Below are positions 1 to 64,000 of a DNA stretch of 64,000 bases, piece by piece. Each line of letters starts with the position of its first letter. Position 1 is the stretch's first letter. The position numbers were made by a program, and so were the translations under genes. Source of the DNA: Triatoma infestans (taxonomy: Eukaryota > Arthropoda > Insecta > Hemiptera > Reduviidae); NCBI GenBank assembly GCA_011037195.1, contig JAAEAF010003748.1:53054-117053 (forward strand). Reading direction: 5' to 3'. The notes below the pieces were generated by a model. The model saw nothing but the letters and a program-made list of their open reading frames with translations. It had not been told where the DNA came from and did not search any database.

Positions 1-106
1 CAATTTGTTGATTTTTATTCAGTTCGCATTGATTTTTATTTGCTTTAACTTCGCTTTAGCTTGTCTCTTGACTAGAGAAAATGAAGAAAACAAATTCGAA
101 TTCAAA

Positions 107-222
107 ATGCCCCTTAGTGCCGAGGATGTCGCCCGTGCTGTAGCATTTATTGATGACGGCCGCTCCATCACATATGCAGCCATTGCTATTGGTTTTCCCT
201 ACCAAACTCTGCGAGATGCAGT
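107..222 (+). pseudogene. Tc1-type transposase, N-terminal fragment
   Basis: Starting from an ATG at 107 this encodes about 38 residues beginning MPLSAEDVARAVAFIDDG, the N-terminal helix-turn-helix DNA-binding part of a widespread insect Tc1/IS630-like transposase. The frame runs through LRDAV and then meets a 1.1-kb insertion; the same frame resumes at 1333 after an exact 18-bp repeat. The left terminal inverted repeat lies outside the window. The family protein is about 340 residues and cuts and pastes its own element in the nucleus; this copy is dead. Family assignment rests on my recognition of the sequence pattern. Confidence 0.8.
205..222 (+). repeat. Left copy of 18-bp direct repeat flanking the insert in the Tc1 element
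   Basis: The 18 bases aactctgcgagatgcagt here recur exactly at 1333-1350. The Tc1 reading frame enters at the left copy and leaves at the right one, so this behaves as a target-site duplication around the 223-1332 insert. Confidence 0.85.
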
Positions 223-846
223 TTACTGTAAGCATGACTTTACCTGTAGATGGCTGGTCTTGAATTTCTTTCGAGCGGGAGAACCCGTATGCTTCCAATG
301 AAGACTTTGACGCTCCGGCTCAAAATGGTGCATCCATGTTTCATCACATGTTACAATTCTACTGCAAAATTCTTTTTCAATTAAACATCCTTCTTTCAAC
401 TGTTGACTGATTGGAAAACTGGTTTCTTTGTGGGCGTCCGTATTTGTCTTGAAAGCCATCACGCACAAGTTTTCTTGTACTGCAGCTTATTCTGAATAAT
501 GTTATGGACAGTTCCAACTCTCGCGTGCACTTCTTCAGCCATCCGTTCAACAGTAATACGCCTGTTGTCCTGAATTAACGCGTTAATGCGAGATTTCACT
601 GGTACCCTCTGCAACTAATAATCTAATCACTGAGCGTTGTTCTTCCGAGATGCAATGCTCGAGCGGACTCGCCATTGTTAACTGAATTCATTTGAGGTTA
701 TGCTTACCAAATACTATAGAACAGCTGATGAGAAACTAACTACAAGGATGCCAACTTAGCGCACTGAAACTATTGTAATCATTAAACAAAGCGTTTCTGA
801 GCTACAGCGATTTGTCTCGTTACTTATTGAATGAACCTCTTACAAC
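223..846 (-). pseudogene. mariner transposase relic, truncated at its 3' side
   Basis: On the minus strand an ATG at 675 opens a mariner-like N-terminus (EEQRSVIRLLVAEG), interrupted by a stop and by deletions. It is followed by a piece recognisable as the second helix-turn-helix region, and then by the catalytic core segment containing TCDETWMHHFEPE, where the first catalytic aspartate is present, and a GKVMLTV block. Homology ends exactly at the 18-bp repeat, so the C-terminal third with the other catalytic residues is missing. The stretch at about 797-843, read in reverse, begins with a sequence containing GAGGTTCATTC and AAGTAACGAGAC, typical of a mariner terminal repeat. Nothing here could make active transposase. 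Confidence 0.8.
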
Positions 847-1332
847 TTTAAAGGAAACATATTAATTTTTCACTCCACATTTTCCTCTTTCTCATAGTTG
901 TAAGAGGAAGTATACGTGTCAACATTTCGAAACTGAGACTTTATCGGAAGTACATGTTTTGAAGTCGCATAAGATTGTTGTTATAGTATTAGTGACTTAT
1001 CGTTCTCAGCCAGTGATGCCTGTGGTATTCCATCCAACACATCCGTAAAATTTAATTTTACCATTTTAGCATGTTTTTCTCAAATATATATATATATATC
1101 TTATAAGAATTATTTAAATTGTAAGAATAAAAATGTTTTGGAATATATTATGGTTAGGACGGTGCGATCAGGGGTTGCGTGATAAGGTCCAGATAACAAA
1201 TAGAAAAGTTACAAAAAGGTTAAACTTCTTATTACACTTCAATTTTTTTATCATTTGTTTTATATGAATTTTACAGATATATAAAATTGTAACATAATTA
1301 GCTACTGAGACATTAATTTTATATTGAATACT
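847..1332. other. Rest of the insert: family D fragment and AT-rich DNA
   Basis: From about 888 to 975 there is a degenerate start of family D (ctttctcatagttgtaagagg, then a derivative of the cggaagt / ttttgaag block). The remainder to 1332 is AT-rich with a short TA run near 1086 and no coding sign. Together with the truncated mariner it forms one inserted unit bounded by the 18-bp repeats. Confidence 0.6.
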
Positions 1333-2232
1333 AACTCTGCGAGATGCAGTGCAGCGTTAGAGAGAAACAACTCATACTCAAGAAGGCCAGGCCCAGGGCG
1401 TCCAAAGGCCACTCAACTGCGGGACGACCGTTTTTTGACACTGACAGTTTTACGAAATCGTCATCTGACAGCTGTTAAAGTAGTTCATCGCCTCCAAGAA
1501 TTTCGAGATATTCAAATTTCTGAGAGAACAGCTCGGCCCAAAAGAGGCTCCAGAACAAACCATGGAGTACTGAATTTCTCACCTTGAGTTTGCTCGGCAA
1601 TACATCAATTGGTCTATCCAACAAGTGTATTGTTACTGACGAGTCCCGATTTGCCTTAAGGGCTCTGGACTGCCGTGAACGAGTGTGGAGGAGAAGAGGA
1701 GAGAGATTTGCACAATGCAATTTTGTTCTCACTAGGCCTTTCCAACGAGACTCTCTGATGGTTCGGACAGGTATTAGTCTACAGAGACAATTTTCGAAGA
1801 AGTTGGTGATCGTTCGAGGAGGTTCCATGACTGCTGCTCTGTATTTGGCGGATATACTGCAAGTACATGTGGTCCCTATCATACCTGAGATAGGGGAGGA
1901 GTTTGTGCTAATGCACGATATCGCTCGTCCACATACAGCCCACATAGTGTAGGCCTTTCTAAATAACCATAATATTGACTTCCTAAATTGGCGTGCTCAT
2001 TCCCCTGACTTAAATCCTATAGAGCTTCTGTGGGATATGCTTGGAAGACGGATAAAAGATCGAAGAGTCCTTCCTGGGACCTTCAGAAGCTAGAAAGGTT
2101 ACTTCCAGATGAATGGGCTCTAATCTCACTAAAGAAATTTCCGGCTTGATTCAGAGGATGCCGAGACGCCTAGAAGCTGTGATAAAAGCAAAAGGGCTCG
2201 TTATTAGCACCATCCCACTAAAAAAGATGTAA
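1333..2232 (+). pseudogene. Tc1-type transposase, main part
   Basis: The transposase resumes with LRDAVQR, hits a TAG, then continues through RRPGPGRPKATQLRDDRF (linker and second DNA-binding part). After a frameshift near 1580 the catalytic core is readable: VTDESRF with the first aspartate codon at 1638-1640, RERVWRRRGERF, LMHDIARPH with the second aspartate at 1917-1919, an in-frame TAG at 1950-1952, and SPDLNPIELLWDMLGRR with the final acidic residues near 2007-2024. The frame then shifts again and ends with a TAA at 2230. All three catalytic acidic residues are still encoded, but stops and frameshifts make it a pseudogene. It is the 3' part of the copy starting at 107. Confidence 0.85.
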
Positions 2233-2419
2233 AATTAACACAAAAAAAGTGTTACTAAAATTTTTCAGTTCACTTTTTTCTAATTATTATTTTAAATTTC
2301 TTGTATAATCTTATTTTTTTGTTTTATTTTGAAAATCAATTAACCTATTAACGTTATGAACGTTAAAAATTATTAAAAAATTGAAAACTATACATAGAAA
2401 TAGTAAATTTTTCAAGTCG

Positions 2420-2446
2420 CCAGAATTTTTTGCCGCTGAGTGTATA
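2420..2446 (-). repeat. Probable right terminal inverted repeat of the Tc1 element
   Basis: The sequence after the transposase gene ends in tgccgctgagtgtata. Read inward from the right this starts TATACACTCAGCGGC, the kind of TA-flanked terminus Tc1 elements carry. The matching left end is outside the window, so it cannot be confirmed. Confidence 0.45.
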
Positions 2447-2449
2447 ACA

Positions 2450-3048
2450 CTTCTTATTAAAATTTGTTTTTTAATTGCACTAATAGTTAGTTCGATTCCT
2501 TTTTTTATGCTGTTGGAAGAAACTAGATTTTGATTGCATTAACTCATGCGTAGATTTCAATCTTTATAGTACTCTTTCAATACTTTGTGGACTTTGTGGA
2601 ATTTTAGGTCTACGAAATGTTGTTTGAGTGAATATTGTGAATTCCTTGGAAAAAATTTTGTGGGTGATTACCGTCAGTTTTATTTTGTTCCATATAGTTT
2701 TATGTTGTTCCGTTTTGTATTTGGCTATTTATACTAATGGAACAAAATAAAATTGATGGTAATCACCCACAAAATTTTTTCCAAGGAATTTCCAAAATTC
2801 CAAAATCTCTTATCATTCTCTTAATCTTCTCCAAAATTTCATAGACTGGGGGTTTTTAGCTATTCGTTGTAGTGTCCATAATTTTATGTCTGCATGTGGC
2901 GCAGTCCACAAAGTATTGAAAGAGTACTGTATATATCGAAATCTACGTATGAAGTAAATCAATCAAAATCTAGTTTCTCGCAACAACATAAAAAAAGGAA
3001 TCGAACTAATTATTAGTGCAAATAAACAAATAAATTATAATAAGAAGG
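2450..3048. mobile_element. Fold-back element with long nested inverted repeats
   Basis: The left arm at about 2450-2600 (tagttcgattcctttttt, actctttcaatactttgtgg) is matched in reverse by the right arm at about 2895-3047 (ccacaaagtattgaaagagt, aaaaaaggaatcgaac). Inside it a second inverted pair is present: 2637-2700 contains ccttggaaaaaattttgtgg and the following block through ttattttgttcc, mirrored at 2738-2795. The whole unit could fold into one long imperfect hairpin. No ORF is present, as in non-autonomous fold-back or MITE-like elements. It abuts the Tc1 end. Confidence 0.8.
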
Positions 3049-3059
3049 AGCGTCTATAT

Positions 3060-3779
3060 TAGGGTTCTGGTGTGAAACACTCACACAACTTTCTCTTGCT
3101 GCAGTTTACAAAATTGTAATTGACAAATTTTATAGTTAGTATACCAAATTTTATGAAATTCGTTGGTGTTTTTATGGAGAAATGAGCAAAAACTGAAAAA
3201 CTGTTCAATAAGAAAGCACTTCCGGTTAGTGAAAACGATCTTACGTCATCCGATTTTCTTCAAACTCGAAATTTCAACATAATATTTAATTCTAATTAAT
3301 AATATTGATATGATAGAATTTTGTAATAAACTGAAAAGCACTTTGGTGGAAAATCTAACCCCCCTCCTCTATAAGTGCCCTTAAATGAATTTTTCCGGAG
3401 AAATGTTTCAAATAAAAATTGTAGATGTTTCAATTGTAGTTGATGTTCCAAGTTGAAAGAAAATCGATGGAGCTATTTTCGGGAAAATCTGAACAAAGTG
3501 AAAAAACTAGTCAGTAAAGTGGTATTTCCGGTTGAGGAATTTTGACACATAACTTACTTTCGGATCCCATGATGATACCTAAATGAAAAATCAAGTTTGA
3601 TCTTTCTGCAGGTTTTTGTTTTGAGCTATGATGTTCACACACATAAATACACACACCATTTTCTAAAAATAACTTTTTTGGACTCGGCGACGTCAAAACG
3701 TGAAGTTCCGGTGAAAACTCGATATCGAAACTTTACCACGATTACATTATTTCCTCTTACTTGGAGTAAGAGAAAGCAA
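3060..3779 (-). repeat. Family D dispersed repeat, near-complete copy
   Basis: Starts with ggtgtgaaacactcacacaa followed by ctttctcttgctgcag, runs through the monomer hallmarks in reverse (cttccggtt, aaatgtttcaaataaaa, gaaaatcgatggagc), and ends with cctcttacttggagtaagag at about 3756. Compare the opposite-strand copies at 15700 and 24838. No coding capacity is convincing. Confidence 0.8.
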
Positions 3780-4254
3780 AAATTGACATAAAACATTTTG
3801 TTATGAATAATTTTTAAAACATAGAAACAACAGTAATTAACTATAATTATTCAGTTTGATTTTTTATGTTTCACGAACAAAAAAAAAACTCTACAGTTTA
3901 CAAGATTATCTGTATGTAAGTTTGTATTTATTATTATTACGAGTAATAATAATTTGGATTAATGCCTTGTTAAAGACAGGAAACTTTGTCGAAATGCGCA
4001 TAATTTAATGTGGGAATCTCCTTCCGGACATAATAGTCAGCGAAGGTCAGTCGTTTCCTTTTGGAAGGCTCACAAATTTTTCCCGAGAGAGAATGCTTTC
4101 GCCAAGAAATTGTATCCGAAACTTTCTAATGACTGGGCAGAAACCCATGAAACGCCTCTTTAATATAGAAGTTACAGAGACAGCATTCGTTCATATTTTC
4201 TGGGCTGTGTGGCTTGTGAGTTAAAGCTAATAGTTCACCTGAAATTTCAAAATC
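3780..4254. other. Unassigned AT-rich DNA
   Basis: No ORF, repeat or RNA gene that I can support is visible. Confidence 0.5.
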
Positions 4255-4632
4255 CAACGACGTGAATTTAATTTTAAAGGACTTTAAATTTTAAAAAATG
4301 TTTCAAATAAAAGTGATATGCATTTCACTGTTTAGACAGTATTCCAAATTTAAAGAAAATGCATTAAAAACCGAAAACTGAGAAAAAACATTCAGTAAAG
4401 AATACTTTCGGTTGATGATCGACCAAAATTTGGCGTTAGATGCAGTGCTGATACCTGAAACCATATCATCTTTAAGCTTCTTGCAATTTTTCGCTGCTTC
4501 CTGAGATATTTGTAACATAACAAACACACACACACGTAAATACATATAAAATATTTTGTCCAACTCAGGGGTCTTCACAACATCTATTTCCGGTGACAAT
4601 TTGACACGATCGCAACACTTCCTCTTACTCTG
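4255..4632 (-). repeat. Family D, partial copy
   Basis: Contains aaatgtttcaaataaaagtg, a CA run where family D carries its CA/TG tract, tatttccggtgac, and the end block cttcctcttactctgc. The left part is missing. Confidence 0.7.
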
Positions 4633-7600
4633 CTACAAACATATGCAGTTTCCCAACATTTCGGTGTTATATTACACCTGCTCCAGCAATAATCTTCTGT
4701 GATTGATTGATTGACTCTTAGCAGATAGCAGAGACGTTGCTCATACACTTTACATTCTATCGTCTCTTAGTGGTATTCCTCAAGTGTTTGTGCCAAGTGT
4801 TCCCCGGGGTAGCAAGAGGCCATGCCATATTGGTACGACGTCATCACTTAGGTACACCACTTGTAGTTATGATTGATTTAATGTGACTAACCACACTGAT
4901 TGCTGTGCGGGCCCACTTCTAAACACTGGTTGGTAGGCCACAGCACTGCGGTCGACCTACTGCGTGTGTCGGTCTGTCTTCACCGCACATCACACACCAC
5001 CCAACTCTCCTCTATACACTACACACATACACACACACACTCAAAACACACTCGCACGCAGAGTAGTATATATATATATACAACTATATGTGTATATACG
5101 ACAGACATATATATATACACAACTATATATAAACGTACAGAATGATATTATGGAACAGATTGTATATATTTATATGCATAGAGAACATTGTATGAAATAT
5201 ATGTATTTTATATATTGCGGTTATACCATCCTCTCATATTGAATAAATTGCCATGTCAAACAAAATGTATCCTGACATTATTGATCGAATGTTCAGCAGA
5301 GATTCAGTAAATTCTTAAATTGCCCAAATTGCAACAACTTGCTTTGAGATTTGTTGCTTGGGTGCTCGCTTATGGTTTCCACGACTCCCCAGCTTATATC
5401 AATCCAATCCAGCAAGCACTGAAGCTTAACGTCCAGCTACCAATTTAGTTGTTATGGTCTAGGCTCGAATACATATAATTTACTGACAATATTTTCTCCA
5501 ATAAATGTAAATTTGTTATCCCTAGTCTCAAATATATTAACTTTGTTAAATCTTTTGAGTCATTTTTGCAGTTAACTCTACTGCCTAAGTATTTATGTGC
5601 AATTTGAAATAGCTTTTACTGAAGTTAGTTTATCATTAAGTCCACTCCAGCGCTATCAAACATATTGAAGTTTTTTTTTTTTTAATCCACCGCCAACTGT
5701 TAGCAATTTAGCCATTTTGTCGGAGGCAACCCAATATAAGAGAGCCCTAGCGTAATAAGGGTCTTGTCCGGCAGCATTTTATTGAAGTTAAAATAAAATT
5801 TTAAGAAAAAAATAAATTAAAATTTTTGGAAAGCTATGTAGAAATTTTTATTTTTGTTTAGATTTTCAGTTGAAAGTTAATCTTGTGGTCTGTTTTATAG
5901 AAGTGGGATCTGCAAGTTGGTGGTAATTATTCCACTTCCTCTTGGTTTTTGCATTAATTTGCTCTGTTTTAAAAAAATCTTGTTCATTTCCTTTGTTCAA
6001 GAGGATTGATCTGTCTCTCTAGTTCTTTGCGAAGGGAAAAGAGAACAAAGTATACAAAGAAGAGTCGACAATTTCCAGAATCAACACAAACACCACGCAA
6101 AAACTAAGAGAAATAAGAAAATTATTAGCATTAATTTCAAAACAAAAAGGCTAGTAATATTTATTACAGAATTATAAACTTATTTATAAAAAAAGAGCTG
6201 GCAACAGTGGCTCAGTTAAGGGAGGTTTAAATAACACTACCTCAGAAAGTTTACCTAATCAAATAACTGTGAACATATCTTGAAATAGTCCAGTATATTA
6301 TTTATGTTAGTTTACATAGTTAACAAAATGGAATATATAGCAATCAATAGAGGCAGACGTAGCATTAGCCACAACATTGTAAAACTCATCAAATCTATGA
6401 TGAAGATAAAAACAGTTTCTCTAATATCATAAAATCTGGATACAAAGGTTTACTTTAAAGTATAGCTGCATTTTTTTTTCTTTATACAGCATTACACAGA
6501 TGAAGACCTGGAAATTAGTCGAAACATTACCAATAAAAAATGGTTTTACACCTGCCAATCTCTTATTTGAGTCAGGAAAAGGAAGGATTTCGTAACATAT
6601 TTGCAACATATAATAAGTAAAAAACAAGTTGGCAAAGCAATAAGTGTAAAGTAATGTAAAGGAATTCTGGAAATATTGATACTATAAGTAGAGCTTGGCA
6701 CAAAGTTGATTTAGGACACTACAAGACGATGATCTGTAAATCTGTATTTTGAGAGGGGTGCACAATATATGGCCGGACCAGTGAGAATGTTTGGACTGGT
6801 GGAGATTTCCTTGCCGCTCCTCTCAGCTCTTCTCCTAATGTGAATTTTATACTCTCATACCTTTTTTACCGAGTCACACACCTACATATATCATTTCGTG
6901 GTAACCATCTAAGCGCACTTTACACACTATAAGCTATATCCAATCTCTCATTCCCTCTAAGCTACCAGCTATCTGATGCTGGCGGATCCTATAGTTGCTA
7001 GCATAAGATTTCTTCCAAGCTGTATGTTTCCTTCAGCTTTCTTATTGATTCAATTATTCTAGATTTGTTACTTCTCATTCCAGAATGCTCAACTGGAACT
7101 CATATATATATATATATATGTTTTTATATATATAGTTGATATCATTCTCCATGTTCCGTCATGTCTTACCGGGCCAAATATTTCTCCAATTTCTCCAGGA
7201 TCTTACTTTTCCACACTCTGAGAAGACGCTCATCCTCTTAAGTTACCGTTCAGATTAGCTTATTAGATGGACCATTTGTTTTCGTTAATCTGAGGCAATT
7301 AGTTCATCTTCAGTTGATATTGGAATAGAAGTGGAAGCGGCAGAAGCTTCCGCTGCTAATACCAGAGCCTATGCTTTAGTCTTACATGATGCACTAGTTG
7401 AACATAATCCTTTATCAGGGTTGGTTAGAAGAGTATAAAGACAGGAGGGGAGGTTTATATAAATAATGTGTTATAGGAGAGGTTCATCATCATTAATACC
7501 GCGGTAATAGACATTCAAGGCTACCAAGACAGTGGTAGTACATTTATTGTTTAGGCGCTAGCAATCGTGGATTTTGTTGAGCAAGAGAAACACTGGATAT

Positions 7601-7640
7601 TCAAGCCTCCATCATTTGGACAATTAAGATGGCGCCTCAG
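4633..7640. other. Unassigned DNA with CA/TA microsatellites and one SINE B scrap
   Basis: CA-rich and TA-rich simple sequence lies at about 5020-5130, and a TA run near 7110. The stretch 5420-5450, read in reverse, contains ttggtagctggacgttaag, the 3' body of SINE B. A poly-T tract is at 5672. I see no gene; short ORFs here are simple-sequence translations. Confidence 0.5.
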
Positions 7641-7645
7641 GTTAA

Positions 7646-8715
7646 TGTTTTGAATGTTATCTTTGTGATAAATGTGATCTTACGAAAAATGTAATTTACT
7701 GCAGTGGTCAGTGTAATGTAATAGTACATTTAGAATGTCTAAATATAACACCAAATGAAAAAATATCATTAAAAGAGTGCAAACAGCTTCACTGGCTATG
7801 TACGCTATGTGACAAGGTGGAGGTAAGACCTGCACTACTAATTTAATTAAAAATATGATGACTACGATCTCTTGGCTTCTTGAAGAAGTACGAGATTTGA
7901 AGGGAAAAGTTAGTAATAATATTGACCGAGCGAGTACCTGTGATTGCACATCGCTTATATCAAGTAAGTATAACCTCTGAGATGGTTACTATAACATGTA
8001 ATCAATTAGCTCTAAATAAGGAAATACAAGTGTTAAAGGAAATTAATAAAGTTAATAGTGAAGATAGAGAAGAGAAAGAACGACACTTGTTAAAAGATTT
8101 AAGTAGATTGGATATAGTGACCACACAACGAGGTAATTATAAATCTAAGAAAAATGAACAATTAACTCATAAAGAATCTGATAAGAATCTGTATGAAGAA
8201 TCGTGCATGAATGAAATAACTAGGCAGGTAAGTCCGACTGTGAAATCACAAGAGAATCTTTCACGGAAAGTAGAGCAGAGATGCTGTACTGAGAAGAGAG
8301 GGAGTAGCTATTCTGAAGCAGTTAAATAGGTTGTAACCAATTTGAGAATTGGAGAAGGAGAAGGCTGGAATGTGGTAAAACCTAAAAAAGAACAGAACAG
8401 TGTTCCTAAAACCTAAAAAAGAACAGAAGAATTGTAAAAGTTGGTAGCTGGTAGGTGTAAAGAAAGCCTGGCTACATCTCGGTAAGCTAAAAGAAGGAAC
8501 AACCGTTGAAGATGTCGAACAATTTCTCAAAGAATATATACCTGAGATAGAAGTATCAGTAACCAAATTAACATCAAAGAGAAAAAACTGCAGTTTCAGA
8601 CTCGGAGTAGACTTTCACATGAAAGATAGATTGAGAGAGAGTGATGTATGGCCGCGCAATGTCACCATTAGGCGTTTTTTATTCCCACGACGGGTAGCTG
8701 TGCTACCAAGTTAAA
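7646..8715 (+). pseudogene. Non-LTR retrotransposon ORF1: PHD finger, coiled coil, RRM-like tail
   Basis: From 7655 the frame reads CYLCDKC...CSGQC..VHLECL...HWLCTLC, the Cys4-His-Cys3 spacing of a PHD finger, as found in ORF1 of some insect LINEs. Frameshifts follow, then an acidic/basic helical stretch that looks like a coiled coil (IQVLKEINKVNSEDREEKER, about 8019-8080), and in another frame KKAWLHLGKLKEGTTVEDVE at about 8460. The last matches the C-terminal part of such ORF1 proteins, ending in VTIRRFLFPRRV. ORF1 proteins coat the element RNA. At least two frame breaks are visible. The endonuclease ORF starts directly downstream, in the normal LINE order. Confidence 0.7.
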
Positions 8716-8728
8716 CAGAATAAAAATA

Positions 8729-9420
8729 ATGCACCAGAACGTACAAGGTTTGAGCAATAAGGTACAGCATTTAGAGAAAATTTGTAGAGATAGCGAGATG
8801 GACATAGCATGTTTAACAGAAATTTGGTTAAAAGAAGAACAAATGAATATCTTTGTACCTACAGGCTATAAAGTAGCTTCAGCTTTCTGCAGTACTAAGG
8901 CTATCCATGGTGGTGTTGCAATTTTAGTCAAAGATGGATGTGATATTAAAGTTTTAGATAGAATCAATAGTTTATCCGTTGAAAGAGAGTTTGAACTAAC
9001 TGCAATAGAGACATATAATATGATTATAATTAGTTTATACCGTCCACCTCAGCCTGACTGTGATATATTTATTAAGAATTTAGAGGTTTATTCAATCATA
9101 TTAGCTATTTAGGGAAAAAGGCTGTGTTATTAGGTGACTTTAATATTCAGTTTTTATTAAATAATAAGTTGACTTTAGACTTTTAAGAATTTATGCCTAA
9201 GTTATGGATATGAAATCACAGTTAATGAGTGTACTAGATTGAATGCTTGTTTGGATAATATTGTTACTAATCTAGATGCAAATGAATATAAAGTAAAAGT
9301 AATTAACAATCATATAAGTGACCACTCAGGACAATGGATTTATATTAATAAGCAGCCTGCATCAAAAGCACTATGCGGAAATATTGAAAAAAGAAGAGTA
9401 TTTACTGAAGATGGTATTGC
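8729..9420 (+). pseudogene. Non-LTR retrotransposon ORF2, endonuclease domain
   Basis: The ORF beginning MHQNVQGLSNK contains the apurinic-like endonuclease signatures in order: NVQGL, LTEIWL with the catalytic glutamate, SLYRPP, then after a frame break near 9108 LLGDFNIQF, NACLDNIVTN and ISDHSG with the catalytic Asp-His pair. This enzyme nicks the target to prime reverse transcription. The RT that should follow is absent, because a different element begins near 9430. Confidence 0.85.
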
Positions 9421-9429
9421 ATTAATGGC

Positions 9430-11060
9430 TATTGGGCCAAAACTGACGAAGAAAAATCCTGCTTCTTTGCTCTTTCTGAAACATTTACATCTCATCATGA
9501 GATCCACAGCACAGGGTAGACATAGAAGAGAAATTAAGCGTCCCCTCTCTTTACCACCCAGACCATTTTCTCCCAGTGAAGCAAAACTTATAATTAACCA
9601 GCATCCCCTAAAAAAGCCCCAGGTTATGAACTGATAACCTCCCAAATCCTCCGAAACTTTCCTACAAAGTCATTCGTTTTCCTAACCTATATTTACAACT
9701 CTGTCCTAAGAGCTACCTACTTTCGTGCCCTTTGGAAATTTTCATCAATAAAATGTTGCCCAAAGCCCAACAAACCAGTTAACCTTCCTTTATCTTATTT
9801 TACCATTATGTTTGTTGCCCATAATGGGTAAAATTCTGGAAATGCTCCTACTTAAACGCCTGCATCCCCTTCTTTAATAACAAGAAATAATCCCTAACCA
9901 TCAAGTTGGCTGTCGAGCCCTTCACTTCAACATTCAACAATGCCATCGCGTTGTAGACACCATTGCATCCTTCCTTGAGCAGAAGCAGTATTGTCCGGGC
10001 GCCTTTCTTCATGTCGCACTAGCGTTTAATCGAGTTTGGTATTCGGACCTGTATGGAAGCTCAAGGGCGTCCTACACAGTACCTATTTTCTAATCTCAAA
10101 TTCCTATTTGTCCGGGTGGCATTTCTGGGTCAACCATGGTTTGCCCATTTCTCCTATATATCCTATCCAAGCTGTCGTCCCCCAAGGGGCATTCTCGCTC
10201 CTCTCCTCTACACTATATACACTGCTGACACCCCCATTCTTCCTATACACTGTCTCTACTTTTACAGATGACACTGCCATCCTCTCTCCGCATAACGATC
10301 CCGTATTTGCATTTAGAAATCTTCAAAGCCATTTAAGCTTACTAGAAACCTGATGCAAAAATTGGGGGATAAAACTTAACAAGGCAAAATGCCAATACAC
10401 TACTTTTACATTAGGCCGGACTACATTGCTCCCGCTATATTTTAATGGCATTTCTCTTCTAACTGCTGACTATGTACGCTACTTAGGGTTATATATCGAC
10501 AAACGGCTCAACTGGAACCCCCATACACGACTAAAAATACAAGGCCTCAACCGGCGTTTAAACTATTATCACTATACTCGGCAGACGATCTAAACTGTCC
10601 CTGCAATATAAAAGACTGATTTACCTAGTGTTTCTCAAACCTATGTGGACATACGCTAAATTCCCGCCGAATCCAGTCATTCCAATCCAAAATCCTTAAT
10701 GCCCACTTCTTTGTGTTAAATCTTACCCCACATCAAACCTCAATATTTCAACATAGCCGAAGTTGCCGAAGTAATCCAAATACAAAAAGTTCCATCTATC
10801 CAATCTGCTCACCCTAATCCTTTAGCACGCCATGATAGGTTCCTCTACCCATCCAGATAATCCGCCCTGACGATTGAAACGCCGCTGGCCTCGAGTCTCT
10901 CTAATGATTAACTTAGTTATAAAGTGCCATATATTTCTTATAGAGTCTCATCGCTGGGTGAGTTCTCTACACAAGTGTCTAAGATGATTTGTGTTATCTT
11001 TCCCCACATTCCTAATGTATTTATATACAGATGTAAATTACTAATAAATGAAAAAAAGAA
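9430..11060 (+). pseudogene. Jockey-like retrotransposon ORF2, reverse transcriptase part
   Basis: In several frames the region reads SLPPRPFSPSEAKLIINQHP, an altered SPGYDLIT region, a SNSYLSGWHFWVN / VPQGAFSLLSSTLYT block (the usual motif is VPQGSVLSPLLY), TFTDDTAILSPH with the paired catalytic aspartates (about 10258-10285) and YVRYLGLYIDKRLNWNPH. This is the finger-palm-thumb order of Jockey-clade RTs. Many stops and frameshifts are present. The 3' side ends in an A-rich tract near 11045-11065, fitting a retrotransposon tail. It interrupts the LINE at 7646-9420. Confidence 0.85.
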
Positions 11061-11065
11061 AAGAA

Positions 11066-11411
11066 ACTAATTTGGACGTTTGTATGTGTTTACAAGGGGT
11101 ATGTCCGTTTACTACCACAAGTTTTGCAATGATGTTAAACTTCAACCCTCTCCACCAAATCTTTTGTGCAAACACGAAGTTCCATTTAGTGGGAAATTGA
11201 GATATTTCTCTATTTGATGACAATGGCCACTTCTTCCAGAATTTTATTTTACTGAATACGTTGATTATTCTTCAGTTTTTTAAGTGTATTTTAGGACAGT
11301 TTAGGTAATCCCAATGGACAGCACACCCACAGCACACCCTGCATAAGCAGGAGTGTCTGTCACGCCAGTAATATATAAAGAGAGAGATAGAATGAGAATT
11401 ACACATCATTT
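11066..11411. other. Unassigned AT-rich DNA
   Basis: Nothing identifiable, except a short stretch near 11330-11365 (gtctgtcacgccagtaa) that resembles the SINE A body. Confidence 0.4.
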
Positions 11412-11425
11412 ACATTGATTGAAGT

Positions 11426-11629
11426 TGGGGCGGGTGTTGGTGTATTGGTTATGAGCATGGACTTGTAAGTGGGAGGACCCCAGTTCGAGTCCAGCGTATA
11501 ACTAAATTTTATATTTGTTTAAAAAAATGTTAATAGTAAAGTAGGTGCTTCCGCCCCCGTCCACGACACCTAATTTGGTAGTTGGACGTTAAGCCCGCCT
11601 GAAAAAATAGGCATTACTTTACTTTACTT
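11426..11629 (+). mobile_element. SINE B, tRNA-derived, complete with 14-bp target duplication
   Basis: The head carries a box A-like ttggtgtattggttatgag and a box B agttcgagtcc at 11482-11492, the internal promoter of RNA polymerase III. The body ends in taagcccgcctgaaaaaat and a (ttac)n-type tail. Perfect 14-bp direct repeats (acattgattgaagt) lie at 11412-11425 and 11630-11643. Tail and duplication are typical of LINE-mobilised SINEs. Fragments of the same family occur near 5430, 38100 and 42788. Confidence 0.9.
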
Positions 11630-11643
11630 ACATTGATTGAAGT

Positions 11644-13265
11644 ATTTTCCGGGAAAATTTTCGGGTTGGATAAAAGGAGAAGGTGTTCCTTTTGAATGTC
11701 ACATTACGCGATCGTATTAAGGAGAATTATGAGTATTTAAAAAAGTCGGCTTTGGCAAAAATTGTGTTAATTATGAGATAGGAAATGCGGTAGGGATAAA
11801 TCGCTTGAGTGTTTCACGCTAGATTTCTTGTAGTTACTTTCTAAGTGGGTGCTACGGCAAGACGGTCCATGTTCACTACAGTTGCAATCAATAAAATCTA
11901 TTTATGACACAGTGTAAAAGAAAGGTGGGGATAGAAGGCTGTGTTAGCTGTAAGTGAGAAGGGCGAACGTACAGCGCCCTCTGGATGTTGGTGATAGGCT
12001 CGCCAGTGGCACACATCTTAAACTATCAGTAACTTACTATAGCAGCAACTGGCCTGAGTATTGCCATCGATCTACTTAACGAAAATATTTCCCACGCGGC
12101 CAACCGACCAATACTAACATATTGTATCTCAATCTCTTTTCTCCTTTAGCTAGTGGGCTGTACAAGATAAACCATTTGGATCTAAATTGCAACTCTATTA
12201 TGATTGAAAGCTGGTGGCCGGGAACTGAGGCACACTCTCCTAGACAAACAGTCACTAACTGATGCCAGAGCTGATTTCATTCCAAATCTAGCGACAACAC
12301 AATAGCCAGCGCCGAGACCTCCTAGGGCCCCCATTGTCGTTTCGTTACAACTGCCAGCCATTCACAAGCAGTACATACAATTGAATCTGAACAATTGAAC
12401 ACACAGGGGTGACTGTTATTTTATGCTAGCTATATATATATATCCAAATTAAAAACTTATCGACATTATTATACAATCATTATTGAAAACCTATCGACAT
12501 ATATATATAAAACTCACCAATATATACTGTTAATTTTATACGGAAATACCATACAGCACTGATGTCGCAACTAGTCCACAGTATTTCCTGTTCGCCTCCA
12601 TATAATACTTTACAAGCTACCGTTATTTCTGGTTAATCAAACGGAACAACATTTCTGAATGTTTTTTTTTCAGTTTCCACATTATTCTTGAAAAAACTCA
12701 AAGAATTTATTTAAACTTCATATACTCGTGCTAACTACAAACATAAAGTACTATCACTTTCTTTTGAATCATTTTTCCAGGGAAATTGAGTTTAGGGATT
12801 AGAGGTAGTTTCTGTAAAGTTAAGCTTATTGTAAATAGCCATATCAAATTATGTTGGGAGAGCGCACTGTCATCAATGTAATCACATTTGGTGGACCTCA
12901 GGCCTTAAAAAACAACGAATGTAAATCTCCATTACTGAGACAAACAACAATCACAATTTAAAACTTCCAAGAATTAAGAAAATTGTTCAAATAAAATTAA
13001 AATAATTTCCATAAGAGAAAGTGTAAGTGTTTCTCATCAGATTTGGCAGTTTGTATCAGTTGGTGATAGAAGACGGTACTTTGGCAAGGCAAAGGATAGT
13101 AACTAAATAAAAGTGTCTGTTATCAACTGCCGCAAACTTGCTACGAGAGTCCAGACCCTAGATCCAAACGCTCTTCTAGAGCCATTCATTCTTCTGATCT
13201 GTATTCTATTCCATATAAGTTATTACTCTCATTACAACTTATAAAAACAGCTTTATTGATATCAT
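11644..13265. other. Unassigned DNA
   Basis: Contains a GC-richer patch at about 11930-12400 with no ORF and TA runs at 12430-12520, within which aaacctatcgacat and a near copy occur. No gene is supported. Confidence 0.4.
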
Positions 13266-13386
13266 TTTTACTTTCTCTTACAATTAGTTAGAGCAAGAAT
13301 TGTGATCGCGCCAGATTTTCGAATTTGAGGTTTCACCGGAAATACCGTTAGGTCCTCTGAGTCCCGAAAAGAGGTTTTTAGAAAAT

Positions 13387-13436
<50 letters not shown>

Positions 13437-13735
13437 CAGAATGTCTCACAAACAAAAAGTTGCAGGAAGCTCAAACTTGGTATTCCGTTTTGGTACTACC
13501 GCTCAGATACGAAGATTTCGGGCAAAATCCATCAATAGAAGTACCACTTTACTGAATGGTTTTTCTCAGTTTTTTGTGATTTTCTCGAAAACGGCTCCAA
13601 CATTTTCTTTATCAACTACACATACAAAGAGCTAAAACTTTTAATTGAAATATTTCTCCGGGGACTTTTGTGAGAGGTGTAACGTTTTGCGTAAATGTAG
13701 TGTGAAGCGTGTGAGTTGTTTAAAGGGCTAATGAG
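13266..13735 (+). repeat. Family D, 5' half, with long GT microsatellite
   Basis: Begins actttctcttacaattagtt and carries the diagnostic gatcgcgccagattttcg, tttcaccggaaat and gtcctctgagtcc blocks. A (GT)n run of about 46 bp at 13387-13432 sits where other copies have shorter GT tracts. The first monomer (accactttactgaatgg, aaacggctccaac) follows and the copy breaks off near 13735. Confidence 0.85.
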
Positions 13736-13807
13736 GGTGTATGGTTTTAGAGAGAGATATGTTTAAGAAATTGAGAATAAGAACCACTGTTTTAAATAAA
13801 TAATTTG

Positions 13808-13998
13808 GAAGGGATTAGATCAGTGGTTAGCGCACTGGACTTCCACGCGGAGGACCCGGGTTCGAGTCCAGTTGTGCTGACCTTAGATTTTTTCTTCCTA
13901 GGAGCCTCGTCACTGTCCGGTGATGGTCAGTGTTGTCTGTAACGCCAGTGACCATAGATGTTGACGCGCCTTAAATTTAAAAAATAAATAAATAAATA
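13808..13998 (+). mobile_element. SINE A, tRNA-derived
   Basis: The head contains box A-like agatcagtggttagcgcac and an exact consensus box B GGTTCGAGTCC at 13859-13869, so it should be a pol III transcript derived from a tRNA. A body (gtcactgtccggtgatgg, agtgttgtctgtaacgcc) and an (aaat)n tail follow. The flanks share an aaataaataattt repeat, a likely target duplication although of low complexity. Another copy lies in reverse at 47650-47817. Confidence 0.9.
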
Positions 13999-14419
13999 AT
14001 TTAAGTATATATTAATCTAGTAACTTTACAACTTTACAAATAGTAAATTTGTTAATTGTGAATAATGAATTAAGGTTATAATTATACAAAAACTCTTGCG
14101 CTTGATTGATTTAAACTCCAATATTCACGTAACACTATCTGGCATAGATGTTCTCTCTCGAATGTACCCTGGTTGAATGCTGTAAGATGACTAATGAAAT
14201 AATGCTCCTCCTCCTAATTAAAACCTGCCCCTGCCCCCCCATACCCGATTTCTAGAAGGGGTTAAAAGACAAAGAGTGGCTAAGTTCTCCGACCTCTCTT
14301 GTAACGGTTCTTGTACCTGGGTCCGTTGTCATTTTACTGCATTAAAATACACTTGATTTTAAGTTAAATTCTCTACAATATTTTCCAAAATTATTTCAAT
14401 TTTTCCATTTGCTTCTTCC

Positions 14420-14725
14420 ACTACGGAGGGGTTGGGTTACCTTTTCCTCTAAAGTGCTATATTTATTATATAATTGTGTAATTAATTATAAATTGTGTCA
14501 TTTAATATGTTGCCAATATTACGAGTTTCAAGAAAATGAGTAAACCGGAGGTGCGGTTTTACTGAACAGTTTTGTCAGTGTCCGCGATTTTTTCCATAAA
14601 AACACCGACGAATTCATTAAATTTGTTACACTAACTGTGAATATAGAGATCACTTTTGTTTGAAACTTTGTTCCGAGAAATTCATTTAATGAAGTTGTGT
14701 GTGTGTGGGGGGGGGGAGTAGTTTA
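14420..14725 (+). repeat. Family D, 3' monomer fragment
   Basis: Contains cctctaaagtgctat, a gagtttcaagaaaatgagta block, accggaggtgcggttttact and aaaacaccgacgaa, corresponding to monomers 2-3 of the copy at 15700. It ends in a GT run and a G9-10 tract. Confidence 0.7.
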
Positions 14726-15699
14726 GGCTTTTCTCCAAAAAAAAAATCATTTTATTAAGTTAGATTCTTCCATTGTTACAAAACTGAAGGCAAATTTGAA
14801 TAAGTAAAATAAAGAAAAAAATTAATAACATGAAAAGTGAAAGAAATAAAACAAATTAAAATGATTATTGAATATAGAAAAAGAGAGTGAATAATTAGTA
14901 CTGAGCACTGAAAACTTCATGACCCTTTAACTAAAGTATGTTGTGCACGTGGAGGCAAACTTCATCTTAAATTGTTCCATTTAAATAATGAAAATAAACG
15001 TAAAAACAAATATATTGTGAATAAAGTTATTAAGGATCGGTCAAGAAAAAACTTATGCCAATTATGCCACCGTTTCGACCTTAATTTATGTATTTCTGGT
15101 GAAAACTCAAATTCGAAAATTTGACATGTTATATACTCGCTCTTACGGTGGTGAAAAAGAGTAAAAACACTGTTTGGTACTGAGGGTACCTCAAACATGA
15201 ATTATCTGTAAAAACTCAATTTGAATAATCTTACACGATTGACATACGAGTATGTAACATGAGAAAGTGAGAATTGTTGTGAGTGAAAACTAATTGAAAT
15301 AAATGAGATGTCAAAAAAAGTAATATCTTGGCAATATTGAATGTTATTTAGAAATATGAATGAATGAATGATAGTGTAATTATTAGGTTATGGCGTATGT
15401 TGGAACCAGAGGCTACTTTTAGGTTGTGCTGTAATAGTTCTGCGAATGACTAACAGGGCGAGTTGCCATCCGGTCCCCCATTCCAGTGTATGTGTGTGTT
15501 TGGTTTATTGTGAGGTGTTACTTGTGCAACCTCCCCCTCCTGTCAAAAATTCAGCTTCATTCTTGAAACAAATTAACAATTATTTGATTTTTTTTATCAT
15601 TATTAATTAAAAACCTATAATTAACCAAATCTGATCACATACGCAATTTTCTCTAACTGCGGTCCACAACTTCCAAAACTAACTTGTCATTATTACGAT
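14726..15699. other. Mostly unassigned; small reverse family D scrap at about 15075-15160
   Basis: The scrap holds tttctggtgaaaactcaaat and tcgaaaatttgacatgtt in reverse orientation. The rest is AT-rich without gene evidence. Confidence 0.4.
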
Positions 15700-16605
15700 A
15701 CATTTCTAGTAAGAGGAAGTATTGCAATCGTCTCAAATTATACAAAATGTTGCCTCTGTGTGTGTGTGTGCGTGTGAACAGCATGGCTCAAAAATGAAAA
15801 AACGTAGAAAGTTCAAACTTGATATTCTGTTTAGGAATCACCATGGGATCCGACAGTAGGCTGACTGCCAAAATTCCTCTACCGGAAGTACCACTTTACT
15901 GAATGATTTTTTTCACTTTTTTGCAATTTTCTCAAAAAATGGCGCCAACGATTTTCTTTATGCTTGGAACGTCAACTACATATATCAAGAGCCATAACTT
16001 TAATGCCAAACATTTCACCGGGAAAATCATTTTAGGGTACTTTTGGGGGAGGGATGGTTAGGTTCTCCTAAAGTGCTATTTTAGTTTACTACACATTTCT
16101 GTTATCTAAATAATATTAATCAAATATGTTGTTGTAATTCTGAGTTTGAAGAAAATCGGATGACCGGAAGTGCGTTTTTACTGAAAAGTATTTTTCAGTT
16201 TTCTGCAATTTTCTCTAAAACGGCTCCTACGATTTTCTTTAAACTAAGAAGTAAACTACCATACAAAGAGCTACAACTTTTATTTGTAATATTTTTTTTG
16301 GTGAAGTCATTTAAGGGGGCTTTTGGGGGTGGAGCAGGGTTATGTTTTTGTCTAAAGTGTTATCATAGTTGATTATACAGATCTACCATCTAAACGAAAT
16401 TAATTAGAAATAAATAGGTTGCCGAAATTCCGTGTGTCAAGAAAATTAGTAAACCGGAAGTTGGTTTTTACTGGACAGTTTTTTCAGTTTTTGCAATTTT
16501 CTCTACAAAAACACAGACAAATTTCACTAAATTTGGTACACTAACAATTTGTGTGAAACTGCAATAAGAGAAAGTTGTGTGAGCGTTTCACCCCAGATTT
16601 TTGTC
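15700..16605 (+). repeat. Family D, reference copy of about 0.9 kb with internal tandem monomers
   Basis: Runs from agtaagaggaagtattgcaa to gcaataagagaaagttgtg and gtttcaccccagat. After a unique 5' part with a short GT run, a monomer starting accggaagt repeats at about 15890, 16161 and 16453. Each has tttttactga, an (aaa)acggctcc...gattttcttta block, catttaaggg.gcttttgggg, ctaaagtg.tat and a gaagaaaatcgg-type end. The third monomer is cut short by the 3' terminus. No protein is encoded. Confidence 0.85.
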
Positions 16606-17346
16606 CCCATATGCGGTGGGGGGGGGGGACATACAGTATAATGTTGCAGGTATCCAGGACTTTAAAATCAATTTCGTCGGAAAAATGTTTGAAGTATAGT
16701 TTGCGGAAATAGAGCTCTTTTTCCAGAACATTAGACATAAATAATCAACCACTTTAATTCATCTTTAATATCTTCTATGATTTTTTTAGCAATTGAATTT
16801 TAAGGTATTTATTTTCGAAACGGTCCTTAAATAAATGTTGATAAATTGTTAATTTAATGGAGTAAAAGAAAAAAAAGAATTCAAATATAAAGCAACAGCG
16901 AACAGCGAGCCGATTGTAAAAGTGGGGGTTAGTAATGAGTTGGGTCAGTAATGAGTTGGCCCACTAATTTGAGTTGCCGCCGTCTGACAAATGGCTTCCG
17001 TTAAAGGTGACTCATACTTGTGTTAAAGAGATCGTCTCCATTTCTTGTTAAAACAATTGTTTACATCTATTTGTCTTTTGTTTTATCGCTTTGCCGACGT
17101 ACTTTTTTTTTGGAAATTTACTTTAAAACAACAGTCAGACTTTCTCAGCTTCAGATGACAAATTTTCTTGAAACTTGAAATTAATCATATTCAAATGGCA
17201 CTGTAACAGATAGTAATGTATGTCGACGTAGTTATTGTTAATCTTTTACACCTTACAGCTCACCAGTGACCTCTAAAATTTAGCATTCCTCTAAAATCTG
17301 TTACCCGGAAAAATGTCTCCAACAGAAATGTCTCTCTCCTCTAGAA

Positions 17347-17385
<39 letters not shown>

Positions 17386-18114
17386 GTGATATCAGTTCTG
17401 TCCAGATGAAAATTGTAATCTGTGTTCCCTAAATAAGAAAGATGACTTTGTCCATTACCTTTTTTTTTGCCTAGCCTCCATGAAGTTAAGGAACAAGTAT
17501 TGAATGAATATATAAAATACAATTTTAGTTCAGAATTAGATCTCCTAGGAAGAGATCGATTATAATCGATTATAGCGATTATAATCATTTAAATAATTTG
17601 TTTCTTTATGTTGTTAATGTCCTGAGATTAAGAAAGAAAAAATTAAAAGGAGGCTTATATTATGATGATGCTTCATGTATGTCTATCTGATGAATATGAT
17701 TTTATTTCTCCCCCTACTGTTTGTAATGAATTTAAATTTTCTTAGCAAACCAATAATAATAAATAAGCATTTAAGTCAGTATTTCACTTTGGATTTCATT
17801 TGTCAATAAATTGCATAGTAATATTTTGCTTTTTCTAATTTGTATTCGTTTTATTCTTAATACTTTTCAATTCAGTTCAATTTTAAATAATTACGGTTCA
17901 GAAGCTCCTTTTCTTTCTTATATTTGACTATTGTATATTATATATGATAATGTTTATGTTTGAGATTCACTTATTATTGCATATCTTTGTAGAAGTGCAT
18001 CTTATTTTTATGTCTATCTTTTTTATTTTTTCCTTGTAAATTTATATTGGCCCCCCCCACTCCATTGCCACAGAATGTAAATTTTCTAGCGCATTAAATT
18101 TTGTACTCTATATA
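16606..18114. other. Unassigned DNA with GT/GA microsatellite
   Basis: A (GT)n(GA)n tract is at 17347-17387 and a small cgattataat tandem at 17557-17583. Otherwise AT-rich without a supported gene. Confidence 0.4.
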
Positions 18115-18620
18115 TACTTAGTATAAATATATAGTTAGTATACCAAGTTCAAAGTAAATCGTTGGTATCTTTACGGAGGAATTCTCAGAAAACTGAATCT
18201 GGTACGAAACACGCCCACGACTTTCTCGTACATCTGTTATTGTAATTATTAAAATACAATACAATTATTTAATTTTCTTTAAATTTCAAATATTATTCAT
18301 TTGCACTAAATATATTGATGGTGGCGGCACCCTGCATTAGTAGTTGACAATGATTACATTCTAATCCAGAAAACTGCGCCAATAATGAAGAAACACTTTT
18401 GAAATTTAACGTCGCACATTCCTCAGAGCCTCCAACATCAGCTTTTTTCAGAAAAATGTTTCAAATAAAATGAATTCGTTTATATCTTTGAAATTAGCAT
18501 TTCCAGTTTAAAGAAAATGTTGGTAAACAATTTTTAGGGAAAATAAAAAAAAAACAACTCAAAATCCCATTCCATAAAGTCATACTGTTGGTCAATAGAT
18601 TTTCTTCAAACTTGTCATTA
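18115..18620 (-). repeat. Family D, rearranged fragments
   Basis: 18125-18260 contains agttagtataccaagttcaa and ggtacgaaacacgccca; 18440-18600 contains the aaatgtttcaaataaa and aaagaaaatgttggta blocks. They look like pieces of one reverse copy separated by other DNA. Confidence 0.5.
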
Positions 18621-19430
18621 TAGTAATGCATCGAATGTATCTTAATATAATATAATAGTAAACCATAAATTGTATTCAAATGGTACGCTAGAGCAATAGG
18701 TAAATTGTCACATTTATAAAGGATGACTACATTTCACCTCTAAATAAACCTTAAAATATCAACTGATTTATATTGTATGGTAATACATTTTTGTATTTTT
18801 TTTTTGTATAAAACTCATTTTCAGCATGCTCCATACTCTGAGAACATTACATGCATCATACAATTGATTTAAATATACATATAACAGACAGATAATAAAA
18901 TAATGCCAAACTAAAAAAAAATATTTATATGAAAGTTTAAAATAATTATATACAAATTGACATGATATCTACAAATAATAATATAAAAACATACAAACAA
19001 AATACTAATCATGAGGTATAATAATGTGATATTTTTTTATTTTTGTTAATTATTTGTCTCAAGATTGATTGATAAGCCGTGTATAGCAACTGGATATAAT
19101 CGAGCAGCTTCACTGAAGTAAAGTTGTTACGAATAGTGTTTTTCTCTATTCGTTTATAATAAGATAATAGGCACCTCTATTGGCTGTAAAGCCACTTGAA
19201 TAATAAGCAGTAAAGTTAAACAACTTATTAAGTCAGAACCAATTATTAATATTTAAAACAAATAATTAGATATAATAAAAATTAAAATAAAAATATTTAA
19301 TATTTGAGTAGAGCAAATTATTAAAATAAATGATAAAGAAAATTAAATTTAATCTAATCGAGAATACTTAAAAAGTATCCAAGTCTAAGCTGTTAACTCG
19401 TTAGAGAAACTCCCAAGCAGCTTCAGGTGA
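18621..19430. other. Unassigned, very AT-rich DNA
   Basis: Low-complexity A/T sequence; no ORF or repeat I can name. Confidence 0.5.
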
Positions 19431-19439
19431 TAATAATGA

Positions 19440-20830
19440 ATGCAGCTCAAGTCCGACTCTCTTCAATAAAACTGTCTGAATCAGAAGTCGACGAGTAAGG
19501 CTCATAAAGTTGGCATTTATGGAGCATATGATTACAGTTTGGGGTGAAGATGAGGTACACGTGCAGCTGGGATCGTTAATAATCTTAAATCGATGGAGGG
19601 CATCTTATATGCCTGATCAGTACTTGTGTTAGCTTGAATGTCAAAGGTAGTTCTGGTATCTTCAATCTGTCCTGAAACCGTTGAGAAGAACAGGCTAGTG
19701 GTGCTAACTTTGGTATGTGATATCCATAAATTAGTCCAGAAAGAATAACTACTCTGTCTCAAATCGTATAATAAGTATTTACTTGGAATTCTTGTGTAGC
19801 TAACGTCAAGACTTGCATCTTCAAAAGCGAGGCAGCCAGCTCATTACCAGCTTCACTCTCGATGAACAGCCACCCAACCGATATGCACCTTCCATCCAAT
19901 GCTAATGAGCTCAGCCAGTAACTTTCATGGCTCCTCGATTAAAGGTAAGTGATTGTCCACGTTGTGCCACGACTCACTCTGCCAACGATTTTTATAGCTA
20001 TTGATCTTCAGCTCCTATTTCACGTAGTTGTGCTTCTGCTTGATTATTTGAGCAAGTTTTAGCCAAAGGATATTGGAAAGTAAGCATTAAATTTTCTTCA
20101 CAGAAGACTGCTGTTCCAACATCGCGTCCGTTCTTACTTCCATCTGTACAGGCCATATAGTTGTAATTTATTGATTGTTCTGTTGCGATCTGTGACGGAA
20201 CCTGACCTGGAGTATCCAATCGTTGAACCGAACTGGTTTATCAATGCGAAGAGCAGGGAAGTTACCATGATGTAGACATTCATTGATATCAGTTAATTCT
20301 AGGTAGGTAGCTAGTAGATAGGTAAAATATTGGCTATAATACAGGCAACATCATACGATATCATACGAAAACCCTTATATCTCAAATAACTAAAACCCTA
20401 TGGACCTGAATTCCTTTAGTTTTAAGTTTCCCATCAGGAGGGCATAACTCCATCTTTTATGATCCTTAAAGCGTTGCATCCAAATCCCTAATCTTGAGAT
20501 ATTTACAAACATGCTGGCCACCTTTATGATACGTTTGTAAATATTATTAACATGGCCTTGATCAGAAAATGACTCCAATGCAACACCATCCAAGAAGACT
20601 GAAATATTTGGAGGGTTCCTTTTTTCGTGACATAAAAACTTACTTTTGCTATGATTAGATCTAGCCGGAGTTACAGGACTATTCCATTATTCTATGGGTA
20701 TAAATATATTAGCTTTCCGTTCAATTTCTGGGCCAACACCTCCTCAACAAGGACCAACAACAAGACATCAGCGAACGTAATCATACCACAGTCTATGGCA
20801 AATGTGATTTTTAAAATGATGACATACAAG
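19440..20830 (-). pseudogene. RNase H-bearing LINE relic (I/R1/Loa-like), ORF2 3' half
   Basis: On the minus strand, from right to left, one reads CGMITFADVLLLV near 20800, which corresponds to the FADD box with the second aspartate region altered. A thumb-like stretch follows (ISVFLDGVALESFSDQGHVN, 20540-20620), then an RNase H domain: ACTDGSKNGRDVGTAVF (about 20150) with the first aspartate, NNQAEA with the glutamate, a DNHLPLIEEPWKLLAEL block, and VHIGWVAVHRES with the C-terminal histidine, then NELAASLL near 19830. RNase H removes the RNA template strand. Frame breaks are numerous and the 5' half is missing. Confidence 0.7.
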
Positions 20831-20884
20831 ATACTCCAAAAAGCTGTGCTAAAAAACAGACTGCGTGTGATTTATACGAAATAA

Positions 20885-21469
20885 AAGCAGTTCAGTCTTT
20901 GAAGTTACTTTTAGTTAGATTAAATAAATTTTTGTGTTTGAACAGTTTATTGATTTTTGGAATGTTTTATTTGAAGGAGAGGGTCACATTTTTTAAAAAC
21001 TTCTAGTTGGCACTATTTTCTATTTGAAATTACTTTTGAGTTGAGCTACAACATTGGTTTTGAGCTAAAACTCCACGAGAAGGCTGTATGTTTCTCTCTC
21101 TTTTTAGAATGAATAAAGGGACACGCTTTTTTGTACGCTTCTCAGTTGTATACTAAAATCGGGCGTACAGACTTTCTAGAATAATCACATTCACACTGAC
21201 ATGCAGAAGGGAGCACTTATTTATTGCACCGTTTTAGGTTTAGTGAGCATTGCAGTCCCCGGGCCAACAGCACATGCCACTAGCCACCATTTACCGCCCA
21301 CTCTTGCCACAAACCTCTGATCATAACTTTGTCCTGGATCGTTGCTGCCCTCATTTCAGTTTTCCTCTTTCCAAATACTCAATTATTCTTTCCTGCAACG
21401 CTAAAACGGAGAGGATGGCACTCCCATCTAACAAAATAATATAAACCAAATGGATAATGTTACTCTGGA
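20885..21469. other. Unassigned DNA
   Basis: No gene or repeat is recognised. A 64-codon ORF at 21250-21444 has no family resemblance I can see. Confidence 0.4.
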
Positions 21470-21945
21470 AAAACTTTTTAGTTGTATTGAAGGAAGTATT
21501 GCGATTATATCCAATTTTCGAAATTGCATTTTTACCGGAAATACATGCTTTTCGGGATTACCTATAGCGTGTTTCGGGATTACTTATAGTGAGTTTCGGG
21601 ATTACCTATAGCGTGTTTCGGGATTACTTATAGTGAGTTTCGGGATTACCTATAGCGTGTTTTTGTATATATATATATATATACAAACTTGATATTCCGT
21701 TTTGGTCCCAGCATAACATCTGATACATAGATTTCGGACAAAAATATCTGACATCCGGTAGTGTACCTTTACTGACTTGTTTATTACAATTTTTCTAGAA
21801 TTCTTAAAGACGGCTCCAAATGTTTTCATTAAACTTGGAATGCTAACTATAACGAACTATAAAATGTAACGTCTGTTTTATTTGAAAGATTTTTCGGTAA
21901 AAAATTGAATTTATGTTAGTTCTGGGACAGCTGTGAGTTGGACTT
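21470..21945 (+). repeat. Family D partial copy with embedded minisatellite
   Basis: Contains ttgaaggaagtattgcga, tttttaccggaaatacatg, aaacttgatattccgttttg and gacggctccaaatg, in family D order. The minisatellite at 21550-21659 and a TA run sit where other copies have a GT tract. Confidence 0.75.
21550..21659 (+). repeat. 22-bp minisatellite, five units in A-B-A-B-A order
   Basis: Five adjacent 22-bp units all start tttcgggatta. Units 1, 3 and 5 continue cctatagcgtg, units 2 and 4 continue cttatagtgag. The array therefore has a 44-bp higher-order period. Confidence 0.95.
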
Positions 21946-22745
21946 TTTTAGATTAGTAAACAGACTTAATTTCTTCCTGGGGCGGTCTCAGGTAGTCCTT
22001 GAGCCCTAAAAGCCTATGTTTTCTAATCCTCCAGCCATACTAATAGTAATACTAAGGCCTATTTAAACCTACTCAACATTTCAAGAGAGAACAAAATTCG
22101 TCAATTGTAAATATTGCCAGATTTTATTTAAAAACAATTATCATTGGATGTTTTACAAGAAACGTAATAAAGTGATATAAAGAGTCGTTAAAGTGATAAA
22201 TAAGAAATGAAAGGAGGTGAGATAGCCGAGATATCCTAGGTATGGCGACACACCTTCCTAGAAATGTTTTGTAATATCAGCAATATAGCACCACTGCGAG
22301 TTATTATGTCCGCTTGTTGATTTATCTCATTCCATACTATTACGCCGTATATATAACCAACCAATTAGTAAATTAATTGTATTTATTTTAACTAAACAAT
22401 TGAACTAACTTTTATGTTCAACTTCTAATGTGTGATTTCTTCTCATTATTTCTATTTAGATGAATATTTGCCGCCTGTTTTATTAAATAAATGATCCATT
22501 TCACTGGCTTAAAGATGATTATGATGATGATGTTTGCCATTTCCCAACTTACAGAATGTTCATCTGTCTCATATTCATGAAAATGTACAGTTGCCAAGGA
22601 AATCGTTTCCTCGCTGAATTTTGTTACTATAGTACAAGATCATTTCAGTTTTTTAAATATTCCAAGTAATAGTTAATTAAGAGCTTGTGAAATCATTTAT
22701 GAATTAAATATAGAAATCAGGAGAAAAACGGTGTAAGCAATCCAC
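21946..22745. other. Unassigned DNA
   Basis: No supportable feature. Confidence 0.4.
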
Positions 22746-22749
22746 TTGA

Positions 22750-22886
22750 GGATGCAGGAAAGGGGTGCTTTCAGCTCTTTAAGAAGTCCGATAGGCCAGA
22801 AGTTCGCCACTGAATAAAAAGACCATTTAGGAAACCTGACTGGCAGGAAGTCCTTCGCTGAACTATAAGTGTAGACAGTCAGAAAC
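22750..22886 (+). repeat. Left part of a ~45-bp minisatellite
   Basis: Degenerate units of the type ...ggccagaagt...ctgaa..aaga..a.ttagg.aacctga repeat here and again at 23713-24090. The two blocks are one array split by a retrotransposon. Confidence 0.75.
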
Positions 22887-23647
22887 ATGGGGTCTTTGTA
22901 TCTGCTCGGACAGCCAAGCTGCGTTGAAGGCGCTTAGTTCATGTGTCCAGATTGGTGTTAGAATGTTCCAAAAGACTGGAAGAGCTTTCGTCTCTGAAGG
23001 AAGTGCTTCTAGTTTGGGTACCAGGATACGTGGGGATATTTGGGAATCTTCCCAAGTATGGGACTTGGATAGGTTTGCCAAATTGGGAGCCTCTCTAGCT
23101 TTCATTGGTCCCGAGCCTGCTGTGTGTCTCTTGACACATGTCTGCCAGGCTTCCAGACGTGGATGACCTCACAGCACTGATCGTTATGGATGAGCACAGC
23201 AGGTTGTCGGCAGTCTAGTTGCTCATTGGGGGTCCAGGCGGGGTTTTGAGGGAGGGGGTCCTGTGTCCTTCACGGGCCTCTCTCAGGCATCTGGTTGGCT
23301 TCCTCTCTGGGCATTGTGGCTTAAGGAGACATCTCTATACAATGGGGCTTATGCCTGACCCATTTTGTAGAGTCTGTGAGACGGAGGAGGAAACACCAAC
23401 ACTCTCATGAGAATTGTTTGGGTTATGAGGAGATTAGGTTTAGGACCTTTGGCCGAAATAGGATATCGGTAGAAGATCTTAAGCTATGTCCTTTTGAGGT
23501 TCTGGTCCCATTTGTTCGGACTGTGGTAAAACTTAGATGGGTAAAACCCGGGCCTGGACTTTTGTCCAGGTAGTTGTTATTCTTTTGGGGTAGCTATATA
23601 GGCCCAGGGAGGCTTTGGATAGCGTAGGGTTTCGCCCTCCCCTTTCT

Positions 23648-23712
<65 letters not shown>
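22887..23712 (+). pseudogene. I/R1-like LINE 3' end (RNase H to C-terminus) with TAA tail
   Basis: Frames read SRLVLECSKRLEELSSLKEV and WVPGYVGI, the end of an RNase H domain, then RASLRHLVGFLSGHCGLRRH, MGLMPDPFCRVCETEEETPT. The last is the C-terminal Cys-rich block typical of such ORF2 proteins, where His/Cys should follow and the frame breaks. The 3' end is a (TAA)n tract (23650-23711), the tail type of I-like elements. The 18 bases gtgtagacagtcagaaac lie directly before (22869-22886) and after (23713-23730). Confidence 0.8.
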
Positions 23713-23713
<1 letters not shown>

Positions 23714-24090
23714 TGTAGACAGTCAGAAACCTGCAGGCAGGAATTCCTTCGCTGAACAATAAATGTAAACAGTCAGAAGCCCTTACAGGCAGGAAGTCCT
23801 TAGCTGAAGTGTAGACAGTCAGAAAATCCGTCCCCATACAAGAAGTACGTTAGGAAGCCTACCAGGTCAGAAATCCTCTTTGACCAAGAAACATACTATC
23901 AAACCTGATGGGCCAGTAGCTCTGGCTGAACAAGAAGCGAATTAGAAGCTTGAAGGGCAAATGTTCTCTTGAACAAAAAGCGCATAAAAAGCCTCATAGA
24001 CCAGAAGTGCTCTGAACAAGAAGAACATAAGATAGCTGACAGATAGAAGATTTTTCTAAATAAGATCATTAAGAGCCCTGGGCGAGAAGC
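23713..24090 (+). repeat. Right part of the ~45-bp minisatellite
   Basis: About eight diverged units: gtcagaaacctgcaggcagg, gaattccttcgctgaacaat, then variants ctgatgggccagtagctctg, ctgaacaagaagcgaattag, ctcatagaccagaagtgctc. Divergence increases to the right. Confidence 0.8.
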
Positions 24091-24837
24091 TAAGTGATCT
24101 CATAACTATTTTGTTGCGTAGACCACATGCACAGACTATCTTGAATTATTTTTCTGTGACTTGGCCTGACCTTTGTTACGGTTTCTAGCATTCGCTTATC
24201 TTAGAATCTCTTAAAAACGAAGTGTCCCTATTTAAAGCACAGTCAGTGAATTTATTCAAACTGCTTTCGAGTTCTCAGTATATAGATTGAAATAAACGTG
24301 ACGATTCTAATGAGACTGTCGCATAGCAATGTTGCTGTTTCATCCAAACATAGTTCGCCCCTTAATGAAACATTTAACAGATCAAGTTGAGAAATTCGAG
24401 TGTAGTCCTCGGCAAACGTAATATACAGCCCTCAAAATATCGAACCCCGCTCACAAAGCGATTTCCTATTGTGAGTGGTGGGAGTGGCTGGTTTGTTTGG
24501 ATAAATAACTAACTCATAATATTTTGTGTTCTCCCCCTGTGCGTTCGTGTTGGGTTCAATCGGCCCTGTAGAGGTTTTTCCAAGTATACAAAAATGGGAT
24601 AGTCCCTCTAACAACAGAGTGGTGATTTAAGAAAATTGTATTTAAATAAAGTAGAGAAGAAGGTGGTATGGAAAGTACAAGTTTATTGGGAGCTGGAGCG
24701 GGCATCGCCATATACAGTGAGTACGTGCTGCTATCTACATCATCTTTATTGCCAGTCTAGAACTTTCGGTTGGCGAACCTATACACTTCCTCTTTAACTT
24801 TATTCCATAACCTTAACATTTCTTTGAAAATACATTT
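24091..24837. other. Unassigned DNA
   Basis: No gene or repeat recognised. Confidence 0.4.
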
Positions 24838-25800
24838 TTTACTTTCTCTTACTCAGAATAAGAGGAAGTACATTGTAATCGTGTCAAATTTTCGATATCG
24901 AATTTTCACCGGAAATATTGAATTGAGGTATCCTGAGTCCAAAAAAAAAATTTGTTGAGTGTGTGTGGTGTGTGAGTGTGTAGTGTGTGTGTGAGCGAGC
25001 AGCATAGCTCAAAACGAAAAATCGCAGAAAGTTCAACTAGATATTCTATTTAGATATCACCATGGGATTCGACAGTAAGTTATCAGTCAAAATTCCTCAA
25101 CCGGAAGTACTACTTTACTGAATGATTAGTTCAATTTTTGCGATTTTCTCAAAAATGGCTCCAACAATTTTCTTTAAACTTGTTACATCAACTGCGAACA
25201 CTTTTATTTGTAATATTTCTCCAGGAAAATTCATTTAACGGTACTTTGGGGGGTTAGGTTCTTCTAAAGTGGCATTCCAGTTTACTACACAATTCTATCA
25301 TCTAAATAATATTAATAAGAATTAAATATGTTGTTGAAATTCCGAGTTTGAAAATAATCGGATGACTGGAAGTGCGTTTTTACGGAGAAGTACTTTTGCT
25401 TTCTACTATTTTCTCTAAAACGGATCCAACGGTTTTCTTTAAACTACACATATAAAGAGCTACCACTTTAGTTTTGAAACATTTCTCCTAGTAAAGTCAG
25501 GAGGCTTCTGGGGGAAGGGTGGGGTTATGTTTTCCTCTAAAGTGATATCATAGTTGATTATACAATTCTACCATCCAAACAAAATTAATTAGAAATAAAT
25601 AGATTGCTAAAATTCCAGTTTCTAGAAAACTAGTAAACTGCAAGTGCTTTTTTACTGAACAGTTTTTGCGATTTTCTCCATAAAAATACCGACGAATTTC
25701 ATTAAATTTGGTATAATAATTATAGAATTTGTCAGTTACAATTTTGAGTTGTGTGAGTGTTCAACCAGGCTTTTGATTGGTGGGGTTATATTTACTTATA
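24838..25800 (+). repeat. Family D, second complete copy
   Basis: Starts ttttactttctcttactcag and aataagaggaagta, passes through tcgatatcgaattttcaccg, a GT run at 24957-24993, and monomers at about 25100, 25365 and 25630, ending ttgagttgtgtgagtgtt and caaccaggcttt. It defines the family boundaries with the copy at 15700. Confidence 0.85.
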
Positions 25801-27056
25801 AAGTGCACTCTAATGTCCCATTTCTTTTCGGTTTAGTTCCTCCACCTGCATCTTATTGAAGGCCTCTATGTTTTTAGTAAAATAATTGAAGTTTAAAGAA
25901 GTAACAGAAATTCAGAAAGAGAAAATTATGTGAATATTTCGCACCATGCTTTTTCACTATTATTATTGAATTGTTGAACGCCGATTGTTAACAAAAAGCC
26001 CTCCAACCATTAAAGGTGTCACAGCTTAAAGCCGATTTATATTATAATTGTTAAAAATACAAAAAATTTACAATTTGTGAACTAAAACCATGAATGGCTA
26101 TTATTATTATTATTATTTTTATTGAGTTGTTGCTTAGGATTTTATAAAAATATTTCTAATAATATTCATTTAGAATAGGAAGGTATCCAAATATTTATTA
26201 ATATTGATTTTTATCGATATAATATATGGATACATAACAATAATATAAACACAAGCAAATAATAACGGTGTTGTGATGAAATTAAAGTAACTCAAAGTAG
26301 CCAATTGTCATAATAAGAATGTTTGGTATGTAAAAGGAGAGTAGTGTGGGACTATGTGAGAATATAGAGCCAACTGAGCGGTTTATAATTATGGTCTTTA
26401 TCTCCTACCGCCCAAAAAGAATAAAACAAAAAAAATGTATCGAATCCTAAGTAAGACTGGATGCAGTGGATAGAACTGGAATAACAACATAAATATCTCT
26501 CTGGATGTCGGCCTAGAGCTGTTGTTACTATCGTTCGGGGAGTTGGGGGCTTAGAGAGGGGGCGGAGCGGCGCCGTTCGGAATACATGGCCGTTCGCCTG
26601 CCATTGCATGCAGATCTACTCGTTGTTACTTTAGGTTAGAACATTGGTTGTACTACAGCCAACCTGGCGTTGAAAAAACAGGCTCCACAGTCGTCCACCT
26701 GCCACCTTCAACTTCCTATATAAACTAGCGACATTGTTGGTCGTGGGGCGCTCGTCAAGAATGACAATCGATCGATGCTACCTATAAGAAGAGATGATGG
26801 GATACTGAGTGCGTGTTTCTCCAGCCTCCCGTACATATCCACCTTACATGTCGACTTCCGTTATCTGCGGCCAACACTCACCCATCATTGACACAGCTTC
26901 ACTCTCTCTATAGCCAGCAAACAGATACTTTCATACCTTTTCAATCTACAATTCTCTTTTACTACTATTCCCCCCTTACATCTTACACACATAACCTTCC
27001 TCTGCCACATTTTTCTCACCTAAATTACTTCTACATCCACTGATTTTTTTTGTATT
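25801..27056. other. Unassigned DNA with a GC-richer patch
   Basis: A TTA run is at 26100-26117. The patch 26500-26800 is GC-richer and has a TATA-like tatataaac at about 26718, but no gene or LTR can be demonstrated. The ORF at 26813-27043 is low complexity. Confidence 0.4.
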
Positions 27057-27260
27057 TAACTTTCTCTTATGGATGGTAAGAGGAAGAGTCACGTCAAATT
27101 TCCAAAGTTTAGTTTCCACCATAAATGCGTTTTGAGAAATCGAGAATAGAAAAAATTATTTTACGTCTTTATTGCATTTTTATAACTTGTATCTAGCTCC
27201 AACAATTTTCCTTCAAGTTTGCGTACTAAGTACCCATATAAAACTGGAAGCAATTCTTTT
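27057..27260 (+). repeat. Family D, 5' fragment
   Basis: Starts aactttctcttatggatggt then aagaggaagagtcacgtcaa; soon degenerates. Confidence 0.65.
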
Positions 27261-27429
27261 ATAAGTTATCCAGTTCTTCTATAAGATTTAGCCAGCTAAG
27301 TTGGTCGATGGGAGTTTGTTATTTGGAGTAGCATACCCTCTGGTATCACTTTGTCAGACTTTCACATAATAAGGTAAACTTCTGATATAGACAATATAAT
27401 AGTGACTACCTCAGATTTTTGTCTTCTAT

Positions 27430-27920
27430 TTGGTTTCATTATATATCAGAAAGGACGTGCAGGAAGGAATGGCGGCACGGGGACTCCGTGAAGGTGATTG
27501 GCGTGATAGGAGTTGTTGGAAGGAAGGAATTTTGGGTTCCATCATATGACCTATTAGGTCGCCAAGGGTGAGGAAAAAATATATCATTAATGCTAAATAG
27601 AATATGGAATGAATGCAAAATGCCTAAATCTTGGTGTAAAATTAAGATAAAAAAGTTTTATGAGGAAGGGGATGCTAATGATGAATGGGGCCCTTGCTAG
27701 CTGTGTTCTCAAAGTACTTACTCATATATTAGTGGTTAGACCATAGTCTGGTGTGACATCTAATATCCCCGAATAACAAATCGGGTTTCTTGCGGGAAAA
27801 GTTTGCATACAAATTTCATCTTATTTAAGACAAATAAAGAACGACATCTGTCACCTTCTGGATTTCAGATAGGCGTTTGATATAGTTCCTCTTGTACTCT
27901 GCGGAATAAACTGTTTAACA
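27430..27920 (+). pseudogene. LINE reverse-transcriptase scraps
   Basis: 27443-27540 encodes MAARGLREGDWRDRSCWKEG, resembling the extreme C-terminus of LINE ORF2 proteins. 27592-27700 encodes RIWNECKMPKSWCKIKIKKF and EEGDAND, resembling the start of an RT domain (usual pattern: W...P..W....I.PIYKKGD). The order C-terminus then RT start suggests two element pieces joined. All frames break quickly. Confidence 0.6.
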
Positions 27921-29245
27921 TATGAACCTATGTTAGAATGATAAAAGTTCTTACGATAATTAAGTTTAGTTGATAAGTTTAGAAATTTGGTTGTTTTGAT
28001 ATAAACAAGAATCGGAATAGCTATTGTAGCTTGTTTAAATTTTTATTCTGTTCACTCATTTCTTTTAATTTGCGGGAAAAATATTCACGTCCTTTGTTTG
28101 ACTACTATGAAATGGCTCCATTCCTTTCATCGAGAAGCATGCTTTCATCGACCATTACTTTATAACAGATGACGTCCCGTGCACCTTCTTCTTCCTGCAT
28201 TACTGCATATGAACCCGATTCAACTGACTTTCGTCATACGTGCGACATTTTCGTCTCGCCTCCTCTTTAGAACTGAATGGCAAGTCTGAAATATTGCCTT
28301 TTGTCTTATATTTCAAAACTTATCCACATTTGCGGAAAACACATCGAGCCAAAATATAGATACAATAACACCAACCTCAAAACTAAATTTTTCAATGTCG
28401 GATGCTGGATGCGCTCCTGGTTCTAATTTTTAGTCTCGACTGCCTAATCATCCACTAAACTCTTAAGAGATAAGTAATGGTTACTTGTCCGTATGCTAGA
28501 GGTCACTAGACTGTAGCCCAAAATGACTTCGGCCCATCATAAATTGCTTTTATGACGGAAGGATAAACGCCGACATATTTATTACAGAGTCAGGACATAG
28601 CGCGGCGCCTAACGCCTCTGGGTACCGCAAAGTACAGTTTAACAACTTTTAGGTTAACCGGCTTTGCAACTTCCGCAGACTAGGGTTCTTGAGTTTTTTT
28701 CTGATTGATCCGACAAATGAATCTAAATATTTTGCTAATTACAAAGGGAGAGTTGAGACATTGATGGTAGCGCTAACTCGAACTTACCTTCAGTATTTTC
28801 CGGTATTTTTCCAGAAATCATGTTTGATATTTTGCCTTCAACAAGCTTCATTTTATTTAAATTGTAAATGAATACAATTGTCATAACTAGTGTTACAATA
28901 AGGACGTATTTAATATTGCCAATTCAGTAACTGATGTGTCGTAAAAACCAGCGTTTGTTTTGTTCGGTTCCCCGTGATCTACACGTTTACACAACGCGAT
29001 CAAAGGCAACGGAACGTTTAGTCAGAATTCCAGATTTGATGAAAATTTCTCAGTTAGAACTACAATGTAGTGCTGTATCAGGAGGAGAGTGTTTCACACC
29101 TGCTTTCTTATTTCTGTTAGTGTTGTAAGCGGAAAGTTGTGGTGACCGTCTGAAATCGGAACTACATCTCTTAAAGTCCGTAAAAATCTTGACTTACTCG
29201 CCCTTATTCTTGCAAATGCTAAAATGACTTTCAAAACTGTAATTG
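27921..29245. other. Unassigned DNA
   Basis: No supported gene. A 65-codon ORF at 28934-29128 has mixed composition but no motif I recognise. Confidence 0.4.
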
Positions 29246-29420
29246 CGGATACAGGAAGTATTGTGATCATGTCAGATTTTCGATATTGAGTGTAATCGGA
29301 AATAACGTTTTGAGATTGTCTGAGTCCAAAATAGTGGTTTTTAAAAAATTGTCTTTGTGAAATGTGTGTGTCTGTGTGAGTGTGTATATGTAAGTTGTAA
29401 GCTAAGCTCAGCGTCACAAC
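29246..29420 (+). repeat. Family D, 5' fragment
   Basis: Carries caggaagtattgtgatcatg, tcagattttcgatattgag and tctgagtccaaaatagtgg, then a GT tract. Confidence 0.7.
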
Positions 29421-29439
29421 TGGGGTGATGTGATGGGAG

Positions 29440-29760
29440 AAACCAACCAGCGCTGGAACTTGTGGGTTGGGGAGCTAGGAGATCACGGGCCAACGACGTT
29501 TTAAACGACGTGGAAGATTGTCAGGTTGGAAAGGTATGGAGAGTGATTAGGCAAGGAGGTTTGGGTGAAGCTCTTTACTTTTATGGAAATTTTGGAATCG
29601 GGAATTGATTAGATTATTGAAAAAGGGCATATTAAGGTCATGGTGAAGGGTGCGATTGGAGACACAATAGGGTGCGTTAACGATTCGGCGAAGGAATTTG
29701 GATTGAAAGGATTGTATGGGTTGTATATTGCAAGGTTTTGTGGAGCCCCACAATTATGCT
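29440..29760 (-). pseudogene. Jockey-like RT, C-terminal fragment
   Basis: The minus strand reads MWGSTKPCNIQPIQSFQSKF, LRRIVNAPYCVSNRTLHHDL; this is the conserved Jockey block after the RT domain (L-W-G...NI..IQ..Q.K.LR.I..AP..VSN..LH.DL). It is close in type to the copy at 32890-33957 but on the other strand. Confidence 0.85.
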
Positions 29761-29771
29761 CCATATGGAAT

Positions 29772-29873
29772 ATTTAATGGAACATACCGTAGGGAGATCC
29801 CTACTTATCTGAGAACAGTGGCAATACCAGCATTAAATTTAGTTGGTCAAATACTTTTTATAAATAATTCTTA
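29772..29873 (+). repeat. 102-bp repeat, copy 1
   Basis: About 100 bp here recur, slightly changed, at 31695-31798 in the same orientation. Both read as a short peptide ending YLRTVA(I/V)PALNLVGQILF before a stop, so it may be the 3' end of an unidentified element's gene. Copy 1 abuts the Jockey fragment. Confidence 0.7.
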
Positions 29874-30019
29874 AGTAGTGTTTTGTAGAATGTGATTTTG
29901 TTCTGTACCTTCATGGTAGAGATTTAGGTCCAAGGAATCTCCTTAATTGTCCGTAAAGTCTGTTTAATTCTTTTTATTTCAGTCTTGTGTGTGGCTTCCA
30001 CATTAGACGACTGTCTAAG
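29874..30019. other. Short unassigned stretch between repeats
   Basis: AT-rich; nothing recognised. Confidence 0.3.
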
Positions 30020-30652
30020 TCGATTCTAGGTAACGTACCTGTGTAGAAGTGGGTATGTCTGTATTGCTAATGGTTGGCACGTCTGTCTTCGTAATTAAAT
30101 GCAACCTGAACACATTTGGCAGGATTGAGTTTTATTCTCCATTTTTGACACCAACCTTCAGTGAGCTCAAGGTGTTCTTCCACAACCGTACAGACATGAG
30201 CAGGATGGGAAAATAATATCGCGGTGTCATCAGCGTAGGTTGTTATTAGTGTTTGGGGGTTGGTAGGAATATCAGCAGTGTAAATGATATAAAGGATTGG
30301 TTCTAGTATACTTCCCTGTGGCCGCCAGCACGGATTGCATGTAGATCGGAGATCCCATTGAAATGAAATATACTGTATTTAGTGTTAAACACATTACAGG
30401 GGTTCTGTGCCAGATAAATAATACATCAGTGTGGCACATAAAACAAGTACAAAAATCAATTGCAAATCAAAGTACATTCTTAACTGCACAAATTTAAACT
30501 CGGTAAATAAAATAAAGACTTAGTAAAGTATAAACATAATCGAATAGAACGTAATTTCTTCTATAGAGATATTTTACTGACATTAATTACAAATGATTCA
30601 GTTTTTTTTTCTTTCTTTTTTCCTTCAATATTCATGGTATACATCCGCTCAT

Positions 30653-30698
<46 letters not shown>

Positions 30699-31414
30699 CT
30701 TACAGAATACTAAAGATGAAAAATAATTGTACAAAATATTTTCTAAACTGAACAAATTTGAAGTAGCACTCGGGAAATAAATAAAATAAAAACTTACTTA
30801 ATAACAACAAACGTGAACGTAACAGTTTCTTCTGAATATTTTAATTAAAATTTTAATTAACATGAAATTAATTCATTTTATCTTCCCAATCACCTGTACG
30901 CTATATATCCGCGCGCACACACAACACACACACTCACAAACAGACATATATACACATAAATATATACACATTTATTTATTTTTACTTTATTTCATTTTAC
31001 TTTTGCTTACTATTACTTTTAACCTTTCTTTCTGCAGCGATTATTATTAATAATATAATGCCATAACTTCATATTATTATTATTAACAATTAATAATGAA
31101 TGATCTTAACTTGAGGACTTCAGTAATGAAATAGTACAGCTTATTTAAGTGGTCGAGAGATTGTATTGTTGCATAAGTCAGATTCACTTTCATTTGGGGA
31201 TATGTGTGAAAAATAATGCTTCCTCGTCGGGGCATAGATTGGGCACTGGATCAGGATTGGTCCTAGCATACTGCCCTGCGGCACGCCAGCACGGATTGCA
31301 TATAGATCGGAGATCCCATTGCCGCATCTCACTCTGAAACAGTGGTCGGCCAGGTAGGATTGCAGGAGAAGGTAAAATGGTGTAGGGAGGAATTGTTTTA
31401 ATTTGTGCTACCAC
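30020..31414 (-). pseudogene. Jockey-like RT split by another LINE
   Basis: Right piece (31253-31414, minus): QSYLADHCFRVRCGNGISDL, YAIRAGVPQGSMLGPIL. Left piece (30020-30360): ILYIIYTADIPTNPQTLITT, then YADDTAILFSH with the catalytic Asp-Asp pair (about 30225-30240), and WRIKLNPAKC. Together they are the palm of one Jockey RT, interrupted at VPQGS...L by 30361-31252. About 69 bp of the RT are present on both sides of the insert. Confidence 0.85.
30361..31252 (-). mobile_element. 3' end of a zinc-knuckle LINE inserted into the Jockey RT
   Basis: This 892-bp segment is the reverse of 43991-44878, from the C-terminal codons (LIQCPIYAPTRKHYFSHIS) through the 3' UTR to the shared cagtatatttcattt terminus. 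It includes a (CA)n run at 30655-30693. The 5'-truncated form is typical of target-primed reverse transcription. Its ORF part has a deletion relative to the 44-kb copy. Confidence 0.9.
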
Positions 31415-31694
31415 ATAAATAAAAGAAATAGGTCTATTATGTGTAGATAGTAAATGAAGACCTAAATTTTATTAATTTGAAGCTGCCTCTATATTTTGAT
31501 CTAGATAGAATGGGGTGATTCACAGGCTATATGCCTTCTCTAAGCCGCGCGATTTTCATCAATAAACAATGGATGACCGTGTTCCATTTCTTTCAAAGAT
31601 GATTAATTACAGCAAGTAAGCTATTAAATCGAGTGCATTTTCTTGTTCGCAGCTTTAAAAAAACTCCCATTATTATAGGCATATTAATTATTAA
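31415..31694. other. Unassigned DNA
   Basis: No feature supported. Confidence 0.3.
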
Positions 31695-31798
31695 ATTTAA
31701 TAGAAACATACCGTAAAGAAAGCCCTATTTATCTGAGAACAGTGGCAGTACCAGCATTAAATTTAGTTGGTCAAATACTTTTTATAATTAATTTTTAA
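31695..31798 (+). repeat. 102-bp repeat, copy 2
   Basis: Matches 29772-29873; differences are single substitutions such as gcaata to gcagta. Confidence 0.7.
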
Positions 31799-31904
31799 TA
31801 ACTCAAAATCATTAAATACCTCCTAGGTATTACAGCCCCTAGTTATTCTAGCCTACAGTGAAGTTTCAAAATAAATTAAAATGATAAATTTTATAAAATA
31901 GAAA

Positions 31905-32800
31905 AATCTGGTGTGAAACACTCACAAAACTTTCTCTTAATGCAGTTTGCAAAAATTGTAATTGATAAATTTTATAGTTAGTTGACCAAATTTAATGAAT
32001 TTCGTCGGTGTTTTTATGGATAAAATCGCGAAAACTGAAAAACTGTTCAGTAAAAACGCATTTTCGGTTTACTAATTGTCATAAAACGCGGAATTTCGGC
32101 AATCTATTTATTTATAATAATTAATTTTGTTTAAGTGGTAGAATTGTATAATCAACTAAGATTGCACTTTAGAAGAAAACATAACCTTACCCTTCCCTCA
32201 AAAACCACCTTAAAGGACTTTACCCGGACAAATGTTTCAAATAAAAATGGTAAATCTTTATATGTGTAGTTAACATTCTTATTTAAATAAAATCGTTTGA
32301 GTTTTTTGAAGGTTTCTTACTTTCTCGTTATTTTTCTCGTAAGCGGTTCCAACGAGTCTCTTTAACTTCCGTATACAACCTGATGAATGACTGTCACCTG
32401 TGTGTAAACCATTTTTCCGTGAAAATTTATTTTTGTGGATTGCGGGGGGAGGGGGATCTGCACCTCTAAGTCCCATATCAACTGTGATGGTTCTGCCATC
32501 TAATAATATTCAAGTATTGCCAGAATTCAAATTTGAAGACAATCAGTCAACTGGAAATGCTACATTACAGAACAGGTTGAGTTTATTAAATTTAAATTCT
32601 CTGTTACATCTCCAACGATTTTCTTTAAATTCCAAACACTGACTGCATAGATATAAAACTAGAATGTTCATACCGAATACTTTTCTGCAAATATTGATTG
32701 ATTTTCGTGTTTGTAGGAACTTCTGGTAGTTTTCAAGTGTTACTGAGGTTTGATTTTGGCGCTGGCTTTTGGACAATGACATAAACACAGTGGTTCGATC
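31905..32800. repeat. Family D, head-to-head pieces
   Basis: 31905-32285 is in reverse orientation (tctggtgtgaaacactcaca, aactttctcttaatgcag, aaatgtttcaaataaaaatg). 32330-32650 is forward (agcggttccaacgagtctct, gccatctaataatatt, aatttgaagacaatcag). The two parts have opposite orientation, so this is either two copies or an inverted rearrangement. Confidence 0.65.
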
Positions 32801-32889
32801 TATGTGAAAACCAAGTATCCCCAACACAAAAAAATTTATGTTACGACAACTCTTTGTAAAAATTAGAATTTGAAGAAAACTGTAAATTT

Positions 32890-33957
32890 CATAATTGTTT
32901 TAACTGTAGCTTACGAGAGTCCTTCCTTCTACACACTACCTTATCCTTAAGTCATACCTCTCTGATCGTTACTTCCAAGCGATGGTTGGATCCTCTCTTT
33001 CTCCCTACCAAAGGGTCCAAGCAGGTGTCCCGCAAGGAAGCATGGGTCCCTATCCTTTATACAGTTTACACGGCAGATATTCCGACTAATCCTGAAACCT
33101 TCCTTTCCACCTTGCAGATGATACTGACCCAGTGACATCCCATAGAAATAGTCAGAATCATCTTACTATTTTGGAGAGATGGTTCAAAGTATGGAAAATC
33201 AAATTAAACGAAAGCAAAAATCAACATGTTACCTTTACCCTACGAAGAAATACTTCTCCTCCTCTCTATTACAACCAGTCTTCTGTTCCAGTCTCTGATG
33301 TCGTCCGCTACCTTGGGATGTACATCGGCAAAAGACTTACTTGCAACCCCCACCCACGACTCAAAAGACAAGAAATGAACACTCGCTACAGACAACTAAA
33401 ACGACTCCTAGACAGAAGATCTAGACTGTCACTACACAACAAACGATTAATTTACACTTGACTCATCAAACCCATCTGGACATATGGCATCGAACTGTGG
33501 GGTTCAGCCAAGCGTTCCAACCTCAATCGTATCCAACCACAATCCAAGATCCTTCGAACAACAGTTAACGCTCCTTATTATGTTTCCAATCTAACCATCC
33601 ACAATGATCTAAAAATTCCTTTCCTACCACAAGTAACTAAAGTCAGATATAAGAAATTCCATAGTACCCTATCCTCTAGTCCGACGCCTCTCATACCGCA
33701 CTCTACCCGACAACCCTCCTAGACGGCTTAAACGCCAGTGGCCTCGCGACATCCTCTCTAGTGTGAGTGCTAGTGACAGTGAGTGACAAAGTTGATTGGA
33801 GTGCTACTACTGGGTAGTTTCTCAACTCTGTAATTTTATTTTGTTTATTTTTTTTTTCTTCTTCTTCTTTTTATTGTACATAGATTGTTTACTTAGAATT
33901 TTCATATTTGCTTATGGCACTGTGCTGCCGTTGTAGATATCAAAATAAATAAAAAAA
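32890..33957 (+). pseudogene. Jockey-like retrotransposon 3' half with tail
   Basis: Reads SYLSDRYFQAMVGSSLSPYQ, VQAGVPQGSMG, an altered ADDT box near 33117 (the frame shifts inside it), KQHVTFTLRR-like and VRYLGMYIGKRLTCNPHPRL, KPIWTYGIELWG and ILRTTVNAPYYVSN. These are RT palm, thumb and post-RT blocks. A 3' UTR follows with a C/T-rich stretch and an A-rich end (aaaataaataaaaaaaatg). 5' truncated; several frame breaks, including a TGA after LIYT near 33460. Confidence 0.9.
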
Positions 33958-34105
33958 ATGTTTTAACTGTACTAAGAGAAAATGGCGTGGATGTTTTACA
34001 CAATGTTTTGTTACTCAAAACATCCATTTTGAAACTTAATTCAGAAAATATAACACCATCGCAATACTTCTACTTACAGCTAAAAGATAAAATAAAAATG
34101 CATTT

Positions 34106-34500
34106 TACTTTCTCTCACTCCTAGCAAGAGGAAGTATTGTAATCGTGTCAAATTTTCGATATCGAGTTTTCACTGGAAATACACGTTTTGAGGTCCCCTG
34201 AGTCAAAAAAGTAGTTTAAAAAAATGGTCTCTGTGCGTGTGTGAATCTGAGCAGGTCAAAATTTCTCAACCGGAAGTAACCACTTTTCTGAATGTTGTTT
34301 TCACATTTTGCGAATATGAAAATAGCTCCAACGATTTTCTTTATACTTGTTATATCAACTTCACATACTTAGAACTAAAACTTTTATTTGAAACATTTCT
34401 ACGGGAAATTCTTCTAAGAGCACTTTTGAAAGTGGGGGGATAGGGTTCGGTTTTTCTCTAAAGTGCTATTTCAGTTTATTACCCATAGATTTTGGTCGTA
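34106..34500 (+). repeat. Family D, 5' half
   Basis: Clean start: attttactttctctcactcc, agcaagaggaagtattgtaa, tcgatatcgagttttcactg, gaggtcccctgagtca. It skips part of the unique region and continues into a monomer to about 34490. Confidence 0.8.
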
Positions 34501-35660
34501 ACATTAGTGCCAGATGCGGTGATGGTACTTAAACGGAAATAACAATTTTGAGTTTCCTATGATTTTTTGTTGTTTGATATAAAATGGGTTCACACACACA
34601 TACACACATACAACTGCTCATACATACACACAACACAGATTATTTGTTGAAAACATTGGTTTATAATTGGGAGAACCCAAGAAATGTATTTCCGGAGAAA
34701 TATACACATGTATTTCAAGAATGTGCCCCGGCTGCAACACTGGCTCTTATGAGAAAAACTATATGTTTTTAACGGTTGTTATGTGAATGGAACTGTTTTG
34801 GAAGAGAATATTTACAAAAAATTCCAGTAATCGCAAAGTTGGTATTTAGAGCTCGGTGAAAACTGTCAAGCGGATGTACGACAAATCTATTTACCCTGTC
34901 TGTTGAACTTACTAACAGGAAGTGTTGCGATAGTGTCACATTTTCTAAATTGAGTTTTCACCAGAAATACGTGTTTTGAAGTCTCCTCGGAGCGAAGAAA
35001 AGTTTTGTAGCAAATAATCTGTGTGTTTGTAACAAAATATCTAAAAGAAGAAAAATAGCAGTAAACCCAAATTGGATTCCCTTTAGGTAGTACCGCCGGT
35101 GCGGTGCAGACATGAAGATTTCGGGCAAAATCCACCAGCCGGAAGTGCGGCTTTACTGAATGTTGTTTCTTTAGTTAATCGCGATTTCCTCGCAAACGGC
35201 TCCAATTATTTTCTTCAAGCTTTGTATGTATTTTCACATAGATTGTGTGGGGGTTGGCTATACAGCCTGCGACCCCTATGGGTCTATTGTGGCACCCAAT
35301 CACAATGCACATTGTAATCTTCATATTAGAACTTAGTTCTATCACATTTATTCTTTCTCTAGAAAAATTGATTAATTTTCCCCTACTACTACAAGAATTG
35401 GGGATTGAATCAATTTTTTAAATTGTGTTTTCGTTAAAAAACACAATTTAACGAAAAATAGTATTAAAAAGACCCTGAGTACTAAAAAATACTTCTTGCA
35501 AATGATCTGTTTTATGTTATGAGGAATGAAAAGTAAAATTCGGGAGAAGCTGAAACTTGACCTACCGTTTAACTACCATCACCGCACCTGACCCAAAGAT
35601 TTAGTCAAATTTATTAGCCGGAAGTGCGTCTATTCCGAATGGCTTTATCCAAGACCGGTG
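34501..35660 (+). repeat. Family D fragments
   Basis: 34905-35215 is a diverged copy (acaggaagtgttgcgatagt, gagttttcaccagaaatacg, aaacggctccaattattttc). 35520-35640 repeats the middle block (accgcacctgacccaaagat, ccggaagtgcgtctatt). A CA-rich tract lies at 34585-34635. A perfect small hairpin occurs near 35418-35450. Confidence 0.6.
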
Positions 35661-36199
35661 TCATGGCGTCATCTGCAAAAGGAGCCCCAAAAAATCATCG
35701 TTATTAAACAGATACCTATTAGATACGTAGGGTCTAGATATGGCTCTAACTTCCGTTTAAAGCCAACTGGAATATGTGCAGATTATTTTCTGTCAATGTT
35801 GTTTGTTTCCCCTTGGTTGATGCTAAAAGTGCCGACTTATACACACACACACACACACACACACATAATATAACCGTCAGCCACAAATGGCTCACTACCT
35901 TTATATATGTACCTGGTCTGCCGGCGTCTGCTATTTGTTGTTTTATTCCACTTGTTTCATTTTTATTTGCTCTTTTCCCCCCAGTATATTTCATTTTTAT
36001 TTCTTTTCGTCTGGTGGTGACCAACCGAATTCCTTTTACTTATCTCAAATTCACTTGATTCCGTGTGACCAATATTTTGAAAAGTAGTAGGAAGTTTGTT
36101 GGTTTCATCTGAACATCTTCACACTAAAAACTCCATTTCTATTGTTAGTCAGCATTATTAAGGAAGCTACTTCATTTTTTAAGAATTTATACTCTGAAA
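35661..36199. other. Unassigned DNA with CA microsatellite
   Basis: (CA)n at 35840-35866; otherwise nothing recognised. ORFs here read through the microsatellite. Confidence 0.4.
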
Positions 36200-37580
36200 G
36201 GAAAACTAATATGTTGCCTGAGAAAGAGGAATGCCGTGAAGAAGAATTACGGTGGAAACATTTTTGGAAAAAGAAGTTTTGTTTTGTATAAGTAAGTTTA
36301 AGAAAGAAAGAACCCCAGGTGAAGGCGATATAACTAATGAAGCAATTAGGTTAATAACCCCTATTATAATTAAACCCCTAACAATGTTATTTAACAATAC
36401 ATTAGAAATGGAAGAGACACCAAAACAATGGGATAAAATAAATATCATATTGAACGCGAAGGAAAAGAATACCCAAGACTTAAATAATTTTAGGCCAATA
36501 ATTCTACTACCAAACTTTTATAAACTGTTTATGATGGCGTTGAAGAACAGACTAATCATGTTATTAAATGAAAATCAACCGATAGAGCAAGCGGGATTCC
36601 GTAGAGGTTTCTCCACTATCGATCATTTGCAGGCAATAAACCAGATACTTGAAAAAGCAAGAGAGTATAGAATCAATATATATATTGCACTGATTGATTT
36701 TCAAAAAGCGTTTGACAGTGTGTGTCATAGCTGTCTATATGAGACTCTATATAAGCAAAATATATATACTCCCATGCGCTAATTCAAGTGAAAATGGACA
36801 GAATTGACCGGGAATTTGCAATGGAAAGAGGAGTCAGACAAGGGGTCTCCTTATTACCCAATATTTTTAACGCAGTGTAGTACAAGTGTTTAGAGAGCTA
36901 CATTGGGAGCATGTAGGTATAACCCATCAATGGAAAAAATGGAACAATTTGAGGTTTGCCGACCATGTAGTTTTGTTTGCTACTTCAGGGGAAGATTTGA
37001 TGAATATGATGGCGGACCTTCTTAAGCATGCTTCCAAAGCAGGGCTAAGCAGTAATTTCCAAAAAACAAAACTACTGACAAACGGACCTCAAACGGCAAT
37101 AAAGATAAACGGAAAAGAAATCAACTGGGTAAGTGAAGCAGTCTATTTAGGGCAGTTAATTTCTGTTAAAAGTAGAACTACGCAGGAGGTGAACAGAAGA
37201 GTTTCTATCAGTTGGAAGAAGTACTGGTCTCTTAAGCATATCTTCAAAGCTACGTTGAACATGGAGGTAAAGAAGAAGATTTTTGACACATGCAAAGCTC
37301 CAAGTATTCTGTATGGCGCACATACATAGTCTCTAATCAAAAGTACGAACAACGGTTACGCTGCACACAACGGGCTATTTAAAGGAGCCTTCTGGGCATG
37401 AAAAAAATATAGATAGAGTTCGGACCACTGTTATTAGAACAGTATCACACGTATCACAGATGTGGTGACGACAGCAAAAAAAAAAAGAAAGAAATGGAAT
37501 TGGGCTGGCCATCTGGGTAGATTGGATGATGAAACGTGGACACGATCCTGCAAATCTTTTGAGCTGTTGCTATAAAATTG
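36200..37580 (+). pseudogene. RTE-like retrotransposon ORF2, reverse transcriptase to C-terminus
   Basis: One long ORF (36252-36782) reads GEGDITNEAIRL, NNFRPIILLPNFYKLFM, IEQAGFRRGFSTIDHLQAIN and IYIALIDFQKAFDS with the first catalytic aspartate, then breaks. Other frames give MERGVRQGVSLLPN. A second ORF (36886-37329) reads LRFADHVVLFA, where the usual FADD has become FADH, then KTKLLTNG, AVYLGQLIS and ILYGAHT. Near 37500 a WAGHLGRLDDETW block matches the extreme C-terminus of this clade. 5' truncated, without the endonuclease. The lost aspartate means it could not copy even if frames were intact. Confidence 0.88.
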
Positions 37581-37599
37581 AGAAAAGTGAAAAAAAATC

Positions 37600-37693
37600 T
37601 GTTTGATACTTCCAGCACACATATAAAAACAGGCTGACTTTTGAGGCTAAATACTTCCAGCACACATATAAAAACAGGCTGTGACTTTTGAGG
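37600..37693 (+). repeat. Tandem duplication, two ~46-bp units
   Basis: atacttccagcacacatata, aaaacaggctg...acttttgaggct occurs twice in a row; the second unit has two extra bases (tg). Confidence 0.9.
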
Positions 37694-38184
37694 CTCAAAA
37701 TGGAACAGACCTTGACGGATCGACTTCTAGTGATCATTCTTAAACAATCTAATTGTATCAGTGACGTTTTCCACTACAATCACAACAACCTAAAGGTAGT
37801 AGGTTAAAGCGGCATGGGAAATAAATGGATTATTTGGTGACCGAAGTTCGAATAGTTTACGGCTATGTGCAAGAGATTAGCTTCTCGCTCTTGATGTCTG
37901 CTGCTCTTATTGATTGATGGAACGCTTTGTCAGCATTTGGAAAATTATGCTGAACCAGATAAAGTATCATTTGCCAACCAACATTGTTCTAAACAGAACT
38001 CTGAAGAGAATAGATGAGTATTTAGGTAAAGCAGATAAACAGTAGGTATGGACAAAATTTATATCGTAATGTATATGGTTCCGGCCCTGCAGGATACCTA
38101 ATTGGATAGATGGACGTTCAGCTTTTCTAAAAATTACGTAATTACTTTATTAAATTTCAGATCCCAGCTTATACATCTCAAATT
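37694..38184. other. Unassigned DNA with a SINE B scrap
   Basis: Near 38080-38150 the SINE B 3' body (ggatacctaattggatagat, ggacgttcagc) is recognisable, without its tRNA head. Confidence 0.4.
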
Positions 38185-38780
38185 TGGTGTGTAACGCTCA
38201 CACAACTTTTTCCAACTGGAATTATTACAATTAATAAAATTTCTTGCAGATTTTTTCTCAAGTTGCGGAGCGTCAACACCTGAGGTCATTGGCGCCTAGA
38301 GCCTTCTTAGTGCACTGGCGGCCTCAGGATAGCGAGCTGTAGAGGCTACTAGCAAGAGAAGATATGAACATGTTTACAATTAATGTTTTACGTTGCCGCT
38401 CCCCCCACAAACGTCCTAAAATCAAGTTTTCTCAAATTATATTTCAAATAAAAGTGTTAGGCTTGTACGGTGTAGGTAGTATGCTAAGATCAAAGAAAAT
38501 TATGGGAATGGTTTTCTGAAAGTTGGTAAAGCCTTCCGTAATGTAGCACTTCCGATTGGCAGATTTTTACCCAAATCTTTATATCACAATATCAAACTTA
38601 TGTTTCCTACGATTTTTACGGTTTATGAAATATTTGTTCACCCCACACACTATTCGCACACATACCATTGCTAAAAACAGTGTTTTATATTTTCGGGATC
38701 TTAAAACGTATTTCCAGTGAAAACTCGAATTCCGGAAATATGGAAGAAAGAATTGTGTTTGTTCGGAGCTTACAGCAAGG
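38185..38780 (-). repeat. Family D reverse copy carrying a SINE A body scrap
   Basis: tttggtgtgtaacgctcaca and cacaactttttccaactgga mark the end. 38250-38370 is a SINE A body piece (ctggcggcctcaggatagcg, agctgtagaggctactagc). 38400-38760 continues family D (aattatatttcaaataaaag, gcacttccgattgg, tttccagtgaaaactcg). Confidence 0.65.
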
Positions 38781-38914
38781 AACATATATAGAAGAAAACA
38801 TTGCTGAAGTTCGTAGTGAGATTCAAGAGGTTTTTTTTTGGAAATAACAAGAAGCCATTTTCGTTTCTCTGTTGTGGATATGTTGTTACACTTTTCAAAA
38901 GGTCAGGTCTGACT

Positions 38915-39480
38915 AACCACGTCGGTCATCAATTTTTACTTGCTTTTACTGCGTCCAATTCTCGAATTGCCACATGTTTTGAGCTCCCTTGAGTGCTAAA
39001 ACTTTTTTTCTGAGAATTTTCTTGACCGAGCGGTTTTTTCATATTTTCGCGATTCTTGAATGCAGATCCAACAATTTTCTTTATTTCGGTACTTATTTCG
39101 TATACATACAGTACACACATATATATATATATTGGGTAGAAATTTTACTCGAAAAATCAATTTTTGGGCGGTTCTGGGAAAGGTTGCATCTACTACTACT
39201 TCAAAATACCATGTGATTCTAATAACTATAGCATCCAGGCCACAATAAATACATTGACCAAAAATTTGAAGAAAATTGATTAACTCAAAAGAGTAAAGGA
39301 TCGGCTTGGGTTTGAATTCGTATATGTTCGTTAAACGGCATCCAACATTTTTCTAAACCAATTAATTCTATTTAAAACATTCTCCTAAGACAATTGTTGT
39401 TAAGGGAATTCTAGAACAGTTGAGATGTTAGGCCTCCATCTAAAGTGCGATCAGTTTGGTTTACCTTCCACCATTATTTG
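38915..39480 (+). repeat. Family D, diverged copy
   Basis: gagctcccttgagtgctaaa, gcagatccaacaattttctt, ggccacaataaatacattg-type and ctaaagtgcgatcagtttgg blocks remain in family D order. Confidence 0.5.
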
Positions 39481-40189
39481 GTGGCAGTTCGGGGAAATAA
39501 ATGTTTAAATAAAGATTTCGATTAAAAAAAAAATTGTTAATCTGAAGTGTGAGAATTGCAGTAAACAGTTTGTGGCGATTGGGGAGTGTCCTAGTTTTAC
39601 CCAAATTTCTATTGATTAGAGATAATTTTGGTTTATTTTCTATTTCAGTTGATCATTTCCAGATGTGAAATAAGATCCTTTATCCTATATTCTGATAGAT
39701 TAACTGAAGTTATCTTCTTGCCTGTAACAGATCTCTATCTCTGTGGATGAGTTAATGAAGATACATTGAATATAAATTAGATTCTGCATAGTATTAAATC
39801 GATAATTGTACCAACTAAGTATTAACTTCGCCTTAAGCAGGGCTTGCCATGGCTAACTTTATCATGAGTAGGTAGGCTACATTCAGTAACTTCTACAGTC
39901 TTTACCGATAGATAGTCTATCAGTTTCACCAGCAAGAAGCTTGAAGAGCGTTCCACTTTTCTAGTTATATTACCTTCAATACTTAAGAGTCTGGCACACT
40001 AAAACTGCCAGGGGCAACCTCTAGCCAATAGCTGACTCAGTAAATATATTCTGACTTGCTGAGCTTAATGTTTGTGTGAATTGAGTGACTCCATTTAATT
40101 CAGAATTGCTATCTAGTATACAATTAACTCCTACTTAGTTAATATAAGTTTGATGAGACGTTACTTCTGGCAGGTCCTTGGCTAATTAT
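39481..40189. other. Unassigned DNA
   Basis: Nothing I can support. Confidence 0.4.
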
Positions 40190-40900
40190 GTACTCTCTCT
40201 GTTTCCGATATAAAAGAAAGTTTTCTAAATCAATCAAATTTTCTAAATTCAATTTCCAGCGGAAATACATGTTTTGGGGCCAATTTAAATACGAAAAAAT
40301 GTTTTCAGCGAATGAGTTTGTGTGCGAGTATTATGCATGTGGTGGTATAGCTCTACCTTTTAAAAAAATATCTCATACAACGAAAAATCGTAGAAAAACT
40401 TTATATACCGTATAAGAATCTTTAGCATACCAGACGCGAAGGTTTCAGCCTAAATCCATCAGCTAAAAGTCAATTTTCAGCTCTCTCTTCTGCGACCTGA
40501 AAATCTGTTGTGACCCAAGAGCATTCTTATGGATTGCCGGTCTCCTCTCATTACACACAACACTGCCCATCGCTGGACAGTGAGCTGTAGAGGCTAGGAG
40601 CGTCTAGGAAAAGAAAATCTATTGGTAGCAGTTCACAGAGTGCTGCAAAGCTAAGCTTTTCTCTGAGTGTTCTGTTCACTTACTTGTACCACCTACATAA
40701 CATTAAGATTCATTAAATCACTTGCTAGAATTCATGGTTGGTGAAAATCAGTTTACGGAGGTGCAAATTTACAGAATAGGCGTCGTCTGGGGAAGTTTTT
40801 CTAAAATGACACGTACGATTTATTTAAGCTTTGCATGCTAACTGCTTAGATTGGAACCTATTACTTTCACTTGAAACACTTTGCCACAGTAAGCATCACT
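40190..40900 (+). repeat. Family D fragments around a SINE A body scrap
   Basis: 40190-40470 shows family D start features (tttccgatataaaagaaagt, atttccagcggaaatacatg). 40490-40620 shows SINE A body in reverse (acacaacactgcccatcgct, ggacagtgagctgtagagg). 40740-40880 resumes a weak monomer. Confidence 0.5.
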
Positions 40901-41394
40901 GTGGCTTGTTGTATAAAGGGAAATACAAAATAAAGTAGGAGTGGTCTAATGTGTTTATTACAGAAAACCTCACATACATTTGTACAAATTAGCCATTATA
41001 GTTTGATTTTTTGCAAAGCCCAGAGCGTCATCAAAGACTAAAATCCAATTACAAAGAACAAAAAACAGAGACACACGTATGACCCCGTTCGCCACAGTAA
41101 TCAGCATTACTGTTATCTGTTATCAGCATTCTGTTATCTGTTACAACCAGAACCATTTGGGCGACCTGTTTCTTGGTTGAACTAATGGTCTTTTTCTGTT
41201 CCATCACGTTCTATCAATAGGGCAAAAACCGAAACAGTTACAGATAGGTGACTACAAATCTTTGAGGCTATTGCATTTAAGTAACATTTTATTCTAACCC
41301 ATAAACTGGAAATACTAACGAGGCAGAGCCTTGATAGTTTTGTTCAGTCGCAATTCTGCGACTCTACTTGGTTGAGTGAGATGTTTCTATGTCT
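40901..41394. other. Unassigned DNA
   Basis: A short tandem (cagcatt.ctgttatctgtt, two units) is at 41101-41143. Otherwise nothing. Confidence 0.4.
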
Positions 41395-41772
41395 TTCACG
41401 GACCTCTCTAGGCATTTGGTTGTATCCCTTACTGGGCATTCTGGTTTAAGGAGACACCTCTAGATAATGGGGCTCATAGCAGACCTCTTCTGTAGAGTCT
41501 GGGAGGTTTCCTCACCCATCCATGTTATGACAGATTGCTTGGGTTTTGAGGAAATTCGGTTCAGGATCTTTGATCGGAACAAGATGTCTGTGGAAGAGTT
41601 TAGGCTATTTCCTTTTAAGACTGCAGTGAATCTTAGAGGGTTAAATACGGGTCTGAATTTTTGTTCTGACCCATTTTCTTGTTGTTTTTCTTGGGAAAAG
41701 CTATATGGGCCCAGTGGGGCTTTGGATAGCGTAGGTTTTGGTCCCTCCACAAGACGAATAATAATAATAACT
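41395..41772 (+). pseudogene. I/R1-like LINE 3' end, second copy
   Basis: Matches 23265-23660: a SGHCGLRRH-equivalent region, MGLIADLFCRVWE, DCLGFEEIRFRIFDRN and the 3' UTR (gctttggatagcgtagg), ending in a short (TAA)n tail. It is shorter and lacks the RNase H part. Confidence 0.85.
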
Positions 41773-42530
41773 ACTTAGTTAATTAGAACTACATGAATCA
41801 ATTTATTGAACAAATCAGTTAATTAACACTTGTATTTTTAATGCATTTTTATAATCGCAATTATCTAATCGTCAAACTAGTAGTAGATGAATCAATTTAT
41901 TTCATCATTTATTGATCTGAAAATGACACCTACGATTTAAAACCTTGTATTTTTAATGAACTATAATTTGTCATAATGTTTAAAAGCGCACAAGTAAAAG
42001 AGAGAGGGAACCTGTTAGAAAGGAATGATTCATGATTCGGTGGACACCATATTTAAGCTTGTTGCTCTGTGCTGGCTGGATGATTGCATTTTTAGTAGTT
42101 TAGGTATGGGGAGGAGGCAGGCCAACAGGCCCTTTTGGGACACCCTCTGGGATGCTACGCCACATTTCATCTTCAAAAACAGCCACATTGATATTCGGGT
42201 CGTTTCGCCGGCCACTTGTAGTGCCTGTTTGGCCGGATGCCAACTATTTACATTCATACAATCGCACCTTCTCATTTTCTATTTTCATCATTTATAAAAA
42301 GTTCTTTCACGGATTAATATTCACACATAAATGTGCTATTGCCTCCCTGAGCAGTACTAATCTGTATACAACCTATTATGTGATCACATTTACCTCTTGA
42401 ATTGAACCTAATTGTATTTAGACGATTCTGAAGCTTTCACTGTGTTAATTTTCTGCTCCACTGTGAATATCACTGTTTTGTTTTTGTCGCTTAGTTTTTA
42501 TTACCACAGAAAAAGAGTTTGATTTCAATC
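41773..42530. other. Unassigned DNA
   Basis: A pair of ORFs on opposite strands at 42025-42297 has no recognisable family. Confidence 0.4.
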
Positions 42531-42860
42531 CTTTACTTTCTCTTACTGCTTTAAAAGGAAGTCTAGTGTCGGGTTAAATTTTCGATGTTGAGTTTTCACC
42601 GGAATTAATGTTTTGAAGCCCTACATAGGCGGAAAAATGATATTAGCAAATGGTTTATTTCAATGTCAATCAGGTCTCAGATTGAATGCCACTTTATTTA
42701 AAGTCCGATAAAGAGTGGCAATGACAATGCTGAGGAATAGACCTTTATCTTGGGAGATAGCATCATTTAGTAAATAGATAAAAGTAAAGTAATGCCTATT
42801 TCTTCAGGCAGGCTTTTCCATCTGCTATCAGGTATTATATATGAAGGTGCCTAGGAAACA
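42531..42860. repeat. Family D start fragment and SINE B scrap
   Basis: 42531-42640 (+) carries ctttactttctcttactgct and gttgagttttcaccgg. 42788-42860 (-) is the SINE B 3' body (aaagtaatgcctatttcttc, aggcaggc). Confidence 0.65.
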
Positions 42861-42899
42861 TACTTTACTATATATCTATATTCTTTGTTTATATTGTAC

Positions 42900-44171
42900 A
42901 TTAAACTCTTAAGGGTTTAAGTGTTAATGACAAAAAAGAACTAATTATGTTACTATTTGCCGACGTTGTGGTTCTATTCGGGCAGTCTTGGAGTGATACC
43001 GTAAATAAATTGAGAATACTAGATAAATACTGTAGCAATCATTCCATAATTTTAAACCCCGATAAAACGAAAATAATCCCTTTCAGTTCGGCTAGTAGGC
43101 AAAAAAAGTTTAAAGATATATTTTGGCAAGGTAAGCTATTAAATTTTGACAAGCAATACACATACCTGGGAGTACCTTTTAGCTCTTCTGGTAAATTTAG
43201 AAATGCCGCCAAATATTTTGTTGATAGGTCTGTCCCGCAAATCGCAAAAATAATAAATATTTTGGTAAAAAGTAAGTGCAATTCTTGGGACAGTAGAGTG
43301 AAACTTTTTGATTCTATAGCTTCTGCAACTCTCTTGTATGGATCAGAAATTTGGGGTATGAATTACTTAAACGTGGCAGAAAGAGCACAGGTCCGATTTT
43401 TTAAGCAGCTGCTGTGTTGGCCTAAAAACACGCCCGATTATATAGTTAGGCTAGAAACAGGGAGATTACCATTGAGTGTCACTATTTTAAAGAGAATTTT
43501 ACTCTACTAAAAATATTGGCCATGGAAGAAGACAGGATTCCGAAACTCTGCTCCACTGCTTTGAAAAACTGGACTCTTTAAACGAAAGGAATAGAAATTG
43601 GGAAAGAAATTGGTTCACACTGCTACGTCAATGGCTGTATAGTATTGGTGAATTCGACATTATAGGTAGCAATGATTTAAATCATGTCAAAAGCTTAATT
43701 CCAAGTATACTGGAAAAATGGACGAATTATGTCGTCAGTTTAGACATAGAAAGAGCAATCAACTCTAGCTACAGTGCTATCTATAGAAATACAAGTGGGT
43801 TGAGCGTGTCGGAGGACTACCTGAGATATACTTACGCAATAGACAAATTAAGGGTTGTTAGCCAATTAAGGGTATCTAGTAACAAGGTAATTAAAATATG
43901 GTTTAAAAAAGGTGGGAACCATGTGATAAATACGGACTCCATTTGTATCTTGTGCAACTTAAATAAATTAGAAAATCTGGAACACATCCTGATCCAGTGC
44001 CCAATCTATAGCCCGATGAGGAAGCATTATTTCTCACACATATCCCCAACTGAAATTGAATCTGACTTATGTAACAAGTTGCTGACAATACAATCTCTCG
44101 ACCACTTAAATAAGCTGCACTATTTCATTACTGAAGTCCTCAAGTTAAGATCATTCATTATTAATGAATAA
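42900..44171 (+). pseudogene. LINE ORF2: RT palm to C-terminal zinc knuckle
   Basis: The first ORF (42947-43510) starts inside the RT palm with LLFADVVVLFG, where the FADD box has lost one aspartate. It continues ILNPDKTKIIPFSS (thumb), YTYLGVPFS, ATLLYGSEIWG and LLCWPKNTPDYIVRLETG. After one frameshift near 43510 the same protein continues (NERNRNWERNW, 43800 onward) to a C-terminal CILCN...LEHILIQCPIY zinc knuckle (C-x2-C-x~12-H-x4-C) and stops at 44171. It encodes the RT/target-priming protein of a Jockey/I-related element. The 5' part is missing. The 3' end was copied into 30361-31252. Confidence 0.85.
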
Positions 44172-44950
44172 TACATTATATTGTTATATTATATTATTAA
44201 TAATAATCGCTGCAGAAAGAAAGGTTAAAAGTAATAAGTAAGCAAAAGTAAATTGAAATAAAGTAAAAATAAATAAATTTGTAAATATTTAAGTGTATAT
44301 ATGTCTGTTTGTGAGTGTTGCGTTGTGTGTGTACGCGGATATATAGCGTACAGGTGATTGGGAAGATAAAATGAATTAATTTCATGTTAATTAAAATTTT
44401 AATTAAAATATTTAGAAGAAACTGTGTGTGAGCGTTTGTTGTTATTAAGTAAGTTTTTATTTTATTTATTTCCCGAGTGCTACTTCAAATTTGTTCAGTT
44501 TAGAAAATATTTTGTACAATTATTTTTCATCTTTAGTATTCCTGTAAGATATGTGAGTGTGTGTGTGTGTGTGTATGTATGTATGAGCGGATGAAAACCA
44601 TGAATATTGAAGGAAAAAAGAAAGAAAAAAAAAAACTGAATCATTTGTAATTAATGTCAGTAAAATATCTCTATAGAAGAAATTACGTTCTATTCGATTA
44701 TGTTTATACTTTACTAAGTCTTTATTTTATTTACCCGAGTTTTAAATTTGTGCAGTTAAGAATGTACTTTGATTTGCAATTGATTTTTGTATTTGTTTTA
44801 TGTGCCACACTGATGTATTATTTATCTGGCACAGAACCCCTGTAATGTGTTTAACACTAAATACAGTATATTTCATTTCATATATTTATATTCATATTAA
44901 TACTTATCTATATTCACATTAATACTTATCTATATTCATATTAATAATCA
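44172..44950 (+). repeat. 3' UTR and tail of the zinc-knuckle LINE
   Basis: It contains a GT run at 44556-44583 and the terminus acagtatatttcatttca, shared with the 30-kb copy. After it come three tandem copies of a ~22-bp unit (cttatctatattca.attaata), a plausible 3' tail repeat. Confidence 0.75.
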
Positions 44951-45429
44951 ATCAAAATCCAAGGCCAACATCAACAATAGTTTATTTTGACAAATGTTTC
45001 TCTCTTAATCTGTGTGAAATTAGCAGTACCAATAATTCACCATTTTTTGAACTGGTCCCTTTCTAGCAGGTAGAAGATCCCTAAATATATACCGTAAAAG
45101 AGATGACCACAATCAGGCCGCGTACAGGGGCTGGTGTAACTATGGATGATTCCTAAAAAATGAGAAAGAAATTAGTCTATAGGTTTTTGAATGGGAGCGT
45201 TGTAGTGGTGAGCGCGCAATGACATCATATCCGGCATATAATTGGTTGCCGCCATGTTGGTCACCCCTGATCCGACCCATCCTCAACTGAGCCTCTCTAC
45301 AGATAATCATCCTGAATCAGGTTTTCCCTTTTTCTGTGCGTCTCCATTTTTCATTCATCTTTACAGTCAGTTTTAAAAGTGCACTCTGAAAAACCCACCA
45401 CTCCTCCAGATTCTCTTACCAATTTTTGC
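44951..45429. other. Unassigned DNA
   Basis: 45190-45330 is GC-richer and holds gttgccgccatgttgg, a YY1/Pho-like sequence, but no gene is evident. Confidence 0.35.
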
Positions 45430-46060
45430 TATCTTTTCTAAAAACCCGGCATGAAACATTCACACAACGTTCTTTTACTCAGTTATTACAATTTTAATTC
45501 CCAATTTTTCTTGTGAATTAAAATTATCATGGGAAGTATAGTTAGTATTGTTAGACATATTCAGGTTGAATATGAATACATTTTATGGCACCGCACTCTG
45601 CCAGCCACCAGCGAAACTTTAGCTTGAAGTTACTATTAATAGGGATGGTAGCCAATGTGGCTTATACTCCTGACCCCCAAACACGCTCCTAAGAAGCCTC
45701 CCCCATGTCCGGTCCTTAACCGGTCCTATCTCTACCGATCTGACTGCATCTGAGATCCAATATCTCAAGACATATGTATTTAATCTCCAATAGTTTAAAG
45801 TTAAACCGAACTCACACATTTCCCTGAAAATTACTAAATTCAATTTCTCTGGACAAATCTTTAATAAAAAAGTGGCGATAGGTTTGTTCATAAGAGAATT
45901 GCTCGAGAAACTGAAAAAAATTATTTTTTGTAATGTCCAATTTCCGGTTACGGATTTCGGCCGAAGCCTTAGAGTTTGGCCTTGACAAAAAGATCGGCAA
46001 TATTTAAATAGAATGTGTAGTTTTAGCTTCCTGCGCTTGCTTAATTGGACATATTAGCTT
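45430..46060 (-). repeat. Family D, diverged reverse copy
   Basis: ccggcatgaaacattcacac and aacgttcttttactcagtta at the left; weaker monomer blocks to the right (aaatctttaataaaaaagtg, atttccggttacgg). Confidence 0.55.
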
Positions 46061-47354
46061 GTTCTCACACATACATATACGCTTACAAAGATAAATATAT
46101 CATATAACATAAAACATAAAAGTAAGAAATCAAGGCAATTTAGTTTCCTGGTAGATATTTTTACCCGTACATGGATTAAAAGGAATCTCTTCCATATTGT
46201 CGGCCCTTCTTAACATACTTAATTTTCAGAATTAAGTAACAGGGCGATCCACCTAATGACAAGAGGGATATTAAAGAATGTGGCAGTTGCTAACCGCAAT
46301 GCTGTGGTTGAGTCTTCACTTCAATGTAAACTGACTTTGTTTTGTGCAAGTCTGATTTATCGCTATTTATCAAGATGATGGGCGAACACCAAAACCAGTC
46401 GATGACTGCAAAATGAAACAGGCTATCACAGAAAACAACTCTGATTAAATGTGTGCCACTAACTTTTCCTGCAAGAAGAGGTGTTACAATAGCAGAATAC
46501 CTCATTATCTATACCCGATATAATAGCACCCAAACTGCAGATCGCAATGAAGGCTTCACTAAAGGAATGTAGATATATATACTTGAAAATGAGACGCACT
46601 GACATGTGAGAGAATTCAAGTGTCAGATAGTAAGTCGTTTAATAGGTGACTGTCCTAAATTTTATTTGCAAACCAACTGTTATCTACAACTTCTTTTTTG
46701 TAACTTTATTTCCCATTTAGTTCCTTAATTGGTGATTTGTTTTTTGTTTTGGCAGTTTCATTGAAGCTAAGGGATATATTGCTGGTCTTAGCTAATTGCA
46801 GATCCACTCTGTCACTCTGGTTACTCACAGAGTCTCCTCTATTTAGTTACAAGTATCTAGAGAAAGTACACTGAAGACAATACGCTTATAATCTCTGCAA
46901 TAGCATTCAATTTTTTATTAAAACAAATATACATATAATGACTAAGTGAAAGCTGTGATTATTTGACATAATTAATGAATAATAATGTTCTGTATATTTA
47001 TTACAATTTCTTTTAATTACAAATTTTTATTATAATTTTATTGTTAGCAATGCCTTATTTATTAAAACTCTTTGTTAGTATCGTATTTGGTAGGTCATAA
47101 CATTCATTAATAAAGCGATAGTCTTTTAAATAATTTGTGTCATCGCTACCTCCAGATTCACTAAATATCTTATAAATAGTTTAATCTAATGTATATATTA
47201 TAATAGATATATATAGTTATGTAAATAAAAAGGTGAAAGGGTAATCAGAGAATCTTTCAATAGATTGTATTGAGTAATGGGTTTATCTATCTATAGCAGA
47301 ATGCGGTGAGCTTAGCCAACACTCACACACACTAACATCTCTCTCTCACACACA

Positions 47355-47427
<73 letters not shown>

Positions 47428-47589
47428 ACTTCACAGAAACTAAAAGAATATAGAGGTGCTCTTACACAAACAAGTTGGCAACTCTTGATGAGTACATTGC
47501 CTCCATGAGCGACTGTAGGAGCTGAACGAGAGTTGTAAAACATTTACGATCGCGCTAAATATTATACTTTTCCGAAAATAGTTGAAACT
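46061..47589. other. Unassigned, AT-rich, with CA/TA microsatellite
   Basis: CA-rich then (TA)n simple sequence at 47322-47425. No gene recognised. Confidence 0.45.
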
Positions 47590-48500
47590 TGTTATAAAAC
47601 AAACACTCACACGATCCTCTCTTAATGCAATTATTTAAATTTTAATTTGTTTGGCCTCCGGACAGTGTTGTCTCGCTACAGACAACACTGTCCATCTCCT
47701 AATAGTGAGCTGTTGAGGCTCCCATGAAGAAAAAATCTAAGGGTAGCACTGGACTCGAACCCCGGACCTCCGCGTGGGATCCCAACGCGCTAACCACTTA
47801 GCTAATCCCTCTCCTTTGAATTTTAATTAACAGTTTTTCTGAGAACTTGGGATTTTTACTTAAACATTTGTATTTAGGTCTAAGTTTGACACTACTTTGT
47901 AAGGAAACCCTCCTGTAGCTCTCTTATATCTATGCCGTTAGAAGTTTAAATAAAGTCGTTGGAACCGTATTCGGGGAATTTTTGAAAAACTTGGGAACCC
48001 ATTCGCTGTAACATTATCTTCAACGTGTAACCGGTAACCTGATTTCTTCAAATTTGGAATTCTTGCGATTCATTTTATGAACCTTAATATTTCATAGGAG
48101 GGAGAACCGTATTTTCAATGAAACAGCACTTTATAGGAATGCTTGATGTAGATTGTTGCAGCTCTCACAACTTTCCAAGTATCAGTTTTCCTAAAAAAAA
48201 TTTTTCACATGAAAGTGATAAATCCTTAAATATGCCTTGTGGGCGAAGTTTAGCGGGATCAGTGAGATCTTTATCCTAATACTTTGTAAGAACCAAGGTT
48301 GTTTCAAATTGCATTTTGAATCACAAACGTTCTTCATAAATAAAACAGCAAAGGAGATATTTGGAGTGGTTTGATTCTTTCTGTTTTCTTCCTGCTAACA
48401 TTGAAAGGATTTGAGGCCATTCAAACAAAGATGGCCCACCTTTTAAAGTAGGCAACTGGTAACATCAAAAAAATGATCAGCTTTCTTTGTATAATATCGG
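47590..48500 (-). repeat. Family D reverse copy interrupted by SINE A
   Basis: acaaacactcacacgatcct and ctcttaatgcaattattt mark the end; monomer blocks follow to about 48500 (aagtcgttggaaccgtattc, aacctgatttcttcaaattt). A SINE A lies at 47650-47817. Confidence 0.65.
47650..47817 (-). mobile_element. SINE A, reverse copy
   Basis: Box B is at 47751-47761 (reverse of GGTTCGAGTCC); the box A region reads gctaaccacttagctaatcc in reverse. The flanks share aattttaatt (about 47640 and 47820), a likely target duplication. The body holds a perfect 13-bp hairpin at 47661-47692. Confidence 0.88.
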
Positions 48501-49159
48501 AACAAACAGACTGACAGATAGAAGAAAAAAAGTCAGGTTTTTGCTCCATTTTCTTAAAATGGTATGAAATATGAAAGCTTTAATGGAGCAACAATTCGAA
48601 AAGAACGGATGTTTTATATATATATATTAGAATAATGATCAGAAAGTGCTTTAATGCGCACAAGTAAATATATAATATATAATGAAGTGTTGGAAAGCAA
48701 TAGTAGTGTAAAGGCTCGTGTCACTAATTGGAATGTCAAGATAGTGACCAATATTTCATTATGTAGTGTTATTGTTATTATCAGAGCCATGAGTTAGTTA
48801 CTGGTGGTTCAGTTATTACTTCAGCTGCTTGCATTCTATAATGAAGTTTTATTATTTTTTGTATTAGCAGGTGCAATAAAGTAATATAGTAATCAGTAAA
48901 CTGAGATAGATAGATGATAAACTACAGAATTCTACCATGATTAAAGTATACATAGTTTCCAGAGCGCTAAATGTCTATTCGACAGCCCATTACAATGTGT
49001 TTATCAACTTCATAATTGCTACACTATAACAAGATTCTATCGGAGAATAGGTGCTCTATTTGTTTTAATTTTCGTTAAAAACAGGCCAACAGTAGTAGAA
49101 TAATTAAAAGACTAGAAGCAACTACTGAACACAAAAAGGATTCCATTTAATTCTAAACT
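48501..49159. other. Unassigned DNA
   Basis: AT-rich; no feature recognised. Confidence 0.4.
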
Positions 49160-49161
49160 CG

Positions 49162-49698
49162 GTACGAGTAGTAGCCTCCGCAATATCCTAGTATTTGATG
49201 GACGCCATGATTGTGACAAAACATTGCATTATCACTAAAATATTCAAAATAATTAGGATCAGCATCGGATAAGTCATTAATATTTGAACTAAACTTATAA
49301 TCGCTGCCAGGAAAATTTTCTCCACTATGTTTACTGCTATAGTATCCTGACAGTTCATCAATTTAAATCAATTCAAATTTACTCGCCTAACCTATGTCAA
49401 GATGTATAACGTGATGAATATGAAACATATCAATAATAGACAATATATTTAACAGTCTTGCTTTACCGTATGATTTTATATAAACCTTTGAACATATCTA
49501 AATCATTATTGCAGTCATAATTCAAATGTTTAAAATTATGGTGATCCTGTTTACAGCCAGTTAAACAGCGCAACTCCTAACAGCTTTACACAGCATAGTA
49601 TACCCAGCGTATTATAACCCTGTGGCCTATTCATACTTGGCCTCATATATTCCTTGTTTCCCATAATGCCTCGAATCACAGTTTTTTCTTTAGGCATT
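49162..49698 (-). other. Possible small multi-exon gene (unidentified)
   Basis: Three coding-looking pieces follow each other on the minus strand. The first starts at an ATG near 49698 (MPKEKTVIRGIMGNKEYM, then RPSMNRPQGYNTLG) and could end at a gt after tgctgt near 49588. The second follows an acag near 49546 (DHHNFKHLNYDCNNDLDMFK). The third covers 49341-49162 (SGENFPGSDYKFSS ... PNYFEYFSDNAMF ... GGYYSYRV, stop). One acg/gtaaag donor and an agcag acceptor give matching phases, but splice signals are weak and one implied intron would be only about 43 nt. No family is recognised. Chance open frames are the main alternative. Confidence 0.2.
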
Positions 49699-50009
49699 TT
49701 GGTTGCAGATTATAGCAAATGAGAAATAAAGACTTTAGTTTATCGTATTGAATAACGCATTGTCAAAGTAAACACTGATATTCATTATACAAACAAAATC
49801 AACAAATACGATTATTCCCCTGACTTCAAAGGTAATCATTGTTTTCATGAAAAAAAAAATGTATGTTACAAGAAAAAGTGAAAATCCAAGGCTAACTCCA
49901 GATTTGGATTGCCAAACTTCAATACTCGCCATTATTTCTTAATTAATGTTGAAAAAAAAAAATTCTGGTTACTTTCACAGAAGTTATTGGAATTGTTAGA
50001 ATTCTAATT

Positions 50010-50720
50010 AAAAAGTTTATTTAGAACGTTTAGTTGGCCTTAGACTTTATGTAATATAAGTAAAGGGGATTACACTTATTCGTTTTTAGTGCACAGAGTT
50101 TATCTTTACCTTGTATGGCAGCGCCTTGTGCAAGCTCGTAGCAAACCTTGTGAGACAGTTTAATGTTGAACTCATCACAAAGTTTTGGACTCTTTTTTTC
50201 GGAAAATATTTTAAATAAAAGTAATATATTTATTTCCGCGCAGTTATCGTGAGAGAAAATCGTTGGGGGCGTTGTCCAGATCATTCCGACAAAACAGATA
50301 GCTATTCGCAGTTGGTATTCGGATAACAGATCTTTTTAAACATGAGATGCTAGCAATGCATATTTAATGAAATTAATATTGCATAGGTAATAGAATGGTA
50401 GACTACGCGGAGAGGCATCACTTTATAGGATAGCCTAACTGTCAGCTAACTCAAACCATTCCTAATATCAGCTTTTCTGCAAAAATATTTCAAATGAAAG
50501 TGAGATCTTCTTGGTAATGTGTTGGAAAGCAGCCGAAGGAAAATGGTTAGTGGGTGCAAAACTGGACAAACCATTCATAAAGTTGCACTTCTGGTTCACT
50601 GGTTTTTATCGAAAAATTCTGGATGGGAAACGGATTATCAAGTTTGAACTCCCATGATTCCCATCATCTTTCGTTTTGGAGAAATTTTGTTCACTTATGG
50701 AGTCAGCCGGATTCTCATGT
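50010..50720 (-). repeat. Family D, reverse copy
   Basis: Blocks at 50195-50270 (aaatattttaaataaaagta, gagagaaaatcgttgggg) and 50480-50690 (aaatatttcaaatgaaagtg, gcacttctggttcact, catcatctttcgttttgg) follow the family order. Confidence 0.6.
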
Positions 50721-51477
50721 TAGGTCTGTGTTTATACAGAAGTTGAGGAGGATGAAAAAACAACTAAATATATAGATTCAAAATATATAATTAAAATAAA
50801 CAATGTATGTCAAAAATAAATAAATACAATATTGTGATATAACAACATATTAAGTGTCTTGTCATTTAGGTGAAATTGCTTTTTATAAACTTACATATTT
50901 TACATATTTACTGACTTGAAGAAGGTTGGGTATCTTGGGGCACTTCCACCACTGTACATGGCTTTTTCTAATGACAGATTTCACTCCTTTTACGGCATAA
51001 ATTTTGAACTGAACTCTTCCTTAACAGGGTCCACCTTCTATATTGCACCTCCACCCCGGGGAAAGTGAGAAGAGGGAATTCCCTTTTATTGTACTAAAGG
51101 TATTCTACCTTTCTAACTGTCCCTCATTGTTTCACCCAACCTTCGAAAAAACCCAGGCTTGAGAGTGCTCTAAATAGCAATCAATATTAAATATATTTTA
51201 ACTAATCTATTTTACTTAATTATATATATATTTTAATCATTTCTCTCAAAGATCTACACATTAAATATTATGTTTACGCTAATTTTCCCAAAATGTATGA
51301 TTATAAAGTTTCTAATACTTAGCTCAGGTTTACAGCAAACACAATAAAAAGGCCCCTTTCTGGCGAAGGGCTAGTTTAAAATTTACTGTATTGGAGCGAG
51401 GTGAGGGAGTGTAGCAGAGTGATAAATCATGTAAGTTTAATGTTGGCAGGGCCACCTGGGATATATATATATATATA

Positions 51478-51512
<35 letters not shown>

Positions 51513-52172
51513 TGTGATGGGATGTGAAATGGGTGGCGAGTATGGAAAGTAGAGTTTGGTAAGTGAGCCGCTCACCGTAGGAGCCCAGGCACATAATGCC
51601 GGCAGGGGCCACTATACTCTAACCAGATGAAATGCATGTAATCCAAGTATGATAGTTAGTTAATCATGTTAAACTTATCATAACTCAGTGCATGTACATC
51701 GCTGTAGGTGCTGGGCTTTTACTAAGAGGAAGCGATCCTGACACTGCTGCGAGAAAGAGAAGTGAGAGGATAACCTAACATATTCTAACCTGCTATCAGC
51801 CAAAATAAAACTAAACTTGAAACTCCTGCAGGCCTATTAAGCGAATGTTTGTACACACAGTTTACAGTCGAACAGCTATAGTTTTAGTGTTGTTCTCTAA
51901 TCACACAACAGTTTGCCCACATCCAGCCTGTTGGAAAGAGAGCAGGCAACCCGCGCAGCATCAGTAGGGGAGGTACCTATTCGGTTATAAACTCCTCCCT
52001 CCCTCCGACCATGGGTCTTGTGACGCCACTCATTTTAGCGTAATTAGTCCTTTTGATAAATATTCAAATCTGTTATAATTAACGGACTAAAGCCACAGCC
52101 GCACCAGTATTGATAACTTTCCTCCATTTATCGTCCCTTAAACATTTGTTTAACAATGTGTTTTGTTTGTGG

Positions 52173-52207
<35 letters not shown>

Positions 52208-53489
52208 GTCAGTGATGTATGTGTGTATAAGTTTGTTTGATATATATAGCACTTTTTGCAATAGTACGGTTTATCAAACTCACTGCCCTCTATGATCTAT
52301 TCCCGAGAAATCATCTTTTTGACTAATTTTGCATAATGCATAATTTTAGCGCCATAACTTCCCCCTAATATAATTTTCAGTATTATCCCTTAAACGTTAC
52401 TGACTCATTTGAGTATACCAAACATTCAACTAACAAGTACGAGAGGCTTGTAAATATATGTGAACCATTAGCTGCTTCTCCAAAAGTATTAAGCAGGCAC
52501 TGATATTATGAATAAGGAAATTTATACATTAAAAACTAGTTTTGTGATTTAGTTCTGGTCTTTCTCTAACTTCAGTTTCGTTTTATTTATTTGCATGTTG
52601 CTCTTTTATAATTATTTTCATTATAATATTTATTTATTTATTGCAACAAGACTCCACTGTCACAGTCCAAGAGACCAAGAGTTATGTCTTTCATTAAAAA
52701 AATAAAGTGCATTTAAATTATTTAGTTATTTTCTTTTCTGTAGGTAATTTTTTAATTTATGTTATTTAAGAATATAAATGTATATATTAATTAATAAAGA
52801 CAGTTATTATTATTATTATTATTATATATATTTATGAGGTGAACTTTACAGCCATGTTAGGAAAGTTAAAGCCAGTTGGATTGTAATCATTGCAGAAAGA
52901 AAAGGTAGTGTGAGTATTTCAATAATTCATTTATTTTCCTAGCTGGCGGTTTCAAAGCATGTTTTCAAAGCGGTATCAAAGCATGTATTTCCAGTGATAA
53001 TTCAGTTTCGAAAATTTGGAAGTGGTGTCATTACTCTAAAATCCAAATGAATAGGACGTAGGTAGAATGTTGTCTGAATATTGGAGATGTGCAGATTTGT
53101 AGTTGTGTAGTTGTTGTAGAAGTGGACTTGTGTGAATATGGAGAAGTGCACATTAGTTGCACATGTTTCCAACTGCTACCAATGTCACAGCATAGGTGTT
53201 ATGTAGGTATCTGCTTGTCATATACTATCTCGGACTGTTTGCAGTGAAGTGTTGTCTAGGAGTATCCAGTGTATCATTGTACCAGTTTATCTCACTAGAG
53301 CAGCGTAACAACCAACCTGTGGTATGTGCAAGTGCTGCTGCCTGCATAAATGATTCTCACTACCTCTGATTGCTTTACTAACGACCGGTGTACATTTATT
53401 CTATTGCTGTCCGTCACCAACCAGATTGCCCCTTCATTATCTGAATTCAATTCTTCAACAATATTTATATCCTTTCTTTCATTACAACC
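50721..53489. other. Unassigned DNA with three microsatellites
   Basis: (TA)n(TG)n at 51461-51508, (GT)n at 52171-52202, (TTA)n at 52805-52826. No coding signal. Confidence 0.45.
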
Positions 53490-54130
53490 TTTTTTTCCGT
53501 AAAAGGAAGTACTGCGATCTTGTCACACTTTTGAACTTTATTTTTCAGCGGTAATACAAGTTTTAATGTCCCTTACAAAAACATAAATAAGTAAGTAAGT
53601 AAGTATAAAAAAGAAATATTTTTAGCGAATGATCTATATATGCAAGTGAACAAAATATTTCAAAAACTAAAATCGCAGGAAGGTGAAACTTGGTGGGTAC
53701 TACCATCGCATCTGGTCCGTAAGAGCGTAATATATTTTCGTAAGAACGTAATAGATTTTCAGGCACGGCCTCCCTTTTATGCAGCATCACGGTTGCAATT
53801 TTAAAACATTCTGATCTGAAACACTCAGAAGCCTCGCTGCAATTGTTTTATTTCTTATTAACAGATTTTCGTCACTTCGAATTTTGACTCAGCTTTAAGT
53901 GATTTTAATATTACGACATTGCGTTATTATTAATCCTACGATATTAGATAATTAGAATTATACTTGTTTATTTTTAAACCCTGGCCATAAAGGTTTTCTG
54001 AATATGACTACATCATTTTACGAAACCAACGATTTTCCTTCCACTTGGCGAACTAACTGTGATCACACTTTTATTTTATAGTATTTATTTCCCCAGAACC
54101 TGCCCAGATTGTGTTATGAAGTGATGTGAG
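53490..54130 (+). repeat. Family D, diverged copy with TAAG microsatellite
   Basis: Starts ttttccgtaaaaggaagtac and tgcgatcttgtcacac; a (taag)n run at 53585-53604 sits near the usual GT-tract position; then aaactaaaatcgcaggaagg and aaaccaacgattttccttcc. Confidence 0.65.
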
Positions 54131-55379
54131 ATGGTATGAAATGGTTTTGGTTGAGTGTAGAACCTCAATGCGAGATTTGCGTCAAATCCAAAATTTTGAA
54201 ATAAATATTCAGTTAGATTTGTGTAGTGGTTCCGATGATTTACAGAATTTTTTTTTAGATTTTAGGAAAGATATTTGTTAGAGTTTTAAGCATGGCAGGT
54301 AATCTGGCTGAAAGGAGCAAAGTGAAAATTATGTTTGTAAAGTAGAGCTGAGCTGACAGTATTTTCCAGTGATATGTGTGATGATTGTAGAAGAATATTT
54401 CATTTGTTGATAACGCCTTACACAAGTGCTGCTACCTACTTATTGGCTGTTCAATTTATTATAGATAATGAACACTAATCAATTTGTTTAAATAAATATA
54501 ATTATTTAGCTGTTCAGCACCATTAATGAGAATAGGTTGAGATCTTTGCTAGATATTGTTCTAGTAGAAATGTTGCTTCACATTCTGTAGACAATAGGCT
54601 GTTTCCGTTTGATTCATCGTGCCTATTGTATACTGCAACGCTGACTATGTTTTATTTCAACTAACGTTAAAAAAATTGAATGTAAAAGGGGGCACGCGGC
54701 TGGTCAGAGGCAGCCGTAACACTCTCCACAATTCACTGGAAACTGGGAAATTAATTAATGTAAGTTGGTGAAAATAAACAGTAAAATGAAGATTCTGGGT
54801 GAATCTTCCCTGCCATCGCTAATTGTAATTCATAATTCCCTGCAAATTTTGAATTTTTATTCAATATACTGTTCACCTTAGCATCACATACAAATGTAGC
54901 CCCGCAGCACCCACTCTAATGGTTACACCGCCCCCGGACAGAAAGAAAATAGCCACCCCTTAAGAATATAAATATATTTTTTTAAGCAAGTCTATGCATG
55001 TTCAAACACAAGCTGAAGCAGCGCTCTGCTCGCGTGCTAATGCTATTCTGTTCAGAGAAGTATAATATGCATGTTCAAACAATTCAAGCATCATCCTTTA
55101 CAAATTCTGCGTTAATTTTTCAATAATAGTGTAAATATTATTAGCTTGTAGAGATAATCAAGATAAATATGCTGCGTACTGTAAATATTTAGCGAACGAA
55201 AAATTCGATATGTGAAATTGTCTATTAATTGAGTATTTAACACATAATATTTTTCTCTCTCTTGCTGCCAAAATGGCGCCCCGGACAAATGTCCGGGTTA
55301 CCTACCCCTAGAGCGGACGCTTATGTAGGTGATTGGTTTTTATGGCAGCTCTCTCTTTCTAAACTTGTGGTGACAATTT
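54131..55379. other. Unassigned DNA
   Basis: No gene or repeat recognised. Confidence 0.4.
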
Positions 55380-56560
55380 AAATTAAAGCCTAACTGACAG
55401 ATTTCCTAGACCCCCTAAAACTCATTCGTCTGGGAAAATATTCCAAATAAAAGTGATAGGTTTATATTTCTACCTTTAGCATTCTAATTTTAGATAGGTT
55501 TATATTTCTAAGTTACAGCTACATCTGTATTTATAAGTAATATTGAGGTCAGCTAATTGTATTGTAAACATTACAACATGCTGAGGAAAATTTGCAGTCC
55601 GCTTTTAAAAGAAATGGAGAAATGTATTACTGAAGATGTAAATATGTAAGAATAGTGTGTGAAATAGGAGCTGAGAGTGATCGAGCGCCAAAGTGAGTGT
55701 GGCGGCCATGTTAAGCTAACATAGAGCACTTGAATTTGTGGCGCTGTCTAATCTGTACCGTGAGAGTAAGTAGAGATCTGGTCGCCACTGGCTGTTATCC
55801 GTGTGTTCGATAAGACCAAGTTAGAGAGATATTCCGCAAATTGGAGATAACATCCTGTCCACTGACCGACACACCGACACACTGACCGTCAACACTGCTC
55901 GTCAATAACTAGGCACCATGTGCTTCCGCCAACACTTTCTAATACTGCACTTGGTTCCATCTGTATCCTTCCTATACTACCATAATAAATCTTTTCTTCT
56001 GTTCCTTTCTTATAAAGATAACAATCTGGTGTGAAACATTACTCATACTGCAATTATTATAATGTCAAAGTTGGAATTGTTACTAAACAATTAAACTGGT
56101 TTAGCATTACATATAAACTTAGATGGTATATCTAAGTGGACAGTGGATGGTACATCTGGAGCAGCAGCACATGATTTTGGGCTTAATTACTTGATTACAT
56201 TGCATGGCTAGTCTTAAATCACAACAAACGCGATCATAAAATATTTCTTCTGAAAAAATTGTTCAAATAAAAGTGTTAGATTTATATATAGATGTGCGGT
56301 TAGCATTTGCAGTTTTAAACACTTTGACTGCCTTGCGAATAATAAGAAATGTTTTGTCTAATTCAGATGACGTGGCGGTTTTCGCTGTTTCAGTTAACCG
56401 ATTTTCTTCAAATCTAGAATTGTGGCCATCATTTAATTTATTTTAATTGGCGTTAGAACTGTATACTGCGCTGAGTTGCTCAAAATCCTTCAGAAATCAC
56501 TATTCCTGGAGAAATATTTTGAAAAGAAGTGAAGTGACAATTTAGTATAAGAAAGTTAAA
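55380..56560 (-). repeat. Family D reverse fragments around a GC-richer stretch
   Basis: 55410-55480 (aatattccaaataaaagtga) and 56020-56540 (tctggtgtgaaacattactc, aaattgttcaaataaaagtg, accgattttcttcaaatcta) are family D. Between them 55660-55990 is GC-richer but without an ORF. Confidence 0.6.
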
Positions 56561-57594
56561 GAACATTGTCTCTATACGAATAAGTACATCAAAACATATT
56601 GTTGGAAGGTTACCAAGATAATGGTTCCTAAGTTTTGGAAGGATTTAAACATGAATGATGTCTTGGCAATGCTATGCCTCATCTGTGAGAGTTATGTAGA
56701 AATTTCTTTTATGTTGATCCTTAGTTCAGTTGAACATTAAACGATTATCATTAATATATTCCTCATGATTAATAGTTTGGATACGAGTTAAATGAACATC
56801 AGTAGAATCAAATGCAATGAGCTAACCGCGAATCAGAATAGATGAAAGCAGCTGTCTCAGAACGCCTACCGGTGAACCTGTTTCAACTATTTCTACGTGT
56901 GCTACTACATTACCCGGTTTATTTGTCTTTAATCGTCTTTCAGGAACAGCTGGAATTAATATGATCCAGCCCTCTATCAGACTCTACCCTCAGTACATTC
57001 TAACATACGTAATTCAGCGTCCAATGTATATAATGTTCGCACATTCATTTAAACGTGACTTCTCTAAATATTAATGTATTTGTATTCTAACTAACATATA
57101 TATTTTTCAAGCCAAAATAAAGCCAATTTTCAGATTTTACTAAAGTTTAGTTGCTGATATCACCTGTAATAAATATAGGTGGTAAGCAGCCGCCTTACAC
57201 GTGTTGTTATTTGAGACAAATTAGTTATTGCTGTATTACTTCTACTGTATTACTACTTATTTTACATGTGACCGACCCACATGGTAAGTGTCTTTATGAA
57301 ACTCAAAAATTACGTGTTATGTAATATTGAGCTAATTAGTCTCAGCTATCTCAAAATCCACCTGAACCAAATTTTCCGGAAAATTGATTCAAAAGATATT
57401 ATAAAATAGATGTTGAGATTCTGTCAGAAGAAATTTACAAAATTTTCACCGTCCTACTTCCAAAGGAACGACGGTGAGGAAGGAAGAAGATTCCTGAATC
57501 AGGAATCTGTACAAAAGGTCACAAGGGACACAAGGCAATTACAAACAAAAAAATAAGGAATTCTAGAGAAGTAAAAATAATAATAAATGAAGCA
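56561..57594. other. Unassigned DNA
   Basis: No feature supported. Confidence 0.4.
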
Positions 57595-57960
57595 TTCAAT
57601 ATATATCACATTGAAATGTTGAATATGTGGATGGGGCCGCAATGCTGGATAACATCTGGTATTTCTTTTATTCCTGCCTGGTTTCCGATTTTCATCAATC
57701 GTCAGAGTAAATTTATCAAGTTCGTGTAGAGAGTTCACTTCAACGCAATGATTCTGTTACACTCGACACTTGTTGGTTTGTTGATAGTATGTTCGTGCGG
57801 GCGGTTATTTACAATATATCATACAACATTGTTACAGTAACATTGCATTGAAGTGCCATTCTCTGCACGAACTTGATAAATTTACATTGACGATAAATGA
57901 AAATCCGAATCCGGTCACGAATAAAAGAAATATGCATGCTACGACGGAAGAAATACCAGA
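57595..57960. repeat. Imperfect inverted repeat with coding-like arms
   Basis: Left core 57662-57732 and right core 57860-57930 are reverse complements with few mismatches. Read outward from the centre, each arm encodes SLHELDKFTLTI followed by (D/N)EN.(K/N)P..NKRN. About 130 bp separate the cores, and weaker matching extends both inward and outward. Confidence 0.75.
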
Positions 57961-58254
57961 CTTTGAAATGTATTGAATGGAAACTTACACTGCCAATATT
58001 GCTGAATAAATCAGAATTAATCTGCAAATAAACTGTATAAGTATAAACAAAATTTGGCCGATTAAAATGCTTCCTTCACTAGCAGAATAATACAATCTGG
58101 TAAATAAAACTGTGAAATATGGAAATATAACAAAAGAAGTACTTATACAATTTTTTTCTCTTGAATTTCTTAAACACTAAAGCTTTATTTGTGATATACA
58201 CAAAATAGAAATGTAATATACACAAGAAATGTTAGTAGAGATTATTTACCGGTT

Positions 58255-58795
58255 CTAGGGCCATTTTTTTTGAGCCCCAGGCACTTATGAATTTACGCCC
58301 GAAGGCAAGGGTCTGGCGCGCGGCTACAAAATTACGATGATTTTTAACCAGGGAAAAAAAATATTTTTGAGCCGCGGGATGGCATACGAGGCTTGCGGCT
58401 ACGTTTTGAAAAATCTAGCTTGAAAACAATCTAAGGTAAAAAGAATATTTGTTAGCCGCGAGATGGGCATGCCTGACCTGCGGCTATGTTTTATAATATT
58501 TAGCTTGAAAATATAAGGTCGAAATTTGTCAGGGAAAAAAAATTTTTTTTGAGCCGGGAGATGGCATCCAAGTCTAGGGCTAATATTTTATAATATTTAG
58601 CTAAAAACATTAAATAAATTATCATTCAATACTATGAATAAAGACTTTGTTTTTTTTTTTATGTATTGTTAATAAGATTCTAAGGACTGTAATATTGTTT
58701 TTGAGCCACGAGATGGCTTCCAAGTCGTGGGGGCAAACATTTTATAATATCTAGCTAAAGACTTTAATATTTTTTGATATTCAATACTTTGTGTA
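58255..58795. repeat. Degenerate tandem repeat with GCCGC/GCGGC hairpins
   Basis: Four to five units each begin with a T-run and gagccgcgrgatggcat-like sequence, continue to a second (t)gcggcta-like block and, in most, ttataatat.tagct. In two units agccgc and gcggct form perfect 6-bp stems about 20 nt apart. Units are about 85-170 bp and lie just past the 3' end of the virus-like gene block, where its terminal repeat would be expected. Confidence 0.7.
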
Positions 58796-58977
58796 TTTTT
58801 ATGTATTTAATTCTGTTGTCAATAAGGTAGTCATAATAAAACAATTATTTCAAAAAGAAAACTTGTTTATTTTATGTTTATCTTACAAATCAGTTCTATA
58901 TAAATTATTTATTGTTCTTTATCAGTTCTTTATAACATTATAGGTGAAAAAAAAGGCAGAATGGCATATTATAAGTT

Positions 58978-58983
58978 TTTATT
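58978..58983 (-). promoter_or_regulatory. Polyadenylation signal AATAAA
   Basis: An AATAAA on the minus strand about 110 nt after the stop of the 205-aa ORF, followed by more A/T-rich sequence; a plausible 3' end for the transcript of the block. Confidence 0.5.
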
Positions 58984-59091
58984 TTCTATGATTATTTAAT
59001 ACATTTTTCACTATTCTATTTTACAAGACATAATTCTTTTTAGCATAATTTTAGTAATCTATTTACAAAAGACAAAAACATAATCTAATAT

Positions 59092-59709
59092 TTACATTAT
59101 CTCATCACATAAGAGTTTTTCCACACCAAATAATGAGCATGTAATACAATTGAAACACCAGAAAAAAGGATCATATATCAAATCGAAAAGAAGATTAGTG
59201 TTGTTAGTGTGAACAGTAGTACGTTGACATGTCCAAATTAATCCTTTAGGAGTGCTTGGCTGGAGCAAATTGCAACATTTGGCACAAAAATTGTAATAAG
59301 AATTGGTATCATTGTATAGTTCGTCAATGTTATTATGGGAAAGAATGTTAATTTTTTTAAAGTAATACAGTTCAATAGTAATTGTGAATGTTTTAAAGTG
59401 CTGCAATAATAAGGATCTGCTATCTGGGTCGCAATACAATATGGCAATGCAATCTGATAGAGGCATTGGTTGACCAACAATAAATTCAATATTTTCAAAA
59501 CAATACAAATCTATATTACATTTTTTATAAGTAGTTATACAATAATCAGAGAATGCATGAAATAATTTAAGCTGAACAGTTTTCGGTATATCAAGTAGGA
59601 AAATATCAGATCTCCTAGGTAAATTTAAACAGATGTTGATCATGCATAGGTCCAAAAGTGAGAATGGTTGAAAATACTTCTCGTCAATAGTGTAGTGTAG
59701 AGTGTGCAT
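59092..59709 (-). CDS. 205-aa cysteine-containing protein downstream of the polymerase
   Basis: An intact ORF starting with an ATG two bases after the polymerase TAA and running 205 codons to a TAA at 59092. I do not recognise the protein with confidence. The first ~60 residues are leucine-rich (FSLLDLCMINICLNLP, then IPKTVQLKLFHAF), a pattern faintly like short F-box/SOCS-type helices. The C-terminal third has paired cysteines (CAKCC, WTC, CFNCITC) that could bind zinc. No signal peptide or convincing membrane helix is seen. The tight stop-start spacing suggests it is an element gene, expressed by reinitiation or from a separate transcript. It is the only long gene of the block without a visible break. 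Confidence 0.6.
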   Translation of the reverse strand: MHTLHYTIDEKYFQPFSLLDLCMINICLNLPRRSDIFLLDIPKTVQLKLFHAFSDYCITTYKKCNIDLYCFENIEFIVGQPMPLSDCIAILYCDPDSRSLLLQHFKTFTITIELYYFKKINILSHNNIDELYNDTNSYYNFCAKCCNLLQPSTPKGLIWTCQRTTVHTNNTNLLFDLIYDPFFWCFNCITCSLFGVEKLLCDEIM

Positions 59710-59711
59710 AG

Positions 59712-62700
59712 TTATTTGTTGAGTTGATAGTGTCCGTATGGTAAAGTGTGAATTCCGTCATCTAGAATGAAACGTTTTTGATCAAAACACGTCAAACTTG
59801 TTTTACTACATTCATATGTGTATAAGTGGTGTCGTTTGGATTGAATAGTTTTGAAATGTGAATGTAATACAAGGTCTTGGCTTTTTGAAACATTTAGATA
59901 ATCAGAAAATGATATTCTATTCACAGCGCTTTTTTTAACACTTTTTGCCTTTTTAACGATGTGTTTGTTGAAAATGTTGAAGCTATACATTTTAGGTCTT
60001 AATGCCACCAACTCTTGAATAGGAACTCCGGCAGTTTCATCGCTAAATTTACCCAACACTTTCTCATTGTGGTTTGAATAGCATTTGTGCGTAACAGGGT
60101 AGTTGGAAGTGTCAAAATAGTCTTTCAATTCAATCATGTCATCGTATACATCGTCTGTTTGAATATTATATATAAAAGAGTCAGTGTCCATGTATAGCAA
60201 ATTCAGGGAAGTATGATTATAAAATGGTAACATAACCTCGTAGTGAAATTGATACATGTACCGTTTGCTGAGTTCCAAAATCGAAAATCCCACGTAAGTA
60301 GGTCTGTCCAGATATATTGTTTCCTGTTGTAAGTGTACTGCAACAACGTTTTCACTAAAAATTGTCCTGTCTTTAAAGTTTGGTCTTTTGGATAATTTTA
60401 ATAATGCTTTTTCCGTGGTGACAAGTTTGATGGTCAATCGTTTCCTCTTATTTTCAATACACTTTCCAAAAACAGAGTTGTTCATTAATTTGTAAAAGTC
60501 CTTTTCAAAATCGTTTTTAGCCGTCTTGCGTAAGTTAGTATTCAGTTCTATGTAAGGTTTAAGCCAGAGGGATTGTTTAAATTTTAATATTCTATGCACT
60601 TTTTTCAAAACAACACCCATCGACAGAGCTTGTTTCAAATTTTTGTAATGAATCACATAATGTTGTTTATCCTCAAGCGTAGTATAGAGCTTATTATTGT
60701 GATGATGTGGCAGTGGTGGAAACTGACTGAAATGATTGTGTAAGCGGGTTGGTATGTGCAAATCAACCTCTAGAATAAAACCATCATCGCTATCATCAGG
60801 AACTGTGGTAACATCCACACTATTGTCCACCCATTCAAAACCACCATAAGGAAGATATTCACTCATTGCAAACCTATATAGATTATTTACATCTATATAT
60901 AAAATATAGTTAGATGGTTGTGTGGGATCGTAACCACTTATGTATGGGTTATTGGCTTTGGAATGTCTTGTAACACACGAAGTGATACCTCCACGAGTAC
61001 CTGATTCAATCATAAGATGTTTATCATAATCAGTCAATAGTTCCAATTTTACTTGCGTATATTTTAAACAGGCGTCAAATGCCAACCCAGGCGTTGTGAA
61101 ATACCAACTCGGATCAATGCTGTAAATGGATTCACACACATTTCTAAACTGTTCAAATATGTCACTTAAAAGAATTATGTCTGTTGTTAAATACAATTCT
61201 GTGTAATCTCTTAAGTGTTTGTATATTGAAAGCGGTCCAGACTTGTTGAGCGTGTAAATAATCATTATCGGATATGTGCTCATCGGTTAAATCATTAAAA
61301 AAATATTTTTTAGCTGGTAAGGAACGTTCATCTAATTTTTCCATACTTGTCATGTAGGCGTATGGGTAAATACCCTTTCTAAGTAGTAATTTTCGTTCAT
61401 CATAATTTGGAAATTGTTGTTCCATTTGTGGGTATTCAGTCAAGTTATTTATTAGTCGTTCTAAACTGTCTGGTAAAAACCTATAAGAATCTAAAAATCG
61501 CGTACAATCGCTAAATTTTTTCGAAAAACTTATATATTTCTCAGTTGAATTCGGTATTACCCATATGTCGCCTGGATCCTGTCCCAAAGATAATATAATA
61601 GGATGAGCATCATACCCGCTAAGATTATGCATGTAGACTGGTATGAAATTGGGTAATTGAAAATTTAAATTACAATCATTATGTGCAGCACACTGAAATT
61701 CCCCTGTAAGATGATCATGATGATGAACTTTTTTGTCTAAATTGTTAAACGGTTGGTCGCAAATACCACAATGAGTGGCATTGTCAAAGTCATGTTGTTG
61801 TTGTGGTGATAGATCTGTCATTGGAATAATCTCCTTATATAAGGTTTCCACGTCTTTAACAATGGAATGTAAATACTGCATAAATTGTTCGAGCGCATCG
61901 TCCCCAGTATAAATGAAAATGTCTTTTTGATAATTTGATAGTGAAGAGACAACTTTAGCCCCAACACTACAAATTTCATGCTTGTGTGTTTGTCTAGACC
62001 ATGATGTTGATGGACTACCGGGTGCATTGTGTACGGGTAAAAGTATAGATTCAAAATCAGCATAGATAACTATTGGTACGTGTTGTTTATGTTGAAAGTT
62101 TGTAAACTGTAAATATGTGTTGTCTGAAGGCATTTGAATGCGACAAGGTTTTTGTTTATTGCAAAATAATTGATGGTCTGTTAATCGTTCCTCAGCCGTT
62201 TTCCCATCTATCGATGTATAGGTGTGGGTAAATGTTTTAAAACATCGTTTACATATAACAGCGCCGCGATGATGTCTACTAAGTTGTGAAGAAACAAGTC
62301 TGGATAAATTTTTTATTAAACAATAATGAGAAGTATTTTCGTTTCTTAAATATAACAAGTCAAAATGTTCTACAGACTTTTCATTTGAACTTATCATTAG
62401 AGGATACACCTGATTTTCCTCGGTTTAAGAATAAACATTTATCGATACATTATTATTTTTTCAAATTTTCGTATATCTTTTAATGGTGTGGGAAAGGAAA
62501 TATTGTCAAAAGTGTAACGATGGTTTAATTTTTTATACGCCGATAATGAACGCGGCTTCTTTAACTGTCGGCTTAAAATGGCATATTTAAAGCTAAAATC
62601 ATCAGTATTATTAATGTTAATGACTGCCCGTTTATCTGCTATTTCCTTTGGTAAAGGGATGTAACCTCTTCCACCTAAAGGACGATATTTAGTTATTCTA

Positions 62701-63351
62701 ATGACAATGTTATCAATAGAATCCACTTTCCAGTTTGATCCGCTAGTTTCAAATTCTTCAATTTCGCTCACAAGTTTTGCAAAAACTCTTCGGAGCTAGT
62801 GAATTAAATTGCACCTAGCGTCAATAACTTCTATGGAAGTTTTGAAATTGGCATCGGTAAACTGTTCAAGATCAGAATTCCTATACCGACTGTAAACACA
62901 TTCCAATAAGATGGATGATTTGAAAACTAGTAACTCTTCTTTAGCTTTACTCAACAACCGTAGAAGTATGTTGTGTTTCTCTTGTAGAAATAGCAACGGG
63001 TCTTTTATATTGTCAACATTTTTTATACAAATATTTTGGGCTGATTTATTTAATGCCGTAACTACTATGCCAACTTGTAGAGGAACCGATAACATACGAT
63101 ATTTCTTTTTATTCAACACTTTCTTGTCATTGTATCATAATGTGTGAAGAAGAATGAGGTGTGTTTTGGCAAGTATGTTTTAGAAAGATGGATTTTTTGT
63201 CAAATACTATGTTGCAATCCTCGCATTTAATACAAAACGAGGAGATGTGTATTAAGAATTTCACCAATTTGCGGAATATAATGCCACAGTAAGGACATGT
63301 TTTTTGTAAGCATGTTAAAGCATGCCTCCTTAAATTATATGGTTTGGAAAT
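59712..63351 (-). pseudogene. Protein-primed family B DNA polymerase (Polinton/adintovirus-like), frame-broken
   Basis: Replicative polymerase of an endogenous virus-like element. Order on the minus strand: C2H2-like zinc fingers (63310-63140); an N-terminal domain (63119-62796, 62771-62439) ending in KYRPLGGRGYIPLPKEIADK; a Cys-rich finger with CKRC; ExoI YADFES (62058-62041); an EndoVII-like zinc module CGIC...HHDHLTGEFQCAAHNDCN (about 61770-61660); ExoII HNLSGYDAH; DSYRFLPDSLERL; ExoIII YLTTDIILLSDIF; TP-binding-type SGTRGG; motif A LYIDVNNLY; motif B FYKLMNNSVFGK; motif C YMDTDS; and the C-terminal HTLPYGHYQ. All metal-binding acidic residues are kept. Breaks: a frame change near 63127, TAG at 62798-62796, a frameshift at the T6 run 62456-62461, TAA at 62427-62425, a frameshift near 61225. 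No in-frame ATG is found for the zinc-finger part. Size otherwise fits the family. Confidence 0.92.
63130..63351 (-). other. N-terminal zinc-finger segment of the polymerase, in its own frame
   Basis: Reads KPYNLRRHALTC, CPYCGIIFRKLVKFLIH, CIKCEDCNIVF...FLKHTC, then HSSSHIMIQ and a TGA at 63129-63127. This is the spacing of C2H2 fingers commonly fused to these polymerases. The frame is continuous with the stop of the small upstream gene (63352-63354) and has no ATG, so a start may come from splicing (a ttaag at about 63331 could be an acceptor) or have been lost. Confidence 0.6.
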
Positions 63352-63789
63352 TTAATCTTGGTCCGTTTGTGACTTTTTAGCCTTCTTGCTTCTGGAAGGT
63401 CCCCCTTGTTTATGTGATGTGGTAAATTCTATATTGTTATAGTTGCCCCTGGCTCCTTTATATATTAAAGCAAGATCACCATCTTAAAATAAAAACTAAA
63501 ATATATTACATGCTAAGGGGGAAAATAGAAAAAAATATTTTTTCTACATACCTTCATAGACACGAATATCATCATCGCTCAACGCTTCTACAAATCTTTT
63601 AGGAAGGAACACTCTTATTAGAATTTCTTGGTCATGGAGCACTGCTGTCAGACCAGGACCAAACTTTGTATGTTCCACCTTCTTAAACGCTGCAATTGGA
63701 TATGATTTGTTCTCTTCCAAATCGCCAATACGTTTATAAGTAATGGATGGTGATCGTTCCAACAGCTTCTTCAAAATATTTGTAGACAT
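63352..63789 (-). CDS. Small two-exon gene, ssDNA-binding/OB-like protein of polymerase elements
   Basis: Exon 1 is 63789-63552 (ATG in aataATG context), exon 2 is 63482-63352. Joined they give 122 codons. Exon 1 contains IGDLEENKSYPIAAF, a VEHTKFGPGLTAVL block, VFLPKRFVEAL and SDDDIRVYE. KFGP and FLPKRF are hallmarks of a small protein I recall beside protein-primed polymerases in arthropod elements. A single-strand-DNA-binding (OB-fold) role is likely but inferred. Exon 2 continues with LALIYKG, as family members do, and ends in a Lys/Ser-rich basic tail (SRSKKAKKSQ). Without splicing the frame stops two codons after VYE. It lies directly upstream of the polymerase. A tttcag at about 63804-63809 might be a 5' UTR splice acceptor. 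Confidence 0.7.
63483..63551 (-). other. 69-nt GT-AG intron of the small gene
   Basis: Donor AAG/GTATGT at 63551 and acceptor after a T-rich run (tttttattttaag) at 63483. Phase 1; removing it joins two frames that each match the expected protein. Its size and A/T-rich content fit insect introns. Confidence 0.75.
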
Positions 63790-63846
63790 TATTTTGGGGG
63801 GGAGGCTGAAATGTAGTTATAAATTTCTTCATAGTTACAGTTTGTA

Positions 63847-63926
63847 CATGCAAAAACAAAAAAATCCATCATATTATGCACCTGCCCATGTAAAAACAAA
63901 AAAATCCATCATCCTATGCACCTGCC
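63847..63926. repeat. 40-bp tandem duplication upstream of the small gene
   Basis: Units 63847-63886 and 63887-63926 both read catg.aaaaacaaaaaaat then ccatcat..tatgcacctgcc, with three differences. It lies about 60 bp upstream of the start codon at 63789. Confidence 0.9.
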
Positions 63927-64000
63927 TGATTGTACCGCATCCAGCGACCGCAAAGCGGATTCGGGAACTATTCTTAGCCTACTGGTGCACCTTTTTATCG
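63927..64000. other. Window edge, presumably inside the same element
   Basis: GC-richer sequence without an ORF. No terminal repeat matching the 58.3-58.8 kb block is seen here, so the element should continue to the right. Confidence 0.4.

What the first reader, a model, noticed from the sequence alone, without database searches (positions are those of the whole stretch)
58255..64000. Virus-like polymerase block: one end of an endogenous Polinton/adintovirus-like element
Seen: a small KFGP/FLPKRF gene, a protein-primed PolB with ExoI-III, an EndoVII-like module and motifs A-C, a 205-aa ORF, a polyA signal and terminal-looking repeats, all on the minus strand in about 5.5 kb. Known: Polintons/Mavericks and adintoviruses often carry PolB near one end. 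Inference: 58.26 kb is the left end of such an element and the integrase/capsid genes lie beyond 64 kb. It could instead be a reduced element that keeps only the replication genes, which would be more unusual.
Basis: partly seen in the sequence, partly recalled or inferred. Interest (0 to 1): 0.9.

Follow-up and report, generated by a model that had tools for sequence, protein, structure and literature searches.

The report
One end of an insect-type Maverick/Polinton
The stretch is one end of a virus-like mobile DNA element (a Maverick/Polinton) that is present in many copies in this animal genome; the rest of the element, with capsid and integrase genes, can be read in sister copies, so it is a known kind of thing with a few unusual accessory genes.

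Summary
The window's contig ends at base 64000, inside the element, so I read sister copies in the same genome. Five of six sister copies read there carry an inverted copy of window 58.23-58.91 kb at the far end; the sixth is truncated. Five of seven two-ended copies have perfect 6-bp target duplications and span about 15.5-16.7 kb. Sister copies encode an rve integrase, a double-jelly-roll capsid protein, an A32-like ATPase, a PLA2-domain protein, an adenain-like protease (weak match), a probable penton, KFGP and PolB: the gene set of insect Mavericks. The reduced-element alternative is not supported. Corrections: the end is 58234, not 58255; PolB is broken by small indels here; the EndoVII module is not significant by Pfam in the window. 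The seven best-matching copies differ by 4-22 of 1,497 PolB bases, pointing to recent spread, though paired terminal repeats are mostly only 85-97% alike. Unexpected: the far end carries a BIR (inhibitor-of-apoptosis type) gene in 11 of 13 far-end stretches, and a sister PolB starts with C2H2 zinc fingers. New member of a known kind, with a possibly new accessory gene.

The parts
58228..58233 (.). host 6-mer flanking the element end, presumed target site duplication (AATGTT)
   Evidence: 5 of 7 two-ended sister copies have perfect 6-bp duplications at this position; for the window only one end is in its contig
58234..58913 (.). terminal inverted repeat, outer end 5'-AGTAGA
   Evidence: inverted copies at the far end of 5 of 6 fetched sister copies, alignments reaching window 58913 in these five; terminus
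58350..58807 (.). subterminal array of diverged units about 85-150 bp apart, with an imperfect AGCC...GGCT dyad
   Evidence: 2-7 units in each of 24 arms scanned
59092..59709 (-). 205-aa ORF, function unknown, CxxC pairs near its C-terminus
   Evidence: present at 91-94% aa in 6 of 6 sister copies, 5 of 6 without a stop in the aligned part; no Pfam or PHROGs match
59712..61283 (-). PolB, C-terminal piece: last exonuclease motif (by eye) and palm motifs A-C
61162..62409 (-). PolB, middle piece: exonuclease motifs (by eye) and EndoVII-like Cys/His module
   Evidence: phrog_1907 DNA polymerase E 6.5e-4; PF02945 only E 9.5
62439..62771 (-). PolB, N-terminal half, piece
   Evidence: same residues inside one frame of a sister copy
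62796..63119 (-). PolB, N-terminal half, piece
63120..63350 (-). remnant of the C2H2 zinc-finger N-terminus of PolB; the start of sister frames falls in a stretch of about 59 bp absent here
63544..63789 (-). KFGP/FLPKRF small protein, 81 aa; possible OB-fold-like DNA-binding protein (inference)
   Evidence: in 5 of 6 sister copies; weak model, pLDDT 61
63847..63926 (.). two copies of a 40-bp tandem repeat between the KFGP gene and the contig end

Best explanation
The region is the PolB-side end of a decayed copy of a Maverick/Polinton: an endogenous, self-replicating virus-like element about 16 kb long with inverted terminal repeats of roughly 0.7 kb or more. By the established model for this group (recalled), protein-primed PolB copies the element from its ends, the retrovirus-type integrase inserts it and makes a 6-bp target duplication, and capsid protein, penton, protease and ATPase would build and fill a particle. 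Shown here: ends, duplications, gene content, multiple copies, close similarity of copies. Inferred: the replication mechanism, particle formation, and that the KFGP protein helps DNA replication. As assembled, this window copy cannot make an intact PolB.
For: Inverted terminal copies about 16 kb apart in 5 of 6 fetched copies. Perfect 6-bp TSD in 5 of 7 two-ended copies against 1 of 113 unpaired end pairs, and that one pair is the window with C7210, whose end subtype and break point also fit the other half of the same insertion. Pfam in sister copies: rve 3.7e-15, DJR-like_dom 1e-97, Pox_A32 4.8e-7, Phospholip_A2_4 1.8e-12. Capsid protein: 111 matched stretches, 87 at 76-100% and 24 at 46-48% identity; PolB: 92 stretches; both are lower bounds, since only the best candidates were scored. 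Gene set as in Sf Maverick 1 of PMC5803895 (section 11 part 1 and passages). End motif and 6-bp TSD as for vertebrate Mavericks in PMC8097293 (passages).
Against: The window copy ends with its contig, so its own integrase and capsid genes were not seen. Two of seven two-ended copies (C12724, C12769) lack matching duplications; their two ends are of different subtypes, so they may be recombinant or misassembled (inference). Pfam did not call PolB in the window pieces. The protease match is below Pfam's cut-off (E 0.05). PDB gave no sequence match for the capsid protein or the PolB profile. Mismatches and gaps rise towards 64000, so part of the window's damage could be error near a contig end.
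Confidence: 0.97

Rival explanations
1. A reduced element that keeps only the replication genes (PolB, KFGP, ORF205) between inverted repeats, moving by help of full elements.
For: The window shows only replication-side genes. C845 is a sister copy whose homology to the window stops at window position 63128; the next stretch fetched there holds no integrase or capsid match.
Against: None of the 7 two-ended copies examined is of that size: they span about 15.5-21 kb (and coordinates). The five read inside hold capsid and integrase genes, some of them broken; for the other two (C172, C5295) capsid matches lie inside. C845 shows one end only and looks like a truncation.
Confidence: 0.02
2. A linear-plasmid-like or bidnavirus-like PolB element rather than a Maverick.
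For: The PolB family is shared with bidnaviruses (PMC4061559, passages); a PLA2-like domain of the kind known from parvovirus capsids is present.
Against: rve integrase, double-jelly-roll capsid, A32-like ATPase, TIR and TSD in sister copies; no helicase or single-jelly-roll capsid family among the proteins given to Pfam, which were not all ORFs.
Confidence: 0.01

Closest known systems
Sf Maverick 1 and 2 of Spodoptera frugiperda cells (PMC5803895; read: section 11 part 1 of 2, and passages)
   Same: ATP, ORF2, INT, PLA2-containing protein, PRO, ORF6, ORF7 of 404 aa, ORF8 and PolB of 1,162 aa; PolB on the same strand as in Sf Maverick 1; two lineages about 50% alike in one genome.
   Different: Here also a BIR gene and a 127-aa ORF at the far end, an antisense 179-aa ORF, ORF205 at the PolB end, C2H2 fingers at the PolB N-terminus. 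Sizes differ (KFGP 81 aa, ORF8 158 aa). The sequences were not compared; the match rests on domains, sizes and order, the order in the paper being taken from its ORF numbers.
Vertebrate Mavericks (PMC8097293; passages only)
   Same: TIRs, 6-bp TSD, AGT-type ends (two copies here begin AGTAGT, most AGTAGA), capsid, protease, ATPase, integrase, PolB.
   Different: PLA2 and BIR proteins not mentioned in the passages seen; gene order not compared.
Adintoviruses (PMC11071296; passages only)
   Same: PolB, rve integrase, hexon-type capsid protein, probable penton in an animal-associated element.
   Different: [quoted passage not shown] Pfam called neither here.

Membership tests
Maverick/Polinton | long terminal inverted repeats | tested here: met
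   in sister copies; the window holds one arm
Maverick/Polinton | 6-bp target site duplication | tested here: met
   5 of 7 two-ended copies; control 1 of 113 unpaired end pairs. For the window's own insertion inconclusive (its 6-mer matches C7210)
[quoted passage not shown]
   (family and motifs; priming itself not testable); window copy broken
Maverick/Polinton | retrovirus-type (rve) integrase | tested here: met
   E 3.7e-15, in a sister copy; 5 of 6 sister copies match it
Maverick/Polinton | A32-like packaging ATPase | tested here: met
   Pox_A32 E 4.8e-7, above the curated cut-off, in a sister copy
Maverick/Polinton | adenain-like cysteine protease | tested here: inconclusive
   Peptidase_C5 E 0.05, below cut-off; E 0.094 to cysteine protease S273R (that it is a related viral protease is recalled)
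Maverick/Polinton | double-jelly-roll major capsid protein | tested here: met
   PF21738 E 1e-97, in a sister copy
Maverick/Polinton | penton (minor capsid protein) | tested here: inconclusive
   234-aa ORF next to the capsid gene; no Pfam match; assignment by position and recalled resemblance
Adintovirus (PMC11071296 definition) | OTU-like domain at the PolB N-terminus | tested here: not met
   zf-C2H2 E 6.2e-7 and no OTU family at E<=10 in an 809-aa N-terminal piece of one sister PolB; a domain too diverged for Pfam is not excluded
Adintovirus (PMC11071296 definition) | integrase with C-terminal chromodomain | tested here: inconclusive
   no match; the sequence looks chromodomain-like by eye
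Adintovirus (PMC11071296 definition) | hexon reciprocally recognisable by BLASTP | not testable with these tools
   no named adintovirus reference sequences at hand
Bidnavirus | parvovirus-type helicase and single-jelly-roll capsid with PolB | tested here: not met
   no such family among the proteins scanned, and a double-jelly-roll capsid instead

The most novel reading that the evidence does not exclude
A recently spread Maverick lineage carries its own inhibitor-of-apoptosis-type (BIR) gene beside the terminal repeat opposite PolB, as baculoviruses carry theirs. Its conservation across copies would mean the element behaves as a virus that must keep its cell alive, supporting the view that insect Mavericks still pass through an infectious stage.
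Probability: 0.35. Interest if true: 0.6.

Novelty: new member of a known kind. Interest (0 to 1): 0.35.

Why it matters
Mavericks are thought to be integrated viruses, yet virions of Mavericks had not been observed according to PMC8097293 (abstract as listed). A genome with many closely similar copies, several with long open frames, plus a gene of the kind that some viruses use against host cell death, is a good natural place to ask whether such an element still makes particles. Otherwise this is an ordinary, well-formed member of a known group.

Tried and rejected
Rejected: reduced replication-only element; bidnavirus or linear plasmid; chance ORFs. Did not work: viral contigs with the single PolB piece gave 19 pattern matches and no relative; with the 20-sequence alignment 2 of 89 matched stretches were relatives, 39-42% identical, one with an integrase-like and one with a penton-like ORF next to PolB by eye. 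The KFGP model was too weak to search (pLDDT 61). The BIR ORF had 53 candidates and none at E<=1e-3. The capsid protein, the PolB profile and the integrase C-terminus had no PDB relative at the thresholds used. Counting terminal repeats and finding a host marker (PF00115) in the whole genome never ran: the machine was busy at every try; the PolB search failed so twice before it was answered. The dyad in the subterminal units is weak: stems of 5 or more pairs in 66 of 98 unit occurrences against about 10% in shuffled controls, but the units are related by descent; a first pattern matched nothing. In four stretches fetched for an element end (L028, L031, L033, L041) the end was not found and they dropped out of the end count. 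The window's first 58 kb against nine of the sister loci showed only repeats that lie in those loci's host flanks. No tree was built.

Full report
OBSERVATION. The polymerase is real: the 523-aa piece 59712-61283 matched 7,054 of 7,992 scored candidates at E<=1e-3 (the search scored only the candidates sharing most words); the 120 listed are 44-55% identical, named ones among them from spider, damselfly, soft coral, mayfly and ants. In an alignment with 19 of them the palm motifs fall on invariant columns. Pfam does not call the window pieces as PolB, and the EndoVII-like module is insignificant there (E 9.5), although some relatives carry PF02945 or PF03175.

THE CONTIG ENDS AT THE WINDOW. 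The genome is held: 941 Mb in 13,959 contigs; the window is C3624:53054-117053, and 117053 is the contig's last base. What lies to the right can therefore be tested only in sister copies. The PolB piece has 92 matched stretches, 82 of 2,077 first-look candidates having been scored; 18 long ones at 52-54% identity form a second subfamily, and the others are mostly much closer, many at 92-98%, several being fragments.

ENDS. Six sister copies were fetched in pieces. The terminal region of the window recurs inverted at the far end of five; the sixth, C845, is truncated. Twenty-four ends could be lined up by a shared core; four further stretches showed none. In 22 of the 24 the element starts at 5'-AGTAG or a close variant (AGTAGT in C172 and C8170), which is window 58234; in two (C1296, C12966) no terminus was recognised. 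Of seven copies with both ends seen, five have perfect 6-bp target duplications (C13042, C13079, C172, C2929, C5295); two do not (C12724, C12769), and their ends are of different subtypes. Among 113 unpaired far/PolB end pairs one matched: the window with the far end of contig C7210, which has nearly the same end sequence and breaks off about 155 bp from where the window breaks off, the 160-bp overlap being 89% identical. I read C7210 as the probable other half of the window's insertion; the imperfect overlap speaks against it or reflects poor contig ends. It was not joined. The five TSD-bounded copies span about 15.5-16.7 kb (three printed, two worked out from coordinates); C12769 spans 21 kb.

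GENES. From the far end to the PolB end, sister copies encode: 127-aa ORF and 244-aa BIR ORF (on the other strand), ATPase, charged and small ORFs, integrase, antisense 179-aa ORF, PLA2-domain protein, protease, 234-aa probable penton, 405-aa capsid protein, KFGP, PolB (open frames of up to 1,246 aa), ORF205. Pfam: rve 3.7e-15, Pox_A32 4.8e-7, PF21738 double jelly roll 1e-97, PF08398 PLA2-like 1.8e-12, BIR 4.3e-9; Peptidase_C5 only 0.05. A sister PolB begins with C2H2 zinc fingers (E 6.2e-7), and no OTU domain was called. ORF205 is present in 6 of 6 sister copies (one with a stop), KFGP, integrase, protease, penton and capsid genes in 5 of 6, some broken; C845 lacks them. This is the composition of insect Mavericks: Sf Maverick 1 has eight small ORFs (ATP, ORF2, INT, CAP with PLA2, PRO, ORF6, ORF7 of 404 aa, ORF8) and PolB on the same strand (PMC5803895, section 11 part 1); sequences were not compared.

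AGE AND STATE. The seven best-matching sister copies (loci L002-L008) differ from each other by 4-22 bases in 1,497 of PolB, and from the window by 26-34, with a mild excess at third codon positions. Nine of 111 capsid matches are printed as 100% identical (rounded) to the query, the query's own locus included. Paired TIRs of C13042 are 99.0% identical over 608 bp; the best segments of the other six copies are 85-97% alike, with repeat units that vary in number and blur the comparison. I read this as recent spread while the window copy decays; the TIR differences are the weaker side of that reading. In the window PolB carries three frame-shifting indels, a 9-bp in-frame loss and a loss of about 59 bp over the sister start. 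Mismatch and gap density rises towards the contig end, so some of this may be assembly error. Copies with open frames for several genes exist in the genome; none is singled out.

BIR GENE. The far-end ORF has the zinc signature C-x2-C-x16-H-x6-C (that this is the BIR signature is recalled), Pfam BIR E 4.3e-9 and 8.1e-11 in two copies, and PDB matches to XIAP BIR domains, best E 4.7e-5. It is found in 11 of 13 far-end stretches, the query's included; of the other two, L037 ends within or just past the TIR and L041 showed no element end. Against conservation: of the 10 found besides the query, three aligned stretches contain a stop, one copy is split into three frames, and the signature is intact in the aligned part of 8 (some stretches cut the ORF). 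No relative at E<=1e-3 was found in the large protein set. Library searches: BIR domain with Polinton (0 papers); inhibitor of apoptosis with adintovirus; Maverick, inhibitor of apoptosis, transposable element and insect (listing only, by title unrelated); three of inhibitor of apoptosis, Polinton, Maverick, BIR (75 papers, 12 listed, passages of PMC8905726 seen for these terms, no such gene); Maverick, BIR and others (2 listed, not opened); IAP with Polinton (7 papers, 6 listed, passages of PMC4061559 and PMC11089739 seen, no such gene). None reported a BIR gene in a Maverick in what I saw. The library lacks most subscription journals, and most listed papers were not opened, so this is no proof of novelty.

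MECHANISM. Shown: ends, duplications, gene set, copies. From established knowledge of the group (recalled; in part PMC4061559 and PMC8097293, passages): protein-primed replication from the TIRs by PolB and insertion by the integrase. Inferred: KFGP as a DNA-binding helper (its strand pattern suggests an OB-like fold, but the model is weak); the BIR protein as a cell-death inhibitor.

VERDICT. A Maverick/Polinton, supported as predicted. One part of the adintovirus definition of PMC11071296 (OTU domain) was tested and not met, so I file it as a Maverick of the insect type and not as an adintovirus.

Noticed in passing
L014:1004-1738 (+), L024:8802-9242 (-) and other far-end stretches: BIR-domain (inhibitor-of-apoptosis type) ORF beside the terminal repeat opposite PolB, found in 11 of 13 far-end stretches; no relative in the large protein set.
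   Followed up: partly
genome G000, e.g. C13435 (PolB 54%) and C12527 (capsid 48%): At least one further Maverick-like subfamily in the same genome, with long open PolB and capsid frames; whether the two belong together was not tested.
   Followed up: no
G000 contig C7210, far end (L040) and contig end (L043): Its flanking 6-mer, end subtype and break point match the window's element end; probably the other half of the same insertion, separated by the assembly.
   Followed up: partly
57660-57732 and 57860-57932: A 73-nt inverted repeat (86% complementary, 127 nt apart) just outside the element, MITE-like; part of it is similar to a piece of L020.
   Followed up: no
8672-9112, 33096-33461, 36240-37329, 42905-44171 (+): Fragments of retrotransposons by Pfam (endonuclease and reverse transcriptase domains, several below the curated cut-off).
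   Followed up: partly
1475-1996 (both strands): Open frames that recall a mariner-type transposase by eye; no Pfam match at E<=0.01.
   Followed up: partly
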